This document shows positions 1-64,000 of a stretch of 64,000 bases of DNA, piece after piece. Within the stretch, counting starts at the first letter, position 1, and every line of letters starts with the position of its first letter. Where the stretch lies: the NCBI RefSeq assembly GCF_003691365.1, contig NZ_CP033087.1, positions 448,501 to 512,500 of the forward strand. The letters are read 5' to 3'. The position numbers and the translations under genes were made by a program. Origin of the DNA: Commensalibacter melissae. GTDB taxonomy: Bacteria > Pseudomonadota > Alphaproteobacteria > Acetobacterales > Acetobacteraceae. The notes beneath the pieces were generated by a model. It did not search any database, was not told where the DNA came from, and saw only the letters and a program-made list of their open reading frames with translations.

Positions 1-1
1 G

Positions 2-469
2 GATACTTTACAACCAGATCCTTTTGCAACAGTTGAAGCTGCCAGGATTTTGTCAAAGGAAGGGTTTGAGGTTTTTCCTTATACGACCGAGGATTTAATT
101 GTTGGTGAAAAGTTATTAGAGGCAGGTTGTCAACTTTTGATGCCATGGGGGGCACCGATTGGATCTGGACAAGGTTTGCGTAATATTGAAGGATTAAAAA
201 CAATGCGTCAATATTTTAAAAATATTCCTCTTATTATTGATGCGGGGATTGGAGCGCCAAGTCAAGCAATCCAAGCGATGGAAATAGGTTTTGATGCAAT
301 TTTACTAAATACGGCAATTGCGAAATCAAAAAATCCTATTCTAATGGCGGATGCTTTTAACAAAGCTATTTTAGCGGGACGGATAGCATATAAAGCGGGA
401 TTAATGGAAAAGCGTAATATGGCCTATGCCTCAACACCAGCATATGGATTGGCGGATCTATCACTATAA
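2..469 (+). CDS. thiG: Thiazole synthase, C-terminal part (cut by window edge)
   Basis: ThiG builds the thiazole phosphate ring of thiamin in the cytoplasm from 1-deoxyxylulose 5-phosphate, dehydroglycine and ThiS thiocarboxylate. The frame is open from base 2, so the TTG at position 50 is internal and not a start. Visible family features are the (beta/alpha)8-barrel segments ending in [20 protein letters not shown] and [13 protein letters not shown], followed by the usual Ala-rich tail. About 155 residues are present, compared with roughly 255-265 for a full protein, so the first 100 or so lie outside the window. The stop codon TAA shares one base with the ATG of thiE, which indicates translational coupling. 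Identification is by family resemblance and by the neighbouring thiE and thiF. Confidence 0.93.
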
Positions 470-1071
470 TGGAAAAATTTTATTTAGTCACAGAATCTGT
501 CTCATTGATTAAAAAATTATTGCCTGTTGGGGTTAAATTGATTCAATTACGAATTAAAAACATGTCTCAACCGGATTTGAGGCAAAATATTATGGAAGCA
601 AAAATCTGTTGTGAACGTTATGGTGCGCGATTGATTTTGAACGATTACTGGGAATTGGCTTTAGAATTGGGTATAAATTTTGTTCATTTAGGACAAGAAG
701 ATTTATTAAAAACAGATTTTAACAGGATACGAAATGCAGGAATTCAATATGGGATTTCCACACATGATAGATCTGAGTTGGAAATTGCGTTGAAGCTTTA
801 CCCTGACTATATTGCATTGGGACCAATTTATCCGACTGTATTGAAGAAAATGAAATGGCACCCGCAAGGGTTATCAAAACTGAACAGATGGAAACAGAGA
901 ATAAGAAATATTCCTTTGGTTGCTATCGGGGGATTAACAGTTGAACGGATTCCATATGTTCTGAAAGCGGGTGCAGATAGTTTGGCAGTAGTAACAGATA
1001 TTAAGACTGCGTCAGATCCAATCAATCGTTATAATGCTTGGCAAAGACAGATTAAAAAGGTTATCAATTAA
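469..1071 (+). CDS. thiE: Thiamine phosphate synthase
   Basis: ThiE couples hydroxymethylpyrimidine pyrophosphate with thiazole phosphate to give thiamin phosphate. The 200-residue TIM barrel is the usual length. Recognisable blocks are QLRIKN near residue 25, the LNDYWELA and VHLGQEDL strands, GISTHDRSELEIAL, the phosphate-binding YIALGPIYPT, and VAIGGLTVERIPYVLKAGAD near the C-terminus. The start ATG overlaps the thiG stop and the stop overlaps the thiF start in the same one-base way (TAATG). The three genes are therefore a tightly coupled operon. No riboswitch is visible because the operon start is outside the window. Confidence 0.95.
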   Translation: MEKFYLVTESVSLIKKLLPVGVKLIQLRIKNMSQPDLRQNIMEAKICCERYGARLILNDYWELALELGINFVHLGQEDLLKTDFNRIRNAGIQYGISTHDRSELEIALKLYPDYIALGPIYPTVLKKMKWHPQGLSKLNRWKQRIRNIPLVAIGGLTVERIPYVLKAGADSLAVVTDIKTASDPINRYNAWQRQIKKVIN

Positions 1072-2036
1072 TGGAAAAACGGTTTAAAAAACAGATAATG
1101 TTATCTGAGGTTGGTATCGAAGGTCAGGAGAGATTAAGAAAGGCCCGTCTATTAGTTGTAGGATGTGGTGGATTGGGTAATACGGTTTTACCATTACTTA
1201 GTGCAGCGGGGATAGGTTTTATAAGGGTTTATGACCATGATATTGTAGAAGAATCTAATTTACATCGACAATATATGTACTCTAAATCTGATCTTGGCAA
1301 ACATAAAGTTTTGGTAATGCAGAATATTTTATATCGTCAAAATCCAGAGTGTCATATCGAGGCTTATGCTCAAAAATTAAGTTTTTCATATATTTCTGAT
1401 GCAATGCGTGGAATTGATCTGGTTATAGATGCGGCTGATAATTTTATGGTGACATATCTTCTTTCTGACAAATGTTATGAAATGAATATTCCCTTTATAA
1501 GTGCTTCTGTTCTGGAATTTCAGGGATATGTAGGGGCTTTTTGTGGTGGTGGGCCAAGCTATCGCTCGGTTTTTCCAAAACCTTCGTTTTCGAATAATAA
1601 TTGTAATAATATTGGAGTAATGGGACCTGTTGTTGCGATTATGGGATCTATTCAGGCAGAAATGGCTATAAATATAATAATAAAGCTTTCCAAACCGACA
1701 TTAGGAAACTTGTTTCATATAGATTGCATTAACTGGAGAGTTGGTCAGATTTGTTTTGATGATGCGGAAGAACCTGAACAAAAAACAATTATTTCATTAT
1801 TAGATAGGGACAGTCTCAAAGTTGATGATTATTTGGTTGAATTACGGGATGAAATTGAAGCTCCAATCAGTGTTAATTCTCATGTTGTTCGGATGAAACC
1901 TGAAAATATAGAAAATAGTAATTTTCCGATCGATCGACGAATAGTATTTATTTGTAAGACTGGGATAAGAGCTATTAAAGCAGCATATCAGTTACAATTT
2001 AAGGGTTATACAAATTTAGGCATCATAGCGGATTAA
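1071..2036 (+). CDS. thiF: ThiF/MoeB-type adenylyltransferase with C-terminal rhodanese-like domain
   Basis: This E1-like enzyme adenylates the C-terminal glycine of a ubiquitin-like sulfur carrier, here most likely ThiS. The nucleotide-binding GCGGLGN lies at residues 31-37, followed by YDHDIVEESNLHRQ. C178 in NNNCNNIGVMGP matches the cysteine used for acyl-persulfide formation in the family. Residues about 250-321 form a short rhodanese-like domain whose catalytic cysteine is in FICKTGIRA (C295). The zinc-binding CxxC expected after the glycine-rich loop (PCYRC in relatives) reads PSYRS (S163, S166), and the second CxxC is also missing. It may be a zinc-free variant. Position at the end of thiG-thiE favours a thiamin role over molybdopterin. 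Confidence 0.88.
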   Translation: MEKRFKKQIMLSEVGIEGQERLRKARLLVVGCGGLGNTVLPLLSAAGIGFIRVYDHDIVEESNLHRQYMYSKSDLGKHKVLVMQNILYRQNPECHIEAYAQKLSFSYISDAMRGIDLVIDAADNFMVTYLLSDKCYEMNIPFISASVLEFQGYVGAFCGGGPSYRSVFPKPSFSNNNCNNIGVMGPVVAIMGSIQAEMAINIIIKLSKPTLGNLFHIDCINWRVGQICFDDAEEPEQKTIISLLDRDSLKVDDYLVELRDEIEAPISVNSHVVRMKPENIENSNFPIDRRIVFICKTGIRAIKAAYQLQFKGYTNLGIIAD

Positions 2037-2385
2037 CTTTTTTAAAATATTATTTATATTAAATTCTAATAAATTGTAATTTAATAATACAAAAAACGTT
2101 ATATTCTAATTCAATTAACAAAAATTTTCAGCAAATTTAACGATTATTGTTTGTAAATATAATTGTAATGATATTCTTGAATATATCGAATGTTTTTAAT
2201 AATAATAAATAATAATATATCATTTTCAGTTAAATATAAGATTTGATTAATTAAATATTAAGATTTAAATATGCGTTTTTAAAATATTTTATTTAAGTAT
2301 AAAGGGGAAATATTTTACGGTAATGTATTTTTTTATAAAAGATAAAGAAGATGCGTTTAAGATTATATAGTTAAATGTTTAAGGA
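2037..2385. other. AT-rich intergenic region, no gene seen
   Basis: This 349-base gap separates convergent thiF and the MarR-type gene. It is almost entirely A and T. I see no credible coding frame, no tRNA and no GC-stemmed terminator. The minus-strand gene at 2386-2697 ends here. Confidence 0.6.
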
Positions 2386-2697
2386 CTAACAGGCATGATA
2401 CATAGAATAGGGTATAGTTTGAATTTGTTGAATATAATTCTGACCAATTAATGTTGATGAAACGATTACTTTACGTCCATCTTGTGTATCTGGTTTACGT
2501 TTAACGAGTTTTAATTCTTCTAAACGATTAATTGCCTTGGTTACAGCAGGTTTAGAAAGATTTAATGTTTTAGAATAATAATCGACACTCGCTTCAATCG
2601 CTTCGTTATAAACCAAGGATAAAATTGCAAGTTGACGAACGGTAAGTGCAAAATGACTACTGGCAGAATTTTTAATAATTTGAAAAGAAAGATTCAT
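2386..2697 (-). CDS. Short MarR-family winged-helix regulator
   Basis: A cytoplasmic DNA-binding regulator of about 103 residues. It shows the MarR core: a helix LTVRQLAILSLVY, the recognition region LNLSKPAVTKAINRLEELKLV, and the wing KRKPDTQDGRKVIVSSTLIG. MarR proteins are usually 135-160 residues, so both dimerisation ends are short. I start it at the ATG at 2697, preceded by AAAGGA about 10 bases upstream. The frame stays open upstream to a TTG at 2781 through a tetranucleotide repeat that would encode YLFI units. That longer version lacks a ribosome-binding site and is unlikely. The target is unknown and no divergent partner gene is present. Confidence 0.75.
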   Translation of the reverse strand: MNLSFQIIKNSASSHFALTVRQLAILSLVYNEAIEASVDYYSKTLNLSKPAVTKAINRLEELKLVKRKPDTQDGRKVIVSSTLIGQNYIQQIQTIPYSMYHAC

Positions 2698-2717
2698 TTT
2701 AATTAATATCCTTTTAG

Positions 2718-2752
<35 letters not shown>

Positions 2753-2891
2753 GGTTTTTCAATTAAGTATTGATATAACAATGATTTTTTGTGTTATGCT
2801 TTTATTTTATAGGGAAAAAAACCGTCGTCAACAATTTTTGGTAAAAATCCCGCAAATGCAATGAAACGAATCGTTAACAAAAATAAATCTT

Positions 2892-3632
2892 TTAATTCTG
2901 TAATTTTATTCTTTGTATAGTGTTATGATAACAACCAATGACAAGACTTTGAATTGTTACAGATGGTGTAACATTATTTTTTGAGTGAAAAGAATTTGAG
3001 CGTGGTAAAATTATAGGGTGTGTAAAATTAGGATTGTTACTATAAGGCCAGAGAAAAATTTTACCATTTTCTTTTATTTCAACTATTTTAAGGGTTTGCT
3101 CATAACAATTTGTTAATTTATCATAACGAATGGTAACAACACATTCACCATCTTTAGGGGCTCTTTCTAAATCAGAAAAATTGACAGCAATGATGATAGA
3201 GCCTTTAGGATATAACAAATTCATTGATTCATCCCTGATATTCAAGGCAAAGCTTTTTGCATTTTTAAATTCCGGATTCTCAGGAATGGGAAAAATAATC
3301 CATTCGGATTGTGGCCATTCTACTTTCTGAATCCATTGAGAGGCTTCTATATTTCCTTTGATATAGATTATTTTCAAAGAAATAAAAGGGTTTTTTAAAG
3401 TCAAAGAGGGAGGGGAAGATTTTGGATTTAGAGCGTTCAGAAAATAGTCAATACTGATATTTAATGAATTTGCTAACTTGATTAACTTGTCAACTTTGGG
3501 AAAATTACCATTTCTCCGCATATCTCTAATGAAATCTGGACTTATACCAGCATTAATACATGCCTTGCGTTCACTAATATTTTTTTCTTTTATGATGTTT
3601 TCAATGTTAAATAACAGCTTTTTTATGTTCAT
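2892..3632 (-). CDS. XRE/S24-type repressor (phage CI/C2-like)
   Basis: A 246-residue protein with an N-terminal helix-turn-helix (residues about 17-45, KACINAGISPDFIRDMRR) and a C-terminal S24 LexA-like domain. The nucleophile is S136 in RDESMNLLYPKGS. K182 in YEQTLKIVEI is the likely general base. Such repressors are self-cleaving switches, inactivated through RecA after DNA damage. In phages they hold lysogeny; in chromosomes they can control prophages in trans. It sits about 21 kb from the structural phage genes and 1.3 kb from a phage-like ssb. A dyad of 12-base operator-like sites lies 41-81 bases upstream, consistent with autoregulation. Which promoters it controls is inference only. 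Confidence 0.85.
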   Translation of the reverse strand: MNIKKLLFNIENIIKEKNISERKACINAGISPDFIRDMRRNGNFPKVDKLIKLANSLNISIDYFLNALNPKSSPPSLTLKNPFISLKIIYIKGNIEASQWIQKVEWPQSEWIIFPIPENPEFKNAKSFALNIRDESMNLLYPKGSIIIAVNFSDLERAPKDGECVVTIRYDKLTNCYEQTLKIVEIKENGKIFLWPYSNNPNFTHPIILPRSNSFHSKNNVTPSVTIQSLVIGCYHNTIQRIKLQN

Positions 3633-3672
3633 TTTTAAAGAATAATACCATACTAATTAATTAATTATATGT

Positions 3673-3713
3673 GGTATTTTAACCGGAATATAAATTATAA
3701 AGGTTAAAATACC
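3673..3713. promoter_or_regulatory. Dyad operator upstream of the S24 repressor
   Basis: Two perfect 12-base inverted copies, GGTATTTTAACC at 3673-3684 and its complement at 3702-3713, are separated by 17 bases. Each copy is itself nearly palindromic (GGTW...WACC), as expected for a dimeric repressor site. They lie upstream of the repressor start at 3632 in the promoter position. Confidence 0.6.
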
Positions 3714-3886
3714 GTACGTTTATTCATTATTGCAATTTAAATTGATGAAGGATAGCAATTTTTTATAGAGAGATTTTAATTATTCAAATTATAGGATATG
3801 ATCTACATAACTTATTGATATTAAATATTTTTAATGAATGAATCAAATAGAATCTAAATTATGATTTTTCATGATATTAATATAAT

Positions 3887-4414
3887 TTATTTTATATCTA
3901 ATATTTTTGAAGTTGAGCAAAAATTTCTATCATAATAAACGAGATTATCGTTTTTATCGTTTTTATTATTGATATTAATTATATTAATATTTGTGAAAAA
4001 AAGCGAATGTGTACCGTATTCTTTAATTTCATTTATTTGACCTTTCAAATAAACCAATGCATTTTTAAGATATGGTGGGTTTTTGTTAGTTTTTTGCCAT
4101 TCATCTTGTAAAAATCTTTCTTCCATATTAATTTTTGTAATTCCGGCGAAATGTTTTGCTGCATCCAGATGTTTGGAAGAAAGAATATTGATACAAATAT
4201 TTTGATTATTTTTAAATATTTGATTTACTTTACTTTTTTTATTGATACAGACTAATATTGTTGGAGGGGTGTCGGTTATGGAACAAACTGATGTTGCGGT
4301 AATCCCGTGTGGACCAGTATTTCCATTAGTAGTTATAATGCAAACACCTGCAGCTAATTGCGACATAGCATCACGGAAATTTTTCTGTTCTTGATTTAAA
4401 ATAGATAAGTTCAT
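3887..4414 (-). CDS. Flavin reductase domain protein (HpaC/RutF-like)
   Basis: A 175-residue flavin reductase-like domain, the usual length for NAD(P)H:flavin oxidoreductases that feed reduced FMN/FAD to two-component monooxygenases. Family blocks are FRDAMSQLAAGVCIITT, GITATSVCSITDTPPTILVCINKKSKV, ICINILSS and the segment after FAGI. The start ATG at 4414 is preceded by AAAGGAT on the minus strand. No oxygenase partner is adjacent, so the reductase may serve a distant enzyme. The low-complexity Asn/Ile stretch NINIININNKNDKND near the C-terminus probably reflects the AT bias. Confidence 0.85.
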   Translation of the reverse strand: MNLSILNQEQKNFRDAMSQLAAGVCIITTNGNTGPHGITATSVCSITDTPPTILVCINKKSKVNQIFKNNQNICINILSSKHLDAAKHFAGITKINMEERFLQDEWQKTNKNPPYLKNALVYLKGQINEIKEYGTHSLFFTNINIININNKNDKNDNLVYYDRNFCSTSKILDIK

Positions 4415-4924
4415 TTAATATCCTTTATATAAAACAATAATTAATTATTTCATTTATAAAAAATTAATTAAATATCTATTTAAAGGCAAATTAAATTATA
4501 TATGCATTTAAAATTTTAGTTAGTGTAAGGAATATAATTGCATAAAAAAATTTAAAAAATAGATTGTTAATAGATTAAAAAATTAATAATTTATCAAAAT
4601 ATTATTTTTGCTTGATTTTTTTTTAAACAGTGTTAATTGATTGAAAAGATAAGGAAGGTGCTGTTTTAAATAATGAATATTAATAAAAATTTATGAATAT
4701 GGAAAAGCAGTTATTTCTTAAAAGATGGTTTAGTATTATATATCTAAAATAATTTTAATATATAATAACAATTAACATTTTATTTGAATTAGTTATTATT
4801 AGAATAAAGGAACAGTAGTAGAATTAATAAAAGGTTTAATTACAATATATAGCCATTCATCAATTTAAATAAAATTTATGAGAATATGTCATTAATGGCA
4901 GAATTAATATGAATAGGAACTGAA
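4415..4924. other. AT-rich divergent intergenic region
   Basis: 510 bases between the divergent flavin reductase and ssb genes. It should hold both promoters, but AT richness makes -10-like motifs ubiquitous and I cannot single one out. No RNA gene or coding frame is evident. Confidence 0.5.
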
Positions 4925-5320
4925 ATGAGTGGCTTTATAAATAAAGTTGTTTTGATTGGTATTTTAGCCAAAGATCCAGAAATAAAAATGATCCAATCTG
5001 GTGATAATATAGCGACTTTAGTCCTAATGGTAAATGATAGCTGGGAAAATCGACGTACAGCTCAACAAATCAACAAAGTTGAGTATTTTAAAGTTGTCGT
5101 TTTTAGTAAAAATTTGATTAAACAAATTGAAACTGTCATTAAAAAAGGGGATCAGCTATACATTGAAGGACAATTAAGAGTTCGGAAATGGTACGATGAA
5201 CAGAAAAATAATCATTATAGCGCAGAAATTGTTCTTTTCTCTCACAACGGAATATTAGTATTGTTGAATGATAATAATATAAAAGAGGAATTATTAATTA
5301 ATCAAGAGGCTTCATTATAA
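4925..5320 (+). CDS. ssb: Phage/plasmid-type single-stranded DNA-binding protein
   Basis: A 131-residue OB-fold protein. The N-terminal MSGFINKVVLIGILAKDPE, the segment VEYFKVVVFSKNL and KKGDQLYIEGQLRVRKWYD are standard SSB blocks. The acidic C-terminal tip (typically DDDIPF), which recruits replication and repair partners in housekeeping SSBs, is absent; the protein ends INQEASL. With about 131 residues rather than 160-180 and no tip, it looks like an accessory SSB of a mobile element. The next gene, 16 bases downstream and also phage-like, supports that. The housekeeping copy is presumably elsewhere. Confidence 0.88.
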   Translation: MSGFINKVVLIGILAKDPEIKMIQSGDNIATLVLMVNDSWENRRTAQQINKVEYFKVVVFSKNLIKQIETVIKKGDQLYIEGQLRVRKWYDEQKNNHYSAEIVLFSHNGILVLLNDNNIKEELLINQEASL

Positions 5321-5336
5321 TTAAAGAAGGCCTTTT

Positions 5337-5873
5337 ATGAAAAAAAGTATAAAAAAACGGATTAATAAAAAAAAATTACCCTTTATTGTACGTAAACATC
5401 ATCTGGAAGCACAATATAATTCAGGAAAACTAATAATTGATGTTGGTATTGATCCTCAAAATATAAATGAAAAAGTTACACGATTACGACGTAAATGTGT
5501 TTATGATGAGATGATGAATCGTGGTAGTATAAGTGTTACCCAACGTAATTGTGCTGAACGATATGCCATTTTGTGTGAAAAAGCTTTCGGACAGAGCAGT
5601 TCAATTTACGCACGTATAAGTCATTGGTTGAAAGAAGGAAAAATAAGTAGTGGAAATTGGGAACCAATACCTTCACAACATGATGCATACAGTAAATTAT
5701 TATCTATATGGCAAGAAATTGGGAGTTATCATCTTGATATTTTGAATATGATTATTTTGGGAAATATGAAATGTAAAGAAATATCCCAATTACTTAAATT
5801 GAATTTGAACTATACTATGGGTCAGGTTCTATCAGCTTTTATTTTATTAGAAGAAGCTTTGGAAAAAAAATAA
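5337..5873 (+). CDS. Uncharacterised helical protein, phage-regulator-like
   Basis: 178 residues, not confidently recognised. The N-terminus is strongly basic (KKSIKKRINKKKLPFI). The middle contains RLRRKCVYDEMMNRGSISVTQRNCAERY. The C-terminus (about residues 130-175) is helical with a possible helix-turn-helix, ILGNMKCKEISQLLKLN, resembling sigma region-4-like domains of small phage late-gene activators. It lies 16 bases downstream of ssb and is followed by a clear terminator, so the two form a short operon. I infer a phage or plasmid origin. The function is unknown. Confidence 0.6.
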   Translation: MKKSIKKRINKKKLPFIVRKHHLEAQYNSGKLIIDVGIDPQNINEKVTRLRRKCVYDEMMNRGSISVTQRNCAERYAILCEKAFGQSSSIYARISHWLKEGKISSGNWEPIPSQHDAYSKLLSIWQEIGSYHLDILNMIILGNMKCKEISQLLKLNLNYTMGQVLSAFILLEEALEKK

Positions 5874-5946
5874 TATTACGATAAAATTATAACGTATATA
5901 ATTTGTAGTTTAATCAGATGGAAAAGTTTTAATAATTTTTTATTGG

Positions 5947-5969
5947 GCAGCCTTTAGGCTGCTTTTTTA
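5947..5969 (+). terminator. Rho-independent terminator of the ssb operon
   Basis: GCAGCC-TTTA-GGCTGC followed by seven T residues, 74 bases after the stop of the 178-residue protein gene. Confidence 0.9.
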
Positions 5970-6472
5970 TGCCCAGGTATAATGATATGTGTCACAAGTT
6001 ATATAATTATCATACGTGGAATAAGCTCTAATTCAATTTCTTGTCAAGGTGTATTTTTATATATTTTCGAAATGATATTGAGCTCATCTTGATTGTGTAG
6101 GAAAAACATCTGGTGTTTATAAATTGTCCAGGATGAATGTAACCTTCATGGAAAGGATGGGCTGAAATAAAATGTTCTTTTCAAATTGATGGCTGGACAT
6201 CAACTGGATCTGATAGTTAGTAATGATAGTTTGTATCCGGATGGAAGAAATTCTTGTTTAAGTCAGGATATTAATACGGAAGATGCCTTTAATTAAAATT
6301 TAAAAAAAACTATTCGTAAAAATTTCATTTTATTTATTTTGTAAAGAAATTTTGAATGAAATTATGATATCATACAAGTAATCTTAAAATTTCTGTTACG
6401 GAATTATCGATTTATGGATGGATCTTGTTAGATCGTCTACTTAACTAAATAATATTGGCATTCATATTTTGA
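5970..6472. other. Non-coding region with possible decayed gene remnant
   Basis: About 500 bases without an intact gene. Composition between 6050 and 6296 is less AT-rich than true spacers nearby. A 35-codon open stretch at 6189-6296 (beginning MAGHQLDLIVSND) is preceded by frames broken by several stops. This looks like a degraded coding sequence rather than spacer, but I do not recognise the family. The final 170 bases presumably hold the promoter of the GH32 gene. Confidence 0.4.
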
Positions 6473-6484
6473 ATGGAAATCATT

Positions 6485-7924
6485 ATGAGATCTTTAAGTT
6501 CAGCTGATAATTTTGTTAAAGAAGCGATGAAGAAAAGGGGTGATAATTATTACCCAAAATTTCATATTGCCGCTCAATATGGTTGGATTAATGATCCAAA
6601 TGGTTTAATTTATATTAACGGGAAATATCATTTTTTCTTTCAACATTATCCTTATAAACCTATATGGGGGCCTATGCATTGGGGGCACGTTGTCAGTGAT
6701 GATATGGTTCATTGGGAGCATATGCCAATTGCTCTATATCCTGATCAGGAATATGATCGGGATGGTTGTTATTCAGGTTCAGCTGTAAATAATAATGGTA
6801 TACTAACCTTATTTTATACAGGTCATAGATTTTTTGAGAAAACCGGTGAAGATTCACGAATTTGTCAAGTTCAATGCATGGCGACCAGTATAGATGGAAT
6901 TCATTTTACCAAACATGGACCTGTTTTATATCCTCCAGAAGGAATAGTTGATTTTCGGGATCCCAAAGTATGGCGAGCTCGGGAAAAATGGTGGATGGTT
7001 GTGGGGGCAAAAGTAAATGATTTGGGTCAAGTGAGGTTATATCAATCGGATAATTTAAAAGAATGGCAATTTAGATGTATCCTACATCAGGCAAAAGATA
7101 GCGTAGATGGTTATATGTGGGAATGTCCTGATTTTTTTAGTGTTAATAATAAAGATGTGTTAATTACTTCACCTCAAGGTATGCCTGCTCAGGAATATGA
7201 TTACCGTAATTTACATCAAAGTGGTTATTGTATAGGTCAATGGGAAAAGAATGGAACTTTTTCTATTGAAACTTCATTTAGAGAAATTGATCATGGTCAT
7301 GATTTTTATGCCCCCCAGACATTTGAAGCTGCTGATGGGCGTAGAATTATGGTCGGATGGATGGAGATGTGGGATGCGCCTCTTCCTAATCAATCCGAGG
7401 GTTGGAGCGGCGCGTTAACCTTGCCTAGAGAAGTTTCATGTAATGAGATTGGTAAATTATATTGTAAACCAATTGTAGAATTGGAATTACTTAGAACAGA
7501 TTACAAAAAATTCGAATTGATTGCTTTAAATAATGAGGTTTATTCATTAGATGAAACATATCAAGAGCTGAAGCTATCGATTGATTTGACTGCTAGTTCA
7601 GGTAGGTGTTATGGTTTAAATATTGAAAGTGCTGGAAGAATTAGTGTTGATTCAGCTTTGAAGCGGTTAATATTTGAGCGACATAGTTCTGATTATGAAT
7701 TACAATCCTGTCGAAGTATTTCTTTAAAGGGAATGTTACGAATAGACTTACATATTTTTATTGATGCCTCTTCTATAGAAATTTTTGTTAATGAAGGTGA
7801 ATATAGTTTAACTAGCAAGATTTATCCGGTTTCTGACCAAAAAAAGTTAACGTTATTTGCTGAGAAAGGGACCGCAATTTTTAAAAATATAGAAGAATGG
7901 AAATTGGATTCAATTTTTAAATAA
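6485..7924 (+). CDS. GH32 beta-fructosidase (sucrose / sucrose-6-phosphate hydrolase)
   Basis: A cytoplasmic (no signal peptide) glycoside hydrolase family 32 enzyme of about 479 residues. It cleaves beta-fructosides such as sucrose or sucrose 6-phosphate. All three catalytic blocks are present: WINDPNG (nucleophile Asp), FRDPK (transition-state Asp) and WECPD (acid/base Glu). A C-terminal beta-sandwich contains DASSIEIFVNEGEYSLT. I choose the ATG at 6485 because GGAAA lies 7 bases upstream; an in-frame ATG at 6473 has no ribosome-binding site. No PTS or other sugar transporter is adjacent, so free sucrose or a phosphorylated form cannot be distinguished as substrate. Confidence 0.9.
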   Translation: MRSLSSADNFVKEAMKKRGDNYYPKFHIAAQYGWINDPNGLIYINGKYHFFFQHYPYKPIWGPMHWGHVVSDDMVHWEHMPIALYPDQEYDRDGCYSGSAVNNNGILTLFYTGHRFFEKTGEDSRICQVQCMATSIDGIHFTKHGPVLYPPEGIVDFRDPKVWRAREKWWMVVGAKVNDLGQVRLYQSDNLKEWQFRCILHQAKDSVDGYMWECPDFFSVNNKDVLITSPQGMPAQEYDYRNLHQSGYCIGQWEKNGTFSIETSFREIDHGHDFYAPQTFEAADGRRIMVGWMEMWDAPLPNQSEGWSGALTLPREVSCNEIGKLYCKPIVELELLRTDYKKFELIALNNEVYSLDETYQELKLSIDLTASSGRCYGLNIESAGRISVDSALKRLIFERHSSDYELQSCRSISLKGMLRIDLHIFIDASSIEIFVNEGEYSLTSKIYPVSDQKKLTLFAEKGTAIFKNIEEWKLDSIFK

Positions 7925-7942
7925 TCTGAAAGTTATGATTTT

Positions 7943-7981
7943 GATGATGAGAATAATTTTTCAAACTATCCTCTCATCATC
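7943..7981. terminator. Inverted repeat between convergent genes
   Basis: A perfect 10-base stem (GATGATGAGA / TCTCATCATC) with a 19-base loop lies between the converging GH32 and pckA genes. The T-run is weak on both strands, so its terminator role is an inference from position. Confidence 0.45.
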
Positions 7982-8013
7982 ATGTTAAATAAAATTTATC
8001 AAAAAACTATTAT

Positions 8014-9558
8014 CTAATATTTTAATTTGGGTCCTGCTTGATAGATAGTTTCAGAGACGTTAAATTTTTTGAAATTATCAATAAATTGTTGCGCTAAATT
8101 TTGTGCGGCTTGATCATAGGCTTGTGGATCTTTCCAACAGTTGCGTGGATTTAGAATTTTATTTTCAACATTAGGTATTGCAGTGGGAATATCCAGATTC
8201 ATAATTTCAAGATGCTCTGTTTTTGTTTCGTTAATAAGGCCATTTTGTATCGCATGGATAATTGCTCTCGTTGTTGGAATTTTGAACCTTTTACCTACAC
8301 CATAACCACCTCCTGTCCATCCTGTATTAACCAAATAAACATGCGAATGAAAATTCTTAATTCGTTTGATTAAAAGTTCTGCATAAACTTGTGGTGGACG
8401 TGGAAAAAAAGGTGCACCAAAACATGTTGAGAATGTGGATTTGATTCCTGAACCGGATCCTATTTCCGTTGATCCAACCAATGCGGTGTATCCAGAAAGA
8501 AAATGGTATGCAGCTTGTTCATGATTTAGAATGGCAACAGGTGGCAAGACGCCGGTTAAATCACAAGTCAAAAAGATAATTGCATTAGGTTCGCCCCCTT
8601 TGTTATTTTTTGCCCGTTTCACAATGAAATCACGAGGGTAGCAAGCTCTTGTATTCTGAGTGAATTGTTCATCATTGTAATCAGGCTCACGTGTCGCTTT
8701 ATCTAATACGACATTTTCAAGAACACTTCCAAAACGGATGGCTCGCCAGATAACGGGCTCATTTTTTTCACTAAGATGAATACATTTTGCATAGCATCCT
8801 CCTTCAATATTAAAAACTGTTCCTGCACCCCAACCATGTTCATCATCTCCAATCAGGTAACGGTGTTCATCGGCTGAAAGTGTTGTTTTACCTGTTCCTG
8901 ACAATCCAAAAAACAAGGTTACATCATCTTTTTCGCCAACATTTGCTGCACAATGCATGGGTAAAACGTCTTGTTCAGGCAAAAGAAAATTTTGCACAGA
9001 GAACATGGCTTTTTTCATTTCCCCGGCATAAGGCATTCCTGCAAGTAAAACTTTTTTTTGAGAAATGTTAATGATGACAGTTCCCTCAGAATTGGTACCG
9101 TCTCGTTCAGGATTGCACTTGAAACCGGGAGCGTTGATAATTTGCCATTCAGAAAGTTGTTTTGGATTATAAATATCAGGATTGATGAAAAGGCATCTTC
9201 CAAACACGTTATGCCAGGCGGTTTCGGTAATCATTTTGACGGGTAGATAATAATTTTGGTCAGACCCGACATGAACATGAGAAATGAAACATGCTTGTCG
9301 ATTGATATAATCCTCGACATGTTTCCATAAGGTGTCAAATTTATTTTCGGAATAAGGTTGGTTAATTTTACCCCAATTAATCGCATTTTCTGTTATGGCT
9401 TCTTTAACGATAAAACGATCAGCTGGGGACCGTCCGGTTCGTTTGCCCGTTTTTACTGTTAACGCACCATTAGCGGCCAATTTTCCTTCATTGCGTTGAA
9501 TGGCTAACTCAACAAGTTCTGCGATGCTAATATCTGTATAATGTTTAACGTGATTCAT
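8014..9558 (-). CDS. pckA: Phosphoenolpyruvate carboxykinase (ATP)
   Basis: Converts oxaloacetate and ATP to PEP, CO2 and ADP, the entry to gluconeogenesis. The 514-residue protein has the ATP-type signature: P-loop GLSGTGKTT at residues 218-226, kinase-2 region [10 protein letters not shown] just after it, the substrate-binding arginine in [13 protein letters not shown] (about 39-51), and the [16 protein letters not shown] block. The ATG start at 9558 has TTGGAAA upstream on the minus strand. It is monocistronic, convergent with the GH32 gene. In an acetic acid bacterium this enzyme supports growth on organic acids. Confidence 0.97.
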
Positions 9559-9982
9559 TCAATATTTCCAACGGCATTATCAGGTTTAAAGATAAAATTA
9601 TGAATTATATGCAGTCGGTTGTTTAATCACATATATGCTATTGTTTATCTATTTAAATTATCAAAAAGGGTTTGTCATGATTATAATTGTTAAAATTCTT
9701 GATCAGGATCGTTATTTTTGGAAAAAGCATATGAATGTATTCAAGGGTTATTGAAGAACGATACAAATAGATCCTTTTATCTGTTTAAATCAATATTTAT
9801 TTAAAAAAATATTATTCTGATTTTACTATCACTTAAATTTGAATATAATTACGAAATTATATCGATTTTTTTTAAAAAAATTTTCGATTATTCGATTCGA
9901 TATTTAATAATGATTGTTGATATTTTTGAATTGTATTACATTTATTTCGTAATTTTCGATAAACAGATAATTTAACGAAAAA

Positions 9983-10006
9983 CAAATCATCATAAATGAT
10001 GATTTG
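9983..10006. promoter_or_regulatory. 24-bp palindrome, probable operator of metY
   Basis: CAAATCATCAT and its exact complement flank a 2-base AA centre. It lies 35 bases before the metY start in an otherwise unstructured AT-rich leader (9559-10041). The symmetry fits a dimeric regulator site. A short RNA hairpin with a 2-base loop is sterically poor, so DNA recognition is more likely. No SAM riboswitch signature is seen. Confidence 0.6.
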
Positions 10007-10041
10007 GCATCATTTTTCATTTTTATATCGGATCATAAATA

Positions 10042-11322
10042 ATGAGTAAAAACACCAATTTTGAAACCTTGGCTATTCATGCGGGGGCAACACCTGATCC
10101 AGTAACAGGGGCAAGAATAACACCGATTTATCAGACTACAGCTTATGTTTTTAAAGATGTTGATCAGGCAGCCAATCGCTTTGCCTTGACAGATGCGGGA
10201 AATATTTATGGTCGGATTACGAACCCAACCCAGTCTGTATTGGAAGAACGGGTGACAGCACTGGAGGGAGGAAGTGCAGCATTGGCAACTGCTTCTGGAC
10301 ATGCTGCAGAGTTTTTAACCTTTCATACCCTGATGGAGGCAGGGGATAATTTCATCGCCGCCCGTCAATTATATGGTGGTTCAATTAACCAGTTTACCCA
10401 GTCTTTCAAATCATTTGACTGGCATGTTCGTTTTGCCGATATTGACGATTTATCCACTTTTGAAAAAGCAATTGATGGTCGGACAAAGGCGATTTTTATT
10501 GAAAGCTTTGCAAACCCTGGTGGTATAATTGTTGATATAGAGGCCATTGCAAAAATTGCTTATGCCAATCATATCCCTTTGATTGTGGATAACACCATGG
10601 CGACGCCTTATCTGGTTCGCCCTTTTGCATATGGTGCCGATATCGTGATTCATTCCCTGACTAAATTTATGGGGGGACATGGAAATTCGATGGGCGGCAT
10701 TATTGTTGATGGTGGTAAATTTGATTGGAAAAAAGATAACAAATATAAAAAAATTACAGAGCCACGACATGATTATGCAGAGTTGGTTATTGCGGATGCG
10801 GCAGGTTCATCGGCTTTTGCAATTGCTGCGCGTGTATTGGGTATGCGTGATTTTGGTCCAACAATTTCTCCTTTTAATGCATTTTTGATCTTAACGGGAA
10901 TTGAAACCTTACCTTTGCGTATGCAGCGTCATTGTGACAATGCAAATGTGGTAGCTCATTATCTGGCTAATCATGAAAAGGTTGCGTGGGTTTCGTATGC
11001 TGGATTGCCTGATAATAAATATAATGATTTGCAGAAGAAATATGCGCCTAAAGGGGCTGGATCAGTATTTACCTTTGGAATAAAAGGAGGATATGATTCA
11101 GCTGTCCGGTTTGTCTCTTCGTTAAAAATGTTTTCTTTATTGGCTAATATTGGAGACACGCGTTCCTTAGTCATTCATCCTGCATCGACTACACATCGTC
11201 AATTAAGTTATGAACAAAAAATTGCTGCAGGAGCGGGACCCGATGTGATTCGTCTATCGATTGGTATCGAAAATGTAAATGATATTATTCAGGATCTTGA
11301 ACAGGCCTTGGCACCAAGTTAA
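10042..11322 (+). CDS. metY: O-acetylhomoserine (O-acetylserine) sulfhydrylase
   Basis: A PLP enzyme of the Cys/Met metabolism family. It makes homocysteine from O-acetylhomoserine and sulfide, or cysteine from O-acetylserine. At 426 residues it has the length of MetY rather than MetB/MetZ (about 390). The PLP lysine is K208 in IHSLTKFMGGHG. Other blocks are YGRITNPT, LEGGSAALATASGHAAEF, the PLP-ring contact region LIVDNTMATPY, and SLVIHPASTTH near the C-terminus. A palindromic operator precedes it and a terminator follows. cysE, the source of O-acetylserine, lies 3 kb downstream in a separate unit. Confidence 0.94.
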   Translation: MSKNTNFETLAIHAGATPDPVTGARITPIYQTTAYVFKDVDQAANRFALTDAGNIYGRITNPTQSVLEERVTALEGGSAALATASGHAAEFLTFHTLMEAGDNFIAARQLYGGSINQFTQSFKSFDWHVRFADIDDLSTFEKAIDGRTKAIFIESFANPGGIIVDIEAIAKIAYANHIPLIVDNTMATPYLVRPFAYGADIVIHSLTKFMGGHGNSMGGIIVDGGKFDWKKDNKYKKITEPRHDYAELVIADAAGSSAFAIAARVLGMRDFGPTISPFNAFLILTGIETLPLRMQRHCDNANVVAHYLANHEKVAWVSYAGLPDNKYNDLQKKYAPKGAGSVFTFGIKGGYDSAVRFVSSLKMFSLLANIGDTRSLVIHPASTTHRQLSYEQKIAAGAGPDVIRLSIGIENVNDIIQDLEQALAPS

Positions 11323-11360
11323 GATAAAATATAGAATAAGAGTTATTGATTTTTAAAAAT

Positions 11361-11761
<401 letters not shown>

Positions 11762-11977
11762 AGTTTACATTGCTTTCGAAATATAACGAAAATGAAACCG
11801 AGATTATTTGAATATGGATTGTTTTGCAAGTAAAAATTGTTTTTCGTTATGGTTTTGCAGACGCTTATTATTATTTTTTGTTTTTTGGTGGATTAACTTT
11901 ATAAAACTACAAAAAAGATTTGACGATGAATTGATTTTTTTAAAATAAATAAAAGATGAGAATTCAATTATTTAATA

Positions 11978-12063
11978 TGGTGGAGGGGGTTGGATTCGAA
12001 CCAACGTAGACGCACGTCAGCGGATTTACAGTCCGCCCCCTTTAGCCACTCGGGCACCCCTCC
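11978..12063 (-). tRNA. tRNA-Tyr (anticodon GTA)
   Basis: On the minus strand the gene begins GGAGGGGTGCCCGAGTGGC. It has the anticodon arm GCGGACTGTAAATCCGC with GTA, a long variable arm typical of tRNA-Tyr, the T-arm GGTTCGAATCC, and an encoded CCA end (11978-11980). Confidence 0.97.
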
Positions 12064-12196
12064 ATCGGAAGATGGAAAACAAATAACAGGTTCTTTTGAT
12101 AGATGTCAACAGAGTTTTTAACTTTTCTTTGTAGATTTTTTTGATTTTCTTTATAATCATTTGATTTTTAAATATATAGAAAAGATTGAATTATAT

Positions 12197-12949
12197 ATGA
12201 GTAAAAAACCTGTTTCTAATTCTCATCAAAAAGAGGGTGGATATTGGTTGTATGGTTTGCATGCTGTGCAAGCGGCTTTGAAAAATCCATTACGTCAAAA
12301 AAATCGTTTGTTGGCTACACAAGAGATATTTGACACTTTAATGACCAAATTGGAACGGCCTTTAAATATATCTTATGAAATTGCTGATCGTATGATGTTG
12401 GATAGGTTTTGTGGTCGGGATGCTGTACATCAGGGCGTTGCATTACAGGTTATGCCACTTCCCGACCCAGATTTAGAGGATATAGTGAAACGGCATGGAC
12501 CCGTGCTCATCCTTGATCAAGTTACAGATCCTCGCAATGTTGGTGCTATTTTACGTTCGGCAATGGCATTTGGGGCAGCTGGAATTATTATGCAGGATCG
12601 TCATTCCCCAGAAGAAAGCGGGGTTTTGGCCAAGGCGGCGTCGGGTGCCCTTGATTCTGTATTGGTAATGAAAGTGGTTAATCTTTCACGTATCATGAAG
12701 CAGTTAAAGGAAAAAGGTTTTTGGGTTCTTGGAATGGATGCGCAGGGTGAGGTTCTAAATGGTCAAAATTATAAGCAAAGAAAAGTGGCATTGGTGTTGG
12801 GTGCCGAAGGTAAGGGACTGCGACAGCTTGTCCGTCAAAATTGTGATGAAATTGTTTCATTATATATGGCCGGAGATATTGACAGTTTAAACGTATCAGT
12901 TGCGGGTGCCATTGCCTTGTACGAAATAATCCATTCTAATTTAATCTAG
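12197..12949 (+). CDS. rlmB: 23S rRNA 2'-O-ribose methyltransferase, SpoU family (RlmB-like)
   Basis: Methylates the 2'-hydroxyl of a guanosine in 23S rRNA (G2251 in E. coli) using SAM. The protein of about 250 residues has the N-terminal substrate-binding domain (YGLHAVQAALKNP) and the SPOUT knot motifs: DQVTDPRNVGAILRSAMAFG, VALVLGAEGKGLRQLVRQ and SLNVSVAGAIALYE. I start it at ATG 12197; an upstream in-frame TTG at 12161 would add 12 residues without homologous look. It is divergent from tRNA-Tyr and separated by 133 bases. Confidence 0.92.
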   Translation: MSKKPVSNSHQKEGGYWLYGLHAVQAALKNPLRQKNRLLATQEIFDTLMTKLERPLNISYEIADRMMLDRFCGRDAVHQGVALQVMPLPDPDLEDIVKRHGPVLILDQVTDPRNVGAILRSAMAFGAAGIIMQDRHSPEESGVLAKAASGALDSVLVMKVVNLSRIMKQLKEKGFWVLGMDAQGEVLNGQNYKQRKVALVLGAEGKGLRQLVRQNCDEIVSLYMAGDIDSLNVSVAGAIALYEIIHSNLI

Positions 12950-13011
12950 AAATTTTATGTTAGTTTATTTAAAATCGTTCTTTTTATGCAATATTAAAGG
13001 TAAAGATCAGC

Positions 13012-14157
13012 TTGTTTAGATTGTCTGTATCAACGCGTGAAAAAATAAAAGACTTAGTTTTTCATCAGCAAAATCGTATAAATCACCATTCTATTGAAAC
13101 TGTTAAGATTGAAAAAACGATTGGATGTTATGGCAGCCCGCGATGGAAGAATATTCAGGAATTTGCAAACAATCAATCATATCCTTTTTTGCACTGGAAA
13201 CATCCAGCAGAGACAATTTACCGTTATCATCTGAAAGATATAACCCTCGATGTTTATCATATGGTATATTTCAAACAAAACCGGGTAATCACCAACAGCA
13301 ATTATTACTTATCGGAAAATTTGCTCAATTCCATCCACATTCAATCGGATAAACTGATTGATGCGCGAGATCAGGGAGCTGTATTCTGTTGTTCTGATCA
13401 TTGGGAAAACAATTATTTTCATTGGATGATGCATGCCATTCCAGCTTATTATGCGGCAATGCAATCAGGAATAAAAGCCAAATTTCTTTTGCCTTACCCA
13501 TTGATGTTATGGCGTAAACGCAGTTTGGAATTGCTGGGACTTGACTTATCCATGTGTTATCCCATTGAAAAGGAAAAACAATATAGATTTTCAGAATTTT
13601 ATTATTTTGATTATCTCTCACAAAAATTTGGCTATTCCTGTTCAAAGCTTTCTGAGCAGGCATATGTCAAAATGAAACAGAATGCTGTTGTATCTATTCA
13701 GTCAATAGCGAAATATGACAAGATATATATTAGTCGCGTAAATAAGAATAATCGGCATTTACCTAATGAGGAAAAGCTTGTTGAAGCATTGGAGAAAAGA
13801 GGATATTTTATTTTAAATCCTGAATTATACAGTCTAGATGAACAAATCATGCTTTTTCATTATGCAAAAATTGTGGTTGGCTTGTTGGGTGCAGGTTTAT
13901 CAAATATCGTTTTCTGTCAAAAAGACACATTGATTTATGAATTGATTCCAAGTCATCATATCAATCCATGTTTTCTGGTCTTGTCTTTACAAAGCGGATT
14001 GCGTTATTGGGCCGATCAATTTGACAGTGGTGTTGATCATGGAGCGCCAGATCATCTTAGTGCCTGGGAAAAACCAATTGATGTAGCATTTGTCATGAAG
14101 AGACTTGATGAACTTGAACCTTATATGCGTTCTGTTGATAATGCAGTTGTTAAATAA
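13012..14157 (+). CDS. Glycosyltransferase family 61 protein
   Basis: A 381-residue protein of the GT61 (DUF563) type, used in polysaccharide or glycoprotein assembly. Recognisable parts are HWENNYFHWMMHAIPAYY near residue 130, KIYISRVNKNNRHLPNEEKL near 240, and the C-terminal VVGLLGAGLSNIVFCQKDTLIYELIP. There is no signal peptide or membrane span, so it acts in the cytoplasm. The start is TTG at 13012 with AAAGG 10-14 bases upstream. The 3' end overlaps the convergent cysE by 8 bases. Donor and acceptor cannot be read from sequence, and no other polysaccharide genes are adjacent. Confidence 0.82.
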   Translation: MFRLSVSTREKIKDLVFHQQNRINHHSIETVKIEKTIGCYGSPRWKNIQEFANNQSYPFLHWKHPAETIYRYHLKDITLDVYHMVYFKQNRVITNSNYYLSENLLNSIHIQSDKLIDARDQGAVFCCSDHWENNYFHWMMHAIPAYYAAMQSGIKAKFLLPYPLMLWRKRSLELLGLDLSMCYPIEKEKQYRFSEFYYFDYLSQKFGYSCSKLSEQAYVKMKQNAVVSIQSIAKYDKIYISRVNKNNRHLPNEEKLVEALEKRGYFILNPELYSLDEQIMLFHYAKIVVGLLGAGLSNIVFCQKDTLIYELIPSHHINPCFLVLSLQSGLRYWADQFDSGVDHGAPDHLSAWEKPIDVAFVMKRLDELEPYMRSVDNAVVK

Positions 14158-15055
14158 CGTAATCAATAGGGGGAAGACTTAAATCCATTGATACTCCAGG
14201 TAAATCTTTATGACGTACCCCGATTTGTCGGGCAGGATTGCCAACTACGGTTGTGTAAGGTTTGACTGCTTCTAAAACAATTGACCCTGCACCAATCTTG
14301 GCTCCCTCTCCAATTTCCACATTTCCCAATACTTTTGCACCTGCACCGATTAAGACTCCCCGACGGATTTTGGGATGACGGTCTTTTTCATCTTTGCCCG
14401 TTCCCCCAAGGGTAACTTCTTGTAAAATTGAAACGTCATCTTCTACAACAGCGGTTTCCCCAATAATAACAGAAGTGGCGTGATCTATCATGATTCGCTG
14501 TCCCAGACGGGCGGCAGGATGTATATCAACCCCAAACACTTCCGAAATACGGCTTTGTAAATGAAGTGCCAGATAGCGTCTTTGATTATGCCATAGCCAA
14601 TGGGAAATGCGATGGGCCTGAATGGAGTGGAATCCCTTGAAAAATAGAAATGGTGTAATTAAATCGGAGCATGCTGCGTCTCTCATCATAACCGCGATCA
14701 AATCGGCTGCAGCTATGGAAATGAGAGGCGGATTGGTTCTGTACACCTGTTTGATCAAATCAGTTAATGCCTGATAGGGGATGGAGGCATCCTCTAATTT
14801 GCGTCCTATCATACAAGTCAGGGCGGTTTTGAAGTCATGATGGCTGTGAATGCATGTATCAAAAAAACTGGATAACAAAGGATCGCAACATCCATTGCTT
14901 TCTTGAACCATTTTTTCCCACAAGGCTTGAAGGTTTATTTCGTGGCTGTCGGGGCCGCTCGCTAATAGGTTATTTGGATCATTCATTGCGTTTTGAGCAG
15001 GTGCAATTGGATGAAGAGATTGACCGGATTTTTTTTTCATCATGCCCTCATGCAA
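14150..15055 (-). CDS. cysE: Serine O-acetyltransferase
   Basis: Transfers acetyl from acetyl-CoA to serine, the first step of cysteine synthesis. The N-terminal SATase helical domain (about residues 45-180: LWEKMVQESNG, IPYQALTDLI, AHRISHWLWHNQRRYLAL) is followed by the left-handed beta-helix with hexapeptide repeats (VDIHPAARLGQRIMIDHATS, VIIGETAVVEDDVSILQEVT, GVLIGAGAKVLGNVEIGEGA). The catalytic His/Asp pair sits in DHATS. At 301 residues it is slightly longer than E. coli CysE (273). Two starts are possible: ATG 15055, or the ATGATG 12-15 bases later, which has GAGGGC directly upstream. The product can feed the sulfhydrylase MetY. Confidence 0.93.
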   Translation of the reverse strand: MHEGMMKKKSGQSLHPIAPAQNAMNDPNNLLASGPDSHEINLQALWEKMVQESNGCCDPLLSSFFDTCIHSHHDFKTALTCMIGRKLEDASIPYQALTDLIKQVYRTNPPLISIAAADLIAVMMRDAACSDLITPFLFFKGFHSIQAHRISHWLWHNQRRYLALHLQSRISEVFGVDIHPAARLGQRIMIDHATSVIIGETAVVEDDVSILQEVTLGGTGKDEKDRHPKIRRGVLIGAGAKVLGNVEIGEGAKIGAGSIVLEAVKPYTTVVGNPARQIGVRHKDLPGVSMDLSLPPIDYVI

Positions 15056-15319
15056 ATTTATAAATATCCTTAGGGAGAAATGTGACTTAGGTTAACAAGA
15101 TATATAAGGAAACTATATTTTTATTCAAATGACCAGATTTTTTTTACATGTGGAAAAATTTACATAATTTTTTTGCAAAGGATTGTGCTTTGTCTAACAA
15201 TGTTTAATAGTTGAATAAGGACTAATACAATAATATTTCATTCTATGTATCATAAGCATAAATTATTGATTTGATAGAATAAAGTGGGTTTTACTTGGAT
15301 TGTACGGGAATAGTTTCCA

Positions 15320-16696
15320 ATGAAATGTAAAAATAAAAATTTTCTGAATATTCAAAAAATTTTTCTGTATCTGATGTGTATAGTTGGATTAATTCCGGGC
15401 TCCGCATTAGGGGCTTTGCCAGTGATGCCTGTTTTGGATAGTGGTGATACGGCATGGATGTTAATCAGCAGTGCGTTGGTTTTATTAATGACAATCCCAG
15501 GATTGGCCTTATTTTATGCAGGGATGGTTCGCAAGAAAAATGTTCTTGCAACAATGATGCAATCCTTTGCTATATGTTGTCTTGTTACTTTAATATGGAT
15601 AACAGTGGGATACAGTCTTGTATTTACGACAGGGAATTCTTTCATTGGTAATTTATCACAATTTATGTTGAATGGAATTCTTGGCAACTATCACATGGGT
15701 GTTGATAAGGGGTTCATATTAGGAGCCAATGGAAACAATCCTGTCATTATGACTATCCCACAAAGTGTTTATGTTATGTTTCAAATGACATTTATCATTA
15801 TTTCTGTGGCAATTTTGGTTGGATCGGTTGCAGAACGTATAAAATTTTCTGCCCTATGTATATTTTGCATATTATGGGCGTTATTTTCCTATGTTCCTGT
15901 TGCATATTGGGTTTGGAATCCGACGGGCTGGTTGGCCAATCTAGGAGCAATTGATTTTGCAGGTGGAACGGTTGTTCATATTAATGCCGGTATTGCTGGT
16001 TTAATATGTGCTCTGGTTGTAGGAAAACGGTTAGGGTATGGTCGAAGTGATTTGGCACCGCATAATGTAGGTTATGCTGTTATGGGCGCTTCCCTATTAT
16101 GGATTGGGTGGTTTGGTTTTAATGGAGGATCAGCCTTGGGAGCAAATGGTCGTGCAGCCATGGCGGTACTTGTAACACAGATTGCTGCCGCTGCTGGTGG
16201 TATTGGCTGGATGTCGATCGAATGGACTATTCGAAAAAAACCAACAGTACTTGGTATTGTTTCTGGAGCAGTGGCTGGCTTGGTAGTCATTACCCCAGCA
16301 GCTGGTTTTGTAATGCCTGGCCCGGCCTTATTGATGGGGTTTCTAGGCGGGTTGATTTGTTTTTGGAGTTGTTCTTATTTAAAACGAAAATTGGGATATG
16401 ATGATTCTCTTGATGCTTTTGGTATTCATGGAATGGGGGGAATTATCGGGGCAATTTTAACCGGTGTTTTTGCTTTTGGTCCATTGTCCGCTACAGAGAC
16501 AGATCCAGTAGGTATTAGTGCATCTTTGCATCTTGTTATTGCCCAGATTGAGGCAGTTGCTGTCACAATTATTTGGAGCAGTCTTGTTTCATTTGTTTTA
16601 TTGAAAATTATTGATTGTTTGATCGGATTGCGTGTGGATACAGATTCAGAAAGGCAAGGATTGGATATGGTTTTACATAATGAACAGATAAATTGA
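15320..16696 (+). CDS. amtB: Ammonium transporter
   Basis: An inner-membrane Amt/MEP/Rh channel of 458 residues with an N-terminal signal peptide (cleavage likely after ALG near residue 31) and 11 predicted spans. The pore twin histidines are present, in GGTVVHINAG (about residue 219) and DAFGIHGMGG (about 369). The gating aromatic region and GGSALGANGRAAMA are also typical. Amt genes usually follow glnK; here no PII gene is adjacent, so regulation by GlnK would be in trans. The upstream gap of 264 bases is AT-rich, with no obvious NtrC/sigma-54 element that I can name. Confidence 0.95.
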   Translation: MKCKNKNFLNIQKIFLYLMCIVGLIPGSALGALPVMPVLDSGDTAWMLISSALVLLMTIPGLALFYAGMVRKKNVLATMMQSFAICCLVTLIWITVGYSLVFTTGNSFIGNLSQFMLNGILGNYHMGVDKGFILGANGNNPVIMTIPQSVYVMFQMTFIIISVAILVGSVAERIKFSALCIFCILWALFSYVPVAYWVWNPTGWLANLGAIDFAGGTVVHINAGIAGLICALVVGKRLGYGRSDLAPHNVGYAVMGASLLWIGWFGFNGGSALGANGRAAMAVLVTQIAAAAGGIGWMSIEWTIRKKPTVLGIVSGAVAGLVVITPAAGFVMPGPALLMGFLGGLICFWSCSYLKRKLGYDDSLDAFGIHGMGGIIGAILTGVFAFGPLSATETDPVGISASLHLVIAQIEAVAVTIIWSSLVSFVLLKIIDCLIGLRVDTDSERQGLDMVLHNEQIN

Positions 16697-16795
16697 ATAT
16701 TAGCAATTATTTTTGTTTACAATTTTTAACAAAAAGCGCTTTAATACTATTGGTTTAAGAATATTAAACCTTTTATTTATGTAAGGGTATTATAA

Positions 16796-17317
16796 ATGAT
16801 AAAATCCATAGTTGCGCGCTTTCCTGTTATAGGTGCCGGTTTAGCCATTACCTCTTTTGTCGGAACCTCTTTGCTGGTAAATAATGCTGTCCATGCTGTT
16901 ACATCCAAAGAATGTCATCAGCAGTTTACGGCAGCTAAAAAAGCTGGAACCGTCAAAGAAAAAACGTTTAGAGAATTCAAGGCAGCTAATTGTAAAGATG
17001 AAAGATCTGTCAAAGATGAAATGCATCAGCAAGATGTGAAAAAATCTGATACATTCCAGAATAATGCTTCTTCTAAATCTCCAGCTAAACAAGATGCTAC
17101 AGCATCAAGTATAGCAGCAGGTGATGCAGTTTTTCCAAACGCGGTTGATAGTAAATATTCAAATGAGAAAGAAGGTACTGCTCGGATGCATACCTGTTTG
17201 GATCAATATAAAGCGAACAAAGCCGATAATAAGAATGGCAATTTGAAATGGATTCAAAAAGGCGGCGGTTATTATAGTGATTGTATGAAACATTTTAAAT
17301 CTGGTTCAGCACAATAA
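16796..17317 (+). CDS. Small secreted protein with two Cys-bounded repeats
   Basis: 173 residues with an N-terminal signal peptide (hydrophobic GLAITSFVGTSLLV, likely cleavage after VHA). The mature part has two related segments each bounded by cysteines: C-HQQFTAAKKAGTVKEK to FKAANC, and C-LDQYKANKADNKNGN to YSDC. They are joined by a Lys/Ser/Ala-rich linker. The pattern resembles short PsiF-like or Acetobacteraceae periplasmic proteins of unknown function; disulfides within each segment are likely. It lies 99 bases after amtB and has its own terminator. The function is unknown. Confidence 0.7.
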   Translation: MIKSIVARFPVIGAGLAITSFVGTSLLVNNAVHAVTSKECHQQFTAAKKAGTVKEKTFREFKAANCKDERSVKDEMHQQDVKKSDTFQNNASSKSPAKQDATASSIAAGDAVFPNAVDSKYSNEKEGTARMHTCLDQYKANKADNKNGNLKWIQKGGGYYSDCMKHFKSGSAQ

Positions 17318-17333
17318 TTTTTCCACAGTTTAT

Positions 17334-17367
17334 AAAAGCCTGTTTTTTTAATTAGAACAGGCTTTTT
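17334..17367 (+). terminator. Rho-independent terminator
   Basis: AAAAGCCTGTT / AACAGGCTTTT stem with T-rich loop and tail, 17 bases after the small secreted protein gene. Confidence 0.88.
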
Positions 17368-17558
17368 ATATTTAAATAAAAAATATTCCTACTGATAAAT
17401 TGAAACTTTGGGTTATCTGGTAATATTTAAATTATTGAAATAAATTGTAACAGGGTTAATTTCCTGGTTTTCTGATTGTATTATAACCAAACTGATTAAT
17501 ATATAAAATTATGTTCTTTTAAAAAACCGTATCCGGAATTATCTTTTGAATTGAAGGT

Positions 17559-19754
17559 TTATGATGTTTTATGCTGTTGGTGTCTGTGAATAAGCTCTTG
17601 TCTTTCAACAATTTCAATTTTTCCAGATTGTGCATTTTCAACATCCATTACAATAACATAATCACAATGCGCAACTGTTGCAGGCCGGTGTGCCACAATA
17701 ATGCGTGTTATATTCATTTCATCTAGTATTGTCGCAATATGGGCTTCTGTTGGTTCATCCAGACTGCTGGTTGCTTCATCTAAAAATAGGATTGCTGGTT
17801 GGCGATATAAAGCTCTGGCTAAAATAACCCTTTGTTTTTGTCCTCCTGACAAGGAACTTCCCATATCACCAACAAATGTTTCAAATTTCATGGGCATTGC
17901 CATTATATCTTGTAAAATTGCAGCTTTCTGTGCACATTCAATAATTTTTTCCTGATCAGGTTTATCATCAAACCCGCAAATATTATCTGCAATTGAACCA
18001 GAAAACAGTCCATCATCCTGTAAAACACCAGCAATTTCTTGTCGGTAATTGTCTAGAGATTCTTTTAATATATTTCGACCGTTAAAGTAGATATCACCTT
18101 CCTCTGGATGGGTTAAACCCATCATTGTTTTTAAAATTGTTGACTTTCCACATCCTGATGCGCCTACAATAGCAATACTTTTACCCTTTGGAATTTTCAG
18201 GTTTATATTACGAAATACCCAAGGTTCAGCAGGAGAGTATCTAAAACCCAAATTTTTACACACAAGATGGTTTTGATCATTAATATGAAGTTGTTCCGTC
18301 AATCTGTTATTATTCGATATAGATATTATAGCATTTTCTTCACTTTCTATAGGTGTTAAGACTATATCTGAAATACGATCGCTCTGGATAGAAAGCATTT
18401 TTAGTTTGAAGGCGGCACCGATAAGATTGCCTATGCGTCCGGTGAATTGGTCTTTGTAAGATAGAAAGGCAACCAGCATTCCAACTGTCATTTTATTATC
18501 CATGACGTAATGTGCCCCGATTACCAACATTATTAACCTGTCAATAGCGAAGATGGAATCATTTATACGTCCAAAAATAAGGTCATAACGTTGTGTTTTT
18601 AATCCGACATTGATTGCATCAACCAATAAATTTAACCAGCGTGCACGTCTTCGCTCCCGCAATCCAAGTAACTTGATACTTGCCATACCTCTCAAAGTTT
18701 CAATAAGATGTGAATCCTTTTTAGCATTATAGACAATACCCTCTTCAGAGGCTTGCTTGTAAGGGCGATAAGCCATAAGACGGCTTATACCGTCAAGGAT
18801 TACAGCAATTAATGTTACAAGTGCCAGCCATTTACCATAGATGATTAGCATTACAAACATACCAATTGCCATTAAACCATCCATGATTGCTTGTACCATA
18901 TCAGTTGTAATGGTTTGTTGAATAATACCTAATGAACCGAAACGGGATAATATATCTCCAACATGTCTTTTCAAGAAATAATCCAGCGGTAATTTGGATA
19001 AATGTTCAAAAAGGCTGGCATTCCATTGAACAGATACACGGGTGCTGAAAAGCATGACCATCCATGTTCGGGCTGTGGAAATAAGCATTTGCAGCAAAAT
19101 AAGAATGGCAATTCCAACTGTGATTGTTGTTAGCAAGCCGTTATCCAAAGTCACAATGACTTCATCAATAATGACTTGCGAGGCCATAGGCATGACAATT
19201 GAAATAGCTTCCAACCCAAGGGATGTTAATAAAAGATAAAACAGGGTTGTTTTAAGACCGTCTGTTTTTCTGAAAAGATCACGTAAATGAAGATTGTTGC
19301 GCTCATCTTTTCGGGTAAAATTTTGGTCGGGAGCAATCTCAAGCGCCACTCCTGTAAATTCATTATTGATTTCACCCCAAAGTACCTTACGTTTTCCACG
19401 GGCGGGATCATTAATCATAATTCCATTGGTTTTTACATCTGTTAACACGACAAAATGGTTTAAACTCCAATGAAGAATGCAAGGTAAGCGTAATTTGTTT
19501 AGTTCTTCCATTTCCAAACGCAAAGGACGTGTTGTCAAGTTATTCCGTTGCGCAATATCAATAATATTCTGTAGAGTAATTCCTTTGATAGAAATAGATT
19601 CTCTTTGTCTAAATGTTGTTAGATCAATATAATTTCCATAATAACTCATAATCATGGCAAGGCATGCCAAGCCACATTCGGAAGCTTCCACTTGCAAAAT
19701 TACGGGAACAGTTTGGCGAAAAGCAAAATTTAGTCTTTTCAAGGTATTAATCAT
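17559..19754 (-). CDS. Peptidase C39 ABC exporter of double-glycine peptides
   Basis: A 731-residue bifunctional exporter of the CvaB/microcin class. Residues 1-130 are a C39 cysteine protease, with oxyanion-hole Q21, catalytic C27 in SECGLACLAMI, H100 in LNHFVVL and D116 in INDPARG. It cleaves leader peptides after Gly-Gly. Residues about 160-440 form the membrane domain with six spans. The ATPase carries Walker A GASGCGKST near residue 535, signature LSGGQKQR near 638 and LFLDEATSSLDEPTEAH. It overlaps the HlyD gene by ATGA, so the two are co-translated. Together they would pump the peptide encoded at 21274-21633 across both membranes with an outer-membrane channel encoded elsewhere. Confidence 0.93.
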   Translation of the reverse strand: MINTLKRLNFAFRQTVPVILQVEASECGLACLAMIMSYYGNYIDLTTFRQRESISIKGITLQNIIDIAQRNNLTTRPLRLEMEELNKLRLPCILHWSLNHFVVLTDVKTNGIMINDPARGKRKVLWGEINNEFTGVALEIAPDQNFTRKDERNNLHLRDLFRKTDGLKTTLFYLLLTSLGLEAISIVMPMASQVIIDEVIVTLDNGLLTTITVGIAILILLQMLISTARTWMVMLFSTRVSVQWNASLFEHLSKLPLDYFLKRHVGDILSRFGSLGIIQQTITTDMVQAIMDGLMAIGMFVMLIIYGKWLALVTLIAVILDGISRLMAYRPYKQASEEGIVYNAKKDSHLIETLRGMASIKLLGLRERRRARWLNLLVDAINVGLKTQRYDLIFGRINDSIFAIDRLIMLVIGAHYVMDNKMTVGMLVAFLSYKDQFTGRIGNLIGAAFKLKMLSIQSDRISDIVLTPIESEENAIISISNNNRLTEQLHINDQNHLVCKNLGFRYSPAEPWVFRNINLKIPKGKSIAIVGASGCGKSTILKTMMGLTHPEEGDIYFNGRNILKESLDNYRQEIAGVLQDDGLFSGSIADNICGFDDKPDQEKIIECAQKAAILQDIMAMPMKFETFVGDMGSSLSGGQKQRVILARALYRQPAILFLDEATSSLDEPTEAHIATILDEMNITRIIVAHRPATVAHCDYVIVMDVENAQSGKIEIVERQELIHRHQQHKTS

Positions 19755-21061
19755 GAGTTCGGTTTCGTTAATCTTGTTTTAATAGTATCGTTAACCTCAA
19801 TAATGGGTTGGAACATCCATTGATAAAGGCGACGATAATCAACGGCAATATCAGCTTCAACTTGCATTCCGGGCTGCAAAAAATATTTTTTATTGGAATA
19901 AGCCGCAATGAAGTTTTTTTCAGGTTTTACCCGAATTCTATAAAAGTTACGATCAATCTTACTGTTGGGACCAATTATTTCATTTTTTAAATTTGGATTG
20001 CTGTCTTTACCCATTATATCCGATGTAACTGGTGTATAAGTAATTTCGGTAACAGTCCCGTTGTATAGACCAAATTTTTGATATGGAAATGCTGCATAAC
20101 GTAAGATAACATTGCTATTTTTCTTTAAAAGTCCCACGGCTGAACTAGGAATATAAAGTTCGGCTTCGATTGTTTGACCTTCTGGAACTATACTTGTTAA
20201 GGCGGAATCTTGTGAAACTTGCTGACCGATATATCCCCGAAGCGCTGTTATTGTTCCATTTATGGGGGCTGTAACGAAAATAGTTTGATTACGTTCTCCC
20301 AGTATGATTTTCTGATCAATATCATTTATGCTTTTTTTAATTTCATTGAGATCACGTTGATAATTGTTATCGTACAGTTGATATTTTGATGCATTTTCTA
20401 ATATTTGGCCTTCAATCGAAGTTTGATTTTGTAAGAACTGTGCATGAGTACCTAAAATTTGGGCATATGTGTATAATTGATTCTGATATTCCTGATTTGT
20501 TGCCAAAGACATTTTCTTGGCTTTTTCAATCATCAGTAACGATTGTTGGACCAAGGGGATTATTTGATTGTCATTTTCGATTTGCTGGGTAACTTTGTCA
20601 TGCTGTTTGTAAAGATTAGAGAGTGTTTCCTTAATATTGTTTTTTTCAATGGGAGCGGCCTTTTCTTTGAGTGCAAGCTGTTTTTCAAGAATATTTTTTT
20701 GTTTTTTCAACAAGTTATTAGTTAATTGTTGTGTGGGTCCATTGATAGAGGTGTTTTCGAGACTTATCGTGAATAATTTATCGCCTTTATGAACAAATTG
20801 GCCCTCTATAACGTTTTTTTCAATAACAATGCCATTTGTTCTTGATCCTATAGTGATTAACCCTTCTGTAGGCATAATGCTGCCGGAAGCATGTATACGA
20901 CGCGTATAACCACCAAAAATAGTGTATAATATGATAATAACGACACAAATGAATGAGATAACCGCGATGATTTTTATAGGAATAGGTTGTACATCCTGTA
21001 CGCGACCTAACCATGTATCTCGTTTTGCTTCTAAAACTTCATGCCTGAAAAGAGAATTCAT
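19751..21061 (-). CDS. HlyD-family membrane fusion protein (CvaA-like)
   Basis: A 436-residue periplasmic adaptor that links the C39 exporter to an outer-membrane channel. One N-terminal membrane span lies at residues about 30-50 (IKIIAVISFICVVIIILYTI). A lipoyl half-motif follows (GSRTNGIVIEKNVIEGQFVH), then a long alpha-hairpin (about residues 120-260, Gln/Lys-rich coiled coil), the second lipoyl half (APINGTITALRGYIGQQV) and a beta-barrel ending in YFLQPGMQVEADIAVDYR. The length matches bacteriocin-type HlyD proteins. The gene is first in the two-gene export unit and is separated from the precursor gene by a strong hairpin. Confidence 0.92.
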   Translation of the reverse strand: MNSLFRHEVLEAKRDTWLGRVQDVQPIPIKIIAVISFICVVIIILYTIFGGYTRRIHASGSIMPTEGLITIGSRTNGIVIEKNVIEGQFVHKGDKLFTISLENTSINGPTQQLTNNLLKKQKNILEKQLALKEKAAPIEKNNIKETLSNLYKQHDKVTQQIENDNQIIPLVQQSLLMIEKAKKMSLATNQEYQNQLYTYAQILGTHAQFLQNQTSIEGQILENASKYQLYDNNYQRDLNEIKKSINDIDQKIILGERNQTIFVTAPINGTITALRGYIGQQVSQDSALTSIVPEGQTIEAELYIPSSAVGLLKKNSNVILRYAAFPYQKFGLYNGTVTEITYTPVTSDIMGKDSNPNLKNEIIGPNSKIDRNFYRIRVKPEKNFIAAYSNKKYFLQPGMQVEADIAVDYRRLYQWMFQPIIEVNDTIKTRLTKPNS

Positions 21062-21109
21062 GGATAATAATTTTGATAGATTAAATAAATTTTATAAGAA
21101 AATTGAGAA

Positions 21110-21149
21110 ATAATATTTCAATCATAAATGTTTATGATTGAAATATTAT
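21110..21149 (-). terminator. 40-base perfect palindrome between peptide gene and exporter genes
   Basis: Two exact 19-base arms around a 2-base centre, extended by flanking GAGAA/TTCTC, lie 49 bases upstream of the HlyD start and 125 bases after the peptide stop. On the minus strand it is followed by TTTCTCAATTTTC. It probably acts as a partial terminator or processing site, so that the precursor is made in excess of the exporter. This is an inference from position. Confidence 0.6.
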
Positions 21150-21273
21150 ATATTCTCTAAAGATTTTTTATATTTATATTAATTATTAAGTGAACCAATT
21201 TAAACGATAAAAACAACTTATTTTAAATAATATAATGAATAGTTGTAGGAAAATTTCATTATGTATCTTGAAA

Positions 21274-21633
21274 CTAATGGAAGAGATTAGCAATTCCCTG
21301 CGATATTCCATTAATAATTCCAACTGTACCTAATCCTATCCCGGAAATTGCATTGTTAACATTGCTACTTATATCGGCGGCATTTTTTGATTTGGCTGCG
21401 TCAACAATAGATCCAATACCACTTCCAAGTTTACTTCCGGCATTTGCTTCATTGTTGGTTTTAATTCCTGTTAAGCTACCATAAAGATTATCGACAATTC
21501 CTCCAATTGAAGCGCCTATGAAAGAGCCTATTAAAGCGGAAGAAACGGGAAGTGTAATATTGCCCCCGATAATATCACCCAAAAAAGATCCACCTGATAC
21601 GCTATTGATTTCATGTGATGTAATTTCTCGCAT
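21274..21633 (-). CDS. Double-glycine leader peptide, glycine-rich bacteriocin-like precursor
   Basis: A 119-residue precursor. The leader MREITSHEINSVSGG matches the double-glycine consensus (acidic/hydrophobic spacing, Val at -4, Gly-Gly at -2/-1) cut by C39 exporters. The predicted mature peptide is about 104 residues and very rich in Gly, Ser, Ile and Asn. It has a glycine-zipper hydrophobic stretch (ALIGSFIGASIGGIVDNLYG) and a second one near the end (GIGLGTVGIINGISQGIA), as in pore-forming class II microcins. There are no cysteines. AGGA lies 8 bases before the ATG. Adjacency to HlyD and C39 ABC genes gives strong context. No immunity gene is recognisable next to it. Confidence 0.85.
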   Translation of the reverse strand: MREITSHEINSVSGGSFLGDIIGGNITLPVSSALIGSFIGASIGGIVDNLYGSLTGIKTNNEANAGSKLGSGIGSIVDAAKSKNAADISSNVNNAISGIGLGTVGIINGISQGIANLFH

Positions 21634-21785
21634 TTTAACATTCCTGAATAGAAAGGGTTATAATTTATTTCAATAACCTATCATCAAATTATTAACATAT
21701 CAAATCAAATATACAATTGTAATTTATTAATAATACTTAATCATTAAAAATGTTAAACGATAATTGCATTTTTATTAGAAGTTTG

Positions 21786-22574
21786 TTAATTTTTATTAAA
21801 ATGGATTTTCCGTGACTTTTTGAGGAGTTCCTGTTTAACTTGTTTAAGTTTTTTTCTGAATTCTTGATTTGCATGTAAACGAGCGACGACTTCAGCTCCG
21901 ATCAAGCGGCCTGCGTCTACATCGCTTTGCCAGTGTGCACCACAAATAACACGACTTTGTCCGAATTCATAACCTTCTTTCAATATCTGGTCTTGTTTAT
22001 CTGGAAAAATTTCGGATAGAAATAAGGCAGCAGACCATCCAAAAGCTGCGTGACCTGAAGGGTATGAACCATCCTTACGCATTAGGCTCTCATCCTCTGG
22101 AGTACAGCTGTGTGTGTGATAATACATAAAAGGACGAATTCTTTGATAGTGTTTTTTCGCTTTATCAGTTCCAAAATTACCGCTCATGATTAACAGATCC
22201 TCTAAAAAATCTTGAGTGATAGGGGTATTTTTCTTGGATATTTCAATACCGATGGTTTTAGAAAAGTTCTTTCCGATTGTTCCGTTAAAAATAGCGGCTT
22301 CTTCAATGGCTTGGTTCCATCGAGATGTGTTTATAAGTTTGCGTGTATTGAGATATATTTCTTTATCAATTGTGAATAGTTGACTATTTTTATCTGGTGG
22401 GGGCGGTAAAAGTTTCAAACTATTTGCGAATTGATCAGTATGCAAGGGTAATTTTTTTGATTTAATAAATAGTCTTTTAATTTCATTTTTTTGTAAATTG
22501 CTGGATTGTCCAGTTAAGGGGAATATTAGGATATTTATTAATAATGTAAAAATAATTGTTTTTTTATAATTCAT
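21786..22574 (-). CDS. Class A non-specific acid phosphatase (PAP2 superfamily)
   Basis: A periplasmic phosphatase of 262 residues with a signal peptide (TIIFTLLINILIFPLTGQSS). The three PAP2 motifs are complete: K140-x6-R147-P148, PSGH at 172-175 with the phosphate-stabilising His, and S207-R208-x5-H214-x3-D218, where H214 is the nucleophile. This is the PhoN/PhoC class, which releases phosphate from many monoesters. It is monocistronic, separated from the peptide gene by 152 AT-rich bases, and probably unrelated to it. Confidence 0.92.
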   Translation of the reverse strand: MNYKKTIIFTLLINILIFPLTGQSSNLQKNEIKRLFIKSKKLPLHTDQFANSLKLLPPPPDKNSQLFTIDKEIYLNTRKLINTSRWNQAIEEAAIFNGTIGKNFSKTIGIEISKKNTPITQDFLEDLLIMSGNFGTDKAKKHYQRIRPFMYYHTHSCTPEDESLMRKDGSYPSGHAAFGWSAALFLSEIFPDKQDQILKEGYEFGQSRVICGAHWQSDVDAGRLIGAEVVARLHANQEFRKKLKQVKQELLKKSRKIHFNKN

Positions 22575-23021
22575 TGGTCTCTATTTATTTGTTATAAAAA
22601 AATTAAAGATAATATATTAAGTAAATTTATCATATGTTTTATGTTTTTATTATATTTATTATTCATGATAGTTTTGATGAATATGTATGGTATTTAAAAT
22701 TATGGATTGCTTTGTTATAAAAATTAAATATTATTAATATTTTTGTTTTGAAATGATTATAAGGAAAACGTTTTTTTAAAATAAATATTCGCAGAGTTGA
22801 ATGTCGTTACTTATTTTTATAAATAATATATTTTTATTTTAGTCAGTATAATTTTTAAGGAATAGTTAATATAAAAAATTATCAGAGTTCACCATAATCA
22901 ATTAGTTTATGATGTTTAATTTAAATTAATAAATTTAAGACTTTAAATACATTTTACGTAAAAAATTTTAAACAGTTTTTATCGCTTGCTTCTGTAATAA
23001 AAACAGTATGGATAATGATAT
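22575..23021. other. AT-rich divergent intergenic region
   Basis: 447 bases between the divergent phosphatase and AraC-type genes, expected to hold both promoters. I see no gene, RNA or clear operator in it. Confidence 0.5.
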
Positions 23022-23993
23022 ATGAAAAAAATAGATCTTATTAATATTGGTCTTTTAATGTACCCTAATGTTCAACAAGGAGCCATTTTCGGTTTAATTG
23101 ATTTTTTTTCTGTGGCAAATCAGTTGGTCAAGGAGAATTGGAATTCTAACCTTCCCATACCTCAAATTAAAATTGTAAAAATTGATAAGCCAACAGTGAA
23201 TTTTAACCTGCCTTCATTTATTGTTAAGAAAAATGACTTGAATTTTTCTGTGATCATTGTCCCTCCTTGTACAGAAGAATTTCCATCTGGAAGTAAATAT
23301 AATACGCATATTAATTTTTTAAAACATTCCTTTAAACAACCTTGTACAATTGCCTCTATTGGCAATGGCATTTTTTTATTGGCAGAGACTGGACTATTGG
23401 ATGGTTATACAGTTACGACTCATTGGCAGTTAAAACATCGATTTAGAAACCAGTTTCCAAATATCTATACTGATTTTGATTCTATGGTCATTGAGGAAAG
23501 AAATATTATTACTACGGCAGGTTCATTATCTTGGATAGATCTTGGGTTGGAATTGGTTAAAAAATTTTTCGGTTCCATAGTGATGGCTGAAGTTGCACGA
23601 TTTTTTTTGGTCCAACCTGCAAGACGTGCACAAAGTTATTTTAATATTTTTTCACCTAATTTAACGCATGGAGATATTCCAATAATTAAGGGACAAAAAT
23701 GGATATCTAATCAAAAGAATATGAATATTTCATTGAAACAGTTATCGAAAGTAACAGGATTGGAAATACGGACATTGCAGAGGCGTTTTATTAAAGCCAC
23801 GGGAATGACTGTTACAGAATATATTCAACATCATCGAATTTGCCGTGCTCAATTTTTATTACAATTTTCAAAAAAATTGATTGATGAGATAGGAATTGAA
23901 TGTGGCTATAAAGATTTAAATGCGTTTCGGAAGATATTTACAAAAATAGTAGGATTATCTCCCAGTCTTTATCGTCGGAATTTTACTGTTTAA
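23022..23993 (+). CDS. GlxA-type AraC-family transcriptional regulator
   Basis: 323 residues. The N-terminal half (about 1-190) is a DJ-1/PfpI-like ligand domain (INIGLLMYPNVQQGAIFGLIDFF, ASIGNGIFLLAETGLLDGYTVTTHW). The C-terminal 100 residues hold two AraC helix-turn-helix units, in SLKQLSKVTGLEIRTLQRRF and DEIGIECGYKDLNAFRKIF, ending with the GLSPSLYRR signature. Such regulators respond to small metabolites, often amines or amides. In this copy the nucleophile-elbow position reads IGNGIFLL, without the cysteine of true peptidases, as in other regulators of the group. The ligand and targets are unknown. Confidence 0.9.
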   Translation: MKKIDLINIGLLMYPNVQQGAIFGLIDFFSVANQLVKENWNSNLPIPQIKIVKIDKPTVNFNLPSFIVKKNDLNFSVIIVPPCTEEFPSGSKYNTHINFLKHSFKQPCTIASIGNGIFLLAETGLLDGYTVTTHWQLKHRFRNQFPNIYTDFDSMVIEERNIITTAGSLSWIDLGLELVKKFFGSIVMAEVARFFLVQPARRAQSYFNIFSPNLTHGDIPIIKGQKWISNQKNMNISLKQLSKVTGLEIRTLQRRFIKATGMTVTEYIQHHRICRAQFLLQFSKKLIDEIGIECGYKDLNAFRKIFTKIVGLSPSLYRRNFTV

Positions 23994-24238
23994 AAATTTT
24001 TAATATTATGTTGAAAGTAAAATTGTTTTAAGTACAACAACAATTAATTTTATTAAATATAAATAAAAGTCAAGTAGATGTATAACAATAGGTAACATTT
24101 TAATGAGGTGATGAAATAATCATTGAAATAACTTAAAAAAAATTATAAATATATTTTATTAGAAAATTAATAAGCACATTCTTTTTTTAGTTAATATATT
24201 TTTACAATAATTTTTAATAATACTTTTAATTACTGGTT

Positions 24239-24272
24239 TTCCCTTAATTATGTAAATTCATAATTAAGGGAA
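24239..24272. repeat. 34-base perfect inverted repeat in AT-rich gap
   Basis: Two exact 14-base arms (TTCCCTTAATTATG and complement) flank a 6-base loop, inside the otherwise featureless gap 23994-24452. There is no T-run on either side, so it is not a standard terminator. It may be a protein site or a processed RNA hairpin at the left border of the phage block. Confidence 0.6.
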
Positions 24273-24452
24273 TATAAAAAAGAATTAATAATATTAAATT
24301 AATGGTTAATTTGGAAAAACTATTTCATAATTTTGTAATTTTTTACTTCTATTACATAGTTTAATATTATTAATCATTATTTTAAAATAATGATTTTTTT
24401 ATTCTATAAAAATTTAATTAATATTATTAGATAATATTTTAAGCAAATAATT

Positions 24453-24707
24453 ATGGAAAATCCTCGAGCTAGAAAAATTAAATTTTTAAAAAAACATAAG
24501 TTGCCATTGGAAATAATGATTTTAATAATGAACAAAGCTTTGGAGGAAAAAAAATATGAAACAGCTTTGGAAATTGCCTATAAGACAGCACCGTATTGCC
24601 ATCCAAAATTGAATGATGCAAAAGTAGAAATGACACAAATCAAAACATTAGAAGATATGTCTGAAGAAGAACTAAAAAACTTTATTGGCGAGGTCGCGTT
24701 AAAATAG
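24453..24707 (+). CDS. Small phage protein, possible terminase small subunit
   Basis: 84 residues: a basic N-terminus (RARKIKFLKKHKLP), then a helical segment ALEIAYKTAPYCHPKLND and an acidic C-terminus with SEEELKNFIGE. The combination of a repeated-helix region, APYCHPKL and a closing EEL motif is common in small proteins encoded just before phage large terminases. This one lies 484 bases before terL on the same strand. I infer a DNA-recognition role in packaging. No clear helix-turn-helix is visible, and the protein is shorter than most small terminases (about 120-180). Confidence 0.55.
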   Translation: MENPRARKIKFLKKHKLPLEIMILIMNKALEEKKYETALEIAYKTAPYCHPKLNDAKVEMTQIKTLEDMSEEELKNFIGEVALK

Positions 24708-24729
24708 CTTTATTATAAAATTAATAATG

Positions 24730-24766
24730 ATGTAACCTTGATGAAGCAATTCTATCAAGGTTACAT
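24730..24766. terminator. Convergent terminator hairpin
   Basis: A 13-base perfect stem (ATGTAACCTTGAT and complement) with an 11-base loop lies between the stops of the plus-strand gene (24707) and the minus-strand peptide gene (24775). The position suits a bidirectional terminator; T-runs are weak. Confidence 0.65.
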
Positions 24767-24774
24767 AAAGGCTC

Positions 24775-25044
24775 TTATCTGCCAAAATGATCAACAAAAC
24801 TATATTTCTCAGCAAAATAGTTGTGAATATTTTTTCCGATTGTGGCCCAATTATTACCGTTTTCTAGTCCGGTTTTAATGATATTAAGTTTTGCCAAGCC
24901 ATCAGCTTTACCATTATGAGGAGGATTAATAACTCTATCATGATGATTATTATGCTGTTGATTATTGTTATGATGTTGATGATTATTATTGTGACCATGA
25001 CCACCAGCAACTTTTGACAATTCGTTTGTTTGTAAAATTTTCAT
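24775..25044 (-). CDS. Double-glycine leader peptide, His/Asn-rich
   Basis: An 89-residue precursor. The leader MKILQTNELSKVAGG fits the double-glycine consensus very well (Leu at -12 and -7, Glu at -8, Val at -4, Gly-Gly). The predicted 74-residue mature peptide begins His-Gly-His and has 8 histidines in its first 20 residues, interspersed with Asn and Gln. The second half is ordinary (GKADGLAKLNIIKTGLENG, ending DHFGR). A free amino terminus followed by His at position 3 is the ATCUN copper/nickel-binding arrangement. AAAGG lies about 9 bases before the ATG. The gene is antisense to the phage genes flanking it and 4-7 kb from the C39 exporter, its likely route out. No homologue is known to me. 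Confidence 0.75.
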   Translation of the reverse strand: MKILQTNELSKVAGGHGHNNNHQHHNNNQQHNNHHDRVINPPHNGKADGLAKLNIIKTGLENGNNWATIGKNIHNYFAEKYSFVDHFGR

Positions 25045-25190
25045 TTGTCTATACCTTTATAAAAAATTAATAACTTCAAAACCTTAAGGTAATTTTTAAT
25101 ATAATACTTTTTTCTGAATGAATCAAATTTCGGTTAGATAATAATTACGATTATATGATAAAATTTTTGTTAGGTGTAAAAATATAATTT

Positions 25191-26624
25191 ATGATTTTGC
25201 TACAAAAAGCAAAAAAATTAGCCATTGAAGAACTAAAAAAACGTCATGATGCGCGTCATTATCTTTCGGCATTTACAATTTATACAAAACCGGATTATCG
25301 TGCCGGTCTTCATCTGAATTTATTATGTAAAAAACTTGAAGCAGTTGAACGTGGTGAAGTTAAAAGACTGATGGTTTTTATGCCACCGCGCCATGGAAAA
25401 AGTGAATTAATTTCAAAACGTTTTCCTGCCTGGTTTTTAGGGCGCAATCCTACAAAACAAGTCATTACAGCCAGCTATTCAGCTAAACTTGCTGATAAAT
25501 TTGGTCGTGATGTTCGTAATTTAGTGACATCAAAATATTATCGAAATATTTTTTCTGATGTTGCTCTTTCAATTGATAGCAAAGCAAAGGATTTATGGGA
25601 AACCAATCATGGGGGTGTGTTTTTAACAGCCGGTATTGGTGGAAGCATGACAGGTTATGGAGGACATCTTGCTATCATTGATGATCCTGTAAAAGATAGA
25701 CATGAAGCTGAAAGTCAAATAATGCGTGATAATGTCTGGGATTGGTATAAGTCTGTATTGAGAACACGAATTATGCCCGGTGGGGCCATTATTATTGTTC
25801 AGACTCGTTGGCATGTTGATGATTTGTCGGGAAGGTTATTATCACAGATGAAAAATGATACAGGTGAAAAATGGGAGGTTATTAATTTACCAGCTATTGC
25901 AAATGAAAATGATGTTTTAGGACGGAAAAAAGGTGAGCCTTTATGGCCTGAAGCGTATGATAGAAATGAGCTTGAACAGATTCGAAAGGCAGTGGGTGAA
26001 CGAGACTGGTATGCTTTGTATCAAGGTGAACCAACGCTATCAACTGGATCAATTTTCAAAGTCAATATGCTAAATATTATTGATGCAGCACCAAAACCAG
26101 TCCAGGTTGTCAGACGTTGGGATTTTGCTGCTTCCAGAGATATTGGCAAATATGATCCTGATTGGACCGTGGGGGTAAAGATGCAACGGAATGTAGATAG
26201 TGGATATACAGTGCTTGATGTTGTGCGACTTCGTGGTTTGCCAGATGAAGTTATTAAGACTGTCAAGGCTGTCGCCAGTCAGGATGGTTTTGATGTTAAA
26301 ATTGTAATTCCACAGGATCCTGGACAGGCGGGTGTGGCTCAGGTGCAATATTACCTCAAAATGCTTGCCGGGTATAAAATAAAAGCAATACGGGAAACGG
26401 GGAATAAGATTGCCAGAGCTGACCCATTTGCATCACAGGTTAACATAGGAAATGTATCTTTATTAAGAGCTAATTGGAACAGATCATATTTAGATGAACT
26501 TTCTGACTTTCCTAATGGTTCACATGATGATCAGGTTGATGCTTCTTCTGGCGCTTTTGAAGCTATTTCATTACAAAGAAAATTACCGAAAATGCCGAAT
26601 TGGCAAGGAATTATGAATATTTAA
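25191..26624 (+). CDS. terL: Phage terminase large subunit
   Basis: A 477-residue packaging motor that pumps phage DNA into the prohead and cuts it. The ATPase has Walker A MPPRHGKSE (about residues 63-71) and Walker B LAIIDDPVKD (about 159-168, catalytic acidic pair). The C-terminal RNase H-like nuclease has RWDFAAS, VIPQDPG and the closing acidic HDDQVDASSGAF (about 445). The length is normal. It is followed by its own hairpin and a 368-base gap before the portal gene, which is unusual for tightly packed packaging modules. Confidence 0.95.
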   Translation: MILLQKAKKLAIEELKKRHDARHYLSAFTIYTKPDYRAGLHLNLLCKKLEAVERGEVKRLMVFMPPRHGKSELISKRFPAWFLGRNPTKQVITASYSAKLADKFGRDVRNLVTSKYYRNIFSDVALSIDSKAKDLWETNHGGVFLTAGIGGSMTGYGGHLAIIDDPVKDRHEAESQIMRDNVWDWYKSVLRTRIMPGGAIIIVQTRWHVDDLSGRLLSQMKNDTGEKWEVINLPAIANENDVLGRKKGEPLWPEAYDRNELEQIRKAVGERDWYALYQGEPTLSTGSIFKVNMLNIIDAAPKPVQVVRRWDFAASRDIGKYDPDWTVGVKMQRNVDSGYTVLDVVRLRGLPDEVIKTVKAVASQDGFDVKIVIPQDPGQAGVAQVQYYLKMLAGYKIKAIRETGNKIARADPFASQVNIGNVSLLRANWNRSYLDELSDFPNGSHDDQVDASSGAFEAISLQRKLPKMPNWQGIMNI

Positions 26625-26654
26625 TTAAATTTCGTATTGATAATTAAATAAAAC

Positions 26655-26683
26655 AGCGGAATAGCCTATAAAGCTATTCCGCT
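26655..26683 (+). terminator. Hairpin terminator after terL
   Basis: AGCGGAATAGC and its exact complement with a 7-base loop, followed by TTTG, 31 bases after the terL stop. The rest of the gap to 26992 is AT-rich and shows no gene. Confidence 0.7.
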
Positions 26684-26992
26684 TTGATGAACTTAAATAT
26701 TTAAATGATTTAAATAACTATGATTAATAAAATTATAAAATAATCTTAATTGAAATAGTCAATGATTTTAATAACATACAATTAAACATTACGTATTACA
26801 AATTATTTTAATATCTTAAGAAATCACAATTTTGTTATAAGCGGTAATATAATGTTAAATTTTTAAAACCAATTTAGCGTGGTTACATTTTAAATAAATT
26901 AGATTTAAATTTTTAAAAACAACAAAACCGATAGTTGAACAGCGTATTAAACTTTCAATCGAGATATTTAATAATGAAAGATAAATTCGGTT

Positions 26993-28393
26993 ATGGTGAA
27001 AAAAACCAAATTAAGGGATATTAATATTCCTAGACAAAATCCAGAATTTTTTGGAAACAAACAGGATATATATATACCATATCAAGCTCCAGAGGGAGTG
27101 GTTGGCGATTCTTATAATTCTGTAACTGTTAACGACAGCTTGTTTTTTAATCAATTTCATAATTTCAATGTTGGAAATTGTCCGACGACGACATTATTTG
27201 AAGAGGGAATTGGATTTCCCGGATATCCATATCTGGCACAATTATCCTTACGTGGTGAATATAGAATAATTATTGAAACGAGAGCAGAAGAGGCTACAAG
27301 AGAATGGATAAGGTTTAAACATATCAAAAAGGAAGGGTATGATTCGTCCATTATAAATAAAATAAAAGCGGAATTTAAGCGTTTAAATATTCAAGATTTA
27401 ATTAAAAAATCATTATGTACGGAAGGTTATTTTGGGCTGGTACATCTTTATATTGATTTAGAAACGGCTAATCATGATGATGAGGAAAAACAGGCTCCTT
27501 TATACCTAACGTCAAAAAAAATTAGAAAAGGTGAGCTGCGTGGATTCAAGCTTATTGACCCGACCTGGGCAACCCCTGTTTCATATGATACAATAGATCC
27601 TTTTACAGAAGATTTTTATAAGCCTTCAATGTGGTGGGTATTGGGAAAAAAAATTCATGCCAGCAGGTTGATTACAATCATTTCTCAACCAGTTCCTGAT
27701 ATTTTGAAACCAGCTTATAATTTTGGTGGGGTTCCATTTGCTTTTATGGCCAAACCTTATGTTGATAACTGGTTAAGGACGCGACAATCAGTATCGGATT
27801 TAATCAAGTCTTTTTCAACTATGGTTTTGAAAACGGATTTATCTCAGTTATTAAGTCCTGGTTGCGAAGAATTGACGCAAAGAGCTGCCTTAATGGCGGC
27901 TTACCGTGACAATCGTGGTTTGCAGATTGTGGATAAAGAAACAGAAGAACTTACAAATGTTGCTACACCCTTGACTGGATTGGCACAATTACAAGCTCAG
28001 GCTCAGGAACACATGGCCGCAATTTCAGGTATTCCTTTGGTAAAATTATTAGGTATAACACCATCAGGTTTGAATGCATCTTCCGATGGAGAAATACGTT
28101 GTTTTTACGATAGAATTGCCGCTTTTCAGGAAACGGTTTTACGTCAACCATTGCAGAAAATTCTTGAAATTATTCAACTGCATTTATTTGGAAAAATAGA
28201 TCCAGATATCACTTTTGATTTTAATTCCTTGTGGCAATTGGACGAATTGCAGCAATCACAAGTTAATATGAACATAGCAAAAACGATGTGTGATTATGTT
28301 TCCAATAATATTTTAAGCCTTTCTCAAATAAAAGACTTATTAGAAAATGAAGATCAATCTGCTTTGTTTTCATTTATAAATTTAAAAAAATAG
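26993..28393 (+). CDS. Phage portal protein (DUF1073 type)
   Basis: A 466-residue protein of the DUF1073/HI1409 family, which forms the dodecameric portal at the capsid vertex. Typical segments are YPYLAQLSLRGEYR followed by EEATREWI, LIDPTWATP, IHASRLITI and LLGITPSGLNASSDGEIRCFYDRI with the downstream helices. The start is uncertain: ATG 26993 has no clear ribosome-binding site. An overlapping out-of-frame ATG at 26974 opens a 16-codon frame (beginning MKDKFGYGEKN) that could be an upstream leader or a sign of a frame error at the N-terminus. It follows terL and precedes the DUF2213 gene as in related phages. Confidence 0.88.
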   Translation: MVKKTKLRDINIPRQNPEFFGNKQDIYIPYQAPEGVVGDSYNSVTVNDSLFFNQFHNFNVGNCPTTTLFEEGIGFPGYPYLAQLSLRGEYRIIIETRAEEATREWIRFKHIKKEGYDSSIINKIKAEFKRLNIQDLIKKSLCTEGYFGLVHLYIDLETANHDDEEKQAPLYLTSKKIRKGELRGFKLIDPTWATPVSYDTIDPFTEDFYKPSMWWVLGKKIHASRLITIISQPVPDILKPAYNFGGVPFAFMAKPYVDNWLRTRQSVSDLIKSFSTMVLKTDLSQLLSPGCEELTQRAALMAAYRDNRGLQIVDKETEELTNVATPLTGLAQLQAQAQEHMAAISGIPLVKLLGITPSGLNASSDGEIRCFYDRIAAFQETVLRQPLQKILEIIQLHLFGKIDPDITFDFNSLWQLDELQQSQVNMNIAKTMCDYVSNNILSLSQIKDLLENEDQSALFSFINLKK

Positions 28394-28517
28394 GTTTTAT
28401 ACAAAAAATATTAGGTGCAGTAAAATGTTTATGAATATCAAAATTTGTATAAATCTACATTTTTTTATAAGTTTTTAACCAAAAAACCCTTTTGATATCA
28501 AATATATAGGTAAAATT

Positions 28518-29786
28518 ATGGGTAATTTATGGAACCGAACCTTGACTTTTGATGCAAAAACAATGCGTTTTGAGGACTGGAACGGACATTTACGTGTAAA
28601 AAAAACAAATTTAACCAAGGCTAATATATGTGAGTATTATGGATTCGAGATAAAAAATCATATGAAATATGGTTTGGAACCAGAACGTAAATATCGTTTT
28701 CTTCGATCACCAGATGCTTTAAAAAAAGCGGTCTTTTCTTTTAAAGAACGTCCCATTCTTTACGTGCATAAAGCTGCAGATGCGGGTCAGCTTGATAATT
28801 CAAAAGTCATTGGAACGACGGGTTCAGACCCGTCTTTTTCTTATCCTTATATTCAGGCTTCAATTACGATTTGGGACGGGGATTATATACAGGCAATTAA
28901 AAACAATACACAGGCTGAATTATCTGCTTCCTACGCTTTTACACCTGTAATGGAGACCGGAATGTTTGAAAATGAGCCTTATGACGGAATAATGACGGAT
29001 ATTAATGTGGATCATATTGCTTTGGTTGAACAAGGTCGTGCAGGACATGATGTTAGAGTTGCAGATGAAAGGTTGAACATACAAATGTCAAAACTTAATA
29101 ATTTAGGGCAGAAATTAGCTTTAGTCCTTGCTGATTTTTTAAATCAGTCAAAATCTGATAGAGCCAATTATACACAAATTACAGATGCGGTTGCTTCTGT
29201 TAGTGGTGCACGTCGCAAATATATTGGAAAGTTATTGAGAGCGGTCCTTTCTGATTGTTCTATGGCAAAAGATTGTAAAGATGGGCAACAGGCAGAAAAA
29301 ATTGTTGGTCTTGTTCATAAGGTATTATCTGAAAATGATCAGAATGATCAGGTAAATGATGATGATTCAATTGATACTATATCGACCTTAGATGATGATA
29401 TGAATGCATCAGGTGGTTTTGATGTTGAGGATAGCTTAATTAAAAAAACAGGACTTAAAACCCAAGCTTATGATGCAGTTTCCCTAGAACGATTAATAGA
29501 ACGTCGGATCATGACAAAAGCTAAACAGGCCCAAGAAGCCAGAATTCTGGTAAAACCTCTGGTTGGTGAATGGGCTGGTACAGAAGATAGCGGGGAGGTT
29601 ATTCTACGAACGGTGTTAAGTGAAGTTACAGGAAAAAATCCTCCAGAAAACATGGGATACGACCAGTTAAAATATACTGTTGATATGATGCTTGCACATA
29701 AACAACAAATCAGGGCCAATGATGCTGGATATATTCGTTCCAAAGAACAGCATCGTTTTGGTGTTACACGATTACGGAGTATTTAA
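28518..29786 (+). CDS. DUF2213 phage head maturation/scaffold protein
   Basis: 422 residues. The N-terminal half is DUF2213 (DWNGHLRVKKTNLTKANICEYYG, FKERPILYVHK, VIGTTGSDPSFSYPYIQAS, AELSASYAFTP, DINVDHIALVEQGRAGHDVRVAD), a prohead protease-like fold. The C-terminal half is acidic and helical (about 195-390), as expected for a scaffold. In homologous phages it sits between portal and capsid and is thought to combine protease and scaffold functions. Catalytic residues cannot be assigned with confidence. It lies 2 bases from the next gene. Confidence 0.82.
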   Translation: MGNLWNRTLTFDAKTMRFEDWNGHLRVKKTNLTKANICEYYGFEIKNHMKYGLEPERKYRFLRSPDALKKAVFSFKERPILYVHKAADAGQLDNSKVIGTTGSDPSFSYPYIQASITIWDGDYIQAIKNNTQAELSASYAFTPVMETGMFENEPYDGIMTDINVDHIALVEQGRAGHDVRVADERLNIQMSKLNNLGQKLALVLADFLNQSKSDRANYTQITDAVASVSGARRKYIGKLLRAVLSDCSMAKDCKDGQQAEKIVGLVHKVLSENDQNDQVNDDDSIDTISTLDDDMNASGGFDVEDSLIKKTGLKTQAYDAVSLERLIERRIMTKAKQAQEARILVKPLVGEWAGTEDSGEVILRTVLSEVTGKNPPENMGYDQLKYTVDMMLAHKQQIRANDAGYIRSKEQHRFGVTRLRSI

Positions 29787-29788
29787 TT

Positions 29789-30268
29789 ATGTCTTTTCAA
29801 AATAAAGTTAACTTGAACCCTGCCCAAGGTTGGCATGGTGATTTTTCGTCTGTAAATCCACGGGTCAGTTTATTGGGTAAAGACGGGGCGTTTCAGGTTG
29901 GAGAAACAGCAATTGAGGCTGGTTCCTTTGTATGGACTGATGAACGGGAAGGATTGATTAACAATAAAGGAAATGCAAGTCCAATTGGTTTTGTCGGGCG
30001 CGAATGGGCAGGAATCAATCTTCCAGATGCACGAGAGGGGAATATGGAAATTTCTCCGGGAACAATGGTGACTGTTTTCAGTAAGGGGGAATTTATTATT
30101 GAATTACCTGAAATGATGTCCCAAGTTCAACAAGGTGAAATGGTCTATGCGTCGAAGGAAACAGGTAAAGTTGTTGTATCAGATGACAAAAATGCTGTCG
30201 CAACAAATTATAAATATGCTGAAAATGCAAAGGGCGGGGATATTGTCAAAATCTCTGCATGGATTTAA
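29789..30268 (+). CDS. Phage capsid cement/decoration-like structural protein
   Basis: 159 residues, beta-rich: FQVGETAIEAGSFVWTD, PIGFVGREWAGINLP, ISPGTMVTVFSKGEF, GEMVYASKETGKVVVSD, GGDIVKISAWI. The arrangement between the DUF2213 gene and the DUF2184 capsid gene, and the small beta-barrel pattern, match structural cement proteins of this phage type. The stop falls only a few bases before the capsid start. The assignment is by position and general pattern. Confidence 0.68.
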   Translation: MSFQNKVNLNPAQGWHGDFSSVNPRVSLLGKDGAFQVGETAIEAGSFVWTDEREGLINNKGNASPIGFVGREWAGINLPDAREGNMEISPGTMVTVFSKGEFIIELPEMMSQVQQGEMVYASKETGKVVVSDDKNAVATNYKYAENAKGGDIVKISAWI

Positions 30269-30279
30269 GAGGAACAATT

Positions 30280-31323
30280 ATGACCATTCAAATGAAATCA
30301 TGGGTACGTGATCGAGCAATTTTGGAAAACCAATTTGGAATTCACTTACCCAATGTTGTTGATTATACAGACAATATAAGGGTAGGGGATAGTTCGATTT
30401 CACCTGTAACAAAGGCAAATAATTCCATTCCGGGTCAATTTACGACTTATATAGATCCAAATATTATTGATGTCTTAACGGCCCCATGTAAGGCAGCTTC
30501 TATATACGGGGAAGCGAAAAAGGGGGATTGGCTACATGATACAATGATGTTTACAGTCGTTGAACCAGCTGGTGATGTTGCCGCTTATGGAGATTTTAAT
30601 CAAGCAGGATATAGTGTCCTTAATACCTCATTTCCCCAGCGTCAACAATTTCTGGTCCAAACTTTTGCAGAATGGGGAGATCGTGAAGAGGGTCGGGCTG
30701 CTTTATCTAATATTGATATTGCATCACGCAAAAGAATGGCGGCCGCTTTATTATTAAATCATTGGCAGAACCAGTCTTATTTTTTTGGAGTTTCCAACCT
30801 GCAAAATTATGGTGCCTTGAATGATCCCGCTTTACTACCCCCGATTGCGCCCACAATAAAAGGTTCTGGCGGTACGGTTTGGGAGAAGGCTTCAGCTAAT
30901 GAAATTTATGAAGATATTCAGAAACTGTACAGACAATTACAGGCGCAAACAAAAGGGATGATTAATCTGGACAATGCCGTCAATATGGATAGTCCATTAA
31001 AATTGGTCGTATCTAATGAGATTCAACCCTATCTGTTAAAAACAAATGAACATGGGGTAGGGGTTATGGATTTGTTGAAGAAAAATTTTCCTAATCTTAC
31101 ACAAGTCAGTGCACCTCAATTATCGTTAGAAGGTGGTGAATTGATTCAGCTTTTTGTAGAGAATTATCAAGGTATCGACACTATAACCTGTGCTTTTTCT
31201 GAAAAATTAAGAAGTCATGGTATTGTTCGTAAAACTTCTTCTATGGAAGAAAAATTGACACAGGGATCATGGGGGGCAATCATAACACGCCCTATCCTGA
31301 TTGCGCAAATGATTGGGGTTTAA
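30280..31323 (+). CDS. Major capsid protein (DUF2184, HK97-like fold)
   Basis: 347 residues, forming the capsid lattice. DUF2184 features are the N-terminal arm ending TTYIDPNIIDVLTAPCKAASIYGEAKKGDW, TMMFTVVEPAGDVAAYGDF, LLNHWQNQSYFFGV, and the C-terminal LTQGSWGAIITRPILIAQMIGV. I use ATG 30280 because AAGAGGAAC lies just before it; the in-frame ATG at 30259 overlaps the upstream gene and has no site. No separate protease-cleaved propeptide is visible. Confidence 0.87.
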   Translation: MTIQMKSWVRDRAILENQFGIHLPNVVDYTDNIRVGDSSISPVTKANNSIPGQFTTYIDPNIIDVLTAPCKAASIYGEAKKGDWLHDTMMFTVVEPAGDVAAYGDFNQAGYSVLNTSFPQRQQFLVQTFAEWGDREEGRAALSNIDIASRKRMAAALLLNHWQNQSYFFGVSNLQNYGALNDPALLPPIAPTIKGSGGTVWEKASANEIYEDIQKLYRQLQAQTKGMINLDNAVNMDSPLKLVVSNEIQPYLLKTNEHGVGVMDLLKKNFPNLTQVSAPQLSLEGGELIQLFVENYQGIDTITCAFSEKLRSHGIVRKTSSMEEKLTQGSWGAIITRPILIAQMIGV

Positions 31324-31324
31324 A

Positions 31325-31672
31325 ATGGCGGAAACAGTCATGGTAGCTTGTAAATTACCTCATGGGATTATTTTAGAAGTAGGAAAAGAAAAAGTTGAGT
31401 TAAAAGGCAGCATGCACTTGGGGCGTCCACAGACTCCTTTTTATATGGCATCCCAAATTGTAGGGTTAACAAAAGTTTCAAGAGATTTCTGGGAGGCATG
31501 GGTCAAACAACATGAAAATTTTGCGCCCTACCAAAAAGGCTTCATATTTGCTGCAGATAAAAAGAAAAAAGTTTTAGATGAAGCTAAAGAAAAAGAAACA
31601 TTGATGCATGGTCTTGAACCGATTGATTCTGCTAAAATGCCAAAGTCGCTGGAACAGGTGAAAGCAGGATAG
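31325..31672 (+). CDS. Phage head-region protein, paralogue of the 32134 gene
   Basis: 115 residues from ATG 31325 (GGGG 7 bases upstream; an upstream in-frame ATG overlaps the capsid gene). A compact domain, VACKLPHGIILEVG to VELKG, followed by SRDFWEAWVKQHENFAPYQKGFIFAAD, then a charged tail. The same domain recurs at the C-terminus of the protein at 32134-32670. It lies directly between capsid and connector genes. The function is unknown; a minor head or capsid-associated role is inferred. Confidence 0.65.
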   Translation: MAETVMVACKLPHGIILEVGKEKVELKGSMHLGRPQTPFYMASQIVGLTKVSRDFWEAWVKQHENFAPYQKGFIFAADKKKKVLDEAKEKETLMHGLEPIDSAKMPKSLEQVKAG

Positions 31673-31677
31673 GCAAT

Positions 31678-32124
31678 ATGAATTTACAATCTGATCTGAA
31701 ACATCAGGAATGTGTGTTTGAATGGTCAGATTGGGCGGCAAGCTTTCCGGAATTGGAGAGTTTTTTTCGCCCTGAAACCATTTATAAAATCGCTGAACGA
31801 GCTGCCATTTATTTCAATCCAGGAAAACATAGCGTGGTTTGTTGTTTAAAGGAAAAGCGTATTTTAATGAATTTGCTGGTTTCTCATCTGGTTTGTTTGC
31901 AAAAAAAAACTGAAAATGGGGATCAGCTTATAGGGTCAATTTCATCGGTGACAGAAGGAAGTGTTTCTCTTCATGTAGATACCAAATCTCATGCAAAAAA
32001 TAAAATTGATCCTTGGTTGGCACAAACACGTTATGGATATGAATTTTGGGCTTTAACAAAAAAATATCGTAGTACTTTTTATACTAAACCCATTCCTGAT
32101 CCTCGTCTGCGTATCTTTCCATAA
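31678..32124 (+). CDS. DUF4054 head-tail connector protein
   Basis: 148 residues. DUF4054 members are small helical adaptors next to capsid genes in contractile-tailed phages. Family features are FPELESFFRPETIYKIAERAAIYFN, helices around MNLLVSHLVCL, GSISSVTEGSVSLHVDT, and the C-terminal WLAQTRYGYEFWALTKKYRS with RLRIFP. It probably docks on the portal as the first neck ring. Confidence 0.82.
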   Translation: MNLQSDLKHQECVFEWSDWAASFPELESFFRPETIYKIAERAAIYFNPGKHSVVCCLKEKRILMNLLVSHLVCLQKKTENGDQLIGSISSVTEGSVSLHVDTKSHAKNKIDPWLAQTRYGYEFWALTKKYRSTFYTKPIPDPRLRIFP

Positions 32125-32133
32125 GAGGGAATT

Positions 32134-32670
32134 ATGACAAGGGCTAAAAATAACAATTTTGACAACAAGGAAATAAAATCCAGTTTAAAATATTATTTGC
32201 CATTATTAGACTTTAATCATTCAGAATATGAAAAGGAAAATCTTCAATTTTATTCTCTAGATCAAGACAATGCTGAAATTGATGAATCGATAGATTTAAG
32301 CAAATTTAAATTCAATGATTGCAATGCTGCTGATGATTATATGGATAAATTCTTGGACGATGCCATAGATATTAATGCTCAATCTATAATCGCTTATGAT
32401 AATACTAAAGAACATAATCTAGATTATATTATTATTGGCTGTAGAATACCCAATGGTTTAGTTATTAAGGTTGATGGTCAAAACATCCTGTTACGAGGTA
32501 TTCGGGACATGCCAGGTAAAGATAGCAGACGTTTTTTTGGAAATATTGGCTTTACACGTTTGCCAAGGGATTTATGGAATGAATTTCTAAAATGTCATTC
32601 TAAATGGTCTCCATTAGTAAATGGGTCTGTTTTTATTGCCAGTTGTCAGGATAATTGTTCAGATGCATAG
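32134..32670 (+). CDS. Phage protein with acidic N-terminal extension, paralogue of the 31325 gene
   Basis: 178 residues. Residues about 1-95 are acidic and poor in predicted fold (many Asp, Asn, Ile). Residues about 98-170 repeat the domain of the 31325 product: IGCRIPNGLVIKVDGQNILLRG aligns with VACKLPHGIILEVGKEKVELKG, and LPRDLWNEFLKCHSKWSPLVNGSVFIA with the equivalent FWEAWVK block. The gene thus arose by duplication around the connector gene. The function is unknown. Confidence 0.65.
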   Translation: MTRAKNNNFDNKEIKSSLKYYLPLLDFNHSEYEKENLQFYSLDQDNAEIDESIDLSKFKFNDCNAADDYMDKFLDDAIDINAQSIIAYDNTKEHNLDYIIIGCRIPNGLVIKVDGQNILLRGIRDMPGKDSRRFFGNIGFTRLPRDLWNEFLKCHSKWSPLVNGSVFIASCQDNCSDA

Positions 32671-32829
32671 TTTCTAAGTAATTTTAATTGTATTTTGCAA
32701 TAAAATTAAGATTGATCATCAATTTTATATAAAAATATAATTATTTATAGATAAAATCTATAATTTAATAAGTATATAATTTTTAAATCATAAACATTAG
32801 TCTATATAAATCTAAAGGAATAAGATTCT

Positions 32830-33246
32830 ATGAAGCTTCATGATATGGTGCGAAGTATGATTGGAATTGTAAATCCCTCTATTACAGGATCGTTATTTCG
32901 TTCAAAAGGTTATATTCTAAAAGGAACTCGACAAGAGGCTGTTTATGAAGATCCTGAATCCATTGAATTGCAAGTTCAATCCTTAAAAGGAGATAAGTTG
33001 ATTCATGGTCATTATGCCAGTGAACAAAATGAAAAACGTGTGGTTTATGCTAATGGACAACTTTACGGCATAGATCGTGTAAGAGGTGTCGGTGGTGATC
33101 TTTTGGAATTTCTGGGGCGACGCTGGTTGGTTGTTCAAAGATTAGAAGAGTGGGAAATGTCTGGCTGGTGTAAGGTTTTGGTCGTAGCTCAACTTGATCA
33201 ACCTGAAAACGATCAAGGAGAACTGGTTATCTATGCTGATGAATAA
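32830..33246 (+). CDS. Phage neck/tail-completion-like protein
   Basis: 138 residues, beta-rich, preceded by AAAGGAATAAG. Segments such as IELQVQSLKGDKLIHGHYA, QLYGIDRVRGVGGDLLEFLGRRWLVVQRLEEWEMSGWCKVLVVAQ suggest a small barrel like head-tail joining proteins. Between connector and sheath genes, phages of this type encode one or two neck proteins, which supports the call. It is separated from the upstream gene by 159 AT-rich bases. Confidence 0.58.
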   Translation: MKLHDMVRSMIGIVNPSITGSLFRSKGYILKGTRQEAVYEDPESIELQVQSLKGDKLIHGHYASEQNEKRVVYANGQLYGIDRVRGVGGDLLEFLGRRWLVVQRLEEWEMSGWCKVLVVAQLDQPENDQGELVIYADE

Positions 33247-33342
33247 AATTAATTTTTTTTCAATACCATATACTTATAATTGCTTTCTAAAATAAAGTTT
33301 AATAACCTTGATTATAAAACAATTTAAGCAAGGGGCAATAAC

Positions 33343-33696
33343 ATGGATGTAATTGCATTATTTAAAGCGGTTATGGTCGGTTTTTTTAGTTTTATGATAG
33401 CTGTCGGTGCTGTTTTATCTGTGGTCTCGGCGATTACGAAACAATCTATTACAATGCCTAAGCATGTAAGAAAATTACCGGCTTTTTTAATGTTTGCTGT
33501 TATTTTATTGGGAGGTTGGATATTTATTTATTTGGGATTTGTCTCCCTGCCGGCAGATAATAGTGTAACGACACAACAAATGATGATGATTTATGCCTAT
33601 TTGTTTGCCTTAATTCCTTCTGTTGCCTTGATGCTTGCATCTTTCGTTTATTATCTTGATGTAAGAAGTGCGGCAAAAAAAGAAGGAAAATCTTAA
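33343..33696 (+). CDS. Small membrane protein within the phage block
   Basis: 117 residues with three hydrophobic segments: MVGFFSFMIAVGAVLSVVSA, LPAFLMFAVILLGGWIFIYL and IYAYLFALIPSVALMLASFV, plus a Lys-rich C-terminus. It has its own terminator. A membrane protein between neck and sheath genes is out of place for a structural operon; it may be a holin-like or a cargo (moron) gene. The family is not recognised. Confidence 0.65.
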   Translation: MDVIALFKAVMVGFFSFMIAVGAVLSVVSAITKQSITMPKHVRKLPAFLMFAVILLGGWIFIYLGFVSLPADNSVTTQQMMMIYAYLFALIPSVALMLASFVYYLDVRSAAKKEGKS

Positions 33697-33734
33697 AATA
33701 ATAACAAGTTTTCCAATCTTCATGCAAACAATTG

Positions 33735-33760
33735 AACCACCTTTTTAGGTGGTTTTTTTT
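33735..33760 (+). terminator. Strong rho-independent terminator inside the structural block
   Basis: AACCACC-TTTTT-AGGTGGTT followed by T residues, 39 bases after the membrane protein gene and 169 bases before the sheath gene. It divides head from tail genes. Confidence 0.9.
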
Positions 33761-33928
33761 ATTCTTAAACACATTCCAAATTAAAAATTAATTATTTTTC
33801 ATAAATCATTCAAACATTCGAAATCCAGGCATGCTTGAACCAAGCCTAAATTGCCTGAAACAGGGAATACTAAAATTGGTGTTCGATAATTTTATAAACC
33901 AATCCACTATGATAAGGATTACAAATTA

Positions 33929-35410
33929 ATGTCTATACCATTAAATAATATTGTAAGAATTAATCCAAAGGTTTTATCCGTAGGGAACAAGGGAAATGAC
34001 TTATTTGGTTTAATGCTTACAAGAAAAGAGAATGTTATTCCTGCGGGGATTACATCCATATTTGAAAATGCTGAAGAAATTGGAAAATTATTTGGTTATG
34101 ATTCAATGGAATATAACCTGGCAACAGTTTATTTTGCTGGATTTACAGATTCTGATCGTGTTGCAACTCAGCTTTATATGGCTTTATACGCTGAAAACAA
34201 TACAAGCGCTGGTTTGATTGGCGCAACAATGTCGGCTGTCACTTTGGAAGAGTTAAGATCTTTTAAGGGTGATTTACAGATTGTGATTGATAATAATGAA
34301 AAAAATATAGTTGATCCAGATTTTAGCTTTATCAATAGCTTTAGTGAAGCGGCAACAATTTTGGAAAATTTGTTGGGAGTTTCTGTTGTTTATTCATCTG
34401 GAAATCAATCCTTTATTATCACATCCGGATTAACCGGACACAATTCTTATGTTAGTTTTGCAACAGGGCAATTGGCTGATCTATTGAGACTTTCAGAAAA
34501 TCAAGGGGCCAGTTTATCACCTGCAATTGAATCTCCCACACCATCAAGTGTTATTAATACTTTGAGAAAAGAAAACCTAACTTTTTGTTCCGTTTTTCTG
34601 ACTTGGGAACCTGATGAAGCAGAAGCTCTAACTTTTGCAAAATGGGCTGATTCTATGAAGGATGATGTATGTGTCATTCTTTCTGATAGTTCAAATAAAG
34701 CGATAACGGCCAATACCGGAACTTCATTTGCCGAAAAGGTATACTCAGCAAATTACGAGGGTGTTGTATGTGTTTATAACAGTCTTGAACTTTGTGCTTT
34801 TATCGCAGGTTATCCTGCGGCATGGGATCTTGAAAAAACCGATGGACGATATAATGCCGCTTTTCGTCGTAGCAGCTTATTAAAAGCCAATGTAACGAAT
34901 GAAGACATTGCCTTGGCACTTAAAGCGAATGGTTATAATTTCTATGGCGTGTGGGCATCAGCGTCAAATGATTTTGTCTTTATGATGGAAGGTAAAATTT
35001 CAGGACAGTATTTATGGTTGGATAGCTGGTATTGTCAGGTATGGATGCGTCGTTATTTTCAAAATTGTTTTATAAAAACCCTATTAGCCAAAGGACAGAT
35101 TCCATATAATAATGAAGGTAAGGGAATTTTAAGTGCGGCAATCAAACCCGCAATTGATGATTTTATTAAGTTTGGTGCAATACGTTCTGGTATTTATTTA
35201 TCTGAAGATCAAACACAAAGTCTTAAACAGGCTGGTCTTAATTTATCTCAAATCAATAATATAACGGCTGTGGGTTATTATCTGAAAATTGATATGGGTA
35301 ATGTAACACCACAAACCCGCGTTCGTCGTGGTTCGCCTCCCATTAATTTTTGGTATACCGATGGTCAATCCGTTCAACAAATCAACATGAACAGCATAGA
35401 GTTACAATAA
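33929..35410 (+). CDS. Contractile tail sheath protein (DUF3383)
   Basis: 493 residues of the DUF3383 family, which form the contractile sheath around the tail tube. Characteristic parts are [12 protein letters not shown] at the start, [21 protein letters not shown], the central [22 protein letters not shown], and the C-terminal handshake region [22 protein letters not shown]. The length fits. The tube gene starts 2 bases later. Presence of a sheath establishes a myovirus-like particle. Confidence 0.88.
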
Positions 35411-35411
35411 A

Positions 35412-35930
35412 ATGGCAATAAATAGAACAATTACATCAATCAATACAAAATTAACGCTCATTGCAAGTAATCCATGGGTAAATAATAATATAGCGGATAA
35501 AGTTGGTTTGGGATCAACAGCATCAGGTTTTGTTTCACCCTTGATAGGCGTACCATTAAGCTTGGAGGGGTTGACGTCAGATTCACCGTTCAAATTTTCC
35601 TCGAAAAGTTTAGTTGAAACAGTAACATCTTTTGAAGGTACTGTTTATGGAGGTTATTTGCCTGATGCGCATCAAGTTGAGCTGGAAATTAATTTTGTCG
35701 CAGCTTCCAGTTCTTTGGCAATTTTGCAATCACTGGCAAAAGTAATGCAGGTTCAAAGGGAAGCCTTGAAATTTAATGGAACAATGATTATTCCTTCTTT
35801 AGGTAAAAATTATAATTTGAATAATGGCTATCTGACTCAGTGGCAGGCTATACCCAACCATCAAAAAACATTAAGTGCCGTTCCTTGTAAATTTATTTTT
35901 GAATCTGTTGATGAAACCGTAGAGGTCTAA
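35412..35930 (+). CDS. Phage tail tube protein
   Basis: 172 residues, beta-rich (SLVETVTSFEGTVYGGYLPDAHQVELEINF, KFIFESVDETVEV), directly after the sheath gene where contractile phages encode the tube. The fold type is consistent with Mu gpM / T4 gp19-like tubes. Assignment is mainly by position and length. Confidence 0.75.
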   Translation: MAINRTITSINTKLTLIASNPWVNNNIADKVGLGSTASGFVSPLIGVPLSLEGLTSDSPFKFSSKSLVETVTSFEGTVYGGYLPDAHQVELEINFVAASSSLAILQSLAKVMQVQREALKFNGTMIIPSLGKNYNLNNGYLTQWQAIPNHQKTLSAVPCKFIFESVDETVEV

Positions 35931-35934
35931 GTTT

Positions 35935-36534
35935 ATGGCACGTCGCTCAGTTGAATTAAAAATCCAAGAACCTGGTCGTGATCAAGGTAAATTATTTAAA
36001 ATCACCGAAATGTCTGCTTTTGATACAGAAGAATGGGCTGAACGCTCGATTAATGCGATTTTAAGAAATGCTAATAAAGAGGATATATCGTTTTTAATAC
36101 CTTTAGTTTACACTTATGTGCAAGAAGCAACAATAGAATCAAGTTATGAAGAGTTAATGGAGAAAAATGATGAAGGAATGGTAAAAATTCAACAAGCTAC
36201 TGAAAAATTAGCTGTATATTTGTCTTCATTGTTTTTCAGTTTGCCTTATGATGATTTAAAAATTGTAGTTAAACCCTTGTTTGATTGTTGTAGTATTTAT
36301 TTGAATCCTGGTCAAAATGATTTGGTAGAGCCAATTTTGAATAATCCTAATCATTATATTGAAGAAGTTTCTACTATTATCGCTTTAAAACGGGAGGCAT
36401 TTAAGTTACATACGGATTTTTTTACGAGAGACGCCAAGCGGTACTTAGACCTTTTCATAGTTTCGATGGAGCAATTACAGAGCAAAAAGGATATCGATAC
36501 TACCCAAACATCCCTCAATCAATCGGAGAGGTGA
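35935..36534 (+). CDS. Tail assembly chaperone, zero-frame product
   Basis: 199 residues, helical: KITEMSAFDTEEWAERSINAIL, IPLVYTYVQEATIESSYEEL, then helices to TSLNQSER. Position between tube and tape-measure genes is diagnostic of tail assembly chaperones, which bind the tape measure during tail building and are made in two forms by ribosomal frameshifting. A slippery T-TTT-TTT lies at 36417-36423 and a second candidate C-AAA-AAG at 36483-36489. A conserved open frame continues in -1 beyond the stop (see next entry). Confidence 0.8.
   Translation: MARRSVELKIQEPGRDQGKLFKITEMSAFDTEEWAERSINAILRNANKEDISFLIPLVYTYVQEATIESSYEELMEKNDEGMVKIQQATEKLAVYLSSLFFSLPYDDLKIVVKPLFDCCSIYLNPGQNDLVEPILNNPNHYIEEVSTIIALKREAFKLHTDFFTRDAKRYLDLFIVSMEQLQSKKDIDTTQTSLNQSER
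36417..36423 (+). other. Probable programmed -1 frameshift site
   Basis: T-TTT-TTT in the correct phase (codons Phe-Phe after Asp) in the chaperone gene. It lies just inside the upstream limit of the open -1 frame. The alternative C-AAA-AAG at 36483-36489 is also in phase; either gives a 251-residue product. Confidence 0.65.
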
Positions 36535-36689
36535 TTACTTCAGGTTTTGCTACGCTAAAAGAATTGCAATCTGTTTATAGCGTGCGAGATTTGTACCAAT
36601 TTTTAGAAATAATTTTAATTAATCAATATAATGAAATGATAGCTTCCGAATACATTAAACGGAAGAGTGAACTTGATGAAGTTCTATAG
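36423..36689 (+). CDS. Tail assembly chaperone, -1 frameshift extension
   Basis: An open -1 frame of 88 sense codons, entered from codon 163 of the chaperone gene. It has no ATG, GTG or TTG before the GTG at 36531, yet the residues upstream of that GTG are the ones that look conserved (FDGAITEQKGYRYYPNIP then GEVITSGFATLKELQSVYSV and DLYQFLEIILINQYN). This resembles the separate small frame found after tail chaperones in related phages. The expected fused protein is 251 residues, compared with 199 for the zero frame. It would be missed by standard gene finders. Confidence 0.72.
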   Translation, partial: YERRQAVLRPFHSFDGAITEQKGYRYYPNIPQSIGEVITSGFATLKELQSVYSVRDLYQFLEIILINQYNEMIASEYIKRKSELDEVL

Positions 36690-36718
36690 CCATTGCTATA
36701 ATTTAAGGAAAAATAGGT

Positions 36719-38794
36719 ATGGATAATTCTAATCAACCAGATAATCAGGTACAACAATCCTTGTTGGATTCAGTTGCAAAGATGGATCAGGCATTAGAAA
36801 AATTTTCTTTAGCTTTTTCTACACATTCATCAGATAATCCGGAATCTTCATCAATCCTTTCAACAAATTTACAAATCATAATTGATAATCAAAATTCTGC
36901 GAATGAAAAACTTGATAACTTAAATCAGTTGAATAATTTGTCTAAATTAGGAAAGCTCGATAAACTTGATGATTTAGATATTTTGAAAAATTCATTATAT
37001 GAAAAGTCTGATCATGATGGAAAGGGAGAATCATTTCTTGCTGCGGTAAGCAAATTAGAAAATTCTTTTGATAGTTTTAAGGGGGCAATTTCCGAACTGG
37101 CAGATCGTTTCTTGACGATAAGGGACATAAGTAATATTACAGATGATAATAGTGCAATGCAACAAATGGCTAGCATGACAAATTCATCTGTATCGGATGT
37201 TTATCAAGCTGTGAATGTTGGTAATCGTTATGGGGCGAATAAATCTGAAAGTTTGATGTTTTATAAAGAAATGGCGAATATAAATTCTGCCATTTCCACC
37301 AATAAAACAAATAGTTTACTTAATTATCCAGAATTACAAGAATTAGATAAGGTAGCTCCCAGTCAGCGAGTTTTACAAAGGGGTGATGACAAGGGGCATA
37401 ATTTTACTGCACTTGAGCGCTTGGAAAATATTCGTAAGGCTTTAGCCGCTTTACAAAAAGTTAATCCGGATCGTGCAAATATTATTGCTAGAAAATTGGC
37501 TCATGACAATGTTCATATTTATGATCAATTGACTGCGCCTGAACATGATATTATTGATGCCAAATCAAAAAGAGTTCAAACCCATGGATATCAAAATATA
37601 TTTTTAGAAGAACAAAAAAATTCTAATTTAGAAGGAAATAACGAAACCAATCAAATTTTATCAGAAGCGTCAAACGCTAGTGCAAAATTAGATAATATTA
37701 AAAATCAAAATAACTTATTAGCAGCTGAAAAATCCGCCGGTTACGTTATAAATAAATCGAATTTGGAAAGTGATTTATTAAAAAGGCATGGAGATACAAT
37801 CGCTTCTGCAAAATCAAAGATAGCTATTACAAATGATGTTAATGATAAGATTGATCTATTAAAAACTGTTTTTACCGCGGTTATAAGTTTTGTAGCAACA
37901 ATTGCGACATTTAAAGGAGTTTTAGGAAAGGGTGGTTCAGGATTGGCAAATATTGCCAAATCCTTACTGAAGAATGGTAGTAAAGTTGACAAATTTATTT
38001 CTAAAATACCTGAAATTGGTGCTATAGGTAAAAAAACTAGTGGATTAGGTAAAATATGGAATAAAGTTTCTGGTATAAGTGCTGTCAAAAAGGGAACTGG
38101 TTCCGTTAAAGGGAGTATTGGTCATACAGCTTTGAAAATTCCGGGAATATTCGGATTAACTGGAGGAGTAAAGGCTGTTGGGGATGAGTTAGATCATGTT
38201 GTAACTAAGATTCCTCATTTTGGTAATGCTGGTCGCATGATGGGAAAAGTTGCAGCTTTTGGTGCACGTCATATATTACCTAAAATAGCAGGTTTATTTG
38301 CTGGGCCTGCTGGGTGGGCTTTTGATGCGGTGTCATTAGGTTATGATTTGTATAGTTTGTATAACTACATGACAAGTAAAGATAGTAAGGCTGCATCTCC
38401 TTCTTTGAAAAAACCAATACTCGCTTCTTCTAAGGTTAATCAGTCAGGCAATACCATCGCGGCGGGTGTGGGTGGTACAGCTGTTGGAATCGAAGCATAT
38501 AAAGCCTATCAAGGTACGATTGGTAATTCACAAAAACATTCTTTATCATCAGGTAATGATAATGTTCAAATGAGTAAACTACTGGCAAATGATGGACAAA
38601 TAAATAAGGTTAATCCTTCTTTTAATAAGATAATGAATTGCATGACTAATAATAATCAACAATATCGAATTAACATTATTGTACAACCCTCAAGTGCTGA
38701 TCCCATGATGATAGCACAACAGGTAAAACAGCAATTGAGCCTTAGTTTTCCATTTTCTAACGCGGTACAATCTTACAAAGCTATTAATTGTTGA
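36719..38794 (+). CDS. Tail tape measure protein
   Basis: 691 residues, in the tape-measure position and starting with AAGGAAAAATAGGT just before the ATG. The N-terminal third is coiled coil rich in Asn/Asp/Leu (NLQIIIDNQNSANEKLDNLN). A central helical region follows (residues about 140-370). Hydrophobic glycine-rich stretches occur at about 376-400 (TVFTAVISFVATIATF) and 520-550 (AGLFAGPAGWAFDAVSL), as in proteins that thread through the tube and reach the host membrane. The length is modest, implying a tail on the order of 100 nm by the usual 1.5 Å per residue rule. No peptidase or lytic domain is visible. Confidence 0.78.
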   Translation: MDNSNQPDNQVQQSLLDSVAKMDQALEKFSLAFSTHSSDNPESSSILSTNLQIIIDNQNSANEKLDNLNQLNNLSKLGKLDKLDDLDILKNSLYEKSDHDGKGESFLAAVSKLENSFDSFKGAISELADRFLTIRDISNITDDNSAMQQMASMTNSSVSDVYQAVNVGNRYGANKSESLMFYKEMANINSAISTNKTNSLLNYPELQELDKVAPSQRVLQRGDDKGHNFTALERLENIRKALAALQKVNPDRANIIARKLAHDNVHIYDQLTAPEHDIIDAKSKRVQTHGYQNIFLEEQKNSNLEGNNETNQILSEASNASAKLDNIKNQNNLLAAEKSAGYVINKSNLESDLLKRHGDTIASAKSKIAITNDVNDKIDLLKTVFTAVISFVATIATFKGVLGKGGSGLANIAKSLLKNGSKVDKFISKIPEIGAIGKKTSGLGKIWNKVSGISAVKKGTGSVKGSIGHTALKIPGIFGLTGGVKAVGDELDHVVTKIPHFGNAGRMMGKVAAFGARHILPKIAGLFAGPAGWAFDAVSLGYDLYSLYNYMTSKDSKAASPSLKKPILASSKVNQSGNTIAAGVGGTAVGIEAYKAYQGTIGNSQKHSLSSGNDNVQMSKLLANDGQINKVNPSFNKIMNCMTNNNQQYRINIIVQPSSADPMMIAQQVKQQLSLSFPFSNAVQSYKAINC

Positions 38795-38939
38795 AAATTT
38801 ACTTATTAAAAAACGAAAAAATATAATCTTAATTTTTATTTATCCAAGATAATTTTATAATATTTATAAATATTCTTTTAAATTTAAATAATTTATTTGT
38901 TGGTTCTAATTTAAAAGGGCCTCGATATTGGAGGATGTT

Positions 38940-39602
38940 ATGGCTATAAAAATAGGGGCTGATAATATTTTGTCCTCTTATGCCCAGAGTGCTGGGTGGA
39001 AGCTATTAAATCAATTGGTTAATACAGATTCCAAATTCGGTTTTTTCGATAAAAATGGAAATCCATTTTATGAAACCGGATTAAAAAAAAATGAAATAAA
39101 AATCTTAAATAAAACATTAAGTTTTTCTATGGGCAATAATGTAGCCGAGGCAGGGGTTATTTATTTAAAGTATAAAAAAGAATATAAAACTTCAACTGCA
39201 CCTGTCGAAGGTGGAAAAGTTGTCGCATATAATCTGGTAGAGCAACCCAGAACGGGACAAGTCACTTATGTTTCAACAGGAACTCAAAAACAACGGAAAT
39301 TATTTGAGGATGCTTTGGAACATGCTGAAAATTCCACAAATGTATATATTTTGCATACAGCGGAACGTTTGATTAACAATGTTAAAATAACTGCTCATTC
39401 TGTTGAACGAAATTCATCAAAAGGTTTTCAACTTGTACGATACTTAATTGATTTTCAGGAAATTATATCCACACCAAAGAATATTACCATTAAAAATGCG
39501 CTAGCCTATTCTAACGACAGTGTGAGTCAGGGAACAACTCAACCTCATGCTTTAAATGGTAATCAGAAACAAGCGGCTAACAAAAGCCAAAAACCTTATT
39601 AG
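38940..39602 (+). CDS. Tail/baseplate protein downstream of tape measure
   Basis: 220 residues from ATG 38940, preceded by TTGGAGGATGTT; an in-frame TTG 12 bases earlier is less likely. Beta-rich parts such as KFGFFDKNGNPFYETG, YNLVEQPRTGQVTYVSTGTQKQRK and FQLVRYLIDFQEI fit proteins that join the tube to the baseplate in DUF3383-type phages. The C-terminus is Asn/Gln/Ser-rich and disordered. I do not assign a precise homologue. Confidence 0.62.
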   Translation: MAIKIGADNILSSYAQSAGWKLLNQLVNTDSKFGFFDKNGNPFYETGLKKNEIKILNKTLSFSMGNNVAEAGVIYLKYKKEYKTSTAPVEGGKVVAYNLVEQPRTGQVTYVSTGTQKQRKLFEDALEHAENSTNVYILHTAERLINNVKITAHSVERNSSKGFQLVRYLIDFQEIISTPKNITIKNALAYSNDSVSQGTTQPHALNGNQKQAANKSQKPY

Positions 39603-39627
39603 TAAGATTGATAGGTAATAATACGAA

Positions 39628-39945
39628 ATGCAACTTATACAGATTTCACCTATTGAGGCTCAGCAGTTTATTCTTACTCTTGAGGGAATGGATTATCGTT
39701 TTCGCCTGTTGGATAGAGGAAATGTTGGTGTGTTCCTTGATGTTTATTATGGTGCAGTACCATTATTAACAGGAATTTTATGTTTGGATCGGGTTCGATT
39801 AATTCGTTCTGCTTATCTTGAATTTCCTGGAGATTTAATGTTTGTTGATCAGCAAGGATTTAATCATCCATCTTATAAAGATTTTGGTAATCGTTATTTG
39901 CTTTATTATCTCGAAAGTGGAATTGATGATGGGATAGGTATATAA
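39628..39945 (+). CDS. Baseplate plug family protein
   Basis: 105 residues. QQFILTLEGMDYRFRLLDRG, FLDVYYGAVPLLTGILCLDRVRL, and the closing PGDLMFVDQQG with a final acidic stretch match the short baseplate plug proteins of contractile-tailed phages, which sit inside the hub. Its stop TAA overlaps the hub ATG by one base (TAATG). Confidence 0.75.
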   Translation: MQLIQISPIEAQQFILTLEGMDYRFRLLDRGNVGVFLDVYYGAVPLLTGILCLDRVRLIRSAYLEFPGDLMFVDQQGFNHPSYKDFGNRYLLYYLESGIDDGIGI

Positions 39946-41018
39946 TGCTATCATCCTATGAAGAGAAAATTACTGTTATTGGTCATCGTCCTACTTTTAC
40001 TACCTTTCATAAACGTTATTTAAAATTTGAATTTGTAATGGGAGTGGATGAAAATAAACGACAAAAAACATTTGCAGATGGAAAATTAATCCTTTCGGTT
40101 GAACATCTTAAAGCGAAAGTTTCTATTAATTATCAGGGAGGGGAGAGTCTTCCAGAATGTCAATGCACGATTTATAATATGGATGAGCATTGGATCAATC
40201 AATTATCAACATTGGGTCAATATAAAAAAGAGTCAAATGGGTTTGGCAATTATTTGATCATATATGCAAGTCTGGAAAACAGTTCCGATAAAAAAATTAT
40301 ATATAATAAAATATTTGAAGGCGGTATAACAGTTGCTTATGCAGATTATGGCAGTGCACCTGATCTTGCTTTCCATGTGAATGCAATGGTTGCAGCAGGA
40401 TTAAATCTGACTCCAGCTAAATCCATTTCATTCAAAAATAAAACACCTGTCGCAACTGTTGTGCAAACAATTATTGATAAATATAATGCATCTCTACCCT
40501 ATTCTAATGGGATAGGAAGATTGAGTTTTAAAAATTATGGTGTTAATGCCGTTTTAAACAATCCCAATTATCATGATGATTTAATTGAACAAATTCGATT
40601 ATGTACAAGAGATACGAAAACCCGTTTTACATTTCAGGATCAGATTTGCAAAATCTTTCCTGAAAATATGACATTAAATGATTATGAACGTAGACTAGAA
40701 ACTAATGATAGTAATAATGATAAGATAGAAGCTGTAGAAATTTCTTCCAGGAATATTTCTGTCAATAATGGAATGATCGGTTATCCTGCCTATTCAGATA
40801 GAGGTATCATTGTTCGAAGTATATTTAATCATTCAATTCGATTTGGAGAGGAAATAGCTCTTAAATCAGAATATATTAAAAATGTTAATGGAGTATGGCG
40901 ATATATGGTTTCATTAAAACATGAATTATCCTGTTATACACCTGATGGGCCATGGTTTACAAATATTGAATTGCAAAAAGATTTTTCTAAAAAAGATAAA
41001 AAAGGACATATTGGCTAA
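39945..41018 (+). CDS. Baseplate hub protein (gpD/gp27-like)
   Basis: 357 residues. It starts with beta domains (LKFEFVMGVDENKRQKTFADGKLILS, VEHLKAKVSINYQGGESLPECQCTIYNM), then the insertion ATVVQTIIDKYN, and ends with the domain containing VEISSRNISVNNGMIGYPAY. The order plug-hub-spike is conserved in this phage type. The hub is trimeric and carries the spike that pierces the outer membrane. One-base overlaps on both sides indicate translational coupling. Confidence 0.8.
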   Translation: MLSSYEEKITVIGHRPTFTTFHKRYLKFEFVMGVDENKRQKTFADGKLILSVEHLKAKVSINYQGGESLPECQCTIYNMDEHWINQLSTLGQYKKESNGFGNYLIIYASLENSSDKKIIYNKIFEGGITVAYADYGSAPDLAFHVNAMVAAGLNLTPAKSISFKNKTPVATVVQTIIDKYNASLPYSNGIGRLSFKNYGVNAVLNNPNYHDDLIEQIRLCTRDTKTRFTFQDQICKIFPENMTLNDYERRLETNDSNNDKIEAVEISSRNISVNNGMIGYPAYSDRGIIVRSIFNHSIRFGEEIALKSEYIKNVNGVWRYMVSLKHELSCYTPDGPWFTNIELQKDFSKKDKKGHIG

Positions 41019-41794
41019 TGATGAATCCCAACAAAGGAAATAGCGTTCTTAATACGTTATGGACTATGATGGATAATGCAATCAGTCGTGTTTTTACTGC
41101 TATGCCGGTACAAGTATTATCTGTTGATACCGAAAAACGGCTTCTTGATGTAATTCCGATGCTCGCAATGTTGGATAATGAAGGAAAGGCAGTAGATCAT
41201 GCGCAAATCAGTAATATTCCTTATGCAAGACAACAGGCTGGAGATTATGGAATCATTATTGATCCTCAAATAGGTGATAAGGGCATTGTTGTTTTTGCTG
41301 CTAGGGATATTTCAAATGTTGTTTCTAGTCGTAAAAAACATATTCCGGCAAGTTATCGTAAACATTCTATATCAGATGCCATTTATATAGGATCCCTTTT
41401 AAATGAAGAACCAAGAACATGGTTAAAAATCACTGATGGTAATCTGGAGATGGCCATTGCGCCTGCGTCAAAACAATCCCCCACTACTTTCGTGAATATA
41501 AGGGATCAGGACGTAGAAATATTTTTATCTAATGGTACTGATGTAAAAATAAAAGATGATAAACTTCATATCAAAGCTTCGGATATTAATATAGAAGGTA
41601 ATGTCAATATAAATGGTCAGGTCAATATTTTGGGAGAAACATCCATTATTGGTGAGACTTCAATTATAGGGAACACTTTAATTACAGGTGCCGCTCAAAC
41701 GACAGGAGATACTGTTATTGATGGAATTTCTTTTCTTGAACATGTTCATGGAAATGGTAATAAGGGCCAAGATACTACCCAACCTAAAAATTAG
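41018..41794 (+). CDS. Baseplate spike protein (Gp138 N-terminal domain, gpV-like)
   Basis: 258 residues. The N-terminal OB-like domain (MPVQVLSVDTEKRLLDVIPML, PYARQQAGDYGIIIDPQIGDKGIVVFAARDIS) is the Gp138/gpV type. A triple-stranded beta-helix follows (NIEGNVNINGQVNILGETS, then IIGETSIIGNTLITG). The tip ends FLEHVHGNGNKG, whose HxH (about residues 241-243) matches the iron-binding histidines at the apex of membrane-piercing spikes. Confidence 0.85.
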   Translation: MMNPNKGNSVLNTLWTMMDNAISRVFTAMPVQVLSVDTEKRLLDVIPMLAMLDNEGKAVDHAQISNIPYARQQAGDYGIIIDPQIGDKGIVVFAARDISNVVSSRKKHIPASYRKHSISDAIYIGSLLNEEPRTWLKITDGNLEMAIAPASKQSPTTFVNIRDQDVEIFLSNGTDVKIKDDKLHIKASDINIEGNVNINGQVNILGETSIIGETSIIGNTLITGAAQTTGDTVIDGISFLEHVHGNGNKGQDTTQPKN

Positions 41795-41894
41795 ATTTAA
41801 AATTTTTAATATATTCAAAAGGTTATTTTTTATTATTAATTATCATAAATCATATTCTATTAAAAAATTAATTTGAAATATCAATAACTTTATT

Positions 41895-41920
41895 AACCAC
41901 TCTTTTGAGTGGTTTTTTTT
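41895..41920 (+). terminator. Rho-independent terminator immediately before the gpW-like gene
   Basis: AACCACTC-TTTT-GAGTGGTT followed by T residues. The T-run ends on the ribosome-binding site GAGG of the next baseplate gene, so transcription of the remaining tail genes must read through or start anew. Confidence 0.9.
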
Positions 41921-41930
41921 GAGGTTGAAA

Positions 41931-42281
41931 ATGGAATTATTATTAACTGAGGATTGGGATTTGCTGGTTGATAGAAATGGAAATATAGCAACTGTAAATG
42001 ATGGGTTTGCCATTGCTCAACAGGTTGCTAACGAAATAAAATTGGAAGAGGGTGAGGGATGGTATGATGTGAACCAGGGAACACCATATTTTGCTAAAAT
42101 ATTGGGGGTTAATCCAAATTGGGGATTAATTAAGAATATTTTATTGGATCGTGCTGAAAATGTTGATGGTGTTATCCGTGCTGACATGGATTTGTATGTT
42201 GATAAACAAAGGGCCTTGCATGGAAACATTTATTTAATCATTGATACAAAGAGCGGGGAACAATTAAATGTCGTTTTCTGA
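41931..42281 (+). CDS. Baseplate wedge protein (gpW/gp25-like, DUF2634)
   Basis: 116 residues from ATG 41931, with GAGG 7 bases upstream. TEDWDLLVDRNGNIATVNDGFAIAQQVANEIKLEEGEGWYD, the GTPYFAKILG segment and a closing beta strand are typical of gp25-like wedge proteins that attach the sheath to the baseplate. It overlaps the gpJ-like gene by 14 bases. Confidence 0.85.
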   Translation: MELLLTEDWDLLVDRNGNIATVNDGFAIAQQVANEIKLEEGEGWYDVNQGTPYFAKILGVNPNWGLIKNILLDRAENVDGVIRADMDLYVDKQRALHGNIYLIIDTKSGEQLNVVF

Positions 42282-43641
42282 CGATGACAATATTAATGCA
42301 AGAAATATCTCACCAGTTCAGCTGAGAAATTTACCGATTGTTAAAGATGTCGACACGAACATCCCTTCATTAAAATGGGGGGGACAATCCACATCAGACC
42401 ATGACAAAGAATGGGGTAATACAGGTATCATATTGCCTGAAGAGCAGGATATTCTTGCAGGCGTTATTGAAGATTTTCAGAATGCCTTTAATAATCAATT
42501 AAAGTTCTTCAATAATCAAAATGAATTTTTATTATCAACCCCACAGGGCCAACTTGCAACCTCTATGGCCGCGATAATTTCAGATCGTAACCGTTTATTG
42601 GCATATTATGTAAATCAGGTTGATCCATCTTATGCTACGGGTCGAATGCAAGATGGTATTGGTCGGATTTATTTTATTGAACGTATAAAAGCCAAAGCGA
42701 CTACTGTTACCGGTATCTGTCGAGGTCAAAAAGATGTCATGATTTCGGCAGGAACTAAAGTGCAGGATGGTGATGGAAATTTATATGAAGCGGATCAAAA
42801 TTATATAATTGGTGAAGATGGCACAGTAGCTGTAAATTTTGTTTGTTTGCAAAAAGGTCCAATCAATTGTCCAGCGCATAGTTTACAAATGTATCAGCTT
42901 ATTCCCGGGTGGGATAATGTTGATAATCCTACAGAAGGTATCATTGGTAATAATGTTGAAAGCCAAGCACAGTTTGAACAAAGGCGGCGACAGTCCGTCG
43001 CCTTAAATTCTGTAAATAGTGTGGATAGTATTATGGCAGCTTTACTGAATTTAAAAAATGGCAATGGTAGCAGTGTTTGTGAAGATGTTTATGTTATTGA
43101 TAATGATTCGGGAGGAGGTGTTAATAAAAACGGTGTTTTTTTAAAACCGCATAGTCTTTTTGTTTGTGTCTCTGCACCAGATGATGATTGGAGTAAACAA
43201 TTAATTGCACAAACTATATGGAAGAAAAAACCACCGGGTTGTGATATGAATGGTGATCAAATAGTCGTCATTCAGGACCAGAGTGGGTTATATTCAACAC
43301 CTCCGACATATACTATTTGTTACGCTAATGCAAAAAGAATTCCGATCAGGTTAAAAATTACTTTAGCAAGACCACAGTTCTTACCAAAAAATGCGGTTGA
43401 TCAAATAAAAACGGCAATTATAAAAGCTTTTACAGGTAATGATGGATCGAAAAAACCTAGAATTGGAAGTGAAATTCTAGCATCCAGTTTTTATGCACCT
43501 GTGCAGAGATTGGGGAGTTGGATCAGCATCATAACCTTATTTATTGGACGAGAAATTGCCAGTTTTTCGTTGGTTCAAATGAATATTGATGAAATGCCTA
43601 CATTGAATAAAGATGATGTAGAGGTAGTGTTTAATGGATGA
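42268..43641 (+). CDS. Baseplate J-like protein
   Basis: 457 residues forming the wedge arms of the baseplate. Typical gpJ features are ATGRMQDGIGRIYFIERIKA, TVTGICRGQKDVMISAGTKVQDGDGNLYE, QFEQRRRQSVALNS and EDVYVIDNDSGGG. The C-terminal domain has IGSEILASSFYAPVQRLGSW. Length and neighbours (gpW before, gpI after, 8-base overlap) agree. Confidence 0.88.
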   Translation: MSFSDDDNINARNISPVQLRNLPIVKDVDTNIPSLKWGGQSTSDHDKEWGNTGIILPEEQDILAGVIEDFQNAFNNQLKFFNNQNEFLLSTPQGQLATSMAAIISDRNRLLAYYVNQVDPSYATGRMQDGIGRIYFIERIKAKATTVTGICRGQKDVMISAGTKVQDGDGNLYEADQNYIIGEDGTVAVNFVCLQKGPINCPAHSLQMYQLIPGWDNVDNPTEGIIGNNVESQAQFEQRRRQSVALNSVNSVDSIMAALLNLKNGNGSSVCEDVYVIDNDSGGGVNKNGVFLKPHSLFVCVSAPDDDWSKQLIAQTIWKKKPPGCDMNGDQIVVIQDQSGLYSTPPTYTICYANAKRIPIRLKITLARPQFLPKNAVDQIKTAIIKAFTGNDGSKKPRIGSEILASSFYAPVQRLGSWISIITLFIGREIASFSLVQMNIDEMPTLNKDDVEVVFNG

Positions 43642-44323
43642 ATCGGTATTTTTTGATGAAAATAACCCCCCTTTATGTCTTGATTATCATGAAACAGTTA
43701 TTGCGCAATATGCTAATTCACCCCGTTTACTTGCGTTAATAAGATCCTTTAGTGAGGCGATGAAAATCTGTGTTTTTTTTAGGGATTTTTATGAAAATAT
43801 TTGGGATTTGAATACTGCCACAGGTAAAGGACTAGATATTTGGGGTCAGGTGGTTGGTGTTAATCGTACTGTAAAAACCCTTACGGGTTTCTTTTGGGGA
43901 TTTAATGAGGAAACTTTATTATTGGCACGTCCGTATCACGATTTAACAGGTTTTAATGACTCCTTATCTTCAATAGAAGATCGTCGTACGGCTTGGGGTA
44001 TGTTTCGTGATTACCAAGAGTTAGAGGGTGAAATCACATTTACAGATAAAAACTTTAAAAAGTTAATTTTCGCAAAAGCTCATGCGAACGTGAGTAATTA
44101 CAATACGTCAGATCTCAATTTTATTTTGATGTATATTTTTGGATACAATGAAAATGGGAAAAAAAATAATCATGAAATATATGTTCGAGATAATTTTGAT
44201 ATGTCGATAACTCTTATTTTAAATTGGCTGCCTAGTACTGATGAAGTGGCTATTATCATGAATGCAGGTTTATTGTTCAAACCGGCTGGGGTCTCGTTGA
44301 AGGTTGATATTCAGCCTAAATAA
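43634..44323 (+). CDS. Baseplate gpI-like protein (DUF2612)
   Basis: 229 residues. NIWDLNTATGKGLDIWGQVVGVNRTV followed by FFWGFNE is the DUF2612 signature; the rest is alpha/beta with a closing LLFKPAGVSLKVDI. gpI-like proteins link the baseplate arm to the tail fibre. Confidence 0.84.
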   Translation: MDESVFFDENNPPLCLDYHETVIAQYANSPRLLALIRSFSEAMKICVFFRDFYENIWDLNTATGKGLDIWGQVVGVNRTVKTLTGFFWGFNEETLLLARPYHDLTGFNDSLSSIEDRRTAWGMFRDYQELEGEITFTDKNFKKLIFAKAHANVSNYNTSDLNFILMYIFGYNENGKKNNHEIYVRDNFDMSITLILNWLPSTDEVAIIMNAGLLFKPAGVSLKVDIQPK

Positions 44324-44351
44324 TTAACAAATAAATATTAAAGGACAAAAA

Positions 44352-45797
44352 ATGTCTATTCAAAGACCTGGAAAGCTTTTCTCCTCTAAATGGGCAGAAT
44401 ATGGTGATCGCTTTAATATCGAAGATACTGGGGCTGATTATCAAAATGGACGTGCTGATATAGAAACGGGTTTCCCACCACAAACAATGAAATCAGTCTT
44501 ACAGGGAGGAGTTCCGCCCTGGGGACAGGATCATAATGGAATTTTATATAAAATTACAGAAGCTATACAATGGACACAAGGAGGGGGATTAGCCTTTTTC
44601 AATCAGGAATGGTCGAATAAAGTAGGAGGATATGCCCTTGGATCAGTTTTGAGATCGCAACGTTTTATTTATGTATTTTATATAAATATGATGGATGGTA
44701 ATTCAATTGATCCAGACACAGGAAAGATAACTAGTGATTACTGGGTTAACTATGATAAACCTGGAAATAATTGGGCTGTTTTATCCATACTTTCTGATAA
44801 TTCCGATAATATTTCTTTCTTGGATAGCGATACTTTTAGAATTACTACTAAAGTTGCAGGGCCATTAGCTAATGTTTATGTAAGACCTTCGACAAATGAG
44901 GTTAAATTCTTAGGTACACCAGATTTTCCATTTAGAACGGTGCAAGATGCTATTAATGCTGTGCCTAATGGTGGGACAGCAACTATCTATTTGTGGTATC
45001 AAGATGAATATACCTTAATGCAGGATAATACCATGAATTTGCCTGGATTGTTGGCAAATGGATGGGATATTGGTCATCGAAATTTAAACTTTGTTCCATG
45101 GGGACAAGATGAAAGGGATAAATTTGGTAATTATAATGATGAAACAGGAGCCTTGATTGATCAATTAAAGCATGATCTAGTCTCTTCTCACAGTGAAGAG
45201 GGGATTTGGCATTTTTCCATAATGAAAAAACCTATTATTCATATTCCTGTTGGAGTTGATAATGTTAGTAATATGACTATTCATGGTTATATTAGAGGAG
45301 ATCTTGGAGCTTCTGTAGTTTTTGAACATTTTGAATTTGTCGTTCAAAGAGGTACACAATTAGGTAATCATCAGGATGGATCTCCTTTTCATCCTTTTTT
45401 AAGTTACGTTTTTAATGGTTGTAGTTTTGTTAATTTAGATATTTTAAATCAATTATATGGGGGTTGGGAAGGTGCAAGTAATACGATTAAATTTACTAGA
45501 TGTCATACAGCTGATGAAAATGGTAATCTTGTAACAGAAGGAAAATTTATTTGTTTAGGTCCAGCTACGACGACTTTAACCGTTGATTTTACTAGATTAT
45601 CATCTGATACTGAAACATTAAATGGGCATTCATATGAACGCTATGAAGCAAATGCTGAAGCATTTTTTAAACGTATACGTAATTATCAATCTGCACAAAT
45701 GCGTCCTGTAGCTTACCGGATGAAAGGTTCTCAACCTGTGGAAACTTTTTATTATCCCCAAGGTTTGAAAACAAGCTTAGATTTGGACTTTTCTTAA
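44352..45797 (+). CDS. Tail fibre/tailspike protein
   Basis: 481 residues. The N-terminal 150 resemble phage fibre attachment domains (RPGKLFSSKWAEYGDRFNI, MKSVLQGGVPPWGQDHNGILY). From about residue 190 there is a pectin-lyase-like start (VKFLGTPDFPFRTVQDAINAVPNGGTATIYLWY), suggesting a right-handed beta-helix. AAGGAC lies 8 bases before the ATG. It is the last AT-rich gene before the GC-rich fibre island. Confidence 0.75.
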   Translation: MSIQRPGKLFSSKWAEYGDRFNIEDTGADYQNGRADIETGFPPQTMKSVLQGGVPPWGQDHNGILYKITEAIQWTQGGGLAFFNQEWSNKVGGYALGSVLRSQRFIYVFYINMMDGNSIDPDTGKITSDYWVNYDKPGNNWAVLSILSDNSDNISFLDSDTFRITTKVAGPLANVYVRPSTNEVKFLGTPDFPFRTVQDAINAVPNGGTATIYLWYQDEYTLMQDNTMNLPGLLANGWDIGHRNLNFVPWGQDERDKFGNYNDETGALIDQLKHDLVSSHSEEGIWHFSIMKKPIIHIPVGVDNVSNMTIHGYIRGDLGASVVFEHFEFVVQRGTQLGNHQDGSPFHPFLSYVFNGCSFVNLDILNQLYGGWEGASNTIKFTRCHTADENGNLVTEGKFICLGPATTTLTVDFTRLSSDTETLNGHSYERYEANAEAFFKRIRNYQSAQMRPVAYRMKGSQPVETFYYPQGLKTSLDLDFS

Positions 45798-45836
45798 ATA
45801 TTTTATATATTTTCAAATAGACATGGATGGTTAGCG

Positions 45837-46322
45837 ATGTATTTAATGCGAACGTTTTTTTTGAACAGCTATTGTGTATACCAGGCATTGAGACGCCCGA
45901 AGAGGGAACTGTCTGTATTTCCCCCGAAGAACGTCACATCTTATCAGGATTACAGCGTTGATTTTTTTCATCGTTTGTCTGATGGGGAAAGGGTTGTATC
46001 CGGGACGGTTTTAGTGCATGGCCTGGGATTGAGGGTGGAGAGTGTTTTTGCGCATGACAGGTTTTTAACGGCGTTTATTTCTGGTGGCCGGGCTAGTCAT
46101 TCTTATTGTCTGACCTATACAGCGCAGACAGACCGGGGCAGGAGCGTAATCCAGGAGATGATTTTGTCCACTTTTGGACATGCCGCAACAGAGCGGAGGG
46201 AGGAGAGGTTCATAAGTATGTCTTCCCGGACAAGACCGCCTGACATACGACCGCCATTGAATGGAATAAAGCTTATTGACCGTTATCTTCTTGATGATAA
46301 CGGTTTTTTTATATGTATCTAA
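45837..46322 (+). CDS. Fibre-tail adaptor protein in GC-rich island
   Basis: 161 residues. The core DYSVDFFHRLSDGERVVSG, the strand VLVHGLGLRVESV, FISGGRASHSYCLTYTAQTDRGR is the phage fibre-tail adaptor pattern. The C-terminus (after about residue 118, STFGHAATERREERF) does not resemble the family, and the last 15 codons coincide with a terminator hairpin, so the 3' part may be rearranged. Composition switches sharply to GC-rich at the start of this gene. Confidence 0.65.
   Translation: MYLMRTFFLNSYCVYQALRRPKRELSVFPPKNVTSYQDYSVDFFHRLSDGERVVSGTVLVHGLGLRVESVFAHDRFLTAFISGGRASHSYCLTYTAQTDRGRSVIQEMILSTFGHAATERREERFISMSSRTRPPDIRPPLNGIKLIDRYLLDDNGFFICI
46279..46310 (+). terminator. Terminator hairpin overlapping the 3' end of the adaptor gene
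   Basis: ACCGTTATC and exact complement with an 8-base loop followed by seven T residues. It lies inside the last codons of the adaptor frame and 28 bases before the next gene. Confidence 0.8.
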
Positions 46323-46337
46323 GGGGAAGGAATAGGG

Positions 46338-46805
46338 ATGAGTAACAGAAAGAGCGATTGTCAGTGTGAGGGTGTCTGCAACCTGGAGTTTTGCGAGCAG
46401 GAAACAATCGTGGCATCAGATCAGGTGACTATGTTAAATTCTACGAATGAAATAGGGTTGCAAGATGAGCTGTTGGTTATTCGCAAGGATGGGGAACAGA
46501 CGCAATTTTATCGTGCCAGGGTTGAAGAGTTTAGTTCAGGGGCAGCTTTATATTTATTGGAGAAGGCTGTTCAGTCAATGTCCAGGACAGATCCGGCAGA
46601 TGGCCGTTCCCTATGGCTGAATGAGGGGTTTGTCTGTCTGGCCAGCGGGGATGTATCACGATTTGGTACGGTTTCCCCGCAGGGATTAAGCAGTGCATTA
46701 AAAGAGGTGTTTGCGATGCTTCCCACCCAGGATCCAGGAGATGGAAGCCCTTGGATTAACGGAGGTTTTTTAATGAAGGGTTCCGTTAAACAGGTATGTG
46801 AATAA
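46338..46805 (+). CDS. Fibre-module protein with internal repeat
   Basis: 155 residues starting at ATG 46338 with GGGGAAGGAATAGGG upstream. The first 30 residues are cysteine-rich (CQCEGVCNLEFCEQE). Two copies of a short motif follow: TDPADGRSLWLNEGFVCLAS and QDPGDGSPWINGGFLMKGS. It lies between the adaptor and the collagen-like fibre and shares their GC-rich composition. A small fibre partner or chaperone is inferred; the family is not recognised. Confidence 0.58.
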   Translation: MSNRKSDCQCEGVCNLEFCEQETIVASDQVTMLNSTNEIGLQDELLVIRKDGEQTQFYRARVEEFSSGAALYLLEKAVQSMSRTDPADGRSLWLNEGFVCLASGDVSRFGTVSPQGLSSALKEVFAMLPTQDPGDGSPWINGGFLMKGSVKQVCE

Positions 46806-46867
46806 TAAAGATGGAAATAATAAATTAATTTTACATATAAATTTCAGTAATCAATAAGGATTAAAAA

Positions 46868-49800
46868 ATGAACTGTGATCAAGGCAGTCGAATTATTATC
46901 GTTCCAGCTGGATGTTTGGGACATCGTGAGATTGATTTGCAATGTAAATCACCATTGGAAAGTGTCTATTACCAGTTTTCAATGGTCAATCGCCTTTCTC
47001 CCTCTGATGCAATCAGCTGTGTAAGTGCCCAACCTTCAGATGAGACACTTAGTGTTGACCGGATTACGGTATCTGGGCAGACCTTTAGGGCACGTATCAG
47101 TGGAGGGACAATGAATACCAAAACCGGTATTCGTTTTTTGGTAACCACACGTGCAAATGAGGAACGTGAGTTTGTTGTGACATTGCCAATTATGCCGGAA
47201 GGAATCATGGGCAGTGGCGAGGCTGGCAATTATGTATTGGGGGATACGGGTCCCCAGGGTCCTCAAGGATGTGCCGCAACGGTTACGGTTGGCAAGGTTC
47301 TGCCTACAGAACCTGATGGGGATCCAAAGATTGTCAATTCGGGAACCGAGGTGGATGCCGTTCTGGATTTCACCTTGCCCCGTGGTCAGGTTGGGCCTCA
47401 GGGTGAGCGGGGCCAGGCCGCGACGGTAAAGATTGGAAATGTTGTGACAGGTGCGGCAGGGAGTGATGCTGCTGTTGAGAACAGGGGTGATGAGCATAAC
47501 GCTGTTCTTGATTTTACCATTCCTGAAGGTAGGCAAGGCATACAGGGGATACAGGGGAAGGCAGGCACGCAAATTCTGTTGTCCAATCGTGATCCTGTTG
47601 CCCGTGATGCCAAGGAAAATATTGTCTGGCTCAATGATGTCACAGGAGATTTGTTTGAAACTGTTTCCCGGGGCGGGGATGCATATAGCTGGCACAAGTC
47701 TGGGAATTTGAAGGGGGAGGCTGGCAGTATCATATATACTGGTACTGTGGATCCCGTTTACAATGAGGTTTATAAAAAGAGTGATCTCTATTTCAATATT
47801 ACCAACAGCAACCTGTTCACATTTAATGATAATCAATGGGTCAGGCTGGCCAATCTGAAAGGGGATCAGGGAGAGAGAGGTTCTCTATGGTTTTTTGCCC
47901 AGGAGGATCCTGTAACCTCTTCAAGCTATAGGGTCGGGGATAGTTTCCTGAATACAGCTTCCAATGATCTGTTTGTTTTCAATGGCACGAATTGGCAAAA
48001 GGTTGGAAACCTTCAAGGTAAACAAGGTGGTATTGGCCCGCAGGGATTGCAGGGTGATACTGGCCCGCAGGGACTGCAGGGCATTCAGGGAGAGAAAGGG
48101 GAAGCAGGCAAGGACGGCAGGGACGGTTTTGATGGAACCCGCATCATCACCAGCCAGCAGGATCCGGATCAGGGAAGCGCCCCCCTAAACCCGAATGTTG
48201 TATGGATCAACACGACGAGCTGGGAGGTCAAGCGCACCATTCCGCATGGAGATAGCTGGGATTGGGTCAGTCTTGGCAGCATCAGGGGTCCACGTGGTGG
48301 TATTGGCCCGCAGGGATTGCAGGGTGATACTGGCCCGCAGGGACTGCAGGGCATTCAGGGAGAGAAAGGGGAAGCAGGCAAGGACGGCAGGGACGGTTTT
48401 GATGGAACCCGCATCATCACCAGCCAGCAGGATCCGGATCAGGGAAGCGCCCCCCTAAACCCGAATGTTGTATGGATCAACACGACGAGCTGGGAGGTCA
48501 AGCGCACCATTCCGCATGGAGATAGCTGGGATTGGGTCAGTCTTGGCAGCATCAGGGGTCCACGTGGTGATACCGGCCCGCAGGGATTGCAGGGGTTGCA
48601 GGGTGAGAAAGGTGCAAAAGGGGATGATGGCTCACGCTGGTATAGTGGTCATAACTTGCCTGATGCGACAATTGGTCTTAATGATCCCCGTGGTATGCCA
48701 AGAGCGGGGGATCAATATCTTTATCTTGATGAAAAGACTGGTGAGGCCAGCGCCTATATATACACCAATGACAAGACCTGGGGCGGGCCTTTAGGAAAAG
48801 TTGCGGGACCCCAGGGAAAAGCGGCAACTGTCAGGGCTGTTGAGCAGGTGCGGCCTTTAAGACCCGATGAGGCGGCAACCATCAAAAATATTGGCGATGA
48901 ACATGACGCGATCCTGCAGTTCAGCATTCCAAAAGGGGAGAAGGGGGATGTGGGCCCGATCGGAAAAGAGGGGGCCGCAGCTACCATACGTATAGGAACC
49001 GTGACCACCACAGATCCGGATGTCCAGGCATCCGTTCGCAATTCAGGATCAGAAAATACCGCCGTGCTCGAGTTCTCCATTCCCAAGGGAGAAAAGGGGG
49101 ACAGCTATACGAATGACGGATCAACTGAACTCAACGTCAAGTCAATTCAGTCAGATGGCGGAAAGGTCGGAACAGATGGCGCGGGTAAATTATCCGCTGA
49201 AATGTTGGATTATACCATAAAGGTCCCAACTCCATCCCATCAGGATGCCTCTTTGGGTAAAGTCGTCGATAAAGTTTTAAATAATGTATCCTTTTCAACA
49301 TTTACAAATATTTATCAAGAAAAAAAAGAAAATAATGATTTAGATGTTAAATGTGTTGCAATTGGATCTGATCGTGAGAAAGCAATTGATAATTGGACAC
49401 CTCTTTTTGATAAAAATAGTAGAATTGATGGAAACGGGATTAAGTGTTTCGATAAAGAAACTGGTGAATGGGTCGTTCCTGAAGACGGGATTTTGGATAT
49501 TAATTATGATATTGCTTTTGGTGACATATCAGGAAAAAAATATGTTCCTATAGTAGAAGCGGAAACTTTTTTTAACATTGATATGGTAATCAACAATGAG
49601 CTGAATAAAGTTAATGAAATTATAGAAGTGGTTGATCAGCAGGAAATCACTTCTTACATTAAACCTCTTAAAGAAAATTTAGACTTAGTTTCTGAAGAAA
49701 CAAAAGATAATCAAATAAAGGTGGATAATAAAACAGATTTAAAATCCTTTTTTCTTAAACGTGAATATCCAATTATAGATTCAGGCAATTGGAAGACTGT

Positions 49801-51325
49801 TAAAATCAAGCAAGGTATCAATAAAGGTAAAATTGCCTGGTTTGATACAATTTCTAATAAGTATTTAAAAAAAGCTATTAATAATGATTACGTTTTTACA
49901 GAAGAAATTGTGGAAGCTTACGCAGGGCCAGTAATTTTGATTGATGTAGATGTGACAATATCATCCGGTACCGAAGTGTCAGGGATCAGTTTATTAACGA
50001 ATGTAAATAATGAAAGACAAGAACCATATGTTTTGGTCATTGAGGAAAATGCAAAAATTTCATATTCGAATATATTTTATAGAAATGTGATATCAAGGGG
50101 TAAATCATATCATAACACGTATTCAAGTAGCATGGTTGAATTGTATAATAATGCAATATCTTTAAAAGATACCTTGATAGTTGTGGGAGAAGTGAAAGCT
50201 AAATTTTGTTCAACAAGCAAAACGTGTACAAGTACAAAGGATTATTCCTCGGGAGATAATTCTTTTTGGTTTGGAACTGATGGGTATCCTATAGGATTAA
50301 AAGGTTACAATAACGCTGAATTTATTTGTCCAATTGTTCCATTATTGTCAGAAGGTAGTCCAGTATCTCATCCATCTTACTGGTTATTTGAAGATAAAAG
50401 TAAATGTTTATATAATAATGCAATGGATACAGGTGAAATAATTTCATGGGTTAAGGAACATAGTAAACAAAGATTTATTTCCAATAAAACATTGATGTAT
50501 TTAGGAGACTCAACCAACAACAATTTAGTAATAGATGTTGAGGAAGTGAAAGATAGCTCTGAAAATATTGTTCTTGATAAAGAAGGATATCCTGTCTTGG
50601 TTAATGTTTATCGTGTTGATAACGGTGACGAGATATACAGAGGAAATGAACCTTTAAATTTAGTCAATTGGAATGAGATAAGATTAAAAAATGGAGCGGT
50701 CTTAGATAATATAATTATTTTTAGAACTTATCAATATGGCACGGGATTGTATCTGGAAAAAAATTGCGTAATAAAAAATTCTGAAATTTATGGATACACT
50801 CTAATTGATTCTACAACAAGTCGATCAAGTAATAATTATTATATCTCTTCAGGAGAAGTTTCTTATGATATAAAATCAATTTCTGAAAATGATTGTTTTT
50901 ATGATATAAACGAAACGAAATTTCCAATTTCGTTATTTGATCGTGATATAATCTATTATGACAGTAACGTGAAAAAAATAACTGAGGGTAAAAGTGATAA
51001 TAGTAAGATTTTTTATATTACAATAGGTGGCAGTAGAAAATCAGTAGCGGAATTAGCCTTAAGAGGTGGAAAATTAATAAATCCTTCCATTTCATTTTTC
51101 TATCAAGGTTCGATAAATGTTATTGATGAAATGATAAATTTTAAGGAGATAGTTGTTGAACCAGAACCCGTTATTGTGACTAATAATATTAAAGGTCAAT
51201 TGAAAAGAATTGTAAAAAAGGGGGACAGAATAAAATTGTTAGGTTATTGGTCTTCACAAATTCAGGAATTTTCATCGTTTCCTTTAGGATTAAATAAAGT
51301 TAGAACTACATTAAATTTAATATAA
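46868..51325 (+). CDS. Collagen-like tail fibre protein (1485 residues)
   Basis: Residues 1-110 are an adaptor-like domain (beta-rich, AISCVSAQPSDETLSVDRI, VSGQTFRARISGGT). From about 124 to 760 the protein alternates Gly-x-x/GPQG collagen-like stalks (GDTGPQGPQG, GLQGIQGEKGEAGKDGRDG) with a repeated small domain containing AVLDFTLPRGQ or its variants. A perfectly duplicated 90-residue unit lies at about residues 387-566. After about residue 790 the DNA becomes AT-rich and the protein changes to a beta-helix-like tip (ending about LIIFRTYQYGTGLYLEKNCVIKNS in part). It is the likely receptor-binding fibre, with a GC-rich stalk and a swapped tip. Confidence 0.85.
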   Translation: MNCDQGSRIIIVPAGCLGHREIDLQCKSPLESVYYQFSMVNRLSPSDAISCVSAQPSDETLSVDRITVSGQTFRARISGGTMNTKTGIRFLVTTRANEEREFVVTLPIMPEGIMGSGEAGNYVLGDTGPQGPQGCAATVTVGKVLPTEPDGDPKIVNSGTEVDAVLDFTLPRGQVGPQGERGQAATVKIGNVVTGAAGSDAAVENRGDEHNAVLDFTIPEGRQGIQGIQGKAGTQILLSNRDPVARDAKENIVWLNDVTGDLFETVSRGGDAYSWHKSGNLKGEAGSIIYTGTVDPVYNEVYKKSDLYFNITNSNLFTFNDNQWVRLANLKGDQGERGSLWFFAQEDPVTSSSYRVGDSFLNTASNDLFVFNGTNWQKVGNLQGKQGGIGPQGLQGDTGPQGLQGIQGEKGEAGKDGRDGFDGTRIITSQQDPDQGSAPLNPNVVWINTTSWEVKRTIPHGDSWDWVSLGSIRGPRGGIGPQGLQGDTGPQGLQGIQGEKGEAGKDGRDGFDGTRIITSQQDPDQGSAPLNPNVVWINTTSWEVKRTIPHGDSWDWVSLGSIRGPRGDTGPQGLQGLQGEKGAKGDDGSRWYSGHNLPDATIGLNDPRGMPRAGDQYLYLDEKTGEASAYIYTNDKTWGGPLGKVAGPQGKAATVRAVEQVRPLRPDEAATIKNIGDEHDAILQFSIPKGEKGDVGPIGKEGAAATIRIGTVTTTDPDVQASVRNSGSENTAVLEFSIPKGEKGDSYTNDGSTELNVKSIQSDGGKVGTDGAGKLSAEMLDYTIKVPTPSHQDASLGKVVDKVLNNVSFSTFTNIYQEKKENNDLDVKCVAIGSDREKAIDNWTPLFDKNSRIDGNGIKCFDKETGEWVVPEDGILDINYDIAFGDISGKKYVPIVEAETFFNIDMVINNELNKVNEIIEVVDQQEITSYIKPLKENLDLVSEETKDNQIKVDNKTDLKSFFLKREYPIIDSGNWKTVKIKQGINKGKIAWFDTISNKYLKKAINNDYVFTEEIVEAYAGPVILIDVDVTISSGTEVSGISLLTNVNNERQEPYVLVIEENAKISYSNIFYRNVISRGKSYHNTYSSSMVELYNNAISLKDTLIVVGEVKAKFCSTSKTCTSTKDYSSGDNSFWFGTDGYPIGLKGYNNAEFICPIVPLLSEGSPVSHPSYWLFEDKSKCLYNNAMDTGEIISWVKEHSKQRFISNKTLMYLGDSTNNNLVIDVEEVKDSSENIVLDKEGYPVLVNVYRVDNGDEIYRGNEPLNLVNWNEIRLKNGAVLDNIIIFRTYQYGTGLYLEKNCVIKNSEIYGYTLIDSTTSRSSNNYYISSGEVSYDIKSISENDCFYDINETKFPISLFDRDIIYYDSNVKKITEGKSDNSKIFYITIGGSRKSVAELALRGGKLINPSISFFYQGSINVIDEMINFKEIVVEPEPVIVTNNIKGQLKRIVKKGDRIKLLGYWSSQIQEFSSFPLGLNKVRTTLNLI
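48026..48565 (+). repeat. Perfect 270-bp tandem duplication in the fibre gene
   Basis: Copies 48026-48295 and 48296-48565 are identical at every base I compared, and a third partial copy starts at 48566 before diverging. The unit is in frame and encodes 90 residues, one collagen-like stretch plus one small domain. Identity at synonymous positions means the duplication is recent or maintained by gene conversion. Confidence 0.93.
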
Positions 51326-51629
51326 AATTATAAATCTTTTATATTATTATGTATTGGGTGATAAAAACAATTAATAACAATTTAAAAACAAAAAGGGTAG
51401 TGAAGCATTATATGTCAATCTGAATAACTTGCATATTATCCTCGATAGAATTCCGGGTTATTTGCCAGATAAGATATTTATAATATTAAATTGTTTTTTA
51501 TCAATTCTAATTCGAAATTTCTGATTGCTGATAATCTTTTTTAAATTAATAGCTAGATCCTTCGTTATTTGTTGGACCTTTATGTCAGCAAGAAATGTTA
51601 GAAGCAAGTTGAAAGCTTAATTTTATTCA

Positions 51630-51653
51630 ATAATCACCTGAAAAGGTGATTAT
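51630..51653 (+). other. GAAA-tetraloop hairpin after the fibre gene
   Basis: A 10-base perfect stem (ATAATCACCT) closed by GAAA, 24 bases before the small membrane protein start. There is no T-run, so it is probably an RNA-stability or translation-control element. The rest of 51326-51676 shows no gene. Confidence 0.5.
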
Positions 51654-51676
51654 CAAAATTTTCAAGGTTTGAGCAA

Positions 51677-51934
51677 ATGGTTGCAACCGATTTTTTATCA
51701 CAAGCATTGCAATATTTCATGAATATTTTACCGGGCAATGTAACTTTCAACTTGATAGTCTTACTTACGTTTAATGTAACGTTATGCACATTGATTACTA
51801 GATTTTGGAAAGAGCCAGATAACAAGAATAGATTACATAAATTATGGTCATTTATCAATTTTCTGGCATCTTTTAAATTTCCTAAAAAAAACACGCAAAT
51901 ATCAGGAAAAAATGATGAAAAGAAAATTATATAG
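51677..51934 (+). CDS. Small single-span membrane protein, holin-like position
   Basis: 85 residues, with one hydrophobic segment (VTFNLIVLLTFNVTLCTLIT) and a basic C-terminal tail (KFPKKNTQISGKNDEKK). It is the first of three overlapping or adjacent small membrane genes after the fibres, where lysis genes often lie. The ribosome-binding site is poor (GGTTTGAGCAA). A holin or antiholin role is possible but unproven. Confidence 0.55.
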   Translation: MVATDFLSQALQYFMNILPGNVTFNLIVLLTFNVTLCTLITRFWKEPDNKNRLHKLWSFINFLASFKFPKKNTQISGKNDEKKII

Positions 51935-52334
51935 ATCTCTTTATCATCATGAACATTGGTTTGCAGAATGGTGGAGTGCGATCTTACTTTTAAGTGCTGG
52001 TATTTATGTGATTATAATACCGGAAAATGAAATTTTTCATCCATTTTTTATCCAGGGTTATTTAAAAATTATATCCAACCAAGTTTGGTATAGTTTATTT
52101 ATTTTTATAGGATTTGTCCAATTTGCGGCTTTATCATATGAAAGCCTGTTGGGACGGGCCACTGCAGCTTTTTTTGCATCAACCATGTTTATTTGGGAAA
52201 CATTAAACAATTTTGTTTATGGATCACAATCGCATTTTTGTTTATTTGCCTAGGGAATATTTGCTTTGATTAACCTATACGCTCTGGCACGTATATTGTC
52301 AGGAGTAGAGCAGGTTTATGAATACAATTTATGA
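51912..52334 (+). pseudogene. Multi-span membrane protein interrupted by TAG
   Basis: The frame starts at the ATGATG at 51912-51917 (AGGAAAAA upstream), encodes three clear spans (WWSAILLLSAGIYVIIIP, VWYSLFIFIGFVQFAAL, LLGRATAAFFASTMFIW) and stops at TAG 52251-52253. The same frame then continues GIFALINLYALARILSGVEQ, completing a fourth span that begins CLFA just before the stop, and ends at TGA 52332-52334. The full frame would overlap its neighbours by 23 and 17 bases, a normal arrangement for packed phage genes. I therefore read the TAG as a recent nonsense change; an expressed 113-residue truncated form is the alternative. Confidence 0.6.
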
Positions 52335-52482
52335 ATTAATTAAATGGTGGTGGCAAAATAATGTTGAATGGATTAGATTACATGATCCATGGGTTATTCC
52401 TGTAATAGCTATATCTATTCCATTAAGTATGATTATACGGATGATATGTGTTATTATAAAAATTTTGTGTAAAAAATATTAA
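52318..52482 (+). CDS. 54-residue membrane protein
   Basis: A short gene starting at ATG 52318 with AGGAG 13-17 bases and GCAGG 4-8 bases upstream. MNTIYELIKWWWQNNVEW is an amphipathic Trp-rich head. It is followed by one membrane span (WVIPVIAISIPLSMIIRMICVIIKIL) and a basic end (CKKY). It overlaps the read-through end of the preceding broken gene. The function is unknown; the context suggests a lysis- or membrane-related phage accessory gene. Confidence 0.6.
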   Translation: MNTIYELIKWWWQNNVEWIRLHDPWVIPVIAISIPLSMIIRMICVIIKILCKKY

Positions 52483-52680
52483 TTTATTAAAATTATTTCT
52501 TAAATAAAATTAATATTGAATGTATCATTCTTAAATAATAATATATTGAATGTGTAGAGATTTTACAGTAAATGTTTGAAATTATTTAATTTCTAGCATT
52601 TATTTTATGTAAAATTTTAAACATTACAAAATAATAACATCACAAAAAATTATTTATTAATATATTACAAAGTCAAAAAA

Positions 52681-55600
52681 ATGAATTTAAAATTTCTTTT
52701 AATGCTGGGGGTTGTATCTTCCCCTATTATAAATTTTTCTCATATTACATATGCAGAAGATTATGTGGCTAAATCTCAAATAAATGTAGCCAATGGAGTG
52801 GCTGGTTTAAACAAGAATGGAGAAATAACGGCCAATATAAATAATGATAGAATAAATAATAATTCAATAAATAGTAATTTTATTCAGTTAAATAAAAAAA
52901 ATGATCGTTTACGTTTTATTACCAACAGTCCTGATACTAATAATAATGAGATTGATATGTTTTATAATGCGGATGGTGATAATAAGGATGATTTTGGTAA
53001 TCCATTAGAGGGGAATACATTTTATTTCACGAATAATAAATACGGCAATAATTACCGATTTAACGGGACAGTCAAGGCTTCATCGTTCAACAGTGAACAT
53101 TTTGAACTCCCAAGACATGGTGATCGTTTGCGTTTTATTACCAACAGTCCTGATACCAACAATAACATGATTGATATGTTTTATAATCTGGATGGTGATA
53201 ATAAGGATGATTTTGGTAATCCATTAGAGGGGAATACATTTTATTTCACGAATAATAAATATGGTAATAATTACCGATTCAATGGAACGGTTAAAGCTGG
53301 TGGTATTGAGATTAATGGACATGTATTAAATAAACCAATTCCAGGGGGGATTGAACCAGTTGATCCGTATAATGATGATAGAAATAATGCCAATTTAATA
53401 TTTTTGAGTCAACCAGGGTATGATTGGGGAAATATTAAACCAAATACGTTAATGGTTGGAGGGCGTAGTCGCAATTCTGTAGTTGGAATAAAAGCTACCT
53501 GCCAAAATACCGGACAAGGAGATCAAGGTGGGTCTTGCTATCAATTTACAAATATGAGCGGTCCACAAGCATACCATCGTAGCGGTTCTGGAGTGACTGA
53601 TGGTATTAATATGGATATGCGAACAATGGATAATTCTCCTATGGATTCAATAGGCGGGAATACATTGGTTAAAAATAGCGATGGTTCATATATTGTTAAA
53701 GGTAATGAATATTCGGTAATATCGAATGTTCCGGCTGGTGCAACAAAATTTGTTATCAAAGGAACCTTTGGATGTGGGTTGGGTGAAAGCAGATCACGTT
53801 GTGAATTGAGGGGTATCAATTTTGTAAACAATGCAGGGAAAATATCTAATTCTGTAAAAGTTACCCCCGGTTTTTATAACCCTTCAAACAATACGACAGA
53901 AGTAAATATTAATGATGGTTATGCTTTGAAGGATATTTTAACTCCAGATAAAAAATTAGAAATTATATATTATGCTTCTGATGGTACAGCATATGCTATT
54001 GATTTTTCTGAAGATGATAATGGTTCTCAATATGCGGCAATTTATCCATCTTTATCAGAAAAAGAAAGAAATCTTACGCACGCGCGTATGGCTGTATGGA
54101 CCAATATCGCCAATGGGATGGCCAGTGTTGAAAATGGAACCAATGAAGACAGTGGTAATACAGACATGCCCGGTTATTATTATGGATATGCTGATGGGTT
54201 TGGCGATACTGTTTTAAATCAAGCCAATATTGACGCTATTCAAGCAGATAAAACAAAAACAGATGAAGAAAAAGATCTCGCCATAAGACAAAATAAAGTA
54301 ACCAAGATATTTATGAGATCTTTTAGTTATCCAGGTTTAGCTGGTGACTTGGTAAAATGGAAGAATAACAAGCATCCGCTTAATGATGATCCCAATTTAA
54401 AATCTCCAGGCTTAAATGTTAATGATCAGCTGGATTATAAACTTTCCTATGCTTGTTTAACAAAAAACCAGTTAAATGATAATGAGGAACTACAAAAGAG
54501 ATTGCATATTGGTAATCGACCAGATTGTTTTGATAAAGTTAATATTCCTGCAGTTGTAAGACCGGAACAAATAAATAATATAAATTATATTTATAATAGT
54601 AATTATCATCGCTATCAAAAACCCGCCCTGTTTTTAGGAATGGTTCAAAAGAATTTTAATCTTTACACTCAACAATCATTCAATAAAAGTCCTGATTCAA
54701 TTACCCGTGAATTTGATAATGAATGGGATTTTCCTATGAATCAAGATCATGATGGACAAGCATCTGTGCGTGGACTTACCATGGTCTTTTCCGGAGGTGG
54801 ACACCCATTGGCTCAAGGAAGCTATATGTTGCGTATGGCTGGATTCAATCATATGCCATTGGGGTTGAAAATTGATGGTATTTGGCCATATGGTGGTAAG
54901 TCTCTTGAAACTGATGCAGGTTTCTTTTTGTATAAATGGACTATGTTAGGAGCATCTCCCTATCTGCAAAATATTAATGATGTTATGAGCATATCTGGTT
55001 TGGGACAAATAAAAACCAATCAGGCTTCATACCAACTTATGACATTTATGTCTAATGATGGTAATGTAGATAACAAGCGAAATAATTCATTGCATTTGGG
55101 TTTAACGAAGCAAAATTCTACTGATCCCCTTCAGAACCTAGCCTGGAATCAATCACCAACTTGTAACGAGAATAAAGAGTGTGCTGTTTTAGGTCAGATA
55201 TTTTTTGATCCGTTGGGTTATATAGGTGGTATAGGATTAGGTTCTGGTTATGGAGATAAAGCTAAATTAGGATTGGTTGTAGACAAGGATGCTAATGTTT
55301 TTATAAATAAAAATTTATCGGTAACTGGTCAATCTAATAACAATAGTATTAATACTAATTTTCTTCAGCTTAATCATAAAAACAATATTTTACGTTTCGT
55401 AACTAATAGCCCTGATACGAACAATAACATGATTGATATGTTTTATAATCGGGATGGTGATAATAGAGATGATTTTGGTAACTTATTGGAATCAAACACT
55501 TTCTATTTTACAAATAATAGATATGGTAATAATTATAGATTTAATGGCACGGTTAAGGCAAATAGTATGGAAAGTGATCAATTTACTGCTAGGGGTTCCA

Positions 55601-55749
55601 TTTCATCACGAAGATTTATTGGTTTATTGTCAACACCATCTTCATCATCAGCGTCTTGTACAACAGGAGAGTTTACAGATGATGCAAATTATCATTATGT
55701 ATGTGTTTCTACAAACAAATGGAAACGTGTCGCTTTGTCAGATTTTTAG
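52681..55749 (+). CDS. Large secreted fibre-like protein with signal peptide and three repeats
   Basis: 1022 residues. The N-terminus is a Sec signal peptide (LKFLLMLGVVSSPIINF, probable cut after ITYA). It is followed by VANGVAGLNKNGEI, a motif typical of phage fibre N-termini. A 59-residue repeat (RFITNSPDTNNN, DDFGNPLEGNTFYF, NNYRFNGTVKA) occurs at residues 75-133, 148-206 and 902-960. A unique 700-residue middle domain contains several cysteines (QNTGQGDQGGSCYQF, GTFGCGLGESRSRC). The C-terminal ASCTTGEFTDDANYHYVC with WKRVAL is a motif seen at the ends of fibre-like proteins. I infer a cell-surface or periplasmic protein related to fibres. The ribosome-binding site is weak. Confidence 0.75.
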   Translation: MNLKFLLMLGVVSSPIINFSHITYAEDYVAKSQINVANGVAGLNKNGEITANINNDRINNNSINSNFIQLNKKNDRLRFITNSPDTNNNEIDMFYNADGDNKDDFGNPLEGNTFYFTNNKYGNNYRFNGTVKASSFNSEHFELPRHGDRLRFITNSPDTNNNMIDMFYNLDGDNKDDFGNPLEGNTFYFTNNKYGNNYRFNGTVKAGGIEINGHVLNKPIPGGIEPVDPYNDDRNNANLIFLSQPGYDWGNIKPNTLMVGGRSRNSVVGIKATCQNTGQGDQGGSCYQFTNMSGPQAYHRSGSGVTDGINMDMRTMDNSPMDSIGGNTLVKNSDGSYIVKGNEYSVISNVPAGATKFVIKGTFGCGLGESRSRCELRGINFVNNAGKISNSVKVTPGFYNPSNNTTEVNINDGYALKDILTPDKKLEIIYYASDGTAYAIDFSEDDNGSQYAAIYPSLSEKERNLTHARMAVWTNIANGMASVENGTNEDSGNTDMPGYYYGYADGFGDTVLNQANIDAIQADKTKTDEEKDLAIRQNKVTKIFMRSFSYPGLAGDLVKWKNNKHPLNDDPNLKSPGLNVNDQLDYKLSYACLTKNQLNDNEELQKRLHIGNRPDCFDKVNIPAVVRPEQINNINYIYNSNYHRYQKPALFLGMVQKNFNLYTQQSFNKSPDSITREFDNEWDFPMNQDHDGQASVRGLTMVFSGGGHPLAQGSYMLRMAGFNHMPLGLKIDGIWPYGGKSLETDAGFFLYKWTMLGASPYLQNINDVMSISGLGQIKTNQASYQLMTFMSNDGNVDNKRNNSLHLGLTKQNSTDPLQNLAWNQSPTCNENKECAVLGQIFFDPLGYIGGIGLGSGYGDKAKLGLVVDKDANVFINKNLSVTGQSNNNSINTNFLQLNHKNNILRFVTNSPDTNNNMIDMFYNRDGDNRDDFGNLLESNTFYFTNNRYGNNYRFNGTVKANSMESDQFTARGSISSRRFIGLLSTPSSSSASCTTGEFTDDANYHYVCVSTNKWKRVALSDF
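52903..53079 (+). repeat. 177-bp repeat, copy 1
   Basis: First of three related 177-base units in the fibre-like gene. It differs from copy 2 at scattered positions, mostly near the start and end; the middle (from GGTGATAATAAGGATGATTT on) is almost identical. Confidence 0.9.
53122..53298 (+). repeat. 177-bp repeat, copy 2
   Basis: Second copy, 42 bases after the first and in the same frame. Confidence 0.9.
55384..55560 (+). repeat. 177-bp repeat, copy 3 (distal)
   Basis: Third copy, 2.1 kb downstream near the 3' end of the same gene and more diverged at DNA level, though the encoded segment is nearly the same. The preceding NNNSIN and QLN motifs are also repeated. Confidence 0.85.
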
Positions 55750-55812
55750 ACAATCAATTAATTATGATTATATTTTATAAAATCATACATTAAAATTTTA
55801 TAATAATTTTAT

Positions 55813-55838
55813 GCCCACCTTAATGATGGGCTTTTTTT
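55813..55838 (+). terminator. Rho-independent terminator
   Basis: GCCCA / TGGGC stem with a 9-base loop and seven T residues, 64 bases after the fibre-like gene. Confidence 0.85.
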
Positions 55839-55969
55839 ATTTTTAAAGGTAAATTTTTATATTAAAAACAACGGGGGGTATTTGTTTAAATCACCTTAAA
55901 TATTGTGTTGTTATGTCAATTTTAAATTATTTTGGTCTTTGGAAATAACGCACTGATAATCATTAGGTT

Positions 55970-56170
55970 ATGAGTAATTGTTTGGTTGAAGGATATTCAG
56001 GTAATTTTACTTATTTAAAACAAATGGGTAATGGACCAGCATTAAGTATTTGTCAGATGGAAGCAGCAACTTATTATGACATTTGCAATATTTTTTTAAA
56101 CAATGCTAAACGCCAATCTTTAATATATGTATTAATATACATTGCAGAAAATTTTAATTTAGATAGTTAG
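55970..56170 (+). pseudogene. Truncated phage protein with GPALSICQMEAAT motif
   Basis: 66 residues. YLKQMGNGPALSICQMEAATYYDI resembles the conserved core of phage proteins reading GPALGxxQMEPATxxDI, which are longer (about 150-200 residues) and resemble lytic transglycosylase-type folds. The N-terminal part before YLKQ is short and the C-terminus ends soon after the motif. There is no clear ribosome-binding site. I read it as a remnant of a phage gene at the right edge of the element. Confidence 0.5.
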
Positions 56171-56497
56171 GGATTACCGAAACCTGATATATTAATAGGT
56201 AATCATTTTTTGTTGTGGCAATATGTCGTATTTTATATTTGAATTAAGGAATTACTGTAGCAATGGCTCAGTATCATAAAAAATACTATAGTATCAATTT
56301 AGTAAAGTAATTTGAAGAATTATGACCATTTTCAATAAGCCATAAACTGTTAAAATAGATCAAAAATAATCTATGAATATAAAACATAAAATATGTAATA
56401 TTAATTAAATAATATAAAAGAAATTATTAGATTAATAATTTAAAAATAATTATTTTATGTATGATTTTTATAGATTTTTTTATATAAAATGTATATA

Positions 56498-56626
56498 ATC
56501 AATAAGGTAAGGTAAAAAAAGAATTACCTCCTTTATTATTGACACAACATCTAACTAAAAATTTCAAAAGGTTTTAAATAATTTTTATTTAGAAATAAAG
56601 GCCTTTTTTACCTTACCTAAATCAAT
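56498..56626. mobile_element. Possible MITE-like element
   Basis: Terminal inverted repeats of 16 bases (AGGTAAGGTAAAAAAG, one extra A in the left copy) at 56505-56521 and 56602-56617 enclose about 80 AT-rich bases. ATCAAT occurs as a direct repeat just outside each end (56498-56503 and 56621-56626). The element has no coding capacity. A hairpin-forming small RNA is the alternative. The rest of 56171-57057 is featureless AT-rich DNA. Confidence 0.4.
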
Positions 56627-57057
56627 CTAGCAAAATTAATTGTGAATATCAATACTAATAGTCAATAATTTATATATCGTTATATTTATTACTTAATAAT
56701 AATTAATTTTTATGACAATAATAAAGAATAAATATATATTTATTTGAATAAATAATAATTCTAATTCATGTTAAATGAAATTATAATTTTTTGATAGAAT
56801 ATTGTCTTGAACAATGGATAAAATGTTCACAAAACATGTAAATATAATTGTAAATTATGATTAATCAATTATACAATGCTTATTGATTATTATTAAATTT
56901 GGTAGCGAATAAAAGATATACAAAATTATTGGCTGTTTATATTGATCAATAATTTTTTACACGTTGAAATAATAACTTATTTCTATAATAAATTGTTAGG
57001 TGAATTATAATTGATCACACTATATTAAATTTTCACATATCGATTTTGTTATGTTTG

Positions 57058-57132
57058 TGGTGCCGGATGAGGGATTTGAACCCCCGACCTTCGGTTTACA
57101 AAACCGCTGCACTACCACTGTGCTAATCCGGC
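57058..57132 (-). tRNA. tRNA-Thr (anticodon TGT)
   Basis: On the minus strand the gene starts GCCGGATTAGCACAGTGG. It has the anticodon arm CGGTTTTGTAAACCG with TGT, the T-arm GGGTTCAAATCCC, and an encoded CCA (57058-57060). It lies next to the right edge of the phage block, but no second copy of its 3' end is seen on the left. Confidence 0.95.
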
Positions 57133-57288
57133 AATATACAATTAACACGTGCAGTTTTATGCCTGATTTTAGATTTAATTTCAAGAAAAAAATACAAAAA
57201 AGTTAATATTTTTAATTTTTATAATAAAAATCAATTTTTTTTGATTGCTTGAAATTAAATTGATAATCATGAAGTGAAGGGGGATTAT

Positions 57289-57357
57289 ATGAAAACAGTT
57301 TTGTTTTCCAATTATTTTCCATGGATATACAATATATGTCTCATAAAATTGCAATAG
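57289..57357 (+). CDS. Possible leader peptide overlapping araB
   Basis: A 22-codon frame beginning MKTVLFSNYFPWIYN, preceded by GAAGGGGGA, the strongest ribosome-binding site in the region. It ends at 57357, inside the araB coding region (22 bases past the ATG at 57336) in a different frame. It could couple translation of araB, which has only a weak site of its own. No attenuation hairpin is evident. Confidence 0.4.
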   Translation: MKTVLFSNYFPWIYNICLIKLQ

Positions 57358-58994
57358 GTCTTGATTTTGGTAGCGATTCCGTTCGCGCTCTGGCTGTAGA
57401 TTGTCAAAATGGTGAAGAGCTTGCAGCAAGTATCACATATTATCCACGCTGGAAAAAGGGGTTGTTCTGTAATCCTATTTTAAATCGATTTCGGCAACAT
57501 CCTCTGGATTTTATGGAATCATTAACAGAGGTTGTTTGCTCAGTCGTAAAACAATTGGGTGGTGTCGCTAAAAATATTGTTGCTATTGGAGTTGATGCGA
57601 CAGGATCCAGTCCTGCACCATTGGATAGGCATGGTCAAATTCTTGCGTTACGGCCTGATTTTTCAGAAAATCCAAATGCAATGTTTATTTTATGGAAAGA
57701 TCATACCGCTATTGAAGAGGCGGAAGAAATTAATCGATTATGTCAAAAACCAGCATATTCTGTTTTTTTAAAAGGATGTGGAGGGGTTTATTCATCAGAA
57801 TGGTTTTGGTCAAAAATTTTGCACAGTTTCAGAAATGACGAGGCTGTTAAAAAAGCCGCAGTATCTTGGGTTGAATGTTCAGATTGGATTCCCGCGTTGC
57901 TGACAGGCACAACCTTACCCCATATAATTAAAAGAAACAGATGTGCGGCTGGTCATAAATGCCTTTGGAATGAACAATGGGGCGGTTTACCTTCCTATGA
58001 GTTTTTTAAAGACCTAGATCCTGTACTGGTTGAAGAATTACCCTATCCGTTATTTAAAGAGACTTATACTGCTGATATGGCTGTTGGCAAGTTAACAAAG
58101 GAGTGGGCGGAAAAACTTGGTTTAAACGAAAATGTGACGGTTTCAGGCGGGGCAATTGATTCCCATGTCGGTGCAATAGGTGCGGGTGTTAAACCCTATA
58201 ATCTGGTAAAGGTCATAGGAACTTCAACTTGTGATATGTTAACGGCTGAAAATGAGCAAGTAAAAGGTAGGTTTATCAAGGGGATATGCGGACAGGTTAA
58301 TGGTAGTATTGTTCCGGGATATATCGGTTTCGAGGCGGGACAATCCGCTTTTGGTGATATTTTTGCGTGGTTTCAACGTTTTTTAGGCTGGCCCTTGCAA
58401 TTCTATGCACGTAATAATTTTACACATTTGCAAGAATTTTATGAAATTGAGCATGATTTGCTAAATAATCTAGCTGAAGAATGGTATAAAAATAAGAATC
58501 TAGAATATTTACCGATTGCAGTTGACTGGCTTAATGGGCGTCGAACACCTTATGCCAATCAGCGTTTAAAAGGAACAATTACAGGATTAACATTGGCCAC
58601 TGATGCAGTTGCGGTTTTTGGAAGCTTGATAGTTTCTACTGCTTGTGGTGCAAGGGCTATTATGGAATGTTTTGTAGAACAGGGTATACCTATTAACACA
58701 ATTATTGCAATTGGCGGAATTGCTAAAAAATCATCAATCATAATGCAGACATGTGCCGATATTATGAAACGTGAAATAAAAGTGTCAGACTCTGAACAGT
58801 GTTGCGCTTTGGGGGGCGCCATTTTAGGGGCCGTAGCTGCAAAGGTGTATTCTTCAGTTTTGGAAGCTCAGCACCATATGTCCAGTCCTATATCTAAGAT
58901 CTATAAACCTGATTTGCATTTATCTGAACAATACGAACGGATATACGGTCAGTATCAACAATGGGCTAGGGTTTCGGAAAGACAATATGTTTAA
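57336..58994 (+). CDS. araB: L-ribulokinase
   Basis: A FGGY-family kinase that phosphorylates L-ribulose at O5 with ATP. About 552 residues, normal for AraB. The N-terminal IAIGLDFGSDSVRALAVDCQNGEEL with YYPRW is specific for ribulokinases. Further blocks are GVDATGSSPAPLD, GGAIDSHVGAIGAGVKP with VIGTSTCDM, and the C-terminal ATP site CCALGGAILGAVAA. The starts at 57336 and 57321 are both in frame; 57336 has GGA about 9 bases upstream. araA and araD are not adjacent, so a complete arabinose pathway cannot be inferred. Confidence 0.92.
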   Translation: MSHKIAIGLDFGSDSVRALAVDCQNGEELAASITYYPRWKKGLFCNPILNRFRQHPLDFMESLTEVVCSVVKQLGGVAKNIVAIGVDATGSSPAPLDRHGQILALRPDFSENPNAMFILWKDHTAIEEAEEINRLCQKPAYSVFLKGCGGVYSSEWFWSKILHSFRNDEAVKKAAVSWVECSDWIPALLTGTTLPHIIKRNRCAAGHKCLWNEQWGGLPSYEFFKDLDPVLVEELPYPLFKETYTADMAVGKLTKEWAEKLGLNENVTVSGGAIDSHVGAIGAGVKPYNLVKVIGTSTCDMLTAENEQVKGRFIKGICGQVNGSIVPGYIGFEAGQSAFGDIFAWFQRFLGWPLQFYARNNFTHLQEFYEIEHDLLNNLAEEWYKNKNLEYLPIAVDWLNGRRTPYANQRLKGTITGLTLATDAVAVFGSLIVSTACGARAIMECFVEQGIPINTIIAIGGIAKKSSIIMQTCADIMKREIKVSDSEQCCALGGAILGAVAAKVYSSVLEAQHHMSSPISKIYKPDLHLSEQYERIYGQYQQWARVSERQYV

Positions 58995-59117
58995 AATTAA
59001 GTATCAAAAAATATTTATCATTGAGGAAATGGGTGTTTATCCTTAAAAAACTTGATTACATGAATGAAAATGCTTATCTTAATGATGTCCAGTAAATGGA
59101 TGATAATTAAATAACGA

Positions 59118-59266
59118 CGTTCTTGGGGCGAGGTGTAATTCCTCACCGACGGTAAGAGAATATCTTGTTCTTAAGCCCGTGAGCGCCTGTATTGTAATAA
59201 TGCAGGGTCAAGCAGATTTTGGTGCGATTCCAAAGCCGACGGTTACAGTCCGGATGAGAAAGAACG
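59118..59266 (+). ncRNA. FMN riboswitch (RFN element)
   Basis: All conserved RFN blocks are present in order: closing stem CGTTCTT (59118-59124) with AAGAACG (59260-59266), GGGGCGAGGTGTAATTCCTCACCGACGG split over stem 2, AGCCCGTGAGCGCC, CAGATTTTGGTGCGATTCCAAAGCCGACGG, and ACAGTCCGGATGAGA. Downstream (about 59276-59311) a hairpin pairs TACCTT and ACGTT with AACGT and AAGGTA, which would hide the AAGAAGG site of a short upstream frame (MECPRASRDRN at 59314) and could affect ribD. FMN binding is expected to repress the rib operon. Confidence 0.97.
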
Positions 59267-59352
59267 ATATAATTTACCTTTTACGTTTCGTTAATAACGT
59301 GAAGAAGGTATGTTATGGAGTGCCCGCGTGCGTCTAGAGATAGGAACTAGAA

Positions 59353-60477
59353 ATGCAAGCACGCTTAGGTTCGGTTTCACAGGCTGAACAATTAAAAATG
59401 AATGAGGGAATTGATTTACCCGAAGCAATCTCTAATGCTTTTTCATATGCTATACGCGAAGCTTTACTTTATGTTGGGCAGACAGCGCCTAATCCTCCTG
59501 TTGGATGTGTAATTTTAGATCAACAGGGTAAAATTCTTGCTACTGCAGCCCATCATGAGGCAGGTAAGCTACATGCCGAGGCGTTGGCATTGCGGCAATG
59601 TCGTGTTGCAGGTGTTTGGAATAAAATTCATGATGTTATAGTAACGTTAGAACCCTGCAATCATATAGGGCGTACGCCACCTTGTTCTGAATCATTATTG
59701 CGAACTCCGGCTCGTCGTATATGGGTGGGAGTTGCTGATCCCAATCCTAATGTTTGTGGTGCTGGTAATGAACGGTTAAGACAAGGCGGCAAAGAAGTTT
59801 TTTTGTTAAGAGATCTTTGCGGTAAAAAATCTCTTTACTGGCAAAAAAAATGTGAGGATCTTATTGCTCCGTTTATTCAATCTGTGACAAGAGGGAAAGC
59901 CTGGATAACGGTTAAACAAGCTCTTGATGTTGCAGGCTCCATGATCCCACCAATAGGGAAAAAGACATTCACCTCTTTTACATCCCTATGTCAGGCTCAT
60001 CAATTGCGGCGTGGAACTGAGGCGATTATAACAGGTGTGAATACAATTAAAGAGGATAATCCCTCTTTCACCGTGCGCTATGTCCCTGATCACCCGGATC
60101 GAAAACGTTTGTTGATTATTTGCACTAAACAGCAAAAGCCTCTAGAGGAAATTGTCCCCGTAAATTATATCAAAAATGCTGAAAAAAATAATTTTTCTCT
60201 TGTTACATGTTCAAAAATTGATGATCTACCATATTTATTACATAATCATAATATATTGTGGGGAATGGTTGAAGGAGGGCCACAGTTATTGCAAGTCATT
60301 CGTCAAAAGAAACTTTGGGATGAATGGCTTATATTTCGAAAACAAAATAAAGGGGATGATCAGTTAAAGTTAATTTCTAACCACCTTGCTTCACCTACGC
60401 GATTACTTTTATCCCACTTCAATTTTGTTGACTTTTCGAAAAGAAAGGAGGGCACATTATGTTCTCTGGTATCATAG
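59353..60477 (+). CDS. ribD: Bifunctional diaminohydroxyphosphoribosylaminopyrimidine deaminase / reductase
   Basis: Catalyses the second and third steps of riboflavin synthesis from GTP. The N-terminal zinc deaminase has HAEALAL (about residue 75) and EPCNHIGRTPPCSESLL. The C-terminal reductase has WITVKQALDVAGSM, RRGTEAIITGVNTIKEDNPSFTVR and EGGPQLL. At 374 residues it is normal. ATG 59353 has AGGAACTAGAA upstream. It overlaps ribE by 19 bases, so the operon is translationally coupled and under the FMN riboswitch. Confidence 0.95.
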   Translation: MQARLGSVSQAEQLKMNEGIDLPEAISNAFSYAIREALLYVGQTAPNPPVGCVILDQQGKILATAAHHEAGKLHAEALALRQCRVAGVWNKIHDVIVTLEPCNHIGRTPPCSESLLRTPARRIWVGVADPNPNVCGAGNERLRQGGKEVFLLRDLCGKKSLYWQKKCEDLIAPFIQSVTRGKAWITVKQALDVAGSMIPPIGKKTFTSFTSLCQAHQLRRGTEAIITGVNTIKEDNPSFTVRYVPDHPDRKRLLIICTKQQKPLEEIVPVNYIKNAEKNNFSLVTCSKIDDLPYLLHNHNILWGMVEGGPQLLQVIRQKKLWDEWLIFRKQNKGDDQLKLISNHLASPTRLLLSHFNFVDFSKRKEGTLCSLVS

Positions 60478-61094
60478 AGTTTCTTGGTGTTGTTTCAGCT
60501 GTTAAATATGAAAAGCAGGATTTAAAAATTCAAGCTATGGAAATTAAGATTAAAACTGGTATACCAGATTTGATTCTTGGTGAAAGTGTTGCCGTAAATG
60601 GTGTATGTTTGACGGTGACAAAACTAGGTACGAATGATGAAGCTTCCTTTTTTATCAGTTCAGAAACTTTAGATCGTACGAATCTATATGTTTTAATTGA
60701 AAATATGAAAGTAAATCTGGAACGGGCCGTAACACCTTCCACCCGGCTTTCTGGTCACATTGTTCAGGGGCATGTAGATGCAACTGGCCGTATTTTCAAA
60801 ATTGAACAGAAAGGTGAGGCACATCAATTATTTGTCGCTTTACCTTCTTCATTACGTAAGTATGTTGTGGAAAAAGGTTCAATAGCCATAGATGGTGTCA
60901 GTTTAACTATTAACGGGATAAAAGAAATAGCCGAAGAAAATCACGGAATAAATGAGTTCCTGATTGATTTGATGATTATTCCGCATACTTGGAACCATAC
61001 ACGGCTCGGTTTGTTAAAGGTTGATGACATTGTCAATATTGAGGTTGATATCATTTCAAAATACGTGGAAAATCTATGTCAAGTTCAAAAGTGA
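60459..61094 (+). CDS. ribE: Riboflavin synthase, alpha subunit
   Basis: Dismutates two molecules of 6,7-dimethyl-8-ribityllumazine to riboflavin and the pyrimidine precursor. The 211-residue protein has the two lumazine-binding barrels: MFSGIIEFLGVV with GESVAVNGVCLTV, and SRLSGHIVQGHVDATG with GSIAIDGVSLTIN. AAAGGAGG lies directly before the ATG at 60459. It overlaps ribD and ribBA by 19 bases each. Confidence 0.95.
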   Translation: MFSGIIEFLGVVSAVKYEKQDLKIQAMEIKIKTGIPDLILGESVAVNGVCLTVTKLGTNDEASFFISSETLDRTNLYVLIENMKVNLERAVTPSTRLSGHIVQGHVDATGRIFKIEQKGEAHQLFVALPSSLRKYVVEKGSIAIDGVSLTINGIKEIAEENHGINEFLIDLMIIPHTWNHTRLGLLKVDDIVNIEVDIISKYVENLCQVQK

Positions 61095-62353
61095 ATCAAA
61101 CTTTAAGTGCGGAATTGAAACGTGCTGTTTCTGCCTTGCAAAATGGGCAGATGATTTTGTTGGTTGATGATGAGGGACGTGAAAACGAAGGTGACCTAGT
61201 TGCTGCCGGGCAATTTGTTACGCCTGAGATCGTTAATTTTATGATTACGAATGCCAAAGGTTTACTTTGTATGCCTTTACAACGTGAGCTGGCGCAGAAA
61301 CTTCGTTTACCGTTAATGGTTCAACATAATACCTCACCACATGAGACAGCTTTTACAGTCTCTATAGAAGCAAAAGAGGGCATTACAACAGGTATTTCTG
61401 CTTCGGATCGTGCAAAAACCTTTGAAGTGGTTGCAAGGGATGACGTCACTGCGCAGGATATTATTTGTCCCGGTCATGTTTTCCCCTTAATTGCCGATCC
61501 TAATGGTGTTTTATCCAGAAATGGACATACGGAAGGCTCAATTGATCTATTAAAAATCGCTGGATTGAAGCCTATTGCCGCAATTTGTGAGATTGTAAAA
61601 GATGATGGATCAATGGCAAGAATGCCGGAGCTTCGTCAGTTTGCTGAAAAATATGGTATTCCAATCGTTACAATTGCTGAAATTATACGTTGGCGTGAAC
61701 TGTATGACGCGAAAAAATTGGATTCCGTATCTTCATTGGTGAAAGCGGGAACAAGAGCCCATTTACCCAATTGTTATGGTGGAGAGGATTTTAAGGTTCA
61801 GGCATTCATAGACTTGAAGGGTAACGAACATCTGGCCGTTATGAAAGGAGACTTTCCATTTTATCAAACCAATGAACAAATTCCCTTGGTTCGTCTGCAT
61901 TCAGAATGTTTGACAGGGGATGTGTTTGGTTCTTTGCGATGTGATTGCGGTCCCCAATTACATCAGGCCTTGAAAATGATTGGTGAATCCGAATGTGGTG
62001 TTCTGTTATATTTATGCGGTCATGAAGGCCGTGGAATAGGGCTTTTTAATAAGATTGAGGCTTACGCATTACAGGAAAAAGGGTTTGATACGGTCGAAGC
62101 GAATCATCAATTGGGTTTTTTGACTGATATGCGTGACTGGAAAGTTGCTGGTGCCATCTTAAGAAAACTTGGTATCAAATCTTTAAATTTAATGACGAAT
62201 AACAAGAGCAAGGTTGAAATGATAAAAAAACAGGGTTTTGAAATTCGTCATCGTGTTTCATTGGAAATTGATGCTAATCCTTTTAACAGTCAGTATTTAA
62301 AAACAAAACGAGATCGTATGGGGCATCTTTTAACCCATTTATCTGAAATATAA
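61076..62353 (+). CDS. ribBA: Bifunctional DHBP synthase / GTP cyclohydrolase II
   Basis: A 425-residue fusion. Residues 1-210 are 3,4-dihydroxy-2-butanone 4-phosphate synthase ([46 protein letters not shown]). Residues 215-425 are GTP cyclohydrolase II with the zinc cysteines in [18 protein letters not shown], and [20 protein letters not shown]. Many alphaproteobacterial RibBA proteins have lost the cyclohydrolase cysteines; here all three are present, so both activities are predicted. The start overlaps ribE by 19 bases. Confidence 0.95.
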
Positions 62354-62394
62354 ATTTCAGTTAGAGTTTATAACTAGTGAATAAAGGTTTTTAC

Positions 62395-62871
62395 ATGATA
62401 AAACAAGCTCCTCAATCAATACAGAAATTTTCATTTTCCAAACCGCCACGGATTGCAATAGTGGTTAGTCGGTTTAATCAAATAGTAACGAATGGATTGT
62501 GTCAAGGGGCACAGGAATGGTTGTCTGAACATCAAATTCTTTTTTATCAAGAAGATTTATTTTATGTACCTGGAGCTTTTGAATTGCCTTTAATCGCACA
62601 AAAACTGGCCAAGTCAGGTAAATATGATGGTGTTGTATGTTTGGGATGTGTCATTAAGGGAGATACAGCGCATTTTGAATTTATCAGTCTGGGTGCAACT
62701 ATCGGATTGATGCAGGCCAGTTTGCATACAGAAGTTCCTATCAGTTTTGGTGTTTTAACCACTTATACTTCGGAACAGGCACAAATCCGTTCTGAAGAAA
62801 ATAAGGAGAATAAGGGTCGCGAGGCTGTAGCAGCCTGTATTGAAAGTTTGGCTTTATTACAAAAAATTTAA
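62395..62871 (+). CDS. ribH: 6,7-dimethyl-8-ribityllumazine synthase
   Basis: Condenses the pyrimidine and butanone phosphate intermediates to lumazine. About 158 residues. ATG 62395 is preceded by AAAGG 8 bases away; a GTG at 62377 is in frame but spans that site. Family motifs are SRFNQIVTNGL, VPGAFELPLIAQKL, CLGCVIKGDTAHFEFIS (with the catalytic His) and ISFGVLTTYTSEQA. It is the last gene of the riboflavin operon, 41 bases after ribBA. Confidence 0.94.
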   Translation: MIKQAPQSIQKFSFSKPPRIAIVVSRFNQIVTNGLCQGAQEWLSEHQILFYQEDLFYVPGAFELPLIAQKLAKSGKYDGVVCLGCVIKGDTAHFEFISLGATIGLMQASLHTEVPISFGVLTTYTSEQAQIRSEENKENKGREAVAACIESLALLQKI

Positions 62872-62891
62872 TTTTTTCAATCATTTAATTT

Positions 62892-62927
62892 TTTCTCGGT
62901 AATTGGCTTGATACAATTATCGAGAAA
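62892..62927 (+). other. Stem-loop after the rib operon
   Basis: A 14-base stem with one G-T pair (TTTCTCGGTAATTG / CAATTATCGAGAAA) and an 8-base loop, 21 bases after ribH. It is followed by A rather than T residues, so termination is uncertain; RNA end protection is possible. Confidence 0.5.
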
Positions 62928-63048
62928 GAAAAAAGCTGCACTTTTTATATATCAATTAAGAATAATTATTAATTGCATAACATTGATTATATTTTGAATG
63001 AATTTTTATTATTTTTGGGATTTAAATATATAAAAAAAAGGAGTAGTT

Positions 63049-63108
63049 ATGTTTTTCAGTTTTAAAAAAAATAAACTGCCAGAAGAATTCGTCATATGGA
63101 AGAGTTAA
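63049..63108 (+). CDS. 19-codon small ORF with strong ribosome-binding site
   Basis: The frame MFFSFKKNKLPEEFVIWKS is preceded by AAAAGGAGTAGTT, an excellent site at ideal spacing. It is followed 9 bases later by a terminator-like stem (AATTCAGAA at 63117-63125 with TTCTGAATT at 63152-63160, then CCTTTTTT). It could be a genuine small protein. The family is unknown; the signal-to-terminator layout is the main support. Confidence 0.5.
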   Translation: MFFSFKKNKLPEEFVIWKS

Positions 63109-63330
63109 TAATTTAAAATTCAGAATATTGAAATCAAATCATAATGAAAATTTCTGAATTGTTATTCCTTTTTTATAAGTTGTTACAAAATTGATTTATA
63201 TAATGGATGTTGAATGCTTTTAGATGAAAGCTATTTTCTTCTATTGTATCAATTAAAAGATATAACATATTTATAAATCTATAGAGTTTTGAATTCTTCT
63301 GTATTGTACGAAAAGGATGTGTTGCCGGAA

Positions 63331-64000
63331 TGGTTTCTGCATTGATTAGACGGATTGTTGAATTTTGCTCACGTCATGCATGGCTTGTTTTTATAGTTTA
63401 TCTGTTGCTGGCAATTGTATCTATTTTTGTAACAAGTAAGAAACTGGATATAACTACTGATACTACCAAGATGTTTTCCACGAAAATGCCTTGGAAGCAG
63501 CGATCGGACTGGATGGGAAAGAATTTCCCAAATCGAGAGGGAATTTTAGTTGCGATTATTGAGGCCAAAATTCCGGAAGAAAGGGAATTAAGTGCAGAAA
63601 TTCTTGTTAATCAGTTAAATCAGGATAAAAAACATTTTTATTTTGCTAGTTCACCAGAAAATAATCCTTTTCTTGTTAAAAACGGATTGATGTTCCTTGA
63701 TCCTCCAGTGTTGGATCAAACATTGAATACAATAATTCGTGCACAACCTTTTTTGAGTAGTCTTGCCGCGGATACTTCTGCACGAGGATTATTTGATACG
63801 TTGGGTATGGTTGTAGAAGGTATTAAGGAAAATCAGGTTGATCTGGAACAGTATAAAAATGAATTAAATGGATTTGCTAAAACATTAGAGAAAGCATCAC
63901 AAAGAGATTTTGAACCTTTTTCATGGGAGAAAAGTCTTTCTGGAGAACTTTCAAGTTTGGCTGGTCGATATCAAATCGTAGTGGCAAAACCAAAAATGGA
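63331..64000 (+). CDS. hpnN: HpnN-like RND/MMPL transporter, N-terminal part (cut by window edge)
   Basis: The frame is open from ATG 63331 to the end of the window (223 residues). The N-terminal basic start and span (RHAWLVFIVYLLLAIVSIFVT) are followed by LDITTDTTKMFSTKMPW and a long periplasmic domain (FPNREGILVAIIEA, NGLMFLDPP). This is the pattern of the hopanoid biosynthesis-associated RND transporter HpnN, which moves hopanoids to the outer membrane. AAAAGGATG lies about 13 bases upstream. The call is by N-terminal resemblance only; the rest of the protein is not in the window. Confidence 0.8.

Follow-up and report, generated by a model that had tools for sequence, protein, structure and literature searches.

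A single C39 exporter in Commensalibacter melissae and a changing set of double-glycine peptides, very probably its cargo

We analyzed a window of 64,000 nucleotides from Commensalibacter melissae (contig NZ_CP033087.1, positions 448,501 to 512,500), and the features considered here are collected in Table 1. The host is an insect-gut bacterium of the genus Commensalibacter, in the Acetobacteraceae. The exporter carries Peptidase_C39 (2.7e-35), ABC_membrane, and ABC_tran domains (Pfam), with all three residues of the Cys-His-Asp catalytic set in place. The HlyD adaptor is part of the same operon, and OEP domains were detected in six ORFs of this genome, indicating that TolC-family proteins are also encoded. 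Only one tblastn match in the genome covered the C39 domain; a second C39 exporter was not found there by tblastn and Pfam, and the next-best transporter had no C39 domain. The solved structures most closely related to the exporter include PDB 4ry2, which we take to be PCAT1 of Clostridium thermocellum and which aligned over exporter residues 11-712. In contrast to the system described here, PCAT1 belongs to a Gram-positive host and is said to work without HlyD (excerpt of PMC10233263). The hairpin found between PEP1 and HlyD had an identical stem in a second genome of the same species (G122) and a slightly altered one in contig 22 of G204, and it was not found as such in contig 7 of G204. It is possibly an attenuator or processing stem.

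Table 1. Positions, in window coordinates, of the exporter genes, the precursors, and the terminase genes around PEP2.
Feature	Coordinates	Strand	Basis or remark
C39-peptidase ABC exporter (PCAT type), 731 aa	17559..19754	(-)	Pfam; C27/H100/D116
HlyD-type periplasmic adaptor	19751..21061	(-)	Pfam HlyD_3; 4-base overlap with exporter start
AT-rich hairpin, 18-bp stem, between PEP1 and HlyD	21110..21149	(-)	z -4.7 against 200 shuffles
PEP1 precursor, 119 aa	21274..21633	(-)	Leader matrix; leader MREITSHEINSVSGG at 21589-21633; 104-aa glycine-zipper mature part
Small terminase subunit (terS)	24453..24707	(+)	phrog_641 E 4.9e-4 and place before terL in relatives
PEP2 precursor, 89 aa	24775..25044	(-)	Leader MKILQTNELSKVAGG at 25000-25044; His/Asn-rich spacer; conserved C-terminal core
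PEP2 conserved core, residues 47-82	24799..24906	(-)	Modelled as helical hairpin
Large terminase subunit (terL)	25191..26624	(+)

Next, the leaders were scored with a matrix built from 16 leaders, hand-picked from regex-scanned loci in other genera of the Acetobacteraceae. PEP1 and PEP2 reached 29.3 and 25.0 bits, the third-best of the 177 ORFs in the window scored -1.8, and the best score in 60 dinucleotide-shuffled windows was 10.8 bits. The two leaders share 33% identity. When a 15-position profile, which includes the three leaders of this genome, was run over the whole genome, the same precursors were recovered at E 1.3e-5 and 8.4e-5, and the three matches up to E 10 were PEP1, PEP2, and a third precursor, PEP1-like and unlinked. 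Cleavage after the leader would leave mature peptides that start SFLG (PEP1), HGHN (PEP2), and ASFT (the third). The exporter was present in all nine genomes of the genus, and over these the profile gave 42 rows; 33 rows had E no higher than 0.01, amounting to 1-9 such matches per genome. The 13 rows that were translated showed several unrelated kinds of mature part behind one leader. The curated NCBI leader model TIGR01847 matched PEP2 below its cut-off (E 0.42) and did not match PEP1; it exceeded the cut-off in none of the nine genomes, with sub-cut-off matches in four. The ORFs, the Pfam domains, and the leader scores thus bear out the first-pass annotation where it described a C39 exporter with an intact catalytic set, a HlyD protein, and two double-glycine precursors. 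Its suggestion that one exporter could handle both peptides also gained ground, with a single C39 exporter found beside three leader-bearing ORFs, and on this sequence evidence three or more small proteins very probably leave the cell through the exporter, two of them encoded in the window.

The mature part of PEP1 is mostly helical in the AF2 model, and Gly, Ala, Val, and Ile make up 49% of it. The glycine zipper GSFIGASIG at residues 36-44, followed by D48, is flanked and not interrupted by proline or charge, as is asked of Cdz-like proteins; GxxxGxxxG is found again at 15, 66, and 105, and in the first two of these a charge falls within the motif. Cdz-like precursors are described, in the excerpted text of PMC5380434, as having 60-151 residues, a leader ending G[G/A/S], and genes for type I secretion no more than 10 kb away. 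PEP1 has 119 aa, its leader ends SGG, and HlyD lies 0.2 kb away. The likeness to the Cdz system of Caulobacter crescentus (cdzABCD, cdzI) extends, as far as the same excerpt describes it, to precursors that are small glycine-zipper proteins encoded next to genes for type I secretion, an alphaproteobacterial host, one to several peptides, peptides more variable than the exporter, and a cluster without a TolC gene, and it concerns these described features. Cdz peptides remain on the producing cell, and killing by that system depends on contact. Unlike the Cdz proteins, PEP1 ends in GIANLFH and lacks the short charged or polar C-terminus, and in the present system the exporter seems to be shared with unlinked precursors and with a second peptide family that has no zipper.

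PEP1 also fits the definition of a class II microcin precursor, which asks for a GG/GA leader of 15-18 aa and for PCAT and MFP genes close by (PMC10233263, excerpt). Its best Pfam match was MccV, at 21.8 bits against a family cut-off of 27, so that similarity to a known microcin stayed under threshold. MccV was the commonest Pfam match in the PEP1 family, though weak (E 0.1 or lower in 9 of 22 members, 3e-4 at best), and other weakly matched families were regarded as composition effects. The microcin V system (CvaC/CvaB/CvaA/Cvi) is likewise built on a 15-residue GG leader, a C39 transporter, an adaptor, and a TolC-family protein encoded elsewhere; it differs in that the precursors here are scattered and no immunity gene was found. 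A search with the PEP1 profile gave nothing among solved structures at E up to 1, PEP1 had no match in plasmids at E 0.01, the PEP1 model had no fold match at E 0.001 (best 0.8), and anti-phage defence models matched neither PEP1 nor PEP2. PEP1 is a member of a diverse glycine-zipper family that resembles microcin V and the Caulobacter Cdz proteins, with relatives strongly divergent from species to species. The gene order PEP1-HlyD-C39 recurs in a second genus, in three of its four exporter-bearing genomes.

Across the family, the exporter was found in 70 of 397 Acetobacteraceae genomes (threshold E 1e-60). In a published comparison, all genomes are stated to carry 'a bacteriocin exporter gene (COG2274)' (PMC10149009, excerpt), and this is probably the exporter studied here or a class including it. 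PEP1-profile matches occurred in 21 of the 397 genomes, and when these were split, after the matches had been seen, into 14 that include the leader and 7 that do not, the exporter was present in 14/14 and 0/7, respectively (hypergeometric 9e-12, kinship ignored). Counted by genus, the association was 4/4 against 28/102 (p 0.005). Orthologues of the peptide genes in genomes devoid of a C39 exporter had been named as a finding that would speak against the system; they were looked for, and since every genome with a leader-including PEP1 match holds the exporter, that objection did not materialize. We also examined 20 exporter loci of other genera with a matrix made from Commensalibacter leaders alone; the loci came from the higher-scoring part of the 61 genomes that carry the exporter outside this genus. 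A leader-bearing ORF was present in 11, in 8 of these within 3.5 kb of HlyD; with three loci fetched for PEP1 added, the counts were 14/23 and 11/23, and none of 115 shuffled loci held one. In the remaining 9 of the 20 loci, no leader-bearing ORF reached the threshold; four of these stretches run to the contig end (L156, L159, L168, and L172), and in G013 leader-bearing ORFs are present at other places on the contig.

PEP2 belongs to a family distinct from that of PEP1. As proposed from the sequence at first reading, it lies antisense in a phage block. Its place there is between terS and terL; the exporter gene is 5.0 kb away and PEP1 3.1 kb. The block is a long-resident, chromosomal one. The terS-terL gap that contains PEP2 measures 483 bases, and in G200-G203 the two terminase genes overlap and PEP2 is absent. 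Acetobacter phage phiAO1 (LC644971) has a large terminase 57% identical to terL and, similarly, antisense host-like genes among its structural genes; in contrast to the chromosomal block, its terS and terL overlap, with no gene annotated between them. This position would suit a phage gene with a leader-like start by chance, whose product is not exported, as would the single IMG/VR match, a provirus record with a 98% identical copy. Against this stand the leader score far above that of the next ORF, the lack of any match in 50,697 phage records, the overlapping terminase genes of the four relatives, and two C. intestini paralogues that retain leader and core and lie elsewhere in the genome, apparently away from phage genes. 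We give hardly any credence to this explanation, and membership in a phage gene family was rejected on the absence of phage matches, with one IMG/VR record only. The His/Asn-rich spacer is optional in the family and the core is conserved; the C. intestini relative had no match in plasmids.

It had also been proposed that PEP1 and PEP2 form a two-component system, in other words a single bacteriocin made of two peptides. Both leaders suit the same exporter, the genes lie within 8 kb of each other, and all four genomes with PEP2 also carry a PEP1-family gene. Class IIb peptides, however, are always paired and adjacent. Other Commensalibacter (G202, G203, and G173) and other genera have PEP1-family peptides but no PEP2, the PEP2 genes of C. 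intestini stand at unlinked places, the search of the 397 family genomes returned PEP2 from Commensalibacter alone, and the third precursor lies unlinked in the same genome. Because the pair is not kept together, we abandoned this proposal, which is very improbable.

The annotation that no immunity gene of a known family lies nearby held: none was found near PEP1 or PEP2, and a scan for small hydrophobic ORFs at 11 peptide sites gave some short ones, none seen recurring, and no convincing candidate near any peptide. The gene expected to adjoin a class II microcin precursor was not seen, and an unusual or unlinked one is possible; neither did the same scan for small hydrophobic ORFs give a convincing small transmembrane protein of the CdzI type. 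The PAP2 phosphatase gene that adjoins PEP1 was considered and not favoured as an immunity gene: in G200, G201, and G202 it stands beside AraC, kilobases from PEP1 or HlyD, and in contig 7 of G204 it adjoins PEP1 as here. The lack of a convincing immunity gene is unusual for bacteriocins and counts against that interpretation. It would also fit peptides that act as cell-cell signals, as Gram-positive C39 exporters carry signals too and the solved relatives of the exporter include ComA, which transports the competence factor; but PEP1 is large for a signal (104 aa mature, with its Gly/Ala/Val/Ile-rich composition) and its relatives differ strongly between species, so that we regard signalling as highly unlikely.

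A more serious alternative is that the peptides are exported by the C39 protein but are no weapons, serving instead in matrix, adhesion, or biofilm. A published non-killing case exists in Synechococcus elongatus, where, in the excerpted account of PMC4997328, the single C39 transporter PteB serves several different double-glycine proteins, EbfG1-4; that host is a cyanobacterium, the function is in biofilm, and the likeness concerns exporter sharing. The exporter is present throughout the genus and not patchy, no convincing immunity gene lies close to the peptides, and glycine zippers also drive aggregation (PMC5380434, excerpt). On the other hand, peptide copy number and sequence differ between species, as in competition systems, the mature parts are of several unrelated kinds, and MccV, however weakly, is the most frequent Pfam match of the PEP1 family. 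The peptides look like bacterial weapons or surface proteins, and antibacterial action is plausible; a non-weapon role of this kind appears unlikely on balance, though it deserves more weight than the other alternatives.

The explanation that we favour, and consider probable, is that one genus-conserved C39 exporter serves a modular, changing peptide set in which PEP1 and PEP2 act independently. The ABC protein and HlyD would work with one of the six TolC-family proteins encoded elsewhere, recognize the 15-residue double-glycine leader, cut after GG (or GA/GS), and release the remainder. Its presumed clients are scattered in the genome, with PEP1 beside the exporter, PEP2 in the phage block, and the PEP1-like third precursor unlinked, and no obligate pair would exist among them. 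With less certainty, PEP1-family peptides may be membrane-active and bacteriocin-like, in the manner of microcin V or Cdz, either free or on the cell surface, and PEP2 may be cargo of another kind, active through its helical core, which the His/Asn-rich spacer sets apart. More tentatively, and at rather lower confidence than the shared exporter itself, this could be an open secretion platform of Acetobacteraceae gut symbionts, with one fixed, core C39 exporter, changing, unrelated, immunity-less leader-bearing peptides, and one cargo gene inserted between terS and terL of a phage block that co-diverged with the host genus beside the exporter.

The exporter now has candidate clients, three in this strain and, at the profile threshold given above, one to nine in each genome of the genus. 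This makes it testable which peptides the symbionts release, whether they affect the gut community, and how a producer survives with no evident immunity gene, and the leader signature is offered as a means to detect peptides of this type in acetic acid bacteria.

The ORF check found the C39 exporter, the HlyD adaptor that partners it and the PEP1 and PEP2 precursors at the positions given in the first-pass annotation. The window spans bases 448501-512500 on contig 1 of a 2.02-Mb genome. The closest named matches of the exporter are Commensalibacter records, which places the organism in this genus of insect-gut symbionts within the Acetobacteraceae. The exporter matched the Pfam families Peptidase_C39 (2.7e-35), ABC_membrane and ABC_tran, the annotated residues C27, H100 and D116 were all found, and the best solved relatives were chains titled 'ABC-type bacteriocin transporter'; the adaptor matched HlyD_3. 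Within this genome, one exporter match spanned the C39 domain, the next-best transporter had no C39 domain in Pfam, and TolC-family domains were detected in six ORFs. At E 1e-60, the exporter was present in 70 of 397 Acetobacteraceae genomes, and a 'bacteriocin exporter gene (COG2274)' has already been published for all Commensalibacter genomes (PMC10149009). One Commensalibacter assembly, G204, had two exporter loci, L055 (contig 22) and L054 (contig 7), 99% and 86% identical to the window exporter, so this assembly may mix two strains.

Locations of the features discussed (plain numbers, window positions; L-numbers, fetched loci)
Feature	Location	Strand	Content or basis
S24-type repressor	2892-3632	-	Pfam
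C39 ABC exporter	17559-19754	-	
HlyD adaptor	19751-21061	-	
PEP1	21274-21633	-	119 aa, glycine-zipper precursor
Phage block	24453-51325		phiAO1-like: terminase, portal, protease, major head protein, tail sheath, fibres
Small terminase subunit	24453-24707	+	
PEP2	24775-25044	-	89 aa
Direct repeat	24941-24994		18 bases, three copies
Large terminase subunit	25191-26624	+	
S24-type repressor	L042:15003-15752		Pfam
S24-type repressors	L044:12948-13697, L041:2290-3084, L052:19139-19894		~50% identity
PEP1-family gene and GG-leader ORF	L056:9977-10800		genome G030
Fragmented phage genes	L054:1947-5836		terminase, portal, protease
ADDLNxNY-like motif proteins	L053:9680-12262, L042:6241-7110, L044:1-4043		

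The double-glycine leaders were scored with a matrix of 16 leaders from Acetobacteraceae genera other than Commensalibacter, chosen out of regex-scanned loci. PEP1 and PEP2 reached 29.3 and 25.0 bits, the next best among the 177 ORFs of the window -1.8, and the best of 60 shuffled windows 10.8. On this sequence evidence both leaders are real, as first annotated. The curated model TIGR01847 gave PEP2 an E of 0.42, under its cut-off, and did not match PEP1; it is too distant to judge these leaders. A leader profile (15 positions, 20 leaders) run over nine Commensalibacter genomes returned 42 rows to E 10, at least one from every genome. Of these, 33 had E <=0.01, with between 1 and 9 in any one genome, and the weakest of the 42 probably reflect chance matches. 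In the window's own genome, whose three leaders were included in the profile, it recovered PEP1 (1.3e-5), PEP2 (8.4e-5) and an unlinked third precursor (6.2e-6). The latter adjoins genes read as mnmE, rsmG and parAB, a position common to this genome, G122 (same species), G201 (C. intestini), G202 and G204. The 13 of 42 rows that were translated included glycine-rich, short (~25-30 residues) and Pro/Tyr-rich peptides, one with an HHH start, and the PEP2 type. In genome G030, a PEP1-family gene and a GG-leader ORF (MMRSLTTTEQTAVSGG...) were adjacent, on a contig other than that of the exporter.

The two precursors had been proposed as a possible two-component microcin system. This is unlikely, because several Commensalibacter species and some other genera have PEP1-family peptides but no PEP2, PEP2 is also found at unlinked sites, and a third client is present.

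The 22 aligned PEP1-family members have the leader followed by repeated GxxxG units, and one genome (G202) carried ten matches, several in tandem next to the exporter. The family profile matched 21 of 397 Acetobacteraceae genomes; when these were split by leader, a post hoc division drawn after the matches were known, the exporter was found in 14/14 genomes with the leader within the match and, at E 1e-60, in 0/7 whose match lacked the leader. The chance of this leader/exporter co-occurrence was 9e-12 with kinship ignored, and 0.005 when counted by genus (4/4 vs 28/102). In g85, a second genus with the family, three of four exporter-bearing genomes kept the window order of PEP1, HlyD (43-45%) and C39 (59-60%). 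A matrix built from Commensalibacter leaders alone detected a leader-bearing ORF at 11 of 20 loci from other genera fetched for the exporter, 8 of these <=3.5 kb from HlyD; with three g85 loci fetched for PEP1, the counts became 14/23 and 11/23, and shuffled control loci gave 0/115. Nine exporter loci showed no such ORF, four of them reaching a contig end. The AF2 model of PEP1, built on four sequences only, was helical (pLDDT 79) and matched no solved fold at E 0.001.

PEP2 relatives were confined to Commensalibacter (five genes in four of the 397 genomes). C. intestini has two on separate contigs, one 5.6 kb past its exporter and devoid of the His/Asn-rich part, the other retaining an Asn/His-rich part; the ORF lists showed no phage genes around either. 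The homologues have in common the leader and a 36-residue core (19 positions invariant in three sequences), not the spacer. In the AF2 model the core forms a helical hairpin of good confidence, with low confidence for the remainder. Part of the His/Asn-rich spacer of PEP2 is an 18-base direct repeat, so the spacer length may vary via slippage. In the window, PEP2 lies between the terminase genes, which overlap in G200-G203 and phage phiAO1; in the window lineage they lie 483 bases apart, a gap mostly occupied by PEP2. The sister lineage on G204 contig 7 has the gap and no trace of PEP2, so either the gap is older than PEP2 or PEP2 was lost there.

In G200-G203, the phage block occupies the same site as in the window, next to AraC and near the exporter. 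Identities of the large terminase and portal correlated with those of host amtB (0.95 and 0.97; 10 pairs, five species), so the block seems long-resident; it is possibly also domesticated. No integrase was noticed in it. On the divergent exporter-bearing contig of G204, phage genes are in fragments. An S24-type repressor lies immediately upstream of the PEP1 or HlyD genes on the same strand in G200-G203, and 18 kb off in the window. Control of the peptide operon may at one time have been of a phage or SOS type. Secreted-looking proteins with an ADDLNxNY-like motif, amid phage structural genes in several species, are perhaps further cargo of this block.

A C39 exporter binds the leader at its peptidase domain and cuts behind the double glycine; the remainder then passes through the ABC protein, the HlyD adaptor and a channel of the TolC family. 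By analogy, we infer that both PEP1 and PEP2 would be docked, cleaved and exported by this route. A strong hairpin between PEP1 and HlyD, retained in the lineage, could set the peptide:exporter ratio. Among the matches listed from open-licence literature on Commensalibacter, Acetobacteraceae, acetic acid bacteria and double-glycine and class II microcin mining, titles and abstract openings gave no report of these peptides. As first annotated, no immunity gene of a known family was apparent: small hydrophobic ORFs at 11 peptide sites gave no convincing candidate. A microcin review mentions Bacteroides double-glycine-motif peptides without an immunity protein (PMC10233263), and biofilm formation in Synechococcus involves a C39 transporter together with several proteins of the double-glycine type (PMC4997328). 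PEP2 is assigned no firm role. PEP1 is similar to microcin V (Pfam MccV at 3e-4, under cut-off; matches at E <=0.1 in 9 of 22 family members) and has three of the four sequence features published for Cdz-like proteins (PMC5380434), the missing one being a C-terminus that is charged or polar; we lean towards a bacteriocin-like role for it.
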